Source of the DNA: Candidatus Poribacteria bacterium
GTDB taxonomy: Bacteria > Abyssobacteria > SURF-5
Assembly: GCA_016215705.1 (NCBI GenBank)
Contig: JACRIR010000086.1
Coordinates: 1 to 43,935 of the forward strand
Direction of reading: 5' to 3'
DNA: 43,935 nucleotides
Shown here in pieces: positions 1 through 43,935 of this stretch. The position numbers and the translations under genes were made by a program. How positions within the stretch are numbered: position 1 is the first letter of the stretch; the number at the start of each line of letters is the position of its first letter. The notes under the pieces are model-generated. The model was not told the DNA's origin. It was given only the letters and a program-made list of their open reading frames with translations, and ran no database searches.

Positions 1-41
1 AAACTTATTGAAGCTATCCGTAATAAGGAGGGAAAAACAAA

Positions 42-461
42 ATGAGAGACGCAGAGAAGACAATCGGAAACATGATTGACAACATATCAGTATCGATTAT
101 CAGTTCCGTTGACGAAGAAGGCTTTCCTAACACAAAAGCTATGCTCCCGCCAAGAAAAAGGGATGGCATAAAATATATATTCTTCACAACGAATACATCT
201 TCGATGAGAGTAAGACATTACTCCAAAAATCCAAAAGCTTGTGTATATTGCTTTGATCAGAGATTTTTCAGAGGCGTTATGCTTAAAGGAACGATGGAAG
301 TCTTAGAAGATAGCAAATCAAAGAAGATGATCTGGAGAGATGGCGACGAAAAGTATTATCCTGAAGGCGTAACAGATCCAGATTATTGCGTGCTTAAATT
401 CACCGCGCAAAATGGCAGATACTATAGCAATTTCAAATCTGTAAATTTTGAAATCAGATAA
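42..461 (+). CDS. PPOX-fold flavin-binding protein (general stress protein 26-like)
   Basis: The 139-aa product has the layout of small pyridoxamine 5'-phosphate oxidase-like proteins. An N-terminal helix is followed by the strand SIISSVDEEGFPNTKAM, then YIFFTTNTSS with a basic RVRHYSKNP segment, where FMN phosphate is usually held, and a strand containing VMLKGTMEVLED. Such proteins bind FMN, F420 or heme and act as cytosolic reductases of unknown substrate. The start is fixed by a strong Shine-Dalgarno (AAGGAGGG, 26-33) 8 nt upstream. The gene is clearly richer in A+T than everything after it (many AAA, ATA and AAT codons), which suggests acquisition from a low-GC donor such as a clostridium. 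It stands alone; the next gene is convergent. The fold assignment is firm, the substrate is unknown. Confidence 0.85.
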   Translation: MRDAEKTIGNMIDNISVSIISSVDEEGFPNTKAMLPPRKRDGIKYIFFTTNTSSMRVRHYSKNPKACVYCFDQRFFRGVMLKGTMEVLEDSKSKKMIWRDGDEKYYPEGVTDPDYCVLKFTAQNGRYYSNFKSVNFEIR

Positions 462-791
462 TGGCGGGAATCCATTTCGAGACAACGAGTTATTGGAGTA
501 CGTTCATGAGAATCACAGGAGTTCAGGAAAGCGACAGTGAGCAATGCGGATTGGGGATTGGGCGGATGTATATCGCACCTTTTCTATTGTAATCGCACGG
601 AAAGGATAAATTCCAATAGATTCTGCGAATGAATTCGTACCTACACGGGCGCAATGAATTGCGCCCCTACAAGAACGTGCTCCCGTGGCATGGCGGGCGA
701 TTCGCGAGTCGCCCTTACGAGAATGTGTCCCGTACCTACAAATGCGATTATGACCATCCAGCAGCCCGTACTGCGCGAATCGACGCCCCAC
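462..791. other. Intergenic gap, no gene seen
   Basis: This gap lies between two convergent genes. It holds no ORF with a ribosome binding site or recognisable protein. The only structure seen is the pair of palindromic repeats at 647-716. Confidence 0.6.
647..716. repeat. Two clustered palindromic intergenic repeats
   Basis: Positions 647-666 form the palindrome GGGCGCAATGAATTGCGCCC, followed by CTAC. Positions 693-712 hold a related one, GGGCGATTCGCGAGTCGCCC, followed by TTAC. Both belong to a family dispersed through the window (2813, 13110, 14400, 14444, 17824, 26763, 40397): a GC-rich palindrome with a C-C-T-A-C type tail on one side. They can fold as short hairpins in RNA or single-stranded DNA, as REP elements do. 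Confidence 0.8.
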
Positions 792-2345
792 TCAGTTTAT
801 CGGGAAAAGGACGGCATATTGCCACGCCATGATCATCGCATGGAACAGGGCGGTTAGAAAGTAGTTTCCGCTCAGGCGGTACACGTATATGGAGAACAAC
901 TGAAATACGATGTTGTAAAGGGTCATAGGGATGACAATCAGCATGATGAAATCGCCCGTTAGTCCGAGCCGCACCCCGAGAACGAGCATGGCCAGAGGGA
1001 TGAGAATGCCGATCAACGATGCGACCGCCGCCACAAGCGTGCCTCCGCGTTTGAACGAAGCCTCGAACGCTATGAAGAACGGCAGGAGGAGCGGAAAGAT
1101 CACAAATGCCCAGAGGAGTCTCTGTGCGGTGAAGAACTGGCGAAACCATGTTTCGGTGGCAATTGCGCCGAGGGTGATGTAGACGAGAATGAAGAGCGCA
1201 AAGGCTGCGAAGACGGCCCGAGCAGGTTTTACGGTGAATTGAGCGAAGTCGATGTTTCCTCTGCGTGAGGCCACGAAGAAGAAAATTACGCCGACAACGA
1301 AGAAATACGAAATGAGGTAATCTCCGACCGGCATTGGAATGAAAGACAGCGGCGGCGCGAGTGTAATCACGAAGAGAGTGACGAAGCAGACAAGCGTAAA
1401 TGCAACCAGATTGAGCACGACCTGGCGGCCGGTCCGTTTTGCGATGGTCGGGAAGTACCACGCGAGGCCGTAGCAGCAAAAGAAGAAGATCAGGAACGAG
1501 AAGACATACATCCATCCCATCCAGGGCAGTCTCGGGTCGGACACTTGTCCGCTCATGGGCGGCAAGCCCCACACCTGGTGCAGCCAATCGAGCATCTGTC
1601 TTTGAGCGTCCATCGAGAACAGGATTGTGAGATGGTCCGTGCCTTTGACCATGCTGAGGCGGCGGGCCGAGCCGTCGCCGAAGGAACCGTAGGTAGCGCC
1701 GGCAGCCGGGCGCTCCTGCTTTATGGAATCTCTTAACATCTGTTCGGCGGCATGATGGAGGTCGGGCGGATCATTCTTGGCATATATGATGAAGAGATTT
1801 CTCGGCAGCGTGTCGGTCACCTTGGCGCTGATGCCGGAAATCGGCACAGTGGCGTCGATGTCGGGGTCGGTGAACGCATAGGTCACTACGGCGCCGCCGC
1901 CCATCGAGTGACCCATGATGGCGATCCGGTCGGTGTCAACTTCTTTTGATGTCTGGCCAAAGGACACCGGCATTCTCTCGTTCAGGTTCTTGGCGAAATC
2001 GACCACCAGCTTCATGTCTTCTTGAAGCCGGTTGTGGTCGAAGCCGACGTTGTTCTGGCCGTGCCCCCGGAAATCGAAGGTGACCACGGCGAAGCCGTCC
2101 CGCAACAGACTGTATGCGAGCGACTGCATCATCTCTTTGTCCGCCGTGAACCCGTGAGCGACGATGACGATGGGAGGTCTCGGGGCCTCGGGGAGATAAA
2201 CCTGCGCAGGTATCCGGCCGGAAATCAGGACATCACGCCTGTCGAATGAGTCCCGATATGCGTCCGCGCGCCTATAGAATGAAAAAAGGAGAACCAGGAG
2301 GACGATCGCGACGACAAGAGCAGCGAGCCTCTTTATTGAACGCAT
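792..2345 (-). CDS. Alpha/beta hydrolase with N-terminal anchor and C-terminal multi-pass membrane domain
   Basis: The 517-aa protein has an N-terminal membrane anchor (residues 7-23) and a serine hydrolase domain at about 38-260. It shows an oxyanion strand AHGF (63-66), a DFRGHG turn (91-96), the nucleophile elbow GHSMGG with Ser147, an acid strand IIYAKND near 192 and a histidine in GTDHLT (238). About seven hydrophobic segments follow from 278 to the end. The hydrolase domain is of the dienelactone hydrolase / acyl-peptidase type and probably faces the periplasm; substrate unknown. A canonical AGGAGGG lies 9 nt before the ATG. It is monocistronic as far as seen, with convergent or repeat-filled flanks. 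Soluble hydrolase fused to a polytopic membrane domain is an uncommon architecture. Confidence 0.85.
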   Translation of the reverse strand: MRSIKRLAALVVAIVLLVLLFSFYRRADAYRDSFDRRDVLISGRIPAQVYLPEAPRPPIVIVAHGFTADKEMMQSLAYSLLRDGFAVVTFDFRGHGQNNVGFDHNRLQEDMKLVVDFAKNLNERMPVSFGQTSKEVDTDRIAIMGHSMGGGAVVTYAFTDPDIDATVPISGISAKVTDTLPRNLFIIYAKNDPPDLHHAAEQMLRDSIKQERPAAGATYGSFGDGSARRLSMVKGTDHLTILFSMDAQRQMLDWLHQVWGLPPMSGQVSDPRLPWMGWMYVFSFLIFFFCCYGLAWYFPTIAKRTGRQVVLNLVAFTLVCFVTLFVITLAPPLSFIPMPVGDYLISYFFVVGVIFFFVASRRGNIDFAQFTVKPARAVFAAFALFILVYITLGAIATETWFRQFFTAQRLLWAFVIFPLLLPFFIAFEASFKRGGTLVAAVASLIGILIPLAMLVLGVRLGLTGDFIMLIVIPMTLYNIVFQLFSIYVYRLSGNYFLTALFHAMIMAWQYAVLFPIN

Positions 2346-2423
2346 CTTTTGAGCCCTCCTAACGAAAGTAGGTTCATGGTTTGTGGGTTATGGTTGAATC
2401 TCAAAGAGCCTCGCCATTGTTGC

Positions 2424-2468
2424 CCTTAATTTGGGGACACGATGGGGCATCATGTCCCCAAATTAAGG
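2424..2468. repeat. Long palindrome, GGGGACACGATG family
   Basis: The arms CCTTAATTTGGGGACA and TGTCCCCAAATTAAGG flank a short centre, giving a near-perfect stem of about 20 bp. The core GGGGACACGATG recurs at 2857, 13063, 25003 and 25055. The stem flanks (here CTTAATTT, elsewhere AAAATC) differ between copies and are mirrored on both sides, so each copy keeps its own pairing. Confidence 0.8.
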
Positions 2469-2812
2469 AGCGTTTCTTCCACAGTCAGCCGCGCCACAGG
2501 CGTGGTCAGACGCTCCTAAGAAGAATGGTTCACGGTTTACAGTTTACGGTTGAAAAGATTGTGGAAGCGCGCCATCTCGCGGCGTGAACCAATGGACCGA
2601 ATAATGGACACTATACCCGCAAGATTTGTGAGTGTCAACTATAGGTGAGGCGAAAGGCGAAACGGGAACCGATTGCGGGGATTGCGGAATGAACAAAGAA
2701 GAAGCAAGGAAGACTGCGAAAAGAATGATTGGAGATGAATTATGAGCTTCTTCGCTTCGCTCAGAATGACGTTAAAGAAGGTCGGAACGAACACCCTACA
2801 TGGAAATCACGA

Positions 2813-2889
2813 GGGCGCAATGAATTGCGCCCCTACAGACAAGAATGAAGAGAATCTGGGACACGATGTCGCATCGTGTCCCAGATTCT
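2813..2889. repeat. Composite repeat: two palindrome families joined by a fixed spacer
   Basis: The palindrome GGGCGCAATGAATTGCGCCC (2813-2832) is followed by CTACAGACAAGAATGAAGA and then by the hairpin with arms AGAATCTGGGACACGATG and CATCGTGTCCCAGATTCT. The same arrangement, spacer included, occurs in reverse orientation at 13057-13131. The shared spacer shows that the two palindromes moved or were copied as one unit. Confidence 0.8.
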
Positions 2890-3102
2890 CTGAGGCGCGA
2901 TTTATCGCGTCCGATATGTGGCGGAGCCAAGGAGAGAGCCGAGGTGAGAGATCCGAGGTGTCAAGGCCGAGGTTGACCACGTGGGCGCACCATGATAGAA
3001 TATGCGCGTTTTGAGGAAAAGAGTCGCGTCTTGGGCGACCAAAAAAGAAACTGACGACAACCTCCGAATCTTACTAATGAGCAACGCTTGCAGGGGGAAT
3101 TC

Positions 3103-3531
3103 ATGAGAATAGCGCGCGGGAAGGTTTTCTTGATTCTGGCTATGTTGGCGGTTGGATTTGTCACGAGTTGTGCGCTGTTCGACAAAGAGGACGAGGAATT
3201 ATTGCCTACCAGAAAGGTAAGGGTGCTTGCTTTTCCCGTGCGCCCGCTGGAGTTTGAGAACATCTATTGCATGCAGGAAATGGAAAAAATAGAACTGTCG
3301 GGTTCCTTGAAGAATATTTCGTATGCGCCGATTTCAGGTGTGCAAGTGCATGCGAAGCTATATTTTGCCGGCGAGCTTCCCAGCGAAAGATTTGTCCTGC
3401 CGCTCAGCCCGCCGATGCTTCAGCCGGGGCAGACCGGAACGTTCAGTCTGACGGGGAAAGAGGTGAGCCATACAGTCAGCCACGTCGAGTTGCACGCGCA
3501 ATGGCAGGATTTCGTTCCGGCGGGGCAATGA
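3103..3531 (+). CDS. Small exported lipoprotein with FxLYD-like beta domain
   Basis: The 142-aa product starts with a classic lipoprotein signal: a basic MRIARGK, a hydrophobic stretch and a lipobox ending VTSC (Cys about residue 23). The mature part is a small beta-rich domain with ELSGSLKNISYAPISGVQVH and LQPGQTGTFSLTG, the pattern of FxLYD/DUF3426-type domains found on bacterial envelope proteins. The ATG at 3103 is chosen over an upstream in-frame TTG (3088) because AGGGGG (3092-3097) sits 5 nt before it and because it places the signal peptide at the N-terminus. Predicted to sit lipid-anchored in the periplasm; partner unknown. Confidence 0.8.
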   Translation: MRIARGKVFLILAMLAVGFVTSCALFDKEDEELLPTRKVRVLAFPVRPLEFENIYCMQEMEKIELSGSLKNISYAPISGVQVHAKLYFAGELPSERFVLPLSPPMLQPGQTGTFSLTGKEVSHTVSHVELHAQWQDFVPAGQ

Positions 3532-4368
3532 ACGCAAAAGTGAAAGGTGAAAGGGCAAAGGTGAAAGTGGACAAGCAACTGGCTTACGGCTAACGGTCTG
3601 CAGTTCGCGGTTGAGAGATGAAGCGATTTGCGCTTCTTTTTGCCCATTCCTCATTTTTCCCCAGTTTTCTCTTTTCTCCAATCCATTGATTCCTTTCGTT
3701 CTTTCCCGACCGGAAACCAGAAACGCTGCGCGCTTTACGCGGAGGTGCTGACTCTTTATGCAACTGCTGATAAAAGCGGCAAGCTTCATGGTCTCCTTTC
3801 AAGAAAGAGGGTCCCGTCCATCTCTCTCCTTGCGTCATAATTCGTTGTCGTTTCATTAGTTCTGCTTCGTCACAGCAATCTCGTGGCAAGCTTGGCATCG
3901 TACTTGCCAAATACCCTTAAGAAACCCGGTTCATTGTTTGTGGTTTGGGGCAAGAAGCTCCAAAGTGAGACTTTCGCCAAAAGCAGCAGGTAGGGAATGA
4001 GATTGGGCGGACTGGTTCTTCCGATTGTTTTGAGACTCTGTGCCAGCCAGCCAAAGTCGCGGGGTCAGAAGGCCGGCCCGCCCGATTGTAAAGAATAGGC
4101 GAAAGGCGAAAGGGGCCGCGCGAAGCGCGCGGTGTTCGGAGTTTATGGTTTATGGTTGTGAACCATGAACCAGAAACCGATTTTGAAATTGGGAACGCTG
4201 GGAGCCGGAGCATCCCATTAAAGAGACACGGAACCACAGCGCGGCATAGCTACGACCAACCAAAGAAGAAGAGGGATCCGCAGATTTCGCTGATCCCACG
4301 AATAAAGAAGGCCACTGATTTAGACTGATCTGCGCAGATTTCAGGGAAAACAAGAAGGGGATTGATCG
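3532..4368. other. Low-complexity intergenic region
   Basis: No gene is supported here. The stretch holds purine-rich words (GAAAGGTGAAAGGGC near 3541), a pyrimidine-rich tract (about 3628-3715), degenerate GGTTTATGG-type words (3925-3960, 4140-4180) and a repeat at 4092-4143 that recurs downstream of the ammonium transporter. These look like decayed repeats, not a decayed gene. Confidence 0.55.
4092..4143. repeat. Upstream copy of the repeat flanking the ammonium transporter
   Basis: GGCGAAAGGCGAAAGGGG is followed by the small palindrome CCGCGCGAAGCGCGCGG and GTTCGGAGTTTATGG. A diverged copy with the same order (GGCGAAAGGCGAAAGGG, then CCGCGCGAAACGCGCGG and GTTCAAAGTC) lies at 5750-5842, so the transporter gene is bracketed by directly repeated sequence. 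Confidence 0.7.
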
Positions 4369-5745
4369 ATGAAGAAAGCGGCAAGCATTTTCGGTGGTGT
4401 TCTCGCAATCCTTCTGCTCGTCAGCATGCCGGTGTTCGCGGATGAGCCGGCGGGGGAAATTGTCTCCGGGCAGGCGTCGGTCGTCGCGACTCAGGTCGCT
4501 ACGGCCGCTGCGGCTGCGCCGACGGTGGACACCGGCGACACTTCATGGATTCTGATTTCTTCGGCGCTGGTAATGCTGATGACACCCGGGCTTGCCCTTT
4601 TCTACGGCGGCATGGTCAGAACCAAGAACGTTCTCGGGACAATCATGCAGAGTTTTGTCGCTCTCGGCGTGATCACTATCCAGTGGGTTCTCTACGGCTA
4701 CAGCCTGGCATTTGGGCCAGATGTCCACCACGTTGTGGGAAACCTCGACTGGATCGGGCTCAGGGGAGTCGGGCTTGAGCCGTACGCTGCTTATGCGGCC
4801 ACGATCCCGCACCAGGCATTCATGGTTTTTCAGATGATGTTTGCCGTCATTACTCCGGCGCTGATCACGGGCGCTATTGCCGAACGATTCAAGTTCAAGA
4901 CGTATCTTGTGTTTCTGATTCTATGGGCGACATTGGTTTATGATCCCATGGCCCATTGGGTCTGGGGGATTGGCGGCTGGATCAGGAATCTCGGCGCTCT
5001 TGATTTTGCAGGCGGTCTTGTCGTACATATAAGTTCAGGGGTTGCCGCGCTCGCGGCGACACTGGCTGTGGGAAAGAGGAAAGGTTACGGCGAAGAACCC
5101 ATGCCGCCGCACAATTTGACCATGACACTGCTTGGCGCAGCCTTATTATGGTTTGGCTGGTTTGGTTTCAACGGCGGGAGCGCAGTGGCGTCGGGCTCGC
5201 TGGCCACGTCTGCTTTTGTAGTGACCCATATCTCGACAGCGGCCGCGGCGCTCTCCTGGATGATCGTTGAATGGTCGCATCGAGGCAACCCGACTGTTCT
5301 TGGAGCGGCCTCGGGCGCAGTCGCGGGACTTGTCGCTATCACGCCGGCGTCGGGTTTTGTGGGGCCGGTTTCGGCTATCATTATTGGAGGCGCGGCAGGC
5401 GTGGCGTGTTATTTCGCCATTAATTTGAAGAGCAAGTTCGGATACGACGATTCTCTTGACGTTGTCGGAGTCCATGGCGTAGGCGGCACGCTTGGCGCGC
5501 TGGCGACCGGATTATTTGCGTCAAAGGCCATAAATGCGGCGGGCGTCGACGGGCTATTCTTCGGTAATCCTTCTTTGCTGATAACGCAGGCGATGAGCGT
5601 GGGGGCGGCGTGGCTCTATTCCTTTGTTATGACGTTCATCATTCTCAAGGTGCTCGACTGGACTATGGGTCTGAGGGTGAGCGAAGAGCACGAGGTGGAC
5701 GGTCTCGATCAGAGCCAGCATGGCGAGACGGGATACAACTATTAA
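4369..5745 (+). CDS. amt: Ammonium transporter (Amt/MEP/Rh family)
   Basis: The 458-aa inner-membrane channel carries ammonium/ammonia into the cell. Residues 1-25 are a cleavable signal (ending VFADEP), usual for Amt proteins. The family hallmarks are present: FYGGMVRTKNVLGTIMQS (78-95), DPMAHWVWG (192-200), LDFAGGLVVH with Asp212 and pore His220, WFGWFGFNGGS (261-271) and GVHGVGG with the second pore His369. About eleven membrane segments can be traced. The start has GAAGGGG about 8 nt upstream. A GlnK/GlnB gene usually follows amt, but none does here, so PII control, if any, comes from elsewhere. The gene is flanked by copies of one repeat. Confidence 0.95.
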   Translation: MKKAASIFGGVLAILLLVSMPVFADEPAGEIVSGQASVVATQVATAAAAAPTVDTGDTSWILISSALVMLMTPGLALFYGGMVRTKNVLGTIMQSFVALGVITIQWVLYGYSLAFGPDVHHVVGNLDWIGLRGVGLEPYAAYAATIPHQAFMVFQMMFAVITPALITGAIAERFKFKTYLVFLILWATLVYDPMAHWVWGIGGWIRNLGALDFAGGLVVHISSGVAALAATLAVGKRKGYGEEPMPPHNLTMTLLGAALLWFGWFGFNGGSAVASGSLATSAFVVTHISTAAAALSWMIVEWSHRGNPTVLGAASGAVAGLVAITPASGFVGPVSAIIIGGAAGVACYFAINLKSKFGYDDSLDVVGVHGVGGTLGALATGLFASKAINAAGVDGLFFGNPSLLITQAMSVGAAWLYSFVMTFIILKVLDWTMGLRVSEEHEVDGLDQSQHGETGYNY

Positions 5746-5749
5746 AGAG

Positions 5750-5842
5750 GCGAAAGGCGAAAGGGTAAAGGCGAAGGGAACAAGCAAGAATAAAGACGTA
5801 AAGGGCGAAAGAGGGCCGCGCGAAACGCGCGGAGTTCAAAGT
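5750..5842. repeat. Downstream copy of the repeat flanking the ammonium transporter
   Basis: Begins 5 nt after the amt stop codon with GGCGAAAGGCGAAAGGG and ends with the palindrome CCGCGCGAAACGCGCGG plus GTTCAAAGTC. It matches the order of elements at 4092-4143, with extra purine-rich sequence inside. Confidence 0.65.
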
Positions 5843-5928
5843 CCATTGATTAGTTGCTCTGCGCAGGCGGTTCATTAGTGCAACCCTTAATAGAAGCGTG
5901 TGCCCGGCCGAAAAAGCGAGGTGCTCGG

Positions 5929-6231
5929 ATGCCGAGACAATTCAAGGTTCTATCAGGCGGCAGTGGGGAACATGCCAGTAATGTTGTCTCACCTGAAGAG
6001 GAACTTACACACTTCCGAAACGTGAATGGTTCCTTGGTGCAGGGTGCGCTCGACACGTGGGGCGACATCTGGGATGAGATGCAGAACTCTGTGGTATATG
6101 GAGTTCTGGTGACGCCCGAAATTGACAAGGGCTTCAAACCGAAATGTGGCTGGCCCGAATTCCTCGAGAGGATGTGGCTGCTCAGGCGTTATCTTGAGCA
6201 CGCCAAGACATTATGTGAGGGACAAGGCTAG
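5929..6231 (+). CDS. Conserved-looking small protein of unknown function
   Basis: A 100-aa product, soluble and without a signal peptide. The C-terminal half is rich in aromatic residues (DTWGDIWDEM, GWPEFLERMWLLRRYLEHAK) and probably helical. I do not recognise a named family. The ATG at 5929 is preferred to the upstream TTG at 5854 because GCGAGGTG precedes it at a fair distance and because the extra N-terminus looks like translated noncoding DNA. The stop codon TAG (6229-6231) lies inside the left end of the MITE-like element 6227-6338, so the native C-terminus may have been lost or replaced at insertion. Confidence 0.55.
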   Translation: MPRQFKVLSGGSGEHASNVVSPEEELTHFRNVNGSLVQGALDTWGDIWDEMQNSVVYGVLVTPEIDKGFKPKCGWPEFLERMWLLRRYLEHAKTLCEGQG

Positions 6232-6338
6232 TGTGCTGAGTCATAAAAACGTAATCAGTTCCATGGGCCAAAATCTCAGCAAAATCGGACAAAACCGCAT
6301 GTAACTTCATAAACGAATTAATGACTCAGGACACTAGC
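6227..6338. mobile_element. MITE-like element with 18-bp imperfect terminal inverted repeats
   Basis: Left end GCTAGTGTGCTGAGTCAT (6227-6244) and right end ATGACTCAGGACACTAGC (6321-6338) are inverted repeats with one mismatch, enclosing about 76 bp of noncoding sequence. The 112-bp size, lack of coding capacity and terminal repeats fit a miniature inverted-repeat transposable element. No matching transposase is in the window. The left end supplies the stop codon of the preceding gene. Confidence 0.7.
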
Positions 6339-6447
6339 ATCTTGCGAGCTTTGTTCCTGTCAGTACGGTGGAGATTCTCCGCTTCGCTCCTTCTAAAGAT
6401 ACCCGCCACGTTACGTCATTTCCGCGAAAGCGGAAAAAACGATACGC

Positions 6448-7461
6448 TTAGCCTATAAGCTTGCCGATTCCCCCGATTTCCTTCACCCATGCCGAGAGCC
6501 GCTTCATGCCCTCATTTATGTTGACCGCCGGCCGATAACCGAGCATGCGTTTCGCCTTTTCGCAACTGAACGTGAGGTTGCGGCCCGTGAGCGCTATGCC
6601 GTATCGGCTCATCAATGGTTCCTTCTTTGAGCCCGAAAGGGAATGCAGTTTTTCTGCGATTGCCGCCGACGCGAAAGCCAACCCGTACGGAATCGAGATT
6701 TTCGGTTTTGTGAATCCGACAGCGTCCGCGGTCTTCTCGATGAATTCGCGCGCGGTGATGCGTTCGTCGTCGGTTACGAAGAATGTTTCGCCGGAGACTT
6801 TATCGTTTTGGGCGGCGAGAATGAGGCAGTCGCATACGTTTTCGACGTAGCTGGTCGAGGTTTCCGCGCGTCCTCCGTTTATGAGAAACAACTGTTTGCG
6901 GCGCGCAAGCTTTACGATTGTGGGAAGGATCGTCATGTCGCCGGGCCCCCATACCCACGTAGGCCTGATTGCGCATGCGCGGACGCGCCCTTTCTTTGAC
7001 GCGTCCATGACTTCTCTCTCTGCGAGCGCCTTTGTCTCGGAATAAAAGTCTTTGTAGATAGCGGGAAAAGGTGTTGTCTCGTCAGCGTCATATTTATCCG
7101 TGAAATCGAATGTGACCGATTGCGTGCTCACGTGCGCAAGCCTCTTTATGCCCGCTTTCTCGCACGCCTTGAGAACGTTCCTTGTGCCCTCGACGTTTGC
7201 CAGGTAGAATTCGCTTCGTGATGGGCCTGCCGCGCCCACGAGCGCCGCGCAGTGATAGATGACATCGACGCCGCGCGCCGCTTCGAGAAGCGATTCATAG
7301 TGAGAGATGTCACCCTGCGCGAGCTCGACGCCCATTTTCTTGAGGGCTCCGATGTTGCTGGATTTCCGAACAAGGCAGCGCACTTTGTCTCCGCGCGCCA
7401 ACAGTTTTCTGACCAGGTGTGTTCCGACGAATCCGGTTCCGCCTGTTACGAGCGTGTTCAT
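6448..7461 (-). CDS. NAD(P)-dependent epimerase/dehydratase (extended SDR, 3-beta-HSD-like)
   Basis: A 337-aa extended short-chain dehydrogenase. The Rossmann motif TGGTGFVG occupies residues 6-13, the active-site Ser lies in HVSTQSV and the catalytic YxxxK is YSETK. The later RPTWVWGPGD and TSYVENVCD segments resemble 3-beta-hydroxysteroid dehydrogenase/isomerases and dihydroflavonol reductase-like SDRs more than nucleotide-sugar epimerases. Substrate unknown; cytosolic. The start has GGAGG 6 nt upstream. It follows the chimeric activase ORF by 44 nt on the same strand, so MerR regulator, chimera and this gene probably form one operon. Confidence 0.9.
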   Translation of the reverse strand: MNTLVTGGTGFVGTHLVRKLLARGDKVRCLVRKSSNIGALKKMGVELAQGDISHYESLLEAARGVDVIYHCAALVGAAGPSRSEFYLANVEGTRNVLKACEKAGIKRLAHVSTQSVTFDFTDKYDADETTPFPAIYKDFYSETKALAEREVMDASKKGRVRACAIRPTWVWGPGDMTILPTIVKLARRKQLFLINGGRAETSTSYVENVCDCLILAAQNDKVSGETFFVTDDERITAREFIEKTADAVGFTKPKISIPYGLAFASAAIAEKLHSLSGSKKEPLMSRYGIALTGRNLTFSCEKAKRMLGYRPAVNINEGMKRLSAWVKEIGGIGKLIG

Positions 7462-7505
7462 GTGAGCCTCCGAGTTTTCAAATGGGCCGTGCCGTCACCC
7501 CATCT

Positions 7506-8174
7506 TTATAACATTTCTTTCTCCATTTGTGCAATTGAAGAGTCGAGGGCGTCCACGATAGTGTCTATCTCTTGCTCCGATATGATGAACGGCGGGGCAA
7601 GAGCTATGCTCTCGTTCGGGATCGCCCTGGCATAGATGCCCTTTTCCCACATGAGTTCTTCGATTCGACGCGGGCTCTCCATCGGGAGCATACCTATCTG
7701 CTCTTTTGTTTCTTTGCCTTTGACTAATTCGATTGCGGCCATAAGTCCCATGGAGCGGACGGCGCCGCCGCCTATCGTGATACCGCCGTTTGATCGCCTG
7801 TAAAAAGCGCTGTTTTTATTCACTTCTCTGGAGAGTTCCTCCACTGTCACGTGATGTCCGACAAGTTCCAGCGCCTGATTGGGGCAGACGTCGATGCATT
7901 CGCCGCAGCCTTTGCAGAGTTCCCTGTCGATTCTCACGCCTTCATCATTGCACAGGGTCATCGCTTCAGCGGGGCAGGCAATGGCGCACGTTCCACACCT
8001 TTGACACCGCGCTGCATCATGCATGACTTCAGGGAAGGGGTTCTGTGTTTGAGGAGAAGAACACCACAGGCATTTCAGAGGACACCCCTTCATGAATACC
8101 AGAGTGCGGATGCCGGGACCGTCGTGAATCGCAAATCTTTCTATGTTCGAGATCAGGCCGCGCAATGGTTTCAC
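7506..8174 (-). CDS. In-frame chimera: glycyl-radical-enzyme activase N-terminus joined to class III aminotransferase C-terminus
   Basis: Residues 1-135 of this 222-aa ORF are the start of a radical SAM activase: HDGPGIRTLVFMKGC, the [4Fe-4S]/SAM motif C31-x3-C35-x2-C38, two ferredoxin-type clusters (C57/60/63/67 and C87/90/93/97) and the lead-in to the GGxxxSGGE region (SNGGITIGGG). At about residue 137 (near 7766) the sequence switches to the C-terminus of a class III aminotransferase, RSMGLMAAIELVKGKET through ALAPPFIISEQEID. The activase lacks its SAM-binding second half and the aminotransferase lacks its PLP lysine, so neither activity is expected. A GTG start with CCGGAGA upstream is plausible. 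Either a genomic deletion or an assembly join made it. Confidence 0.85.
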   Translation of the reverse strand: MKPLRGLISNIERFAIHDGPGIRTLVFMKGCPLKCLWCSSPQTQNPFPEVMHDAARCQRCGTCAIACPAEAMTLCNDEGVRIDRELCKGCGECIDVCPNQALELVGHHVTVEELSREVNKNSAFYRRSNGGITIGGGAVRSMGLMAAIELVKGKETKEQIGMLPMESPRRIEELMWEKGIYARAIPNESIALAPPFIISEQEIDTIVDALDSSIAQMEKEML

Positions 8175-8264
8175 GCAATAAGTCTCCGGAAGAAGACTGG
8201 ATCACGAACAACAAATTGTGTGAATCGTACGAATGGAGTGTTCCTCATCATTCCTGCATCCGTT

Positions 8265-9047
8265 TCACTTGCCTTTGCCGCTTTTCTTGCCAGCGCTGAT
8301 GCCGTTCAGTTTGGATTCAAGAAATGATTGAACGGTCTCCACGAACTTTTTTCTGTGAAGATGGGAGATATACACATTGATGCTCTCCATGCCTTTTTCC
8401 GCGAGTTTTGGAAGGAACTTCGGGTCATCGAGAGAGCGGTCGGCGAGCCGCCGGGCGAAATCCTTCACTTCCTCGACTGCGAGCATACTTATCAGGTCGC
8501 TGTGGAATCGGAATCCGCTCACGTCGAACCCACGCTCCTTCGTGAAGCCGACTTTTCGAATCGCGGCGAACGCCTCGGCGATTCTGATGTCGATGTCCCG
8601 ATAAGTTCTCGTTCCGCTCTTGCCCTGAGTAGAGGAGATGATTTCTTGTCGCTCCATATCGAGAATGTCTTCCGCTGGCAGGCCCGTTTTCAGGCTCAGT
8701 TGATTCAGGGTGTGAGGCTTGTATTTGCGGCGGTGTTCTTCCGAGTGGATGAGCCATCTGCTGCCGGTCTTTATGACATCGAGCTCCGACGGTGACAATT
8801 TGCCGTCGGTCCGCGAGATTACGTCCTTTATGATGTTCAGAGGCAGGAACCATCTAACCTGCAGTTCCTTTATGAGAGCGATGCGGTCCACATAGGTCTC
8901 GTCATAGTAAGCCATGTTCCTTTCGGTCTTGCGGGGCTTTGGGAGGAGTCCTTGACTAATGTAGAAGTGTATGGTTGCTTTTCGCACGCCTGTCCTTCGG
9001 ACCAGTTCGTTCATTTTCATGGCTTTTGGGCCGTTCTTTTTCTTCAT
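8265..9047 (-). CDS. MerR-family transcriptional regulator with a second HTH-like segment
   Basis: The 260-aa protein opens with a MerR winged helix (MKMNELVRRTGVRKATIHFY, then YYDETYVDRIALIKEL). A second region at about 110-165 (HTLNQLSLKTGLPAEDI followed by TYRDIDIRIAEAFAAIRK) reads like another MerR-type DNA-binding unit. The C-terminal 90 residues are helical with no known effector motif. No cysteine cluster for metal or redox sensing is seen. AGGAGAAGGG lies directly before the ATG. It leads a minus-strand operon with the activase/aminotransferase chimera and the SDR, and has its own promoter with an overlapping inverted repeat. Likely regulator of its neighbours; ligand unknown. Confidence 0.9.
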   Translation of the reverse strand: MKKKNGPKAMKMNELVRRTGVRKATIHFYISQGLLPKPRKTERNMAYYDETYVDRIALIKELQVRWFLPLNIIKDVISRTDGKLSPSELDVIKTGSRWLIHSEEHRRKYKPHTLNQLSLKTGLPAEDILDMERQEIISSTQGKSGTRTYRDIDIRIAEAFAAIRKVGFTKERGFDVSGFRFHSDLISMLAVEEVKDFARRLADRSLDDPKFLPKLAEKGMESINVYISHLHRKKFVETVQSFLESKLNGISAGKKSGKGK

Positions 9048-9083
9048 TCCCTTCTCCTGGCAGAGCCATAACCGCTATCGTAA

Positions 9084-9099
9084 AGTGTTAAGTAACACT
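9084..9099 (-). promoter_or_regulatory. Operator-like inverted repeat for the MerR regulator
   Basis: AGTGTTA-AG-TAACACT, perfect 7-bp arms with a 2-bp spacer. It covers +3 to +18 relative to the start predicted from the promoter at 9109-9136, where a bound protein would block RNA polymerase. This fits autorepression; that the MerR protein binds it is inference. Confidence 0.5.
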
Positions 9100-9108
9100 C
9101 TACGCAAG

Positions 9109-9136
9109 ATTATCCGATGCCAAACCAGTTTGTCAA
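9109..9136 (-). promoter_or_regulatory. Sigma-70 promoter of the MerR operon
   Basis: On the minus strand TTGACA (9136-9131) and GATAAT (9114-9109) are separated by 16 bp. The predicted start is near 9102, giving a leader of about 55 nt before the merR ATG. Confidence 0.65.
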
Positions 9137-9454
9137 GCGAAATCTGATCACAAAGGAAGAGTGGGGGCACGAATCACGATGAAAACCGAAAGGCACGAAC
9201 GGAAGTCAAACCGAAACTCAGTCACGAAGGAAACATGAATGAGGGAGAACGATACGCGTGACACAGACAGCAGAGCCATTGAGATTATTAAGGGAAATGA
9301 ATGATGTAACTATATATGTTACAGTGTGTTATGTGAATTGCGTTGATAGTTTTGGTGACGGTTTGACTTTTCTCTCCGGCAGCAGATATACTGAATCCAA
9401 CAGTGCCACAAGAATAAATTGGTATTGCCGCACTGCGTCAGCGACGGTTCTCAC

Positions 9455-9483
9455 TTGACAGTGATAACTTCTTGTGATATATT
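9455..9483 (+). promoter_or_regulatory. Strong sigma-70 promoter of the 9.6-11.6 kb locus
   Basis: TTGACA (9455-9460), a 17-bp spacer and TATATT (9478-9483) give a near-consensus promoter with predicted start at about 9490. It reads into a hairpin-rich leader and then the small basic protein at 9611. It is one of the best matches to consensus in the window. Confidence 0.75.
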
Positions 9484-9489
9484 ATTTAC

Positions 9490-9610
9490 ATAGTGAGGGC
9501 TGGGATCAGGCCCTCTTTTCTTTATGGGGCGCATGAACCATGCGAATATGACGCAAGAGGGGCTAAGATCAACCAAGGGGTAATGTACGCTTAACGAGGA
9601 GATGGGTTGA
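9490..9610 (+). ncRNA. Structured 5' leader, possible attenuator
   Basis: Six bases after the predicted transcription start lies GAGGGC (9495-9500) pairing with GCCCTC (9510-9515), followed at once by TTTTCTTT: the form of an intrinsic terminator. A second hairpin, CGCATG-AAC-CATGCG, follows at about 9530-9544. A 19-codon ORF (about 9524-9583) overlaps the second hairpin. Together this could be an attenuator, a 5'-stabilising hairpin or a very short RNA. The base pairing is seen, the function is inferred. Confidence 0.45.
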
Positions 9611-9817
9611 ATGGCTCGTCGAAAATGGCAAAACATTGCGCACGAATTGGTTCCAAGTAGTAGGAAGATGGGTAGGAGCTTCTGCCATATAAGAAAGGTT
9701 GCCTTGGAAGAGGGAATCTTGGAATATGACAGAAGACTCGATGCCGCCTTTGTAAAGCAAAGCTCAAGGTTTCGTGTTGACGCTGATAAACTGAATATTA
9801 CCATCAGGTCTCTCTAG
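9611..9817 (+). CDS. Small basic protein of unknown function, partner of the downstream C39-like protein
   Basis: The 68-aa product is strongly basic (MARRKWQNIAHEL, SSRKMGRSFCHIRKVA) and probably forms two or three helices. No signal peptide or membrane segment is seen. GAGGAGA about 9 nt upstream of the ATG and the near-consensus promoter at 9455 support it as a real gene. It ends 35 nt before the GTG of the 594-aa protein, so the two are probably co-transcribed. It could be a nucleic-acid-binding or chaperone/antitoxin-like partner, but no family is recognised. Confidence 0.6.
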   Translation: MARRKWQNIAHELVPSSRKMGRSFCHIRKVALEEGILEYDRRLDAAFVKQSSRFRVDADKLNITIRSL

Positions 9818-9852
9818 CTTCCGAAGAGGTTATTCCAAGAAGATCACCGCGC

Positions 9853-11637
9853 GTGAGTCCCCAACGTCAAGATATTAACATCTCTCTTCATAGGCAGTTT
9901 TTTCCCTCTTTGCGAATTGTTCCTCTAATCAAGTCTCCAGGCCCTCCAGGCATATACGAATTTCACGATGAAGTCTTGCGGCAGTTGCTCAGCGCGGAAA
10001 ACGATTTCCCTGCTTCATCGGTTCTGCACTACATGGCGATCAATGGCTGCAAGACAGTGGTGATCGAGAATCCTTACGTTGACAAAGGACACCTGGACAG
10101 CTATTCGGAGTTTTATTCCAGGATGTTCCGTGAGGTGAATCGATTCACCACAAGGATGCACTTCTTTTCAGAGGCGTTCGACGAATACGCAATTGCGAGA
10201 GAATTATTGGTGGGCAGACGGGTTTACCGCGACAAGGCGCTGGGTTATTTGGGTTTCTCTGTGATCAGGCCCTTGCCTGCATATAAGATTGGGCGGACGG
10301 TGATTGCTCCTCCTCCACTCAACAAGGAAACGGAATTCATACTGGGGCATTCAGGATTCAGCGTGAATTTGTCAGGGTTGGCTTTGAAGGCAAGCGGCTT
10401 CCCCTTCATGCAACAGGACACGGAAGTAAGCTGTTGTGCGACTGCAGCGCTCTACATGGCGACCAAGAGTTTGTCCCAGCGATTCAATTACGTCGATTCC
10501 ACGCCTGCGCAGATTACCGCATTGGCGACGAGGTTCAGCGTTGAGACTGGCCGGGCAATGCCAAGCTCCGGGATCAAGTACGGACAGATTCTGGAAGCTT
10601 TGAGAGCGATGAATTACGCGCCGAATTACTACTGTCCGATACATTCCCCGCGAGAGGCCCAGGCACTGATCTATAGTTACCTGGAGTCCGAATTCCCTCT
10701 GATTCTGCTATTGTATTCTTTGGAGCAGTTTGAGGGGCATGCTATTGTGACTGTCGGTCACGACCTAAAAGCAAGAGAAGCCTTGGGCATCGAGGCGACT
10801 CTGTCGGGGATTCTCGGAGAGTATCGAATCGGAACCTATCCCTGTTATTCCCGCTCAGAATGGGTAGAGCATTTCTTCGTGCATGACGACGCTTCCGGAC
10901 CTTACCGAAGAATATCTTTCTGCAGCAAAGGTGACATTGAGGACCTCTGCTTGAAATTGATTGCCTCGCGAAAGGAGAAGAGGCGGTATAAAACTGCATT
11001 TCACAAGAAGTTTGATGAGTATCCATGTCCCTTGATAATTGAGGCGACGTCATATGATCCCAAAGCCAAGAAATTTCAAACTCGGCACATCCCGTTTCTT
11101 TTGATGGGTATCACGGTGCCGCTGCCACCCGAAGTCACATTGAGTATCCAGAGAGTTGCGGACGTCACGGCGGGATTGCTCAATCTGATTCAGGCGAGCT
11201 TTCTCATAGAAAAGAGTCCGGTGGGCAACGGTCAGATCGCCGTTCTCCCGCAAAGAGGCGTAGTTCTCAGACCATTCCTTGTGTTATCGAGCGATTTCAA
11301 ATCAAGCCTTCGTGACAAGCGCAAACGGCTGCCGTGGGAAGTCGAGCTCGTATACAAGGGGCTTAACTTGCCCAGGTACATTTGGCTCGTGGAAATCTAT
11401 GACCTGGATGCGGCAAATGATTTCAACTCAGACACTGTTTGTCTTTCGGGTGAGATCATAATCGACCCGTCGGCGAGGCCGTACTCGAAAGATTACATGG
11501 CTGTACATGTTCTCAACAAAGCCGAGAAGAAAGGCTTTCTTTGGGTTAACAGGAATGGAACTGACTTCCTCACTCCTCCCACGGAGATCAAGAACGACCG
11601 AGGTCACTCGCCTCTTTTCCGCAGTTTTGAAAGGTAG
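9853..11637 (+). CDS. Uncharacterised protein with papain/C39-like cysteine peptidase core
   Basis: A 594-aa soluble protein with no signal or membrane segment. Residues 185-310 carry a plausible papain-fold triad: QQDTEVSCCATAALYMA (Gln187/188, Cys194/195 at the start of a helix) and FEGHAIVTVGHD (His296 on a strand, Asp304), the order and spacing used by C39 and related peptidases and by cysteine transferases. The N-terminal 180 residues and C-terminal 280 residues match nothing I know; the C-terminus has repeated beta-like segments. The GTG start has only a weak AAGAAG upstream and may rely on coupling to the 68-aa gene. Alternatives: a peptidase, a transglutaminase-like or deamidase enzyme, or an inactive binding domain. 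Confidence 0.8.
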   Translation: MSPQRQDINISLHRQFFPSLRIVPLIKSPGPPGIYEFHDEVLRQLLSAENDFPASSVLHYMAINGCKTVVIENPYVDKGHLDSYSEFYSRMFREVNRFTTRMHFFSEAFDEYAIARELLVGRRVYRDKALGYLGFSVIRPLPAYKIGRTVIAPPPLNKETEFILGHSGFSVNLSGLALKASGFPFMQQDTEVSCCATAALYMATKSLSQRFNYVDSTPAQITALATRFSVETGRAMPSSGIKYGQILEALRAMNYAPNYYCPIHSPREAQALIYSYLESEFPLILLLYSLEQFEGHAIVTVGHDLKAREALGIEATLSGILGEYRIGTYPCYSRSEWVEHFFVHDDASGPYRRISFCSKGDIEDLCLKLIASRKEKRRYKTAFHKKFDEYPCPLIIEATSYDPKAKKFQTRHIPFLLMGITVPLPPEVTLSIQRVADVTAGLLNLIQASFLIEKSPVGNGQIAVLPQRGVVLRPFLVLSSDFKSSLRDKRKRLPWEVELVYKGLNLPRYIWLVEIYDLDAANDFNSDTVCLSGEIIIDPSARPYSKDYMAVHVLNKAEKKGFLWVNRNGTDFLTPPTEIKNDRGHSPLFRSFER

Positions 11638-11898
11638 CGCAAAATACTCGCTTCCGATCCAAGATCGGCAATCCGGGATGAATTGAAAACTTGACATAGC
11701 ACTTGCAGCGCAGAGTTTGCGTTCTTGTTCTCGCCGGAGAAAGAAATGAGGAGTTGGGGGCTAAGGCAGAATCCAAGAATGACGGTATCCTTGGTTTATC
11801 TAAAATAAATAGAGGTGATCTGCATCTTCCAAGGGAAAATACACAGGTCAGATTTTATGACCCCCGCACAGATACCTCGAATGGCAAGATAGGCGAAC
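11638..11898. other. Intergenic gap, no gene seen
   Basis: This 261-base gap separates the C39-like gene from the ADP-ribosylglycohydrolase. TTGACA occurs near 11692 but has no good -10 at the right distance. A 67-codon ORF here lacks a ribosome binding site and is not called. Confidence 0.5.
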
Positions 11899-13011
11899 AT
11901 GGATAAAGAAGAAGCACATGACAGGATTCTGGGGTGTGTCGTCGGCGCGTCTATCGGCGACTCAATCGGCGGAGCTTTTGAATTCCAGGACGCCGATTTC
12001 ATCACGCAGCGCATCGGCTCGGACTGGATTGACGACATGTATCCATATGAGGGCATTGAGCCGAATCCTCACGGTATCTGGACTATTGACCCGCCTGCCG
12101 GAACAGGAACAGATGACACGCGCTATAACCATATCTTTATCGAAACCGCCACCAGAAAAGGGAAGTCGATAAATTCCCGCGATCTTGCCGAGGCTTTTGT
12201 GGAAAGGCATGCTGCGCCCGAGAAGTATTATCGATGCGGTGGAGAACTTGCGCGCCGGCAGTTTGCGGATTGGCATGGCGTCTGTTGCGGTCACCTCGGC
12301 AGAGAATGCCCGTTGCATCCGAATGTGCCACCGGAAGCGCTCGCGAATACCGGCTTGAGGATGGATTTTCCGACTCTGGTCGGAATGCTTGTGCTTGCGT
12401 CGGCAGGGCTGCTTCATGTCGGCGAACCGGAAAGGGCTTATCGCCACGCATATGTTCTCGACTTCATGGACATCGGTTATGCGCGCGAGGCGGTCGCTAT
12501 CTTTGCAGCGCTTGTTTCGATGCTAGCCGCCGGGGCAGAACTCGGGCCTGCGGTCGAGCAAGCGGTCCAGATGAATCCTTTCGGCCTTGGAGGTCTCTTC
12601 GGCGGGCCGACCATGGTGGAGAATCTTCCTCGCGCCGCGATGCTCGCGCGCAACTCGAGTGGCGACCGAGAGCTTGTCATGAATTTGTCGCATGCTTTTG
12701 CGAGCAGTCATCCCTTTGATCCGGTGGAGATGATGACTGTGGCAATCGCGTCTCTTTGCTTTACAGAGGGGGACTCCATGCGCTCTATTCTCATTGCCGC
12801 CAATCATCGGATTGTAGATGCGGGTGGGAAATTGGTTCGTTTCAGGGACAACGATTGCAGCGCATATTTTTCGGGCGCGCTAGTTGGGGCATATCGCGGA
12901 CTGAGCGGACTCCCCTCGGACTGGGCACAAAAGGCAATCGAATCCAATCGGGAGATATATGGAATTAACTTGATAGAAAATGTGGAAGAGTTTATCCGCA
13001 GCGCGGTCTAG
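11899..13011 (+). CDS. ADP-ribosylglycohydrolase family protein
   Basis: The 370-aa protein belongs to the DraG/ARH superfamily, which removes ADP-ribose from proteins or small molecules using two metal ions held by aspartates. Visible motifs are GASIGDSIGGAFEF (16-29), the metal-binding GTGTDDT (68-74, in place of the common WTDDT) and, at the C-terminus, RDNDCSAYFSGALVGAYRG (316-334), which keeps both aspartates (317, 319) but differs from the usual GGDTDT. An unusual His/Cys-rich insert (H126, C129, C130, H132, C137, H140) could bind a metal. Cytosolic. It follows the C39-like gene by 261 nt and may be an independent unit. The start is supported only by a weak AGG. Confidence 0.85.
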   Translation: MDKEEAHDRILGCVVGASIGDSIGGAFEFQDADFITQRIGSDWIDDMYPYEGIEPNPHGIWTIDPPAGTGTDDTRYNHIFIETATRKGKSINSRDLAEAFVERHAAPEKYYRCGGELARRQFADWHGVCCGHLGRECPLHPNVPPEALANTGLRMDFPTLVGMLVLASAGLLHVGEPERAYRHAYVLDFMDIGYAREAVAIFAALVSMLAAGAELGPAVEQAVQMNPFGLGGLFGGPTMVENLPRAAMLARNSSGDRELVMNLSHAFASSHPFDPVEMMTVAIASLCFTEGDSMRSILIAANHRIVDAGGKLVRFRDNDCSAYFSGALVGAYRGLSGLPSDWAQKAIESNREIYGINLIENVEEFIRSAV

Positions 13012-13056
13012 GCGCAACGAAAAAGCACATATCGGGCGCGATGAATCACGGCTCAG

Positions 13057-13148
13057 AAAATCGGGGACACGATGTCGCATCGTGTCCCCGATTTTCTTCA
13101 TTCTTGTCTGTAGGGGCGCAATTCATTGCGCCCTTGTGATTCCCAGGT
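13057..13148. repeat. Composite palindromic repeat, inverted copy of 2813-2889
   Basis: The stem AAAATCGGGGACACGATG / CATCGTGTCCCCGATTTT (13057-13095) is followed by CTTCATTCTTGTCTGTAG and the second palindrome GGGCGCAATTCATTGCGCCC (13112-13131). This is the reverse order of the 2.8 kb copy with the same spacer. It begins 46 nt after the ADP-ribosylglycohydrolase stop and could terminate transcription in both directions (long GC stem flanked by A and T runs). Confidence 0.8.
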
Positions 13149-13171
13149 AAGGTTGTCGTGAGAAATCGGAC

Positions 13172-13200
13172 TTGAACAATTCTCGTGAATCATTTATAGT
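13172..13200 (+). promoter_or_regulatory. Sigma-70 promoter of the haloalkane dehalogenase gene
   Basis: TTGAAC (13172-13177), 17-bp spacer, TATAGT (13195-13200). The predicted start near 13207 gives a leader of about 44 nt to the ATG at 13251. Confidence 0.65.
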
Positions 13201-13250
13201 CATGGACACCACATGTACTACCTCGAACACCTACGATGGAGAGCCAAACC

Positions 13251-14153
13251 ATGCCGATAATCAGAACTCCTGAGGAACGATTCAAGAATCTGCCGGGTTA
13301 CAACTTCGCGCCGCATTATGTCGAGATCAACGGATGCAGGGTGCACTATGTGGATGAGGGGCCCGCGGGCGCAAGGGAGGTTGTGTTGTGTCTGCACGGG
13401 GAGCCTTCGTGGTCGTTTCTGTATCGGAAGATGATTCCGATTTTGGCTAAGAAGTATCGAGTGGTAGCGCCGGATTTTATTGGTTTCGGGAAATCGGACA
13501 AGTACACGGAGATGAGTGAGTATTCGTTCCAGATGCATCGGGACACGCTGGTGAGCTTTATCGAGGCGCTGAAACTGAATGACATTACGCTTGTGTGTCA
13601 GGATTGGGGCGGATTGGTAGGGTTGCGGGTGGCGAGCGAGATGCCGGAAAAGTTTGCACGGCTCGTCATCATGAACACAGGGTTGCCGACGGGCGACATC
13701 GAAATCGGCGAAGGCTTCATGCAATGGCGCACATATGTCGAGAACACGCCCGATCTGCCCATAGGCCAGCTTATGCAGATGGCGATGGCTGACCCTGACC
13801 GCATGACACCCGAGGTCATGGGCGCATACGAGGCTCCATTTCCCGACAGGCGGTACAAGGCGGGCGCACAGATGTGGCCGCTGCTCGTGCCGATCCGGCC
13901 CGATGACCCCGGCGCCGACTCGATGCGGCGCGCGCGAGACGTGTTCTCGAAATGGAACAAGCCGTGTCTCGTGATGTTTTCCGATGGCGACCCGGTCACG
14001 CGCGGCGGCGACCTGTTTTTCCGTGCGCTCATTCCCTCGTCAAATGAACAGCCGGAGATTACGATACAAGGCGCGGGGCATTTCTTGCAGGAAGAGAAAG
14101 GCGAGGAAATCGCTGCCCATATCCTCGCGTTCATGGCCAAGACACGGCTTTGA
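13251..14153 (+). CDS. Haloalkane dehalogenase, HLD-I (DhlA-like) type
   Basis: A 300-aa alpha/beta hydrolase that would cleave carbon-halogen bonds in small haloalkanes, giving an alcohol and halide. It has the oxyanion loop [11 protein letters not shown] (49-59), the nucleophile elbow CQDWGG with Asp118 and the halide-binding Trp119, an acid in FSDGDP (Asp245/247) after the cap domain, and His277 in GAGHFLQEE. The opening [13 protein letters not shown] is typical of the family. The ATG at 13251 is chosen over 13236 because GGAGAG lies 7 nt before it and it gives the normal N-terminus. Cytosolic and monocistronic, with a promoter at 13172. A close relative acting on epoxides is unlikely given Asp-Trp. 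Confidence 0.9.
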
Positions 14154-14589
14154 TTGACCTCAATGACGCAAAGGTCGCAAAGGCAAGAAAAAAGAAAAGA
14201 GAAAAAGGAAAAAAGAAGAAAAAGAGTTGGATCACGAATGGCACGAATAATACGAATGATACGAATTCCAAACCGAAACCTAAAATCAGAAATAAGAAAC
14301 TAAGGTATCTTAAGAATTGCCCATGCTCTCTGTACTACTAACTGTTGTTTTCTTTAAATTGTGTCATGATTCTATTGACATGTCGCATGGAACTAATGCG
14401 GGCGCAATGAATTGCGCCCCTACAGGGTTGAACCAAAAGCCCCGTAGGGGCGCGATTCATCGCGCCCAACGTGTGCCGTTTGGTTGCGGCCTTGCCGCGC
14501 TGCGGTCGAAGTGATTTTATTCGTGTGATTCGTTCCATTCGCATTATTTGTGATCCCAGTTTCTCTTAGAAAGGAACCAGCGGAGTTCT
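14154..14589. other. Repeat-rich intergenic gap
   Basis: This gap of 436 bases without a gene has a purine-rich stretch (about 14170-14225), tandem-like ACGAAT words (14235-14265) and the inverted pair of palindromic repeats at 14400-14467. Confidence 0.55.
14400..14467. repeat. Inverted pair of palindromic repeats
   Basis: GGGCGCAATGAATTGCGCCC plus CTAC (14400-14423) and, in the opposite orientation, GTAG plus GGGCGCGATTCATCGCGCCC (14444-14467), with 20 bp between. The two can also pair with each other into one long hairpin. Confidence 0.8.
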
Positions 14590-15624
14590 ATGGCAAAACT
14601 GAATCGCGGCAACATCCCCGTGTTGCACGTATCGGCGCGGACGCTGCCGGAGGCGTGGGAGAAGGCGATGCTGGCGGTGTGGGATAATGGAATCGACATC
14701 CGGACTGAGTATGACAAGAAGGACGAGACCGGGAATTTCATTGATCCTCCGAGCAAGGATGCGACTGTTATGATCGAGGTGCTCGAACCGTTCGGCGAGC
14801 CGAGAATCCACAAGAATTTCCCCGGCGGACCGGAGGAACTCGAGGTTTATAGACAAGAGGTGGTCGAGGGGATTCATGACCATTGGGTTGATCCTTCCGA
14901 TCCTGACCTGTGGACTTACACGTACCACGGCCGGTTGTTCGGTTATCATCCGACCGAAAGCGTAGACGATCCCGATGGTATTCTGCTCTCACCGAGCAAA
15001 CTGTTGTCGCTGCTCGATTCCGGCGTCATCAAGACCCCGGATGATATCCGAGCCCGACTCAAGCGCCTCCAGGTTTCTCCTCTTGACCAGATTGACTATG
15101 TTGTCAAGAAATCCGTGAACGCTTTCTATAGCAGGCGCACACAGGCGACCACGTGGATGCCGACGGCAGATCCTGAGACACACGATCCACCGTGCCTGCA
15201 AAGGGTCTGGTGCCGGATTGCACAAGACGAAGAGGGCGCGCCCGTGCTCAACATGAATACCGACTGGCGCTCGCGTGACCTCTATCGCGCGTGGTTCATG
15301 AATGTATACGCGCTGACCGACTTGCAGAAAGCGATCGCCCAAAAGGTCTCGAAGGCGTGGGGGAGGGAAGTGAGGGTTGGCAGGTACTGTGACAAGGCCG
15401 ATTCACTCCATATCTACGGGGAATGCTTCACGCCCGCGGTGACCGGCAGGAGCGGCGTTCCGCTGTCAGAGGAGTTTGCGGGCGAGATAGAGAAGATGCG
15501 CGCGCGCCCGCTCGACGAGCGCACGTGGCGTTCGGATCATCCGGCGTTCATGATGATGACCGAGGAGACGAAGGAAAAGCTGAAACGTGATCCGGATTAT
15601 ATGAGGAAAGGTCAAAGCGAATGA
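14590..15624 (+). CDS. Thymidylate synthase family protein (divergent)
   Basis: The 344-aa protein has a thymidylate synthase (ThyA fold) core at about 160-280: RTQATTWMP, the catalytic DPPCLQRVW with Cys202, MNTDWRSRDLYRAWFMNVYAL with the Arg-Ser-x-Asp phosphate/substrate motif (Asp230) and the base-reading Asn238, and DSLHIYG (His274, Tyr276). Retention of Asn at 238 favours dUMP over dCMP as substrate. The long N-terminal 150 residues and the short spacing of motifs differ from ordinary ThyA, so it may be an archaeal-type synthase or a nucleotide hydroxymethylase. No dihydrofolate reductase gene is adjacent. CGGAG lies 5 nt before the ATG. Confidence 0.75.
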   Translation: MAKLNRGNIPVLHVSARTLPEAWEKAMLAVWDNGIDIRTEYDKKDETGNFIDPPSKDATVMIEVLEPFGEPRIHKNFPGGPEELEVYRQEVVEGIHDHWVDPSDPDLWTYTYHGRLFGYHPTESVDDPDGILLSPSKLLSLLDSGVIKTPDDIRARLKRLQVSPLDQIDYVVKKSVNAFYSRRTQATTWMPTADPETHDPPCLQRVWCRIAQDEEGAPVLNMNTDWRSRDLYRAWFMNVYALTDLQKAIAQKVSKAWGREVRVGRYCDKADSLHIYGECFTPAVTGRSGVPLSEEFAGEIEKMRARPLDERTWRSDHPAFMMMTEETKEKLKRDPDYMRKGQSE

Positions 15625-15736
15625 TGAATGATGAACAAGAAGCTTGAACCTATGACGCTTCCTCATGTTGCATCCTTCTTTTTGCAAATTCGGCCCGTAC
15701 CCACCAACACGTGTCCATGCTTGTATCGCGCGGGAC

Positions 15737-15766
15737 TTGACAATCAATTATTCGGGGTAATAAGAT
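15737..15766 (+). promoter_or_regulatory. Putative promoter of the 15.8 kb membrane protein gene
   Basis: TTGACA (15737-15742), 18-bp spacer, TAAGAT (15761-15766). It lies inside the upstream extension of the reading frame, supporting the later start at 15844. Confidence 0.5.
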
Positions 15767-15843
15767 TTACGCACACAATGCATTCGCCTTTTGCCGAGGC
15801 TGACACTCTTGCTCGGGAAATCTCCGGAAGAGGAGGGGGCCTT

Positions 15844-17691
15844 ATGGAGCAACACGAGTTAGGTATTTTCTTCAATCTGAAAGAGATGTCGCGCCGGGAT
15901 TACGCTGCCGAGGCGTGGGAAACATTCATGACGAATTGCGACCCCGATCTGATGAGGAGCACACATCTTTTCCAGGGAGAAATCGAGGGGCTTCTGCCCG
16001 GTGTCGCCAGAATGTTTTGTATCGCGGTGAGGACCCCCGACCTCGTTACTGTCCAATACCTGAAGGACATCTTTGCAAAATGCGAGGACAAGCGGCTGGC
16101 GACGCCGTTGGACCGCGTGAGAGAATCGGACATTGTCGGCAAGTACAAGTTGCAGCCCAGGGGGAGGATCGATTCGAAAGGACGACTCAAGACAAAGAAC
16201 TGGAGCCGGACTGACCATGATCTGTGCAAGCTGGCCGGGTGGGCCTACGTTCCGCAAAGCCATCCCGAATATCTCCAGCCCGAACTTGTGGCCGAACTCG
16301 AAGAGATGGAACGGCCCCGGCCAAAACTGCGCAAGGCTGCCGCGCCTGAGCCGAAATCCGAAACCAAGATAGAGCCTGCTAAAAGTTTGGTCCGACTGCC
16401 GCAAAACGCGGCCAGATACGCTATTGCCGTGGCTGTCGGCGTGGCGCTTGTGCTTGCGTGGGCGAACTCCGACAAATTGGCGCAAATCTACGAGCATTCC
16501 AGAGACGCCCTAACCACACGATTGGTGATAGGGCACAAAGGATACAAAAAGCAACGGGAAGGCTTCGCCATTGCGGGCATAAGCCGGGTTCCACCCGACC
16601 TTGATCTGGGCGAACTCAACGACAAGCTCAAGACGAGAGCGTATCACGTTCTTCAGTGCGCCCAGGATTCGCCCGTTGACGCGTGGATGGATTGCTCCGT
16701 TTGGTATGCGACAAACGAGACGAGAGACCCTTTGCCCCGCACAATAACGCAGGCCTTCATAAAGATAAGCTTGAGAAGCATCGATGGAGGTCCTTTATGG
16801 ACGTGCCTGGCAAATGCAACTCGCAGTGCGCCGGGCGGAGAGGCGAAGAATCTCGCCCTCCAAAAGGAAGCCTTGCAGGCGGCGATTGAGAATATCGACT
16901 TGTCCTGCCTTGCGGACGGCAAATCGGTAAAGAGCTTCCAGGCAAACAATGATTTCACGGGGCTCAGGGACCATGTCAATTATTTGATAGCCGAGGAGAA
17001 TAGAGATGCACTGCGCGCACAAGCACTGGCGCCCAGGGTCATAGAGCTACCGCAGATCAACAAGACGAAAAAGAACACTGGCGCTGTTGCTCCCGCTGTG
17101 GTGGAGTCGGATGAAAACCCCCAACAAGCAATGAAACAGGCGCGCGAGATGTTGAAGAACCAATTGCTTGATTTTCTGGGGGACCAATGGATACTGACCG
17201 AGGAAGTGCATCTTCTGACAGGGAGGAAGTTCGATGCCGTAGTGTTGGCGGAGAAGCAAGGCGTTCTCTATCTTCGCGTGCTCGGTGGCGAGCTATCCAT
17301 GCCGAAGAGCAAAATTGAAAAGGTTGAGGCGCTCTCGCCCGAGCGGATTGCGAACAATGTGACCAATGCCTTACGACCGGCGAGGGAACAGTTGACCAGC
17401 GACTGGCAGCTTAGAGTATGCGATGAGACTGCAAATGAAGTTGGTGAAACGTGCGTTCGGATCGGTCCACATCTTCCCGGCGTGAGGCTTGCCGCTGTGA
17501 AAATGAATGAGGGAACCGGCGAGCTTGAGGCGACGGTCAAGACCGAAAAGGGCAATGTGACCGTGAGAAAAGGTGAGTGGCTCGAGGGTTTCCAAGTTGC
17601 CGCTATGGATGCCGAGACCGACAGTCTCCTTGTCAGAATGGGCGAAGGGGGAAAGACGTTCAGGATTTGGCCGGAACCAGCGGATCGCTAA
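15844..17691 (+). CDS. Single-pass membrane protein with C-terminal SHD1-like module, function unknown
   Basis: The start at 15844 is set by AGGAGGGGG (15831-15839) 4-7 nt upstream and by the promoter at 15737; an in-frame extension to 15628 is probably not translated. The 615-aa protein has a cytosolic N-terminal domain (1-165) of unknown fold, a Pro/Lys-rich linker, one membrane segment (about 189-209, YAIAVAVGVALVLAWA) and a periplasmic part. Near 446-500 is a short beta module (LLTGRKFDAVVLAEKQG and LSMPKSKIEKVEAL) like the SHD1-type module in the proteins at 29.6 and 31.7 kb. No catalytic motif is seen. It follows the thymidylate synthase gene but probably has its own transcript. Confidence 0.7.
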   Translation: MEQHELGIFFNLKEMSRRDYAAEAWETFMTNCDPDLMRSTHLFQGEIEGLLPGVARMFCIAVRTPDLVTVQYLKDIFAKCEDKRLATPLDRVRESDIVGKYKLQPRGRIDSKGRLKTKNWSRTDHDLCKLAGWAYVPQSHPEYLQPELVAELEEMERPRPKLRKAAAPEPKSETKIEPAKSLVRLPQNAARYAIAVAVGVALVLAWANSDKLAQIYEHSRDALTTRLVIGHKGYKKQREGFAIAGISRVPPDLDLGELNDKLKTRAYHVLQCAQDSPVDAWMDCSVWYATNETRDPLPRTITQAFIKISLRSIDGGPLWTCLANATRSAPGGEAKNLALQKEALQAAIENIDLSCLADGKSVKSFQANNDFTGLRDHVNYLIAEENRDALRAQALAPRVIELPQINKTKKNTGAVAPAVVESDENPQQAMKQAREMLKNQLLDFLGDQWILTEEVHLLTGRKFDAVVLAEKQGVLYLRVLGGELSMPKSKIEKVEALSPERIANNVTNALRPAREQLTSDWQLRVCDETANEVGETCVRIGPHLPGVRLAAVKMNEGTGELEATVKTEKGNVTVRKGEWLEGFQVAAMDAETDSLLVRMGEGGKTFRIWPEPADR

Positions 17692-17731
17692 ATCCCCCCA
17701 ACCCCCCCTTACGAAAGGGGGGAGGAGGGGC
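17692..17731. repeat. C-run/G-run inverted repeat abutting a stop codon
   Basis: Directly after the TAA of the preceding gene, a run of C (17702-17708), TTACGAAA and a run of G (17717-17722) form a strong hairpin. It may act as a terminator, but no U-tract follows. Confidence 0.6.
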
Positions 17732-17823
17732 TGTCCCGCCATTTGTGACGGTTTACTGTTTCTGCGTCAACATGCCAGTATCATGTCATGACAATATCTT
17801 TGGGTATTGACGCGCGGTTCCTC

Positions 17824-17851
17824 GTAGGGGCACGGCGCGCCGTGCCCCTAC
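17824..17851. repeat. Perfect 28-bp palindrome
   Basis: The arms GTAGGGGCACGGCG and CGCCGTGCCCCTAC are exact complements with no spacer. It belongs to the dispersed family with GTAGGGGC ends, and a relative of its core (GGGCACGGCGCGCC) occurs at 26814. It sits 30 nt beyond the stop of the acyl-CoA dehydrogenase gene, on its 3' side. Confidence 0.85.
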
Positions 17852-17881
17852 AAGTACCAACAGAATTAACTTGATCTGACA

Positions 17882-19120
17882 CTAGTACTTGTTCAGAATG
17901 GCCCTTGCGCCGGCGAGAGAGAGGACCTCGTTGCAGCCGTCCTCGATCAGAGACGCGCGCGCATCCCTGAAAATCTTCTCGATGGTGTACTCCTTGCTTA
18001 GTCCATAGCCGCCGAAGAGTTGAACGGCGTCGTTCGCAACCTCGAAGGCAGTTTGCGTGCACTGAACCTTTGAGGCTATCGAGAGCTCGACTGCCGGCGG
18101 CAGCGTGTTATGATTGTATATCATCGCGGTTCTTGAGAGGGCTCGCGCCGCCTCGACTTTCCTGAACATCTCAAAAAGTTTTTGCTGTATCCACTGATGC
18201 TCACTCAGCGGCTTGCCACCCTGGATGCGGACCTTGCAGTAGTCGAGTGCTTCTTCGAAGGCTGCGCGCGCCACTCCTGTGAATATGGCGCCCATGGCCG
18301 CGTTTGCGCCTGCGAGAGTCATGTGCATTGCCATCGGATACATATCGGGTTGCACAAGCATATGGCTCTGAGGAATGCGAACGCCATCGAGAACGAATTC
18401 GCCCTGGTTGAGCGCTCGTTGGCCGAGCTTGTTGAGCGAGCGTCCCTTGGACACTCCCGGAAGATTGAGAGGCACAATCGCAACGCCTCCGCCGTTCATT
18501 CCTCTGGAAGGCTCAATCGTGAGGAATGTGAGCGCGTGAGTCGCTATGATACCGTTCGAGACCCATGACGATTTCTGGCCGTTGATAACCCATTCGTCGC
18601 CATCGAGCTTTGCGGTAGTCTGGAACGAGATGTTCGCGTCGGCGAACTCGTTTGTGCCGACTATGAGCGAGTCCGAGCCATGCTCGGGCTCGGTGATCGC
18701 CCAGCATCCGACGTATTTTGCATCCTTGTCCTCGACAAAAGGCTTCACGACGTTCTGGATGAGTTCGTCGTTCATGCTGTTGGCCGCAACCGAGAATGGG
18801 AACGACGCCACGCCGATGGCTATAGCGAAGTCGGCGCTTGCCCATCCCATTTCTTCGAGGAATATGTGAGCTTCAAGCGGTCCGAATCCGAGGCCGCCGT
18901 GCTCTTCCGCAATGGTAGCGGCATGGTATCCAAGCTCATAGGCTTTCTTCATCGTTTTCCACAAGAGGGACCCCTTCTTGATGATGTCTTCAGGGTCAGC
19001 AATCTTGTCCAACTGCACACTGGCGGGTCTCAGCACCTCCTTACAGAACTCGTGGATGCTTTCCTTAAGAGCCAATTGCTCATCTGTCATGTTAAGGTTT
19101 GTCTCGGTGTATCGGCCCAT
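17882..19120 (-). CDS. Acyl-CoA dehydrogenase
   Basis: A 412-aa flavoprotein of the ACAD family, which oxidises acyl-CoA to enoyl-CoA and passes electrons to ETF. It shows the helical N-domain, the FAD/substrate segment GCWAITEPEHGSD, the middle beta domain (DEWVINGQKSSWVSN), LNKLGQRALNQGEFVLDGV, and the C-terminal QLFGGYGLSKEYTIEKIFRDAR. At the usual catalytic-base site (YEGTxxI in many members) it reads EDGCNEVL, so Asp394 replaces Glu. The start at 19120 is preferred to 19141 because AAAGGAG precedes it. Chain-length specificity is unclear and no ETF or thiolase gene is nearby. Cytosolic and monocistronic. Confidence 0.92.
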   Translation of the reverse strand: MGRYTETNLNMTDEQLALKESIHEFCKEVLRPASVQLDKIADPEDIIKKGSLLWKTMKKAYELGYHAATIAEEHGGLGFGPLEAHIFLEEMGWASADFAIAIGVASFPFSVAANSMNDELIQNVVKPFVEDKDAKYVGCWAITEPEHGSDSLIVGTNEFADANISFQTTAKLDGDEWVINGQKSSWVSNGIIATHALTFLTIEPSRGMNGGGVAIVPLNLPGVSKGRSLNKLGQRALNQGEFVLDGVRIPQSHMLVQPDMYPMAMHMTLAGANAAMGAIFTGVARAAFEEALDYCKVRIQGGKPLSEHQWIQQKLFEMFRKVEAARALSRTAMIYNHNTLPPAVELSIASKVQCTQTAFEVANDAVQLFGGYGLSKEYTIEKIFRDARASLIEDGCNEVLSLAGARAILNKY

Positions 19121-19299
19121 TGGTGACTCCTTTCTGCACAAAGGTCTGAGGCTTGCGGGTGAACAGGATTGAGAGGTTTCATGCGCCCGCTACAAGCGCA
19201 CGCAAAGGGGAGATCGTCGTGTAGGGAATTATAGTTTGGGCCAGATCGAAAAGTCAAGACATTCGGACATACTTTCAGACTTTCAGAGTCGAGACCTTG

Positions 19300-19328
19300 T
19301 TGAAGTATTCAACTCCCTGTGCTATAAT
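19300..19328 (+). promoter_or_regulatory. Sigma-70 promoter of the LptD/nucleotide-sugar cluster
   Basis: TTGAAG (19300-19305), 17-bp spacer, TATAAT (19323-19328). It lies within the 5' extension of the lptD reading frame, which shows that the extension upstream of about 19335 is not translated. Confidence 0.7.
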
Positions 19329-19406
19329 CTGGCGAACATCACGGAGCCTGTTTCGCGTCATAATCCATGTGACTCCTTGGCAAGCAGACCTGGCGAACCT
19401 ATCAGA

Positions 19407-21608
19407 GTGGACAAACAGCGAGACAAACGAGGGAAGCGGCAGAATCGGGCCGGATGTTGTCATACGAGACCGGCTGCGAGGCGGATCAAGCTTAGGAGCG
19501 TGCGGGGAACGGCTATACTACTGATTTCGGCAGCGTTCGTTTTCCTGGCTTATCCGGCGCCCGGCGCCTCCGGCGGACTTTCCGACCTTCGCGAACTCGA
19601 CGTTGTGAGCAGGACCGAGCCGATCTATTTCTCCGGGGATACCTTCAGCTACAACTCAAAAACAGGAATTGTCACTGGCCGCGGCCACATCGAAATCATT
19701 CAGAACGAAAGCAAATTGAGCGGCGACACGGTTGTCATGAATCTTCCGGAAAGGCGCGCAGAAATAGAGGGCAACGTGGCGGCGGCGCGCGACCGCGAGG
19801 TCGTCGAGGGCTCAAAGGGGGTTTTCGATTTTGAGAAACAGGAGGGAATATTCTACGGCGCGCGCGGGCGGTCCGAACCGTGGTATGTCACCGCGAACCA
19901 GATTCAGCGCCAAATGACAGGGGAATATTATGTCGACGACGGCGCTTTGACCACGTGCGATCTTCCGCATCCTCACTACCATCTTCAGGCCGGCTCGGTT
20001 GACGTTGACCCCGGCAGGAGAGTTGTTGCGCGTGACCTTGCACTTTTTGCAGGTTCGGTTCCCATCTTCTATTTGCCCTACTACTCCCAGGGGCTTGCGC
20101 CCGGGCGTCCGCCTATCGAATTCGAAGCCGGCAATCAGAGTGACATCGGAGCCTATGCGCGATTGGGTTACAACCTTGAGTTAATGAAGGAAATCTCAGT
20201 CACGCCCCACGTGGGGGCTTTCACCAAGAGCGGCATAGGGGCCGGACTCGACGGCCGCGTCCGTTTGTTCGACGGCGACGGAATCGGGAGATTCGACTCC
20301 TTTTATATTTCCGACACGAATGAAGGGAACACGGACGAGCAGGGTGTTGACAAAGACCGCGGGAAAGCCGACGTCTATTATCGCCAGCAGATAACCGAGG
20401 ACTGGACAGGTCTCCTGCAAGTGGAATATCTGAGTGATCGCAATTATCTGAAGACCTTCGAGTTTGACGAGTTCTCCGAGCGCGAACAACCCGAAACGTT
20501 CCTAAATATTGATAGAACGGGGGAGCATAGTGTTATATCCTTAATGATGCGCGAGAGACTGGTGGACTTCATTCAAGACGTCGAGCGGAGGCCCGAGCTC
20601 AGGCTCGAGTTGCTAGAGCAGGAGATGCGAAACACGGGGCTGTTTTTCAGTGCGACGAACGATGTGGCCTATTTGAATCATGAGCCGGGCGGTCCTGAAT
20701 CGGCCCGCAACTTTACGGATGCCCGCGCATCGTATCCGGTGCGGCTGTGGAAGATGCTCTCGCTTGTTCCGTTCGCCGAAGGCAATGTGACATACTATTC
20801 GGATACGCCAACCGACGATAACGAATTCCGGTTGTCATGGGACACCGGCCTCATTGGGCAGACTCACTTTCAGAAGGTGTATGGTTCTCCCGTGAGCCGG
20901 TTCACCTCATTGAGGCATCTCGTCGTTCCCACGGTGGCATATCGGTTCAGGCCCAGGCCCGATGAAGAGCCGGAGGAATTGCCGCAGTTTGACTCTATAG
21001 ACCTTATTGACCGGGAGAACCTGCTCGAGGTCGAGGTCAGGAACTATTTGCACGGCAAACGCGAGAACGGCCATATATCCGAGTTGGGGCAATATATTCT
21101 GACCGCTGACATGGAGTTCGATGACGGCGAAGACAAACTGGCCGTTCTCGAGAACGAACTATTGATAAGGCCGGTAACCAACGGAGAACTTGCGCTCAAA
21201 TCCCTGAATGACTTCAGAGATGAACGGCGCACCGATCTCCTCAGCGCCGTTCTCAGGTACACCGTGCCCGACTCGTTCATGGCATCGATAGGAGTGATTC
21301 ATGAGGATACGACGCTTCGACCTTTCGACACTCAGGCGGTATATTCACTGAGCAAGGCGTTCGGGCCGCTGTGGCGCGTGGGTTTCGAGCAACGATATGA
21401 CTTTGCAGTTAATGATTTTTCCTATCAGGAATTCTGGGTATGGCGCGACTTGCATTGTTGGGAGGCGCTCGTCACTTTGAGAGACAGAGAGGAAGCCACC
21501 ACCGTGATGATATTGCTTAACATCAAGGCATTTCCTATGAAAAAGATTGTGAGCAGAACGGCGATTTATCCGCTAGGGGAGAATGCACCATGGCCAACGC
21601 GCTGGTAA
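19407..21608 (+). CDS. lptD: LptD-like LPS-assembly outer membrane protein
   Basis: The protein starts with a basic region and a signal sequence (GTAILLISAAFVFLAYPAPG), then an OstA/LptA-like beta-jellyroll domain (YFSGDTFSYNSKTGIVTGRG, SKLSGDTVVMNLPERRAEIE, through GVFDFEKQEGIFYGARGR). After VPIFYLPYYSQGLAPGRPPI comes a long region of alternating strands that would form the outer-membrane barrel. It would receive LPS from the periplasmic bridge and insert it in the outer leaflet. The open frame reaches back to 19236, but a promoter at 19300-19328 excludes that; GTG at 19407 is the best start left, without a clear Shine-Dalgarno. The 3' end overlaps the next gene by 19 nt. The barrel lacks the usual paired cysteines I would look for in LptD. 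Confidence 0.8.
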   Translation: MDKQRDKRGKRQNRAGCCHTRPAARRIKLRSVRGTAILLISAAFVFLAYPAPGASGGLSDLRELDVVSRTEPIYFSGDTFSYNSKTGIVTGRGHIEIIQNESKLSGDTVVMNLPERRAEIEGNVAAARDREVVEGSKGVFDFEKQEGIFYGARGRSEPWYVTANQIQRQMTGEYYVDDGALTTCDLPHPHYHLQAGSVDVDPGRRVVARDLALFAGSVPIFYLPYYSQGLAPGRPPIEFEAGNQSDIGAYARLGYNLELMKEISVTPHVGAFTKSGIGAGLDGRVRLFDGDGIGRFDSFYISDTNEGNTDEQGVDKDRGKADVYYRQQITEDWTGLLQVEYLSDRNYLKTFEFDEFSEREQPETFLNIDRTGEHSVISLMMRERLVDFIQDVERRPELRLELLEQEMRNTGLFFSATNDVAYLNHEPGGPESARNFTDARASYPVRLWKMLSLVPFAEGNVTYYSDTPTDDNEFRLSWDTGLIGQTHFQKVYGSPVSRFTSLRHLVVPTVAYRFRPRPDEEPEELPQFDSIDLIDRENLLEVEVRNYLHGKRENGHISELGQYILTADMEFDDGEDKLAVLENELLIRPVTNGELALKSLNDFRDERRTDLLSAVLRYTVPDSFMASIGVIHEDTTLRPFDTQAVYSLSKAFGPLWRVGFEQRYDFAVNDFSYQEFWVWRDLHCWEALVTLRDREEATTVMILLNIKAFPMKKIVSRTAIYPLGENAPWPTRW

Positions 21609-22552
21609 CCGGGGGCGCCGGCTTCATAGGCTCGCATCTGAGCGAGGCGCTGCTCAAGCGGGGATACCGCGTGGCCGTGCTTGACGACCTCTCGACCGGC
21701 AGCCGCGAGAACATCGACCACCTGCAACGCGATCCTTCCTTTGAATTTTATCTGGGCACTGTCATGGATTACGAGGCGGTGGACAAGCTCGTTTCGCGCA
21801 GCGACATTGTTTTCCACATGGCGGCCGCCGTCGGCGTCAAGTACATCATTGACAATCCGCTTGCTTCTCTCCGTATCAACACGAAAGGCACGGAGAACGT
21901 GCTCGAGGCCGCAAATCGCTACAAGCGGAAAGTGGCGCTTGCGTCCACGTCCGAAATTTACGGGAAAAACGAGAAGGAGCGACTGAGCGAAGACGACGAC
22001 AGGATTCTCGGATCGACCACTATCTCGCGCTGGGGCTATGCCTGCACGAAGGCGTTCGACGAATTCCTCGCGCTGGCTTATTGGCGCGAGAAGAAACTGC
22101 CCGTCGTGGTTCTGCGATTCTTCAATACTTGCGGGCCGAGGCAATCCGGTGAATACGGCATGGTAGTCCCGCGTTTTGTGAAGGCGGCCCTCATGGGGCA
22201 TCCATTGCGTGTATTCGGCGACGGCAAGCAAATACGCTGTTTCTCCTTCGTCGATGACATAGTCGAAGGCACGATCTCTCTCTCTGAGCATGCGGCTGCG
22301 GTTGGGGAAATCTTCAACCTCGGTTCGATGGAACCGGTCACAATCGAGCAATTGGCCCAGAAAATAATCGCGATGACCAACAGTCCATCGGACATTAACT
22401 ACATCCCTTATGAGCAGGCGTATGAAAAGGGGTTCGAGGATTTGCATCGGCGTGTTCCCGACATCGGCAAGGCGAAGCGTTTTGTCGGCTTCGAGCCAAA
22501 GACGAGTCTGGACGAACTGTTGCGAAAAGTGATTGAATACTTCGAGAGCTGA
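21590..22552 (+). CDS. NAD-dependent nucleotide-sugar epimerase/dehydratase
   Basis: A 320-aa extended SDR. It has the NAD motif TGGAGFIGSHL (7-17), an acidic end of the second strand (LDDLSTGS), the active-site Ser in LASTSEIYG and the catalytic YACTK. RFFNTCGPRQSGEYGMVVPR and VFGDGKQIRCFSFVDD are the sugar-nucleotide-binding segments of GalE/UDP-sugar decarboxylase relatives. The exact sugar is unclear; UDP-glucose/GlcNAc epimerase is a reasonable guess. GGGGAGA precedes the ATG. It overlaps lptD by 19 nt, so it is translationally coupled and probably supplies sugars to the envelope polysaccharide made by this cluster. Confidence 0.9.
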   Translation: MANALVTGGAGFIGSHLSEALLKRGYRVAVLDDLSTGSRENIDHLQRDPSFEFYLGTVMDYEAVDKLVSRSDIVFHMAAAVGVKYIIDNPLASLRINTKGTENVLEAANRYKRKVALASTSEIYGKNEKERLSEDDDRILGSTTISRWGYACTKAFDEFLALAYWREKKLPVVVLRFFNTCGPRQSGEYGMVVPRFVKAALMGHPLRVFGDGKQIRCFSFVDDIVEGTISLSEHAAAVGEIFNLGSMEPVTIEQLAQKIIAMTNSPSDINYIPYEQAYEKGFEDLHRRVPDIGKAKRFVGFEPKTSLDELLRKVIEYFES

Positions 22553-22591
22553 CGTCGGCCGTCTTAGGGTCGGCCGAGGTCGAATGCGTAA

Positions 22592-23569
22592 ATGAAGATA
22601 TTGATAACCGGAGTCGCCGGCTTTGCCGGCTCTCATCTCGCCGAGCTCTTGCTGAATGACGGAGAAGAAATCGCCGGCACTGTCTTGCCGGACGAATCGC
22701 TCCGCAATATTCAGACGTTCACGTCTCGCGTGAGACAGTTTCGCTGCGATCTTCGTGATGCGGACGCTGTGAGCGCGATGATGGCTCAGGTGAAGCCGGA
22801 CGAGGTATATCATCTGGCGGCGCTTGCGTTTATTCCCGACTCGGTTGTTGATCCGCGTCTGACGTTCGACACGAATCTCTACGGGACTCTGAACCTGTTC
22901 GAGGCCGTCAAGAAACTCGGGCTCAGGCCGCGCATTCTGTTCGTTGGTTCGGCCGACGAATACGGGCTTGTCGGAAAGGGTGAGTTGCCGATTACTGAAG
23001 AAAACCCTTTGCGGCCGGCCAATCCTTACTCGGTCAGCAAGGTAAGCGCCAGCATGCTGGCGTATCAGTACGGGCTATCCCGCCGCATTCACGTGGTCCG
23101 TGTGCGCCCGTTCAATCACACGGGTCCACGACAATCGCCGCGATTCGTATGCTCCGATTTTGCGCGTCAGATAGTGGCAGTCGAGCGGAGGAGACGCCCG
23201 CCCGAGATAAGCGTCGGCAATCTCACGCCCAAGCGTGATTTCTCCGACGTGAGGGACGTCGTGCGCGCTTACCGTGACGTTCTCAGACGCGGGCAGTCGT
23301 GCGAGGTCTACAACATCTGCTCGGGTAAGTCGGCTGCGGTAGGCGAGATATTGGATATGCTCGTGTCGCTCTCCGGCACGAAACTGAGAATCGTGGAGCG
23401 CTCGGACCGCACGCGCAAGAGCGACGTGGATGAAATCCGGGGTGACTTCACAAGGATCGAGCGTGCGACCGGCTGGAGGCCGGAGATACCGCTCGAGGAC
23501 ACGCTCAAGGATTTGATCGAATACTGGCGAGAAAACAACGAGGAGGCTATCAGTTGCCAAGAGTGCTGA
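22592..23569 (+). CDS. GDP-mannose 4,6-dehydratase/GDP-6-deoxy-mannose reductase-like SDR
   Basis: A 325-aa extended SDR with [11 protein letters not shown] at the N-terminus, VGSADEYG around the active-site Ser and the catalytic [25 protein letters not shown] and [20 protein letters not shown] are the signature segments of GDP-6-deoxy-D-lyxo-4-hexulose reductase (RMD) and its dehydratase relatives. RMD makes GDP-rhamnose from GDP-4-keto-6-deoxymannose; a GMD-type first step would have to come from elsewhere. The start has a poor ribosome binding site. It follows the previous gene by 39 nt and overlaps the next by 16 nt. Confidence 0.85.
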
Positions 23570-24489
23570 TAACCGGGGGAGCGGGTTTCTTGGGATCTCA
23601 CCTGTGCGACCATTTCATCGACCGGGGATACGATGTCATCTGCATCGACAACCTCATCACCGGAAACTGCGACAACATTGCGCATCTTTTCGGCAATTCG
23701 CGCTTCAGGTTCATCCATCATGATGTCACCGAATATCTTTACGTCGCAGGACCGCTCGACCACATCCTCCATTTTGCGTCTCCCGCCAGCCCGATAGACT
23801 ATCTCGAACTTCCGATCCAGACCCTCAAGGTCGGCGCCCTCGGCACGCATAAGGTGCTCGGCCTTGCGAAAGACAAAGGGGCGCGGTTCCTGCTCGCTTC
23901 CACCTCGGAAGTCTACGGCGACCCTCTGATACATCCGCAGCCGGAATCGTATTGGGGCAATGTCAACCCGATCGGTCCGCGTGGTGTCTACGATGAAGCG
24001 AAGCGTTTTGCTGAAGCCCTGGTGATGGCTTACCACCGGGTACACAAGATGGATACGCGAATAGTCCGCATATTCAACACGTACGGTCCGCGCATGCGGC
24101 CCAACGATGGACGCGTCGTCTCGAACTTTATTACTCAGGCTCTCGAGGGCAAACCGCTCACGGTCTATGGAGACGGTTCGCAGACGCGCAGCTTCTGCTA
24201 CGCGGACGATCTCGTGGATGGAATCACCGGCCTGCTGTTCTCGAACGAATCGGAGCCGGTGAATATCGGGAATCCGAATGAGATGACGGTTCTGGAACTG
24301 GCCAGGCTCGTGAAGGAGTTCGTCAAGAGCAAGAGCGAGATCGTCATGAAGCCTCTTCCGGAAGATGATCCAAAGGTGAGACAACCTGACATATCGCGCG
24401 CGCGCCGAATCCTCGGCTGGGAACCGAGGGTGAATCTCCGCGAGGGTCTCGCGAAAACAGTCGAGTATTTCAGAACCAAAGTCCACTGA
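23554..24489 (+). CDS. uxs: UDP-glucuronate decarboxylase (UDP-xylose synthase)
   Basis: A 311-aa SDR of the UXS type, which converts UDP-glucuronate to UDP-xylose. Hallmarks are [69 protein letters not shown] with the YxxxK catalytic pair, [20 protein letters not shown] and [19 protein letters not shown]. It uses a TTG start with GAGGAGG 8 nt upstream, inside the end of the preceding gene. The TTG start together with the overlap suggests a low, coupled translation rate. No UDP-glucose dehydrogenase gene is present in the window to make its substrate. Confidence 0.92.
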
Positions 24490-24572
24490 CCGGATTTTTC
24501 CGATGAAGAATGCGGCGTGACCCTGTTCAGTCAAGCGCAAATTCGGACGCACACCGTGATGGGGGAGAATTC

Positions 24573-24977
24573 ATGGCACTGGAAAAGACGGGGGAGAGGC
24601 GAAAATATATTCGATATGCTTGTAAGACAGAACTCAAGGCAGTAGTCGATTTCAATCCGGACGTCGCCCGCCGGGCTCTTGGCAAATTGCCGCCGTTCAT
24701 GTTCCGCAAGGGAGAGCACGGCGTCATCCGCGACGTCAGTGAGAGAGGAATCGCAATCGAGGCAGACCATCTTCTCCCTGAAGGGCTGACAATCAAGATG
24801 GCCATTGACAACCCGATCACGCCGCCCATTGAGACCGGCGCCAAAATCGTGTGGTCCAAGGAACTCTCCGAGGACAACCGCAAGTATGCAATGGGAATGT
24901 CGTACTGGCACATGAAAGAGAAGCAGCGGCGGAACCTGGAGAAGCTCATAGCATTCCTGCAATCGATTCCCGATTGA
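24573..24977 (+). CDS. PilZ-domain protein (cyclic-di-GMP receptor type)
   Basis: A 134-aa cytosolic protein with the two c-di-GMP contacts of PilZ: an arginine pair in RRKYIRY (Arg10, Arg14) and DVSERG (Asp54, Ser56, Gly59). A short helix at the C-terminus (KEKQRRNLEKLIAFLQ) is common in this family. GGGGGAG lies 6 nt before the ATG at 24573, so the longer frame from 24510 is not used. It sits between the sugar-nucleotide genes and the membrane glycosyltransferase, which fits control of polysaccharide synthesis or export by c-di-GMP (inference). Confidence 0.88.
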   Translation: MALEKTGERRKYIRYACKTELKAVVDFNPDVARRALGKLPPFMFRKGEHGVIRDVSERGIAIEADHLLPEGLTIKMAIDNPITPPIETGAKIVWSKELSEDNRKYAMGMSYWHMKEKQRRNLEKLIAFLQSIPD

Positions 24978-24996
24978 CTATCCTGTGTCAACGCAG

Positions 24997-25070
24997 AAAA
25001 TCGGGGACACGATGCCGCATCGTGTCCCCGATTTTCCGCGTCAATATCCCGCATCGTGTCCCCGATTTTC
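24997..25070. repeat. Tandem hairpins of the GGGGACACGATG family
   Basis: A complete palindrome (arms AAAATCGGGGACACGATG and CATCGTGTCCCCGATTTT, 24997-25035) is followed by a half copy, GCATCGTGTCCCCGATTTTC (25051-25070). It starts 19 nt after the PilZ stop and ends 30 nt before the glycosyltransferase start, so it may reduce read-through between the two. Confidence 0.8.
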
Positions 25071-25100
25071 TTTTGAATGCCAAGTGGGAGGGGTTCATTC

Positions 25101-26696
25101 GTGAATGAATCTCCAGAACGCAGCAGTGGCGGCGGAATGACAGCGGTACTGTTCGCCGGTTTGGCCCTTGGCCTCTTGCTCTGTCTGCTTCTCGCCTGGT
25201 TGCCGCTTCGGGTGACGCTTCCGCGCTTCGTGTTCGAGGATTGTTTCTACTATCTTCGCGTAGCTCGCAGCATTGTCGATGGCGACGGTTCGACTTTTGA
25301 TGGCATCCATCCCACTAACGGTTATCATCCTCTCTGGCTGTTACTTTCCATCTTGTTTGTATGGCCGTTCAGTCCGGGGTCGGGAGCTCCGGCGCATCTC
25401 CTGCTCTCCTCGTGCGCCATATTACATACGCTGACAGCCTTCCTAATATACAAGATGGTGAATCTTGGCGGGAATCGGACGGTGGCTGTCGTCGCCGCAT
25501 TGTTGTGGTTTTTCAATTACAACGTCGCGGGGATAGCCATGTGCGGACTGGAAACGTCGCTGTTTGCTTTCTTCCTGGCGGCAACTGTCTATTACTATTT
25601 GCCTCGGCGCGTCGGCTTGTCCGCGGCGCAGAGCGCGAAAGTCGGCGTGCTTGTGGGCTTGACCGCTCTTTCTCGATTCGATGGCGCCTTGCTCGGATTT
25701 GCCATCGCGGGCGACCAACTTCTAGGCGCATTGTTCCGGAGAGAGCGGCTGGAGAGAATGGCAGGGCGCGTTATTCCCATGTCGGCGGCCGGCACGGCGA
25801 TGATGTTTCCGTGGATCGCATGGAGCTACAGCATTTCGGGAGTCATATTCCCGAACAGCGGCAGGGCCGTGCATCTCTGGTACAGTCCCGAGGATCACCT
25901 GAAATCCGGTCTTATCAGGGGGCTTGTCCGCATATTCTCGGTCCATGCCCCCGCAATGGGGAAACTTTACGGGTTTGAGCCGCTCACTCTTCTTTCGCTC
26001 GTGGTCTTTGCGGTATTTCTGATTGCTCTATTCAGCGGGCGAGAGAAAAGGGTGGTCGGACTTCCATTCATCGTGTTCGTGGTTTATCCGCTGGCCCATT
26101 CTCTATACTATGCCCTCTATTTCCGCCCTTACAATCGCTATCTGTATCCCGCGCATCTGCTGATCTTCACGGGCGTGTCTGCAACCATCGGGTGTTGGCT
26201 GCTCGCGAACCGGAACAGGCGATTCGTCCGTCCTCTCGGTATTGCAGCGACTGCGCTCGCAGCGTTAAATATGTTCGTATCGAGTGTGGACACGTGGGAA
26301 CGAGGAACTGCGTCGGTGAACACGCACAGCCTTCACTGGACCATGTTCAATAGGGCCCTGCCCTGGATAAAAGAAAACGTAAAGCCTCACGAGAAGATCG
26401 GCGCTTTCAACAGCGGCATATATGGCTACTTCTCCGGCCGCACGGTAGTCAATCTCGATGGCGTGATGAATGACAGCGTGATACCGGCGCTCGAGGAGCG
26501 ACGCCTTGTTCCCTACCTCTATTCGGAGCGGATCACATACATTGTCGACTGGGAATCGACCCTCGACAACACCTTCAATGTACTTGGCGGAGTTCCGGAC
26601 TACCGGCGAAAATTCGTCCTCGTGAGAACATTTGAACAGCCGTGGGGTCCATACACCGGCGCACGCCTTCTTGTCCTCCGGCTAATGGATTACTGA
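25101..26696 (+). CDS. Polytopic membrane protein, probable GT-C type glycosyltransferase
   Basis: The 531-aa protein has about 9-11 hydrophobic segments. After the first segment an extracytoplasmic loop reads FVFEDCFYYLRVARSI, the acidic Glu-Asp next to aromatic residues typical of GT-C enzymes that use polyprenyl-phosphate sugars (ArnT/PMT relatives). NGYHPLWLLL and GLETSLFAFFLA follow. The C-terminal soluble part (about 430-531) includes a NSGIYGYFSGRTVVNLDGV segment common to such proteins. GGGAGGGG 8 nt before GTG at 25101 sets the start. It probably transfers a sugar to an envelope glycan outside the membrane; donor and acceptor are unknown. It ends the polysaccharide cluster. Confidence 0.75.
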   Translation: MNESPERSSGGGMTAVLFAGLALGLLLCLLLAWLPLRVTLPRFVFEDCFYYLRVARSIVDGDGSTFDGIHPTNGYHPLWLLLSILFVWPFSPGSGAPAHLLLSSCAILHTLTAFLIYKMVNLGGNRTVAVVAALLWFFNYNVAGIAMCGLETSLFAFFLAATVYYYLPRRVGLSAAQSAKVGVLVGLTALSRFDGALLGFAIAGDQLLGALFRRERLERMAGRVIPMSAAGTAMMFPWIAWSYSISGVIFPNSGRAVHLWYSPEDHLKSGLIRGLVRIFSVHAPAMGKLYGFEPLTLLSLVVFAVFLIALFSGREKRVVGLPFIVFVVYPLAHSLYYALYFRPYNRYLYPAHLLIFTGVSATIGCWLLANRNRRFVRPLGIAATALAALNMFVSSVDTWERGTASVNTHSLHWTMFNRALPWIKENVKPHEKIGAFNSGIYGYFSGRTVVNLDGVMNDSVIPALEERRLVPYLYSERITYIVDWESTLDNTFNVLGGVPDYRRKFVLVRTFEQPWGPYTGARLLVLRLMDY

Positions 26697-26740
26697 AACT
26701 TGCAGAACCAACGCTCCGGAAACACGTGGAGAAAAGAGAG

Positions 26741-26860
26741 TGTCCCGTAATTGTGATTCCGAGGGCGCAGCATGCTGCACCCCTACAAGAAACGCTGATT
26801 TTGCGGGGCGCCAGGGCACGGCGCGCCGCGTCCTTACAGTTGATCCACAATTACGGGACA
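26741..26860. repeat. 120-bp element with perfect 15-bp terminal inverted repeats enclosing two other palindromes
   Basis: The outer arms TGTCCCGTAATTGTG (26741-26755) and CACAATTACGGGACA (26846-26860) match perfectly. Inside are GGGCGCAGCATGCTGCACCC (26763-26782, plus CTAC) and a diverged GGGCACGGCGCGCCGCGTCC (26814-26833), both related to dispersed repeats elsewhere. It is noncoding and lies between convergent genes. Confidence 0.75.
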
Positions 26861-26907
26861 TCCTCAAAAGCCCTCTTGCAGACGATACTGATGCGGTCTC
26901 CCGACCG

Positions 26908-27879
26908 TCAGCAGGCCGGCCATGCGACTGTGTAGAGATGCTTTCCTCCTTTCAACGGGCCCTTAATTAGTTCATTTATCTGTTTTTGCGTGAAACGCTG
27001 GGTCGTTTCGTCAGCGGGAGGCAGCTTCCCGGGCGGGAATTTCTTCATGATATCCCCTATGAGGCGCTCCATGTAGTCAAGCAGCGCCTCGATACCGCAC
27101 TTGGCCTTGTCTGCGCTGGCAAGTGTGGCCCTGCCGACGCTTCCTTCCGGAGTGGCGGTTATCTCGATTGCGCCAAGCCCGACGTGCGCGTACCACGGTA
27201 TGGGCTTTCCATAGAGATTGCCGGCCTTGTCCACATGTCCGGGCGGCAAGAAACTGCGCGGCTTCGTATCGACCGCGTCTTCCATCTTTATCATTTCAGG
27301 GAACAGCGCAAGCGAAAAAGACGTTTCGGCTTCGTCGGCATGGATGAACGGGGTTTCGAACGGGCCGCCGTGCGCTTTATCCCTGCAATGTTCGGGTATC
27401 GCGTAGTACCAGTTCAAATTGACGAATATACCCGGCACCTGGAATCGCTTGGCAAATCGATGGATAGCGGTCGGAATCACATATTCCTGGCCGTGGCCGT
27501 TGAGGAGTATCTGTTTGCGGAAACCCGCGTTCCAGAATCCCGCCATCACCTGCGAAAGCAGGGCGGTGAAAGTTTCTTCGTCGATCGGGATCGTGCCTGG
27601 CATGCCGATATGGTGGTATGGGTGTGAGCCATACCATATGGGCTGAGCGACCGTACATCCGGTCTTCCGGGCGATTGCCTCGGCCATGCGCGTCACCAGG
27701 AAAGTGTCTTCTCCATAGCATGCATGAGGTCCGTGAGCCTCAGTGCTTCCCACCGGTATGACTATGAGATCGCACTTCTTCAAGCGCTTATCGACGTCCT
27801 TCATCGTCATGTTCTGAAAGTAAATACCATCGGCCGAGTCCATGTGCCCACCCTTCGGGGGAATCTGCCATGCTGACAT
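26908..27879 (-). CDS. Creatininase-family amidohydrolase (IolN-like?)
   Basis: A 323-aa metal-dependent hydrolase. GSTEAHGPHACYGEDTF (44-60) carries the metal ligands Glu47, His49 and Asp58; NGHGQ (127-131) gives His129, and HADEAETS supplies a further acidic ligand. The opening WQIPPKGGHMDSADG and YGSHPYHHIGMPGTIPI recall, from memory, proteins annotated as 3-dehydro-scyllo-inosose hydrolase of inositol catabolism, but no inositol gene lies nearby, so this is only a suggestion. The start at 27879 follows AAGGAGAG by 5 nt; the longer frame from 27930 is not supported. Probably cytosolic and monocistronic. Confidence 0.85.
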   Translation of the reverse strand: MSAWQIPPKGGHMDSADGIYFQNMTMKDVDKRLKKCDLIVIPVGSTEAHGPHACYGEDTFLVTRMAEAIARKTGCTVAQPIWYGSHPYHHIGMPGTIPIDEETFTALLSQVMAGFWNAGFRKQILLNGHGQEYVIPTAIHRFAKRFQVPGIFVNLNWYYAIPEHCRDKAHGGPFETPFIHADEAETSFSLALFPEMIKMEDAVDTKPRSFLPPGHVDKAGNLYGKPIPWYAHVGLGAIEITATPEGSVGRATLASADKAKCGIEALLDYMERLIGDIMKKFPPGKLPPADETTQRFTQKQINELIKGPLKGGKHLYTVAWPAC

Positions 27880-28001
27880 TTCTCTCTCCTTGTAGGAAAC
27901 CTTGAGTTCTTGCCATTCCCGTGGAAGCAAGAATCCGAGTTTGAAGTCGTGGAACCCGGGATTTCGCCCTCAAGGGAATGACTTAGTTGCTCGGGCGCTT
28001 T

Positions 28002-28313
28002 TTATTCCACACTTTCCGCCTGGGGTTGTTGCTGTTCAGGCGGCTCTTGTATCGTGATGGTCGTGATGAGGCGGGACGCAGGAGGCTTGCACACCTTGAA
28101 GGCGGCGTTGCTCAGACACTGGTACACGGGGTTAAACGCGAAGTTGATTCCGCGAGCGATAGTGTCACCCACGACGTGACCGCTTGGAGCGCAGCGCTCA
28201 TTGGCGTGGTGACAGCAGGCATCGGCAAAGCAAAGACCGCTGCCGAGCGTGAGAGCTAATCCGGCCAGAGTGAACGACGTCACAAAACGTGAGATCATGC
28301 GAGACAATCGCAT
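28002..28313 (-). CDS. Exported small Cys/His-rich protein
   Basis: The 103-aa product has a signal peptide (residues 1-30, FTLAGLALTLGSGLCFA) and a mature part beginning DACCHHANERCAPSGH. It has six cysteines (28, 33, 34, 41, 66, 75) and a Gln/Pro-rich tail, so it may bind metal or form disulfides in the periplasm. Of two close ATGs (28319, 28313) the second is better placed 6 nt after AAAGGGAGG. It begins 2 nt after the stop of the HTH membrane protein, so the two are surely co-translated. No family is recognised. Confidence 0.65.
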   Translation of the reverse strand: MRLSRMISRFVTSFTLAGLALTLGSGLCFADACCHHANERCAPSGHVVGDTIARGINFAFNPVYQCLSNAAFKVCKPPASRLITTITIQEPPEQQQPQAESVE

Positions 28314-28315
28314 CT

Positions 28316-28972
28316 TCATCCTCCCTTTCGATTTTCCGGCTGCGACGTTCGAGCGCTGACGGTGAATGCGCTGTACCATTGCAGCAGTTCGTTGATCTCG
28401 AATCGGATTGCCTTCTTTTTGCCTTCTGTCACTTGATAGAAAGGAATATCGGTTTCGTCGAGCCATTTATAGATGCGCTCCACCGGAACCCCGATCGTAT
28501 CGGCGGCATCCGACACATTCAAGAGACGCTTGCCGCGGCGGTCTTCCTCGCGTCGAAGCCAGACGCGCCTCTGCACAATTCTGCGCTCGTCTTTCTGGCG
28601 CGACTCTGTAGCGCGCCTGTCATTCATGCGCCTATTGTATCGTCTTTTCTCGCCAGGGTCGATGGTCGATTTCAGGACAACTTCGCCGGTTGTCTTAGAA
28701 TAGGATTCGCGCACCGCGCCGCCGCCGAGTCTTGCGCCCGGTAGAGCCAGAGAGGGAATCTGCACGGGAGATGGAGGCGTGAGCAGGTCTTTATCATGGC
28801 TGATAGCCTCGACAAGCTCGTCCAGCTCCCCGAAAGGCAAACGTTGATCGGCTTCCCGGGATTCCCCGGATTGCGCTGACGTATCCGGCGCTGCGGACCG
28901 CGCAGCGAGCATGACCACGAACGCGCTCAGCACGAAAACGGAAAAGCTGACAAAAAGGAAATCGACCAGCAT
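28316..28972 (-). CDS. Membrane-anchored protein with excisionase-like HTH domain
   Basis: The 218-aa protein has one N-terminal membrane segment (residues 4-24), a low-complexity linker, a very basic stretch (109-150, RRYNRRMNDRR and following) and a C-terminal HTH_17/excisionase-type domain (LNVSDAADTIGVPVERIYKW ... PFYQVTEGKKKAIRF ... ELLQWY). Such domains bind DNA as MerR-like half units. Membrane tethering of one is rare and suggests a chromosome-anchoring or membrane-linked regulatory role (inference). AGGGGGA is 7 nt before the ATG. It lies 21 nt after the 54-aa membrane peptide and 2 nt before the exported Cys-rich protein gene. Confidence 0.75.
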   Translation of the reverse strand: MLVDFLFVSFSVFVLSAFVVMLAARSAAPDTSAQSGESREADQRLPFGELDELVEAISHDKDLLTPPSPVQIPSLALPGARLGGGAVRESYSKTTGEVVLKSTIDPGEKRRYNRRMNDRRATESRQKDERRIVQRRVWLRREEDRRGKRLLNVSDAADTIGVPVERIYKWLDETDIPFYQVTEGKKKAIRFEINELLQWYSAFTVSARTSQPENRKGG

Positions 28973-28993
28973 CTGTCTTCCCCCTAACTTTGT

Positions 28994-29158
28994 CTATCTG
29001 CCCGAAAGCGAATCGTAAAACTCCACCACCGTGTTGAGGAAACTGATTGCCGCCAGCCAGATTGATGATCGATAGACGTAGAGGGCGGCGATGACAATCG
29101 CCGCGCAGACATAAAAGATAGTTGTCCTTAGCTTTCTTTTTGCGGTTATCCGGCTCAT
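28994..29158 (-). CDS. 54-aa single-pass membrane peptide
   Basis: A short ORF with a basic N-terminus (MSRITAKRKLRTTIFY), one hydrophobic segment (VCAAIVIAALYVY) and an amphipathic tail (ISFLNTVVEFYDSLSGR). It has no Shine-Dalgarno, but a promoter at 29186-29214 predicts a transcript starting only about 20 nt upstream, so near-leaderless initiation is possible. It is 21 nt upstream of the HTH membrane protein and probably the first gene of that operon. Confidence 0.5.
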   Translation of the reverse strand: MSRITAKRKLRTTIFYVCAAIVIAALYVYRSSIWLAAISFLNTVVEFYDSLSGR

Positions 29159-29185
29159 AGGAGTTTGATCATCGACTGACTCTTG

Positions 29186-29214
29186 ATTCTACTACGTCTC
29201 AACGCATAAATCAA
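29186..29214 (-). promoter_or_regulatory. Promoter of the membrane-HTH operon
   Basis: On the minus strand TTGATT (29214-29209), 17-bp spacer, TAGAAT (29191-29186). Predicted start near 29179. Confidence 0.55.
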
Positions 29215-29257
29215 TGTGCCGCCATGGGCGGGGCTTCTTCGCCACAAAGGACGGGGC

Positions 29258-29542
29258 TCAGAATGACGGGGAAGCTTCGCCCTCATTCCGCTGCTGTTCG
29301 AGTTTCGCAAATGCGAATCGTTCCTTGAGGATTCTCGCGAAACGTCTTCCATAGATGATATCGAAGGTGTCCCCTTTTCCCGGGAAAAGGTTCAGCGCCG
29401 CTCGTTTTGTGGCGTTGACGAGGTCGAGCGCTTCATCCATGGTCATTCGTTCCTGTGCAAGGACAGCGGCTACCAGGTCCACCATAATTCTCAGCCGCCT
29501 CATTTTCTTCTCTTCTTCCACAATGGGATCAGGCGATTCCAT
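29258..29542 (-). CDS. Small conserved-looking protein of unknown function
   Basis: The 94-aa product is helical and charged (MRRLRIMVDLVAAVLAQERM, then EALDLVNATKRAALNLFPGK and FDIIYGRRFARILKERF). It resembles unnamed short proteins found next to regulators in other genomes, but I cannot assign a family. It lies 46 nt downstream of the Ser/Thr kinase on the same strand and probably ends that operon. The N-terminal start is uncertain: Met14 has a better purine-rich site (AAGAGAAG) than Met1. The C-terminal PSF and stop codon are encoded within a CCGTCATTCTGAGC sequence that matches the dispersed repeat at 41191. Confidence 0.6.
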   Translation of the reverse strand: MESPDPIVEEEKKMRRLRIMVDLVAAVLAQERMTMDEALDLVNATKRAALNLFPGKGDTFDIIYGRRFARILKERFAFAKLEQQRNEGEASPSF

Positions 29543-29588
29543 ATTGCTGTCGCCTCCGATCGTAGTGGCGGGCGCTCCTTTCGGCGTT

Positions 29589-31733
29589 TTATTTCCAGTT
29601 GAGAATAATTGCTTTACACCGAAACATGGTTGTTCCCGCCGTCGGTCCGACGTGTTTGCATATCAGCGCGAGACTGCTTATCCTCTCACTTCCTTTTATT
29701 TTGGCAATATCGGCGCCCAACGGCAACATGACTGCGATCCATGTTTTGTTCGGGGGGATGAGAAGCTCGGGGCGTTTTATGCGGATACCTTCATCGGTTT
29801 GAGCCACCTCTGCGGCCGGCTCGTTCTTGGAATCGAACAGACAATACTCAATGGAGTTTCCGCTTGCGAAGTTGATCGCAAGAGAGAAGACCGCCCGATC
29901 TATTCGCGGTGTCATGATGCGCTTGGCTTCGACCAGCGCTTCGATGGTGTCCGGAATCCCCTCGATGGGGCTGATTGTTGAAAGAGTGGTCGTGCACGTG
30001 GATTTCCCAATCCGGCTGTCACTCGATATCGTAATCGCTTCGTTGTCGAAGAGAATCTCGGCGTGTCGGTCACAGGAGTGGACCGGAGTCCAGTTCTCTT
30101 CGACCAGCGGAACCTCTGCGAAGCCTGTCCTCCTGGTGTCCGTTGGAGTATTCGCCGTCGCAGGACGCGATGGCGCCGGGACAACGGCGGGAACAAGCGA
30201 GCTTTTTGCGTTGGGCTCCGGTTCCTTGGGAGACTCCTCACCATCGAGTATCTCCGCGAGCCGCGCCCTTTCTTTCTTGAGAGATTCGAGTGCGTTCTTG
30301 ATCCGGCGCTCGTCCTCGAGCCGCTTCTGTTCGGCTGCGCGAACGGCCTTGGCGTTCTCTTTCTCCTCTGGGGTTGCATGAGAGACCATCTCTATTTCGC
30401 TGCGAGGAATCTCGGCCGTCACCGTGTCCGTGCGAATTCGGATTTTCTCCGGGGATTCGCTCGTTATTTCGCACCTCATGCTGTTGCCCTTCTTGAGTGC
30501 GATCATGTCCGGCCACATCTTCTCCGGCGGCGGCTTCTGCAGTGCGATATTCTCCATCTCATCTTCGAGGACTGAGATTTCTTTCTCAATCCTGGCAATT
30601 CTCTGCTCCGCGGAAGCTCGTTTATTATCCGCCGTAATTGAAGCGGGCACGGGCTGGGACTCGGAGACGCTCTTCGGTTCTATGGCCGGCTCCGGGGGCC
30701 GAGTCTGCATGTTCCCTGGAATCGTAATCCCTTGTCCTTTTTTTGTCCCCTCTTCGGGCGAAGGTTGATTCGCTGTCTTTGCCGGCGACTTTCCCGTGGC
30801 CCTCATTATGAACAGGCCGGCGCCCACGACCGTCGCGATTGCGAACAGGCTGGCCAATGCCGTGACGACGGCTCTTATATGATAGCGGCGCTTTGGCCTC
30901 GCAAGAATGGGTTGGCCCGCCTTGAAGCACCTGATGTCCTGTATGACCTCCTGACAACTCCCGTATCGGTCCCGAGTATTCTTTGCCATCATCGTCTGGA
31001 TGATTCTTTCGACTTCGGCTGGGATGTCGGGGTTGATCGAGCGAGGCCATTCAGGTTCCGAGTTCTGTATCTTGTTTATGAGCATTAGGGGCGATTCGGC
31101 CTCGAAAGGGACCTTGCCCGTAAGGAGTTCGTAAAAGACGACGCCCAGCGAATAGATGTCGCTTCGCGGGGTGGCGGTCTCCCCGGCGGCTTGCTCGGGC
31201 GACATGTACTCAGGCGTTCCCACTATGCCGCCCTCCACGGTGAGCCGAGTTGTCCGCTCCTGGAGCGCAAGACCGAAGTCGGTGACTTTTACCCTGCTGG
31301 TTTTGTCGATCATGATGTTGCTGGGCTTTATATCGCGGTGCACTATTCCCTGGCTGTGCGCATATTGCAGCGCTTTGGCGACCTGGATGATGATGCTTGT
31401 GGCCCTGTCGAGCGGAAGGAAGCCTTCTTTGTAGATTATTTCATCGAGCGGGGTTCCCTCGATGAACTCCATCGTGTAGTAGTACAACTGCTCTTCGTGG
31501 CTGATGTCGTATATCTGGATTATGTTGGGATGGTTCAGTTTGGCGATTGCGCGCGCCTCATTCTCGAATCTCTTGATAAAGGCCTGGTCGCTCGTGAGAT
31601 GCTGCGGCAGTACTTTCATTGCAACAAGGCGTCCGAGCGAGAGCTGGTTGGCTTTGTAGACTACGCCCATCCCACCCCTGCCAAGCTCTTTGAGAATCCT
31701 GTGGTTGCCGATCTCTTTGCCGATCATGGCCAT
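29589..31733 (-). CDS. PknB-type transmembrane Ser/Thr protein kinase
   Basis: The 714-aa kinase has a complete Hanks-type domain (residues 10-270): LGRGGMGVVYKA (18-29), catalytic Lys40, HRDIKPSNI with Asp134, DFG (152-154), GTPEYMSPEQ and SDIYSLGVVFYELLTGKVPF. One membrane segment (287-309) leads to a periplasmic region with a coiled coil (375-398), an SHD1-like module (410-450, MIALKKGNSMRCEITSES then EIPRSEIEMV), a second charged coil and a C-terminal beta domain (about 545-714). No PASTA repeats. The ATG overlaps the stop of the upstream gene (TAATG), so translation is coupled. It probably senses an envelope signal and phosphorylates cytosolic targets. Confidence 0.93.
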   Translation of the reverse strand: MAMIGKEIGNHRILKELGRGGMGVVYKANQLSLGRLVAMKVLPQHLTSDQAFIKRFENEARAIAKLNHPNIIQIYDISHEEQLYYYTMEFIEGTPLDEIIYKEGFLPLDRATSIIIQVAKALQYAHSQGIVHRDIKPSNIMIDKTSRVKVTDFGLALQERTTRLTVEGGIVGTPEYMSPEQAAGETATPRSDIYSLGVVFYELLTGKVPFEAESPLMLINKIQNSEPEWPRSINPDIPAEVERIIQTMMAKNTRDRYGSCQEVIQDIRCFKAGQPILARPKRRYHIRAVVTALASLFAIATVVGAGLFIMRATGKSPAKTANQPSPEEGTKKGQGITIPGNMQTRPPEPAIEPKSVSESQPVPASITADNKRASAEQRIARIEKEISVLEDEMENIALQKPPPEKMWPDMIALKKGNSMRCEITSESPEKIRIRTDTVTAEIPRSEIEMVSHATPEEKENAKAVRAAEQKRLEDERRIKNALESLKKERARLAEILDGEESPKEPEPNAKSSLVPAVVPAPSRPATANTPTDTRRTGFAEVPLVEENWTPVHSCDRHAEILFDNEAITISSDSRIGKSTCTTTLSTISPIEGIPDTIEALVEAKRIMTPRIDRAVFSLAINFASGNSIEYCLFDSKNEPAAEVAQTDEGIRIKRPELLIPPNKTWIAVMLPLGADIAKIKGSERISSLALICKHVGPTAGTTMFRCKAIILNWK

Positions 31734-32554
31734 TATTGCGTGACGGCGGGGGCAAAAGCGCCTCTGAACTCTTCCGGGGGGACGTAGCGCACGCCCATCG
31801 CCGATATCTCATCAGCCCTGTCGAGCAGTTTTCCGAGTTTGTCGCTGTTCTCGGCGACGGAATTGTCGATTTCTTCGATACGCTTGCTGAATTTCTCGGC
31901 CTCCTCGACGGATGCTACATTGAGCATGGCCGAACGGAGCGCTCCGAGCGTTTTCCTTTGGGTCGCTATTTGATCGTAAAGGCGGTAGATTTCCGGCTCC
32001 ATCCTGCGCAATTCGGAGGCCTGTTCCGGAGTAACCCAGATGTTCTGGAACGTAACGAGGCCCTTCGCCTGCTGCTCGGCCTCGAAGCGGCGGCGATGTT
32101 CCTTGGCGCGGCTCCTGATGTCGAGTATCTCATCGCGCTCCTTCGGAGTCATCCATTTCTCTTCGAATTGGATAAGACCTTTTGCCCTCTGGGCTTCATC
32201 GAATCTTCGTTCCGCCTCGCGCTTGGCCTCCCGGGCCTCTTCTTCCTTGAGTTCCTTTTCCCTCCATTTTCGCAAGAGCAATTGGTTTTCTTGCGGCGTG
32301 GCTTTCTCGACGAAGTCCACCTTCTCCCTGCTTATGGTGGAGATGCCCATTTCCGTCTTGAATTTAATCATCGCGTCGGTTTCACTGAGAACGACGGCCG
32401 TTCGCGAATATCCGCTCTTGAAGTATATTTCATCAGCGTCAAGCGGTGAACTTCCCGCTGCGGCGAGTAAAGCGACGAGCGCCGTCATGATAAGGATGTG
32501 ACATGCGAGTCTTCCGGAATATTTGCGTTCCAGTCTATCAGTGTGTCCTGACAT
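31733..32554 (-). CDS. Exported coiled-coil protein with SHD1-like module
   Basis: A 273-aa protein with a signal/anchor (residues 15-40, LACHILIMTALVALLAAAG), then the module DEIYFKSGYSRTAVVLSE ... ISTISREKVDFVE (41-83), which resembles that of the adjacent kinase. Two repeats follow, AKGLIQFEEKWMTPKERDE and AKGLVTFQNIWVTPEQASE, separated by a charged helix, then a long coiled coil. ATG at 32554 is chosen over the frame from 32710, whose N-terminus overlaps the PilZ gene. It overlaps PilZ by 17 nt upstream and shares one base with the kinase start. A periplasmic partner or ligand-presenting subunit of the kinase is likely (inference). Confidence 0.75.
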   Translation of the reverse strand: MSGHTDRLERKYSGRLACHILIMTALVALLAAAGSSPLDADEIYFKSGYSRTAVVLSETDAMIKFKTEMGISTISREKVDFVEKATPQENQLLLRKWREKELKEEEAREAKREAERRFDEAQRAKGLIQFEEKWMTPKERDEILDIRSRAKEHRRRFEAEQQAKGLVTFQNIWVTPEQASELRRMEPEIYRLYDQIATQRKTLGALRSAMLNVASVEEAEKFSKRIEEIDNSVAENSDKLGKLLDRADEISAMGVRYVPPEEFRGAFAPAVTQ

Positions 32555-32903
32555 ATGTTTCAAGCATCTCCCTTGTGCTGTTTTCCATGCCTGTAAAGAA
32601 AACAGCCACTTCGTAACGGTCCCCGTTGCCCTCGTAGAGAGGCACACACCTGACCACGGCTCCCTCGCATTGCGCCCTGGCGACCGCTCCCGCCCCCCTG
32701 TTCGCGCCACATATTTCAGGGAACACCAGTGTCATTACGAGGCGCGTCATGAACTCGATAGGTTGCCTGGTCCTGAAACTGACGCCGGAAAGGCTTATAT
32801 CTTTGACCTGAACCGCCGGAACGTGTGGCTCCGCGCCGACGGTCAACCCTTTTGTTCCTCTTGCGCGTGGTTTGGAGCGCCTCTCTGCGTTTGTGCTCGA
32901 CAT
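32538..32903 (-). CDS. PilZ-domain protein
   Basis: The 121-aa product carries the PilZ c-di-GMP motif: RRSKPRAR (Arg9, Arg13) and DISLSG (Asp35, Ser37, Gly40). GGGGGTG is close upstream of the ATG and the start lies 4 nt downstream of the hybrid kinase stop codon, so the two are coupled. It links c-di-GMP to the two-component/Ser-Thr kinase operon. No output domain is fused, so it must act through a partner. Confidence 0.88.
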   Translation of the reverse strand: MSSTNAERRSKPRARGTKGLTVGAEPHVPAVQVKDISLSGVSFRTRQPIEFMTRLVMTLVFPEICGANRGAGAVARAQCEGAVVRCVPLYEGNGDRYEVAVFFTGMENSTREMLETYVRTH

Positions 32904-32907
32904 TGCT

Positions 32908-35463
32908 TCACCCCCGGCTCTTTTGTGGCGAAAAATCCCGGATTGCAGCCTTCAGGTCTTCTATCAGGAACGGTTTTTCCAGGAATTTGCAGTTGGTGGA
33001 AGTACGGAAAGCGTTGAAGTCCTTGTCGAGCGTGTCGCCCGTGCACAGGATCATTCGCTTGGACAGTTCGGGTTTGACTTCCTGAATTTTGTAATACAGG
33101 GTTCTGCCGTCCATCCCGGGCATCTTGAGATCACAAATAATGAAGTCGAAATTCCCTGTCATGACTTTGTGAAAGGCTTCTTCCCCGTTGCAGGCCCTTT
33201 CGACGCTCATATTCATTTGGTCGAGGATGTCCGTCAACAGGTCGATGATCACCTCTTCATCGTCGACCACCAATACCCGTGGCATTTCCGACCGTGACTG
33301 CTGCACGGGTGGACTATCGGGTGGGGTAATATGTATTTCCGCTCGCGTTTCCGGCAGAGGCAGCCGAATCTGGAAGGAAGCTCCGTTGCCGGGCGTACTA
33401 TCAACCGTAATATGGCCGTTGTGTTCCTGCACGATTCCGTAAGCCGCGCTCAGCCCGAGTCCCGTTCCCTGTCCCACCTCCCTGGTGGTGAAGAACGGGT
33501 CGAAAATTCTGGGCAGGTCTTCCGGAGAGATGCCCGGCCCGTCGTCCGCGATGCGGATTTGCGCGCACTTTTCCCGCTCGTCAATGCCGGTTTCAACTTC
33601 AATCTTTGCGCCTTTTCGCGTGTCTTTAATGGCCTGGTGCGCGTTGTTGAGGATGTTCAAGAGCACTTGCTGCAATTGATGGAAATCACCCACTACCTGC
33701 GGCTGGCCGGCAGAGAGCTTTACATCAAGCAGGATTCCGTCCGAGCGCACGTGGTATTCCCTCAAATCGACAACACTCTGGACGATTGCGTTCAAATCGA
33801 CAACACGCTTCTGCGGTTTTTGCTGCCGCGCGAATCCGAGCAGGTTCTGCACGATTCGTTTGCAGCGAATGGCCTCCCGGTTTATTTTCTGAATGCTTTC
33901 CTGAGCTTTGGGGTCAGACAGCGATTCAAGCAGGAACTGCGAGTAACCCATAATGCCGGTCAGCGGATTATTGAGCTCATGCGCGATGCCGGATATGAGT
34001 TCGCCCATGGCCGAGAGCTTCTCGGTCTGGATGAGCTTTGTCTGAGCAGTTTTCAACTGCGCCATTGACTCTTCGAGCTTGCGGTTTGTCTCAACCACGG
34101 AATCATGAAGCTTCTTGAACTCCTTTTCGTGATCGATCTCGGCGGTCACGTCGCGCGCAATGCACATCATGCCTTTCCATTCGCCGTCTTCTTCTATGCG
34201 CGAGCTATTGATCTCGAAGTGGATATTCTCGCCTTTCGCGCTCCGGATGGTGATGGAAGTCACTGCGCTGCATTTGACAGCTTGCGACCATCTTTCGAGG
34301 GCTTCCGGCAAGTCATCCTGACCAATGAGTTCGCGGAACGAGCGCCCGATCCAATCTTCCGCCGCGTAGCCGGTGACTTCTTCGGCGCGTTTGTTAAAGG
34401 AAACAAATCTTCCCTCAGTGTCGAGAATGAAAATGACATCTGTGGCGTTGTCAATCAGATTCCGGTATTGCTGCTCGGACTTCCTGATCGCGCCGTAGAG
34501 TTCCGCGTTTCTCCATGCCAGGGCGGCTTCGTCGGCGAACAGGCTGAAACTCTCGATTTCAGTGGGGTCGAATGCTCGCTCCGAGGCAAGGACGACTGAC
34601 ATAAAGCCTAATTCCCTGCCCGATTCAAGCATTGGGATTATGAGCATCGCCCTGATTCCGAGGCGGGCTAGCTCCCTCCCCATGTGAACTCGCGGGTCGT
34701 TCCCTACGTCCGGGCTGAAAACCGGCCTTTTCTCTGACAGCGCCAGATCAAAAAGCCCGGTGGCTCCCATCGAGCCCCGCGGGATAAGAGCAAACTTACT
34801 TAGGAACTCAGGAAGTTTTTCCTGCTTGACGCTCTTGAAAATGTCGCCGGCCACAAACTGCTTCACTTCAAAATCCTTCGTTTCGTGGTCGACTCTATAT
34901 ATGGCGACCGCGTCCGCCGTGCTCATTCTTAGAACGCTTTCACATATCATTCTGAGCACTTCATCGGGACCGATCGATGGGTCCAGCATCCGGAGCATGA
35001 CCTCGTCGAAAGCTCGTATTGGCTGAAGGAGGTCCGGCGCTACATAATGTTCGCCTTCCCCGCGCGTCACTTCAGAAATATCGTTTTTGACCGGATAATG
35101 GGGATACACTTCTGCAACGGCCCGGCGGGCTTTGCAGAAGAAACCAACTATTTGCAGGAGATTCCGGTTGAGGGATTCTCCGTCGCCCCGGCATTGACGG
35201 AATGACAGCGTCGCGACATCAAGATCGTCAAGGGCGGTAATTTGCTCGGAAAGGGTGTGAAACTGGAAGGCATCCTTCGCTGCTGCGGCTATTTTCGTCT
35301 CCAATGCTTGTGAATCTTTGCCGTCGAGAAACGACAACAGACAGGAAAAGACCGCCTCCTGAAGCACACGAAGACGCGGGGCGCCTGCGGTCGCAGGAGA
35401 AATCGCGTCGAAAACACTCGACTGGCCTTCCGCCAGCATGTAGTATAAGCTTCCGCCAGCCAT
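32908..35463 (-). CDS. Soluble hybrid sensor histidine kinase (GAF-PAS-HisKA-HATPase-REC)
   Basis: An 851-aa protein without a membrane segment. Residues 1-145 are an unrecognised helical region, 150-320 a GAF domain, 330-445 a PAS domain (IDNATDVIFILDTEGRFVSF), then a HisKA dimerisation helix with His495 in GIAHELNNPLTGIMGYSQ, an HATPase_c domain (NILNNAHQAI, ADDGPGISPEDL, GTGLGLSAAYGIV) and a C-terminal receiver with the phospho-acceptor Asp778 (FIICDLKMPGMDG) and Lys830. It first signals within itself, then probably to a separate regulator. No Shine-Dalgarno is seen at ATG 35463, but a promoter at 35530-35558 supports transcription into it. First gene of a five-gene operon running to 29258. 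Confidence 0.93.
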   Translation of the reverse strand: MAGGSLYYMLAEGQSSVFDAISPATAGAPRLRVLQEAVFSCLLSFLDGKDSQALETKIAAAAKDAFQFHTLSEQITALDDLDVATLSFRQCRGDGESLNRNLLQIVGFFCKARRAVAEVYPHYPVKNDISEVTRGEGEHYVAPDLLQPIRAFDEVMLRMLDPSIGPDEVLRMICESVLRMSTADAVAIYRVDHETKDFEVKQFVAGDIFKSVKQEKLPEFLSKFALIPRGSMGATGLFDLALSEKRPVFSPDVGNDPRVHMGRELARLGIRAMLIIPMLESGRELGFMSVVLASERAFDPTEIESFSLFADEAALAWRNAELYGAIRKSEQQYRNLIDNATDVIFILDTEGRFVSFNKRAEEVTGYAAEDWIGRSFRELIGQDDLPEALERWSQAVKCSAVTSITIRSAKGENIHFEINSSRIEEDGEWKGMMCIARDVTAEIDHEKEFKKLHDSVVETNRKLEESMAQLKTAQTKLIQTEKLSAMGELISGIAHELNNPLTGIMGYSQFLLESLSDPKAQESIQKINREAIRCKRIVQNLLGFARQQKPQKRVVDLNAIVQSVVDLREYHVRSDGILLDVKLSAGQPQVVGDFHQLQQVLLNILNNAHQAIKDTRKGAKIEVETGIDEREKCAQIRIADDGPGISPEDLPRIFDPFFTTREVGQGTGLGLSAAYGIVQEHNGHITVDSTPGNGASFQIRLPLPETRAEIHITPPDSPPVQQSRSEMPRVLVVDDEEVIIDLLTDILDQMNMSVERACNGEEAFHKVMTGNFDFIICDLKMPGMDGRTLYYKIQEVKPELSKRMILCTGDTLDKDFNAFRTSTNCKFLEKPFLIEDLKAAIRDFSPQKSRG

Positions 35464-35529
35464 AATGAATGTGTGCCAATCACGTCGAAAAGAGGCTGCC
35501 CCGCTGCAGCGATCATATCACCTGCACGC

Positions 35530-35558
35530 ATTATAACATAGGGGAGCAGGATTTTCCA
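35530..35558 (-). promoter_or_regulatory. Promoter of the signalling operon
   Basis: On the minus strand TGGAAA (35558-35553), 17-bp spacer, TATAAT (35535-35530). Predicted start near 35523, about 60 nt before the hybrid kinase ATG. Confidence 0.55.
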
Positions 35559-35610
35559 TAGATGAAAAATCCTTCTTGAACCTGTGTCTCATAGGTGCAA
35601 ATTCCCGCTT

Positions 35611-35640
35611 GTAGGGGCAACCCGCCGGGCCGATCGTACT
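35611..35640. repeat. Diverged copy of the GTAGGGGC repeat family
   Basis: GTAGGGGCAACCCGCCGGGC matches the left end and GC-rich centre of the dispersed palindromes but has lost the right arm. The rest of the 35464-35760 gap contains the promoter of the signalling operon and nothing else recognised. Confidence 0.5.
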
Positions 35641-35760
35641 GACAATCACAGGACAGGTTCAGGCTTTGTGCGGATGGGCAGGCATCTCCTTCTGGCGGCC
35701 CCCACCAAGAATTGCAGGACAGATTCAGAAGATGATTCATTTGAGAAACAAGTGGAAGGC

Positions 35761-36858
35761 TCAGTATTTCCCGTATTCGAGCGCGCAGTGGAGCATGGCA
35801 CGTATGTTTTCCGGCTTCGAGTTGGGAGGAGCTTCGCATCCGGAGCTGAGAATGAAGCCGCCACCCTCCGCGCAGCCGTCGATCAGGCGTTTGCAGGCGT
35901 CTTCTACTTCTCTTGCTGCGCCGAACGCGAGAAGCGTGGGGTCGATGTTGCCCTTGATGCACAGTTTCGCCGACAAGACGCGCTTGGCGTGAAACATGTC
36001 GGAGACATCGAGTTCAACGACGGCTGAGCCCCTGGGCAGATCGGCAAAATACTCGAGGAGAGGGTTCCAGTTGCCGTCGAGGTGGAGGATAACGAGATAT
36101 CCGGCCTCAGAATATGCCAACGCTTGCTGTTTCAGCCACGGCCAAGCGAATTTCTCAAACATTTTGGGCGACACTATCGAGGCGGAGAACTTGAGGCTGG
36201 GAATACAGATCGTCTTTGCCCTTAGCAGCCTGGCGAGCCGAAGCGTCGACTTTATGATGGTAGTATTGTGCTTTTCGTTGATGTCGACTATCTTCTCCGG
36301 GAAGTCGATAAGGTCGGTGAATCCCTGCTGGCCCCGGTAGAAGAGCATCATCTCGGCCGGGAGATAAGAAATGGCTTCCTGCCACGGGACGACATTAGAA
36401 TGTTTCTTCCAGTAATTCATCCACCGGAAATGTTTGAACAGATGCCAACCCATCGTTTTTACGACTTCTTTCCGTCCCACCCGTTCGTACGTCCGCAAAG
36501 CATTGAATCCTCTTTTCAGAACGACGTCGTAGACTTCGGGTCCGGCCTGAACGCTTTCCATCAATTGCGGCATTTCCGTCTCGAAGAAGCGCCAATCGTA
36601 ATATAGCGCGCTGTAGAGAATGGGGAAGACGGAAGAGAAAGCGAACCGCATCGGCGTGAGATTCATGATGTCGATAAGTCTGTCATAGAACTCGAACGCC
36701 TTCAGCGACGCTCTGTGGGAGGCGCCCACGTCCCACACGAAATCCTTTATGGATGTTCCGGTGACGGTCGCGAAATGGTAGATGATAAAAGGAGAGACGG
36801 GAACCCTGTCAGGTTTTTGAAGGGCAACGGTCGCCGCGACTCGTTCGGCAGAGGTCAT
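35761..36858 (-). CDS. Uroporphyrinogen decarboxylase family protein (probable methyltransferase)
   Basis: A 365-aa member of the URO-D/MtaA/CmuA superfamily. It has the N-terminal family start (SAERVAATVALQKPDRVPVS), a conserved metal/substrate segment (HLDGNWNPLLEYF), CIKGNIDPTLLAF and the C-terminal GGGFILSSGCEAPPNSKPEN. True HemE proteins have a conserved N-terminal Arg-Gln-Ala-Gly-Arg region that is absent, so a corrinoid-dependent methyltransferase role is more likely. No corrinoid protein gene lies nearby. The ATG overlaps the stop of the upstream esterase gene (ATGA), so the two are translationally coupled and form a two-gene operon. Confidence 0.85.
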   Translation of the reverse strand: MTSAERVAATVALQKPDRVPVSPFIIYHFATVTGTSIKDFVWDVGASHRASLKAFEFYDRLIDIMNLTPMRFAFSSVFPILYSALYYDWRFFETEMPQLMESVQAGPEVYDVVLKRGFNALRTYERVGRKEVVKTMGWHLFKHFRWMNYWKKHSNVVPWQEAISYLPAEMMLFYRGQQGFTDLIDFPEKIVDINEKHNTTIIKSTLRLARLLRAKTICIPSLKFSASIVSPKMFEKFAWPWLKQQALAYSEAGYLVILHLDGNWNPLLEYFADLPRGSAVVELDVSDMFHAKRVLSAKLCIKGNIDPTLLAFGAAREVEDACKRLIDGCAEGGGFILSSGCEAPPNSKPENIRAMLHCALEYGKY

Positions 36859-37670
36859 TGGTTACCAGAAGTCGATCCGGGTTTTTTGGTTCTAGAGAGA
36901 CAGAATTTGCTGATTTCTTCAAAAAGCAGCAGGCGATCCCTGTCGATGGGGGCCTTGTGGCGGCTGTTCTCGAGGAGCAACAGCCTTTTTTCTTCGCTCT
37001 TCACGGAGTCAAATATATACTTCCCGCTGTTTTTCCAGATGACGTCGTCACGTTGTGACTGCACGATCAGTATTGGCGCGTTCACGCGGCTAACGACTGT
37101 TCGGGTGCTCTCCATCAACTCGACCAGCCTGAGAACGCTTCGGGAGGGATAACTCTTATAACCGACAAGATAGTGGGAGAGTGTCTTATCCGAGAGACTT
37201 GTAAATCCCATTTTCGGGAAACGAGTTCCGAGCGGAGCGCCCAGCTTTGCGACAAACTTGATGGCTTTCTCGCCAATGCGTCCTCCGAATGGAAATGCGG
37301 GCGCACATATCGTCACAATACCCTCGACGTCGCGCATTGTGGCCAGATGAAGAGCCAGCAGGCCACCCATGCTGAAGCCCACAAGCACCACCGCCTCGAA
37401 CGAGTCCTTGAGTTCCGTGTATTCGGCCTCCACCATTGCCAGCAACTTCTGGTTGGAGACCTTTGCAAAATCCTCAAGCGTTGTCCCGTGTCCCGGCAGT
37501 GTAATACCCTTCGTGGTGATTCCCTGGGCGCTCAAATGGGAGCCCATCGGCTCCATCAACGTGGCCGTATCTCCAAAGCCGTGGATAAGAAGACACGCAA
37601 CCGGCCCCCGGACAAACGAAAATGCCGGCACACCCGCTGGAGTCGTCTTCATCGTAGCGGTGGAACCCAC
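36855..37670 (-). CDS. Carboxylesterase/alpha-beta hydrolase (Est30-like)
   Basis: The 271-aa protein has the serine hydrolase core: oxyanion strand CLLIHGFGD (27-35), LPGHGTT (58-64), nucleophile elbow GFSMGG with Ser100, the acid in QSQRDDVI and a histidine in NSRHKAPIDRD. The order and spacing match the small Est30 carboxylesterases and monoacylglycerol lipases. Cytosolic; substrate unknown. GTG at 37670 has AAGGGATG at fair distance; Met7 is an alternative start. It overlaps the URO-D family gene by 4 nt. Confidence 0.88.
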   Translation of the reverse strand: MGSTATMKTTPAGVPAFSFVRGPVACLLIHGFGDTATLMEPMGSHLSAQGITTKGITLPGHGTTLEDFAKVSNQKLLAMVEAEYTELKDSFEAVVLVGFSMGGLLALHLATMRDVEGIVTICAPAFPFGGRIGEKAIKFVAKLGAPLGTRFPKMGFTSLSDKTLSHYLVGYKSYPSRSVLRLVELMESTRTVVSRVNAPILIVQSQRDDVIWKNSGKYIFDSVKSEEKRLLLLENSRHKAPIDRDRLLLFEEISKFCLSRTKKPGSTSGNQ

Positions 37671-37910
37671 CTATTTAACATCCCTTTACGAAGCTCTCGT
37701 GCATTTACCCATTTCGGCAAGACTAGTGTTGGCGCGAATCCATTCGTCCCGCCAACGGCAGAATTTCCGGCCTGTTCCTGCCCTCCGCCTGCGAATGAGT
37801 TCGCACCCACATGATCGCGCGACACATTCCTTAATTATTATGGCTTTGGGTAGGACAAAAAAGCCGACTGCACGCGGATTATCGCCCACGTGTTCGGTCG
37901 GCCTATCGCC

Positions 37911-38144
37911 TCAATAGTAGTAGTGTCCCTTAAAGACACCCACGTTCTTGAGGAACCTGTAAGCGCCCATCAATGCTGTTCCGGCTATGACGGCAATGGA
38001 GAAAAGACTCACGGCGACAGCGAATGTGAACGCATGCTCGGCATTCATCGCAAAACTCCCGCCGGTCAAGAACGAAAAGGCGACTGGTGCGCCCACCATC
38101 ATTCCGACCGATGCTCTTATGGTATTCTGGGCCTTTTTATTCAT
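37911..38144 (-). CDS. Small membrane protein with two hydrophobic segments
   Basis: The 77-aa product has a basic N-terminus (MNKKAQNTIRASVG), two hydrophobic stretches (about 14-32 and 39-61, AFTFAVAVSLFSIAVIAGTA) and a short tail ending in three tyrosines. GGAGGGG upstream of the ATG supports translation. It is not close to any other gene on its strand and no family is recognised. Confidence 0.65.
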   Translation of the reverse strand: MNKKAQNTIRASVGMMVGAPVAFSFLTGGSFAMNAEHAFTFAVAVSLFSIAVIAGTALMGAYRFLKNVGVFKGHYYY

Positions 38145-38426
38145 TTTCGCTTCCCCTCCACTTCTTCACTACTATGTGGATTATTACAAGAAGCATGCCA
38201 GCATCCGTAAGATACATTGAATGCCTGTATCACATTGAATAATAAGGAGTTACAGAATGCATAGCATTGCGGGAGAGGCTCTCAAAGTGCAATGGCTGCT
38301 TTGCATTAGCGCAAGATATTTCTTGCAGAAAATCCAGAACCACCGATGAGCATTGATAACGGCGGATAAGAAACCGGAGCTCGAGTTTCTATTTAATCAC
38401 GAATAACGAGTGATGACCGCGCCCAA
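38145..38426. other. Intergenic gap, no gene seen
   Basis: This stretch between the small membrane protein gene and the hcp terminator shows no supported ORF, only short imperfect hairpins (for example GCAATGGCTGCTTTGC near 38290). Confidence 0.5.
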
Positions 38427-38429
38427 ATG

Positions 38430-38460
38430 AAAAAGGGCCGTCCGCTTAACGGATGGCCCC
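38430..38460 (-). terminator. Intrinsic terminator of hcp
   Basis: On the minus strand a 10-bp GC-rich stem (GGGCCATCCG / CGGACGGCCC, one wobble) with loop TTAAG is followed by TTTTT. It begins 24 nt after the hcp stop codon. Confidence 0.85.
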
Positions 38461-38484
38461 TTATCTTTGCCGGTCTGTCCTCAG

Positions 38485-40128
38485 TTACCCCAGAATCGCC
38501 TTTATGTCCGCATCCGGCGTCGAGATAGGCTTGATGTCGAACGTCTTTACCAGCACGCCCAACACGTTCGGCGTAATGAACGCCGGCAGGCTCGGGCCGA
38601 GGCGGATGCCCTTGATTCCCAGGTGCAGCAGCGTCAGAAGAATCGCCACCGCCTTCTGTTCGTACCAGGAGAGCACCATCGACAGCGGCAGTTCGTTGAC
38701 GCCGACGTTGAACGCCTTCGCCAGCGCCACGGCTATCTGGATGGCCGAGTAGGCGTCGTTGCACTGACCCACGTCGAGCAGTCTCGGGATGCCGCCGATA
38801 TCTCCAAGGTCTTTGTCAAAGAACCGGAATTTGCCGCAGGCGAGCGTCAGCACGACGCAGTCCTTCGGGAGCTTTTCAACGAATTCGGTGTAGTAGTTGC
38901 GGCCGGGCTTTGCGCCGTCGCATCCGGCGACCAGGAAGAAGTGGCGGATTGCCTTGTTCTTTACCGCGTCGATCACCTGGCCTGCCACTCCCATAACCGT
39001 GTTCCTTGCAAAGCCGACTGTGACCGTTTTGCCGTTGGTGTCCGCAGCAAAGCCGGGTAGCGCGAGCGCCTTATTGATTACCGGCGCAAAATTGCGGTCC
39101 GATATGTGGGTCACGCCGGGCCAGCCCACTGTTCCCCTCGTGAAGACGTTGTCCTTATACGTGTCCCTCGGCTTTTGCAGACAGTTGGTGGTCATCAGAA
39201 TGGCGCCCGGGAAGTCCGCGAACTCGCGCGTTTGGTTCTGCCACGCTGTTCCGTAGTGGCCGTAAAAATGCGGATACTTCTTGAGTCCGGGATAGCCGTG
39301 GGTAGGCAGCATCTCTCCATGCGTGTACACGTTGATTCCTTTGCCCACGCTCTGCTTGAGAAGCTCCTCGAGGTCCTTGAGATCATGGCCCGAAACCAGT
39401 ATGGCTTTTCCCTTCTTTGCGCCCAAAGGAACGTTGGTCGGCACGGGGTGGCCATATGTTCCGGTGTTGGCCGCGTCGAGGAGTTCCATCGCCCGCAGAT
39501 TGATCTCGCCGCATCTCAGCGTGAGTTTTACCCATTCGTCGGCGCTCAGGTCATTCCTCAACGTGGCCGCAAGACCCTCGTGGAGAAACGCATAAACGGC
39601 GTCGTCTTCCTGCCCCAGTATTCGCGCATGGTCGGCATACGCGGCAACGCCTTTTATACCGTAGATCACTATCTGCTTCAGCGAGTGGATGTCCGGATTC
39701 TCGGACGCATTCGACTTTACCCCGACGGCCTCGCCTTGCTTTATCAGGCCTTCTTTCGTTGATTCCGGCTTGAAAGTGGCCGCGCTCTCGTGGAAGTCCA
39801 CCTTGCCGCCGGCCGCTCTCACTTTCGCCTTCAATTCTTCTCTCAACTCGACGGCGCGATTGATCAACTTGACAAAGCGGTCGGGGTCGAAATTCACGTT
39901 CGTAAGGGTCGAGAACATGGCCTCGCACGTGAAAACATTCACGTCCCGGTCCCTGACTCCGACCTTCCGGCCCGCTGCCGCGTAAAGGGAAAGCCCCTTC
40001 AGCGCGTGAACGAGAACGTCCTGCAGAGACGCCACGTCCGGCTGCTTGCCGCAGACACCAATCTTGGTGCAGCCTTCGCCTTTTGCCGCTTGTTCGCACT
40101 GGTAGCAGAACATGTTTTGAGTAGTCAC
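38485..40128 (-). CDS. hcp: Hybrid cluster protein / hydroxylamine reductase
   Basis: A 547-aa redox enzyme of nitrosative-stress defence; it reduces hydroxylamine in vitro and NO is the likely physiological substrate. The N-terminal C-x2-C-x8-C-x5-C (CYQCEQAAKGEGCTKIGVC) holds a [4Fe-4S] cluster. Hybrid-cluster ligands lie in SGHDLKDLEELL, THGEMLPTHGYP, TTNCLQKP, VAGCDGAKPGRNYYTEF, LACGKFRFFD and GQCNDAYSA. Two starts have perfect AAGGAGG: ATG 40173 (11 nt spacing) and GTG 40128 (5 nt). I chose GTG because it gives the canonical Hcp N-terminus; the other adds a His-rich 15-aa extension. No hcr reductase gene is adjacent. An HcpR-like site and a terminator frame the gene as a monocistron. Confidence 0.95.
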   Translation of the reverse strand: MTTQNMFCYQCEQAAKGEGCTKIGVCGKQPDVASLQDVLVHALKGLSLYAAAGRKVGVRDRDVNVFTCEAMFSTLTNVNFDPDRFVKLINRAVELREELKAKVRAAGGKVDFHESAATFKPESTKEGLIKQGEAVGVKSNASENPDIHSLKQIVIYGIKGVAAYADHARILGQEDDAVYAFLHEGLAATLRNDLSADEWVKLTLRCGEINLRAMELLDAANTGTYGHPVPTNVPLGAKKGKAILVSGHDLKDLEELLKQSVGKGINVYTHGEMLPTHGYPGLKKYPHFYGHYGTAWQNQTREFADFPGAILMTTNCLQKPRDTYKDNVFTRGTVGWPGVTHISDRNFAPVINKALALPGFAADTNGKTVTVGFARNTVMGVAGQVIDAVKNKAIRHFFLVAGCDGAKPGRNYYTEFVEKLPKDCVVLTLACGKFRFFDKDLGDIGGIPRLLDVGQCNDAYSAIQIAVALAKAFNVGVNELPLSMVLSWYEQKAVAILLTLLHLGIKGIRLGPSLPAFITPNVLGVLVKTFDIKPISTPDADIKAILG

Positions 40129-40173
40129 TTTTTCCTCCTTAGGTTGGTCGTGTGTGTGGTCTTGTCCCGACAT

Positions 40174-40602
40174 CTCTTTTATATCCTCCTTGGTTCAGCA
40201 GTTGCCTGCTTAAACTGTATCGTGTTGTCTTTAGTATAGCCACAAGGAGGATGTCTTTCTTTGACAAAAGTCACACGCCGCAAATTTTATTTGGTTTGCC
40301 CAAGAATTATAACAAAAGAAGACATTATGCGATAGCGCCTGAAAAAAGGGGGAATGGTCAAAGTCGTATTTGAGGGTGCAAACAGGCGGTCTGTGCGGAC
40401 GCAATTCATTGCGTCCCTGCAAGAAAACGACAAGAACCAGGCTGACAAAACAATAGGGGCGAACCCCGTGTTCGCACACACTTCAAACCGCCACTTCATG
40501 AATACGGTGGCCAAACCGCTTCATTGAAACTACTCCTTTGGCGGGAATGTGCGCAAGCCGCGCTCGCCCCTCAACCTCTCCAAGAAACCACATACTGGAG
40601 CT
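40174..40602. other. Regulatory and repeat-containing intergenic region
   Basis: Holds the hcp leader and promoter (40226-40275) and, beyond it, the palindrome GGACGCAATTCATTGCGTCC (40397-40416) with a diverged GGGGCGAACCCCGTGTTCGC copy near 40456. No gene seen. Confidence 0.6.
40233..40275 (-). promoter_or_regulatory. hcp promoter with CRP/FNR-family (HcpR-like) activator site at -41.5
   Basis: The -10 hexamer TATACT is at 40238-40233 (minus strand), predicting a start at 40226. The 16-bp sequence TTTGACAAAAGTCACA (plus strand 40260-40275) fits a palindrome TTTGAC-N4-GTCAAA with one mismatch and is close to the HcpR consensus known from Desulfovibrio. Its centre is 41.5 bp upstream of +1, the classic class II activator position. 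The -35 region (AAGAAA) is poor, as expected for an activator-dependent promoter. The regulator gene is not in the window. Confidence 0.65.
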
Positions 40603-40977
40603 TCACTCGAGCAAATCCGCGAAGTAAGTCATTCCAGTCACGTCAATCACGATCACGGGCTCATTCCCGACAACCCACGAATCATGGCCGGGTGGGATCA
40701 CCGCCACGTCGCCCGGACCGAACAATTGCTCCGTGCCGTCATCCATTCTGACCATCAGACGTCCCCAGACGTGATATTGGGTATGCTGGGCTTCACAATT
40801 CTCCGTTTTCACAAACGGCTTCAAGCATTCTGACCATTTCCAGCCCGGCTCGAGTGTGGCGCGTCCGAACGTGATGCCTCCGGCATGTATGATTTCAAGC
40901 TTGCCTTTGGGGAATGCGCGAACCTCATCAGCCGAACTCATGCTCCTCTTTTCCATGGCTTCCAACAATGTCTTCAC
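40603..40977 (-). CDS. Cupin-domain protein
   Basis: The 124-aa single-domain cupin has motif 1 around CEAQHTQYHVWGRL (His65, His69, Gly72) and motif 2 GPGDVAVIPPGHDSWV (Pro88, His98). The histidines could bind a metal. Small cupins of this kind include dioxygenases, isomerases and storage or regulatory proteins; nothing here separates them. GTG at 40977 has GAGGGGA about 9 nt upstream. Monocistronic. Confidence 0.82.
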   Translation of the reverse strand: MKTLLEAMEKRSMSSADEVRAFPKGKLEIIHAGGITFGRATLEPGWKWSECLKPFVKTENCEAQHTQYHVWGRLMVRMDDGTEQLFGPGDVAVIPPGHDSWVVGNEPVIVIDVTGMTYFADLLE

Positions 40978-41145
40978 TTTTCTCGTCCCCTCTCACAGCA
41001 AGATATTTGGGAGTGGTTTCGCTCCATGAGCTTTATTAACTATGCTTTTGCATGAACAATTGAGCAATGCTTCAATAACTCGGTCCTTCACGGTCAGTTG
41101 CCCAAATAAGATATGTACGGCGTGTTGCCCAAATGGTAATAGCTG

Positions 41146-41202
41146 TTTGTCATTCGGAGCGAGCCGTTTGTCATTCGGAGCCATCCATTTGTCATTCTGA
41201 GC
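41146..41202. repeat. Three 21-bp tandem units
   Basis: TTTGTCATTCGGAGC occurs at 41146 and 41167 and TTTGTCATTCTGAGC at 41188, each followed by 6 variable bases, giving a 21-bp period. The third unit runs into the hairpin element at 41191-41297, so the tandem units look like partial copies of its left end. Confidence 0.7.
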
Positions 41203-41297
41203 GAAGGGCCGCAGGCCCGAGCGAAGAATCTCTGTCTATAGGTCGCAAATTTGCAGGAAAACGAGAGATTCTTCGTCGCTTCGCTCTTCAGAATGAC
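41191..41297. mobile_element. 107-bp hairpin element with long inverted ends (MITE-like)
   Basis: The left end GTCATTCTGAGCGAAG ... GCGAAGAATCTCT (41191-41233) pairs with the right end AGAGATTCTTCG ... CTTCAGAATGAC (41264-41297), leaving a short noncoding centre. Single half copies occur at 2747-2770 and within the end of the gene at 29258. No transposase is linked. Confidence 0.7.
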
Positions 41298-41735
41298 AAT
41301 CCTGACAGCACTATGAAGCGCAATTTCATTCGGGCAACACGCCGTGTACTACTAACCCATGTTCCGCAGCTTTGTCTTGCCGCAAGCTCATTTTTCGACG
41401 AGGACCCGAAGAAGGCCCAATTCTTGCCGTATTTCGGTTCCTTGCGCCCTTGCGCGGCTCCTTTTCGCCTTTTGCCTGTTCATGCCAGTGCGCTGGCCAC
41501 AGTGGATGTGATTGTGAACGGCGTGTTCGTAAGGGGCTGCTTTCCGACCCGGGACTTCCCAACCCACTGGCAATAATGGTTAACTTTTGACACCAATCTC
41601 GCCTTGTATTAGAATAGTCACGCTTGCGGCTCGGCGCTCTTCTTCTTTCCCAATCGGCTGCTGGTTAGTTTCGGCGCGAGCCCATGAGCTTTCTCCACGG
41701 TGTGTTCCTAACTCGTTGCCAAGGGAGGGGGTTAA

Positions 41736-41954
41736 ATGTCCTGCGATTCGACTGACCTTCGGGCAGGACTCATCCTTCAGGGCCCTCTCTTCAATGAATC
41801 CGTGCGGATCGAGACACTTCGCCAAAGTAATCCGGACTCATGGGAATTCGGGCTGGTTGGCCTTCAGTCGGAACGCTTTCGCAAAGTAACCCTTACTTCG
41901 GAACAACTCAAATTATTTGCTTTTCATCCTCAAGGGCTCATATCGCGAATTTGA
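41736..41954 (+). pseudogene. Remnant: N-terminus of a defence-island SNF2-type helicase
   Basis: The 72-aa ORF begins after a strong GGGAGGGGG site. Its first 55 residues (LRAGLILQGPLFNESVRIET, then LVGLQSERFRKVTLTSEQLK) resemble the extreme N-terminus of large SNF2/DEAD-type helicases common in phage-defence islands, where a long helicase body would follow. Here the similarity stops at about residue 57 and the frame ends after a short unrelated tail. The next ORF, in another frame, starts inside it. A deletion that joined the first 170 bp of the helicase gene to the 3' part of another gene would explain this. Confidence 0.5.
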
Positions 41955-42186
41955 GGAACGTCTTGGCAAAGTGGGTGCGCCGAGAGGGGCAAAGACAGAA
42001 CTTATCATGACTGCCATCGCGCGCTCCGCCGGCTCGTTCAAGGTTTCCGACATATACAGACAGTGTCCCGGGGTAAGCGTGGATATGATCAGACATGTAC
42101 TGAAGGCTATGCAGGCTGCCGGGGAGATTGAGTGTTCAGGCCGAGGGCAAAACGCGCAATGGCGAAAAATAAAGAAGCGCGAATAA
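41917..42186 (+). pseudogene. Winged-helix fragment (KGSYREFEERLG type), possibly truncated
   Basis: The 89-aa frame reads LKGSYREFEERLGKVG, then a winged-helix unit (KTELIMTAIARSAGSFKVSD, CPGVSVDMIRHVLKAMQAAG) ending in GRGQNAQWRK. As far as I recall, this domain is usually the C-terminus of longer proteins (Fic or defence-island regulators). The only start is a TTG without Shine-Dalgarno inside the helicase remnant, overlapping it by 38 nt in a different frame, so it may be read by coupling or not at all. It lies 107 nt upstream of the DUF1156 methyltransferase and could bind its operator if expressed. Confidence 0.5.
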
Positions 42187-42252
42187 CGGAATAAGGGCGG
42201 GACATCGCGCGTCTCGGCGATATTTATACGCAATATTATTGCCATTTAGTTT

Positions 42253-42295
42253 GAATTAGGTAATACCTAATGAATTAGGTAATGAATTAGGTAAT
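42253..42295 (+). promoter_or_regulatory. Operator-like palindrome plus 12-bp direct repeats at the methyltransferase start
   Basis: GAATTAGGTAAT occurs three times (42253, 42272, 42284). The first copy plus ACCTAAT forms the perfect 17-bp palindrome ATTAGGTAATACCTAAT (42255-42271). The third copy overlaps the ATG at 42294. Binding here would block ribosome or polymerase entry, as with autoregulated modification genes. Confidence 0.6.
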
Positions 42296-43916
42296 GTCCA
42301 TGATCCCTAAAGAATGCAAGCGCTTAATTGAGGTAGACTTCCCGATTGCGTTGGTGAGCAAGCATTCGGCGAGGGAGAAGTCTATTCGGCATGGGCATCC
42401 GTCAACATTGCATTTGTGGTGGGCGAGGCGGCCATTAGCAGCCTGCAGGGCGGTGCTTCTGGGATTGCTCCTGCCGGACCCTTGCGATGAGTATTGTCCA
42501 AAAGACTTCAAGAAGGAAGCCCGGCGAGCGCTTGCGCCAACTCCTTGCGCACTTGAACCGGATGATGAAGGGCTTCGAAAAGCTCTCCTAAAATTCATCG
42601 GCGATTTCTCGAATTGGGATTTGTCGTCGAATCCCGTTTACCTCAAGGCCGCTCGCACGCTTGTGAAAGCCGCGCACGGTGATGAGCCTCCTCTCGTGGT
42701 TGACCCATTTGCGGGTGGCGGCTCAATCCCTCTCGAAGCGCTTCGTCTGGGTTGTGATGCATTCGCAAGCGACCTTAATCCTGTTGCTTGCCTGATTCTC
42801 AAGGTGATGCTCGAAGACATACCCAGATGGGGAAGTAAAAAGATAAAAGTAAAAAGGCAAAATTGCGAAGAGGTTGAGGCAGAGGGGCTGGCAGAGGCGC
42901 TTCGGATTGTCGGTAAGGAGATAAAAGAAAAGGCCGAAAAAGAGCTTGCTGAGTTTTACCCGCCCGATCCGGATGGTTCGAAGCCAATTGCATATCTTTG
43001 GGCACGGACAGTCCGATGCGAATCTCCCAACTGCGGGGCCGAGATTCCGCTCATGCGGTCCTTCTGGCTGTGCAAGAAAGCGAACAGGAAAAGAGCGCTG
43101 AGATACAAGATTCTCCCCAAACCCTCTCCCTCTGAACCCTCTCCCATTGGGAGAGGGAAGGGTGAGGGATACCATGGCGCCTCGTCCTTGCCAAAGGACC
43201 TGCTTCAATTCGCTCGCTCTCTCCGAAAGGAGCAAACCGACGCAGAGGCGCGACTCTGGTTCTTACTAAGGGATAGGCGTTTGGCGGGAAAGAAATTCCG
43301 CCGACAGCATGCCATTCCACCTTATGTTGTCGATTTCTACTGCCATGATGCGCAACTGGTCATCGAAGTGGACGGAGGGCAACACGCGGAAGCGAGACGG
43401 CGAGATGATGCGCGTACGGCCTTCCTGGAAAGTAAGGGGCTGCGAGTTATTCGCTTCTGGAACAATGAGGTTTTGCAGTCCACGGAAACAGTGTTGGAAG
43501 TGGTATGGAGGGAACTGCTCTCACCCTCACCCCCAACCCCTCTCCCACAGGGAGAGGGGAACATGCCACCGATGGCGTTCGAGGGAGCGGGGAAGCTGCC
43601 ATCGATGGCGTTCGAGGGAGCGGAAAATCTGCCGCGGGTAGAGTTCGAGATATTTGAACCCAAAATAGAGAAGGAAGCGCCTACCGGCACAGTTACCAGA
43701 GCCAAGGCGACATGCCTTTGCTGCGGAACGGTTCTTCCGCCGGAACGAGTCCGGGCACAGCTTGCCGATCAGCGCGGCGGCGCAGATGTGATATTTGATT
43801 CCGCTGCAAAACCTCCTGCTTTCCCCCAAAGCACAATGCTGGCCGGACAGCAGCCAGAAAACGAGCCTCTGAGAGGCGCTACAGCGCGAGATCTCAAGGC
43901 GGGCAAGGTGATTTGA
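42294..43916 (+). CDS. DUF1156 DNA methyltransferase, truncated, with DUF559 nuclease cassette inserted in frame
   Basis: A 540-aa ORF. Residues 1-270 are the N-terminus of a DUF1156 adenine/cytosine DNA methyltransferase: [19 protein letters not shown] (35-53), SAM motif [20 protein letters not shown] (135-153), SDLNPVA (159-165) and a zinc-finger-like CESPNCG (242-248). Residues 281-422 come from an inserted element with a DUF559 endonuclease-like domain (about 303-407: [20 protein letters not shown] with Asp347, Glu358, Asp360). Then the methyltransferase resumes ([26 protein letters not shown]) and diverges after GGADVIFD, stopping far short of the usual 900 or more residues and before the DPPY motif. 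Activity is therefore doubtful. The tail could be a frameshift or rearrangement. ATG overlaps a direct repeat operator; no clear Shine-Dalgarno. Confidence 0.8.
43137..43559 (+). mobile_element. 423-bp mobile cassette carrying a DUF559 domain, inserted in frame
   Basis: The left hairpin CCCTCTCCC-ATT-GGGAGAGGG (43137-43157) and right hairpin CCCCTCTCCC-ACA-GGGAGAGGGG (43537-43559), with adjacent AAGGGTGAGGG and CCCTCACCCCCAA, form long inverted ends. The length is 141 codons exactly, so the host frame is kept. The ends translate as [11 protein letters not shown] and [13 protein letters not shown], peptide scars common near such elements. Inside is a full DUF559 (Vsr-like PD-(D/E)XK) domain. 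Confidence 0.75.
43560..43648 (+). repeat. 33-bp in-frame tandem repeat after the DUF559 cassette
   Basis: Units of 33 bp starting at 43560 and 43593, with a third diverged partial unit from 43626, encode [22 protein letters not shown] and NLPRVEFE. The third unit belongs to the methyltransferase itself (VEFEIFEPK), so the first two may be duplications made at insertion. Confidence 0.7.
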
Positions 43917-43935
43917 TGCCTCGCCAAAACTCGTC
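43916..43935 (+). CDS. Start of a possible next gene, cut by the window end
   Basis: An ATG shares one base with the methyltransferase stop (TGATG), and six codons (MPRQNS) are visible. This is the usual spacing of coupled genes in a defence operon, but the fragment is too short to identify. It might instead be the remainder of the methyltransferase. Confidence 0.3.

Follow-up and report, generated by a model that had tools for sequence, protein, structure and literature searches.

Short palindromic elements that lie in frame inside unrelated protein genes and are read as protein are known as Rickettsia palindromic elements, or RPEs (PMC10969869). A different association of palindromes with a gene is represented by the REP/REPIN sequences and RAYT/TnpA-REP, in which a low-copy and mostly vertically kept gene with palindromes is accompanied by many dispersed non-autonomous palindromes (PMC3116915, PMC8266576). 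A repeat with the consensus CCCTCTCCCXX(X)GGGAGAGGG has also been described (PMC2869309). Holder et al. described the hairpin combined with GGGTGAGGG as the intrastrand triplex motif and found no mobility gene for it, and triplex formation of the E. coli motif has been published in vitro only (PMC4666352). The DUF559 domain is present in VsrA of Caulobacter (CCNA_02930), a Vsr-like protein described as a repair-type nuclease (PMC12907096).

In the current analysis we have compared with these systems a hairpin-flanked DUF559 cassette that lies in frame within a gene for a DUF1156 DNA methyltransferase. It resembles the RPEs in habit only, being a palindromic element in frame at a site that is empty in homologues (loci L244, L248, L249 and L254); RPEs measure ~150 bp and their coding content is limited to a short peptide, whereas the DUF559 unit is of ~400-550 bp, codes for a conserved nuclease and is found in many phyla. 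With REP/REPIN it shares the layout of a palindrome-flanked low-copy gene and dispersed palindromes in the same genome. RAYT is, however, a HUH tyrosine transposase, whereas the cassette enzyme is a nuclease of predicted Vsr/EDxHD fold with no HUH gene between the palindromes; the cassette repeats are furthermore triplex-type hairpins with GGGAGAGGG, and the cassette is often in frame inside proteins. The intrastrand triplex motif (TM, TM-ECO, BoxC/PIT) has the same hairpin and GGGTGAGGG sequence as the cassette ends, but the published TM repeats of E. coli are intergenic and without a mobility gene, whereas here the sequence forms the ends of DUF559 cassettes, sometimes inside genes. EDxHD/Vsr-like homing endonucleases (I-Bth0305I) and inteins have in common with the cassette the nuclease fold and in-frame residence in conserved genes; inteins are spliced and have no hairpin ends, whereas the cassettes are hairpin-ended and, with the exception of locus L223, no splicing domain was found in them.

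DUF559 is mentioned in only 14 open-access papers; a search of the open-access literature revealed no link of DUF559 to these repeats or to in-frame insertion, and the hairpin-ended element is apparently undescribed. We consider it probable, at roughly 0.6, that the segment is a copy of a widespread mobile element consisting of a Vsr/homing-type nuclease (DUF559) gene between hairpin terminal inverted repeats, one lineage of which resides in frame within proteins.

The cassette and its host gene

The window, that is the whole stretch of DNA analysed, is a complete contig of 43,935 nucleotides. At positions 43137-43559 two hairpins (CCCTCTCCC-loop-GGGAGAGGG) enclose a complete DUF559 nuclease, and the segment is in frame with the methyltransferase gene in which it lies. 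The features identified are given below, with the basis of each in brackets.

42294-43916, + strand: host ORF of 540 aa, DUF1156 DNA methyltransferase (anti-phage-associated family) with the in-frame cassette (ORF, Pfam, homologues)
43113-43134: further pyrimidine tract CTCCCCAAACCCTCTCCCTCTG, adjacent to the left hairpin on its outer side (repeat search)
43137-43157: left terminal hairpin CCCTCTCCC ATT GGGAGAGGG, an in-frame part of the protein (repeat search, genome pattern count)
43160-43168, + strand: inner GGGTGAGGG, corresponding to the third strand in the published intrastrand triplex motif (motif enrichment; PMC4666352)
43197-43517, + strand: DUF559 nuclease domain of predicted Vsr/EDxHD-type fold (profile, residue conservation, model fold match)
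43332-43334, 43365-43367, 43371-43373 and 43383-43385: conserved DUF559 residues D347, E358, D360 and H364 respectively, to which R387 is added
43524-43532: inner CCCTCACCC, the mirrored counterpart of the left third-strand motif (motif enrichment)
43537-43559: right terminal hairpin CCCCTCTCCC ACA GGGAGAGGGG, an in-frame part of the protein (repeat search, genome pattern count)
43549-43647, + strand: three 33-bp tandem units made of the right-hairpin end and the adjoining host segment (repeat search, homologue alignment)
43630-43800, + strand: host sequence resumes (...GGADVIFD) and then leaves the homologues (homologue alignment)

The Pfam family DUF559 (PF04480) has been assigned to the window protein over profile positions 2-108 of 109 (E 9e-40; 135 bits against a cut-off of 20.6) and DUF1156 (PF06634) to residues 16-75 (E 2e-24); no intein splicing domain was found in this protein in the Pfam search. 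The NCBIfam family NF042963 matches two DUF1156 homologues that also carry the cassette (L020 and L217), with a score below its cut-off. The left hairpin has perfect 9-bp arms and the right one 10-bp arms. Throughout the 5.47 Mb genome the pattern CCCTCTCCC-N1-6-GGGAGAGGG has only two copies, which are the cassette ends (reversed control pattern, 0 copies), and the window cassette is the one strong DUF559 match of that genome, which has one weak partial match elsewhere. The length of 423 bp is divisible by three, and the host frame has no stops, while each of the remaining five has 1-6. The preliminary description had thus read the hairpin ends, the complete domain, the length and the open host ORF correctly, and had rightly placed the insertion after the residues ALRYK (268-272) of the methyltransferase.

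An inner GGGTGAGGG or its mirrored CCCTCACCC stands beside each hairpin, and the actual terminal inverted repeat thus extends beyond the hairpin. Stem and in-line third strand together (43137-43168 and 43524-43559) have the layout of the intrastrand triplex motif. The tract CTCCCCAAACCCTCTCCCTCTG is probably the remnant of a further repeat, and the 33-bp tandem units would represent a local duplication after insertion. From about codon 502 onwards, over the last ~110 bp of the contig (which ends at 43935), the host ORF no longer follows the DUF1156 homologues, and it stops 19 bp before the contig end. The window's own host gene is therefore truncated or altered there, and the mismatch over 43800-43935 may reflect a pseudogene, a rearrangement or a chimeric assembly. 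Elsewhere in the window an ORF at 41133-41576 with the repeat peptide CHSERAVCHSEPSICHSER resembles another dispersed palindromic repeat family.

Conservation and fold of the nuclease

The conservation that the preliminary description had proposed to examine for Asp347, Glu358 and Asp360 is complete: these residues, together with H364 and R387, are invariant in 174 of 174 DUF559 relatives, including all 35 in-frame copies. Values of pN (0.03-0.19) are far lower than those of pS (0.19-0.97, often saturated) in every pair, and the nuclease thus appears from its substitution pattern to be under strong purifying selection. Of domestication and tolerated passenger, which had both been considered possible, the passenger alone is insufficient in view of the retained active site and this selection.

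The AlphaFold model of DUF559 (pLDDT 82.5) matches 3hrl (Z 17.5), the homing endonuclease I-Bth0305I (3r3p; Z 13.1) and Vsr (1cw0; Z 11.2), and its relation to 3r3p is also detected by Foldseek (E 9e-5) and by profile (E 1e-3). The modelled fold is of the Vsr/I-Bth0305I homing-endonuclease type. L223 (G1126:C33, ORF 2694-4931, - strand) is an intein with a DUF559 nuclease (TIGR01443 above cut-off), situated in motif I (DPTC/CGSGTT) of a DNA methyltransferase, and this occurrence suggests that the family can serve homing.

Recurrence of hairpin-flanked DUF559 genes

The best 80 DUF559 relatives in the genome collection, which come from Proteobacteria, Chloroflexi, Acidobacteria, Nitrospirae, Elusimicrobia and other phyla, include 78 with enough flanking sequence, the window among them. 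A pyrimidine/purine hairpin within 160 bp has been identified on both sides in 58 of the 78 loci and on one side in 14, compared with 16 of 1099 control windows taken from these loci. Under stricter hairpin criteria the numbers are 47 and 18 (control, 17 of 2197). The motif GGGTGAGGG occurs on both sides in 44 of 71 relatives, while a single motif is seen in 9 of 3154 control windows. Chance hairpins are ruled out by the control windows and the genome pattern counts.

The two ends of a cassette are also related to each other. In a larger set the hairpin type is equal at the left and right ends of 109 of 123 cassettes (shuffle mean 55.8, maximum 69), and the hairpin centres are reverse-complementary in 12 of 71, as against 1.4 by shuffling. 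Along the nuclease tree the hairpin type changes 27 times compared with 43-50 times when shuffled. The cassette at 43137-43559 is one copy of a general unit that recurs in unrelated genes and genomes. Two genomes (G1135 and G324; L224-L236) each contain 8-9 DUF559 cassettes, which represent several hairpin types and differ in age.

Host genes of the in-frame cassettes

The genome search for hairpin-flanked DUF559 genes that had been recommended at the outset shows that such cassettes are common elsewhere and that many are inserted in frame. The hosts belong to seven restriction-modification families, namely DUF1156, HsdS, HsdM, HsdR, type III Mod, a PglX/Eco57I-like methylase and a type ISP enzyme, and to eight others, namely MetRS, TrpC, AsnB, YgiQ, LipB, MnmG, YkuD and a haem-dependent demethylase. 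They are confirmed by Pfam, which for several of them matches host domains on either side of the cassette; L154, L194 and L205 have such flanking domains in large contigs. Numerous long open frames from Alphaproteobacteria of high GC content (L173-L186 except L180) have been discarded as accidental. As the in-frame loci were chosen by open-frame length, their frequencies are not population estimates.

Restriction-modification genes account for 18 of ~31 in-frame hosts in four taxon samples, 3 of the 31 being one-sided or cut by a contig end (binomial p 7e-9 for the excess under the assumption that such genes are 2% of targets). The qualification of the restriction-modification-like fusion as accidental, given in the preliminary description, is doubtful in view of this share.

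One stop-free cassette lineage lodges in frame in inter-domain linkers with an open frame throughout, and host and nuclease would therefore be translated as one fusion polypeptide, as judged from the reading frames. The in-frame state changes 11 times on the DUF559 tree, as against 26-35 times when shuffled, and is mostly confined to one lineage, for which clade support is moderate. A structure prediction for the fused protein from three sequences was uninformative (pLDDT 41). The PglX/Eco57I-like methylase L022 (host ORF 2002-6147) carries, beside its DUF559 cassette, four more in-frame hairpin-type peptides (PSPPGRGAGGEG and similar).

The DUF1156 site in other genomes

Four other genomes have a filled DUF1156 site (L020, L021, L214 (= L247) and L217 (= L251)); filled linkers are of ~155-254 aa. 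The empty site that had been predicted is found in the close homologues L244, L248, L249 and L254, which have linkers of 21-24 aa and are 68-88% identical to the filled genes. These empty homologues rule out that the DUF559 domain is ancestral to all DUF1156 proteins. No DUF1156 homologue with the domain and without hairpins, which had been named as the contrary case, was encountered: hairpins flank all five filled copies and are intact. L245, 94% identical to the filled L247, has kept one GGGAGAGGG hairpin as a scar and its frame is broken. The cassette has probably been lost in some lineages, at times leaving a single hairpin.

A single clade of filled genes is rejected (AU p 8.8e-6), filled and empty genes being interdigitated. 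In pairwise comparisons among the filled genes the identity is 0.73-0.81 for DUF559 and 0.71-0.81 for the host, cassette and host thus diverging in step. This pairwise agreement between DUF559 and host identity does not favour recent, repeated homing into DUF1156; together with the absence of one filled clade, this co-divergence is best explained by an old insertion with repeated loss, or by exchange of whole genes. The DUF1156 linker is a hot spot for several palindromic repeat families. Repeats without DUF559 are found there in frame in L006 (TTCACCACAGAGACACGGAG-type) and in L246 and L250 (GTAGGGGCGACC/GGGCAGG-type).

Dispersed ends and triplex-motif repeats

Of 20 Xanthomonas genomes, 16 carry the cassette in a syntenic position, together with ~50-120 matches per genome to the cassette ends, and it is mostly inherited in place. 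Among the genomes without it, two have no end matches; G127 has a single-hairpin scar at the cassette site. Among 185 Gammaproteobacteria the hairpin pattern is present in 33 of 41 genomes with a strong DUF559 match versus 27 of 144 without (Fisher p 5e-13, a value that ignores kinship and genome size). Eleven of the 144 carry 5-71 repeats with no strong DUF559, and eight genomes with strong DUF559 have none of the searched-pattern repeats. Three genomes, G175, G221 and G173, have 36-71 hairpins and no intact DUF559 gene, which may be due to recent loss or to another mobiliser. In E. coli ycjD is a DUF559 gene, and a triplex motif is situated ~180 bp downstream (L100, MG1655 1351205-1351225). 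A degenerate hairpin is also seen immediately 3' of ycjD in E. coli K-12.

Mobility and alternative explanations

Each terminal repeat of the proposed mobile element would be a GC-rich hairpin with a third-strand motif, i.e. the known intrastrand triplex repeat. The DUF559 nuclease may cut or nick DNA at the hairpin ends or at an empty target, and repair would then copy the cassette in a homing-like manner; alternatively, repair might copy end units composed of two hairpins, a process like that which REP-associated transposases are believed to carry out on REPINs. The selection on the nuclease could reflect its cutting activity, a restriction-like service to the fused methyltransferase, or both. 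That the element is selfish in the sense of self-mobilising, as the preliminary description had called it, is what we infer from these comparisons.

DUF559 cassettes are present in low numbers per genome (1-9), and no clear case of target-site duplication was found at them. The only near-identical intragenomic set is that of G160, in which three cassettes (L168, L237 and L238; 98% identical) lie inside a larger MITE-like element with different 30-bp terminal repeats CCAAAGGTATCTACACAAGTTGGTAACAAC; as these ends are not those of the cassette, other machinery can move it. Intragenomic copies have not been accepted as proof of autonomous transposition, since the outer ends in G160 differ and L228 and L219 of G1135 share flanks beyond the hairpins. 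Phages and plasmids have been rejected as the main vehicles, with 3 phage records and 43 records in the plasmid collection, many of them of megaplasmid or chromosome size.

The share of restriction-modification genes among the in-frame hosts and host families (7 of 15), the selection on DUF559 and its co-divergence with DUF1156 would also agree with a nuclease that mainly serves the host, kept for restriction or phage defence through fusion to a methyltransferase or specificity subunit, with the hairpins as leftovers of its arrival. This is unlikely, in that cassettes are also found in MetRS, TrpC, AsnB, MnmG, LipB, YgiQ and YkuD, where restriction has no obvious sense, while filled and empty DUF1156 genes interdigitate and the hairpins are intact in every filled copy. 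Somewhat less probable again is that the hairpin/triplex repeats are themselves the mobile or recombinogenic agents, by way of other enzymes or replication errors, with DUF559 a passenger between two of them. Such an origin is consistent with the nesting of the G160 copies in a different element, with hairpin-rich genomes devoid of DUF559 and with the two other repeat families of the DUF1156 linker (L006, L246, L250); yet it does not lead one to expect the same nuclease family with matched hairpins across many phyla, nor a hairpin type that tracks the nuclease tree, and repeat presence accompanies DUF559 presence.

An assembly artefact or a chance open frame at the contig end is highly improbable as the origin of the locus. 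The departure of the host ORF from its homologues so close to the contig end would fit it, as would the accidental long open frames across cassettes in GC-rich genomes (e.g. L173-L179), but four further genomes have the cassette at this DUF1156 site, and host domains lie on both sides of cassettes in large contigs. For the cassette itself this reading is refuted, and the doubt is limited to the last ~110 bp of the window.

Significance

There is a real chance that the hairpin-ended DUF559 element deserves a class of its own. Only tentatively, and at somewhat less than even odds, can the further proposal be made that it constitutes a distinct class of selfish element, with a self-mobilising Vsr-type nuclease and triplex-forming hairpin ends, one lineage of which stays unspliced in proteins as a 'spliceless intein', and that it is the mobiliser hitherto lacking for the triplex/BoxC-type repeats, which are known from hundreds of genomes, and has repeatedly been converted into fused restriction enzymes. 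The DUF559 gene is a candidate mobility gene for a repeat family that has been described since at least 2010 without one. The in-frame copies suggest that a nuclease-coding element can reside inside essential enzymes such as methionyl-tRNA synthetase and MnmG without splicing, and such residence challenges the expectation that invaders of this kind need introns or inteins. A possible route to fusions of nuclease and methyltransferase is suggested by the excess of cassettes in restriction-modification genes.
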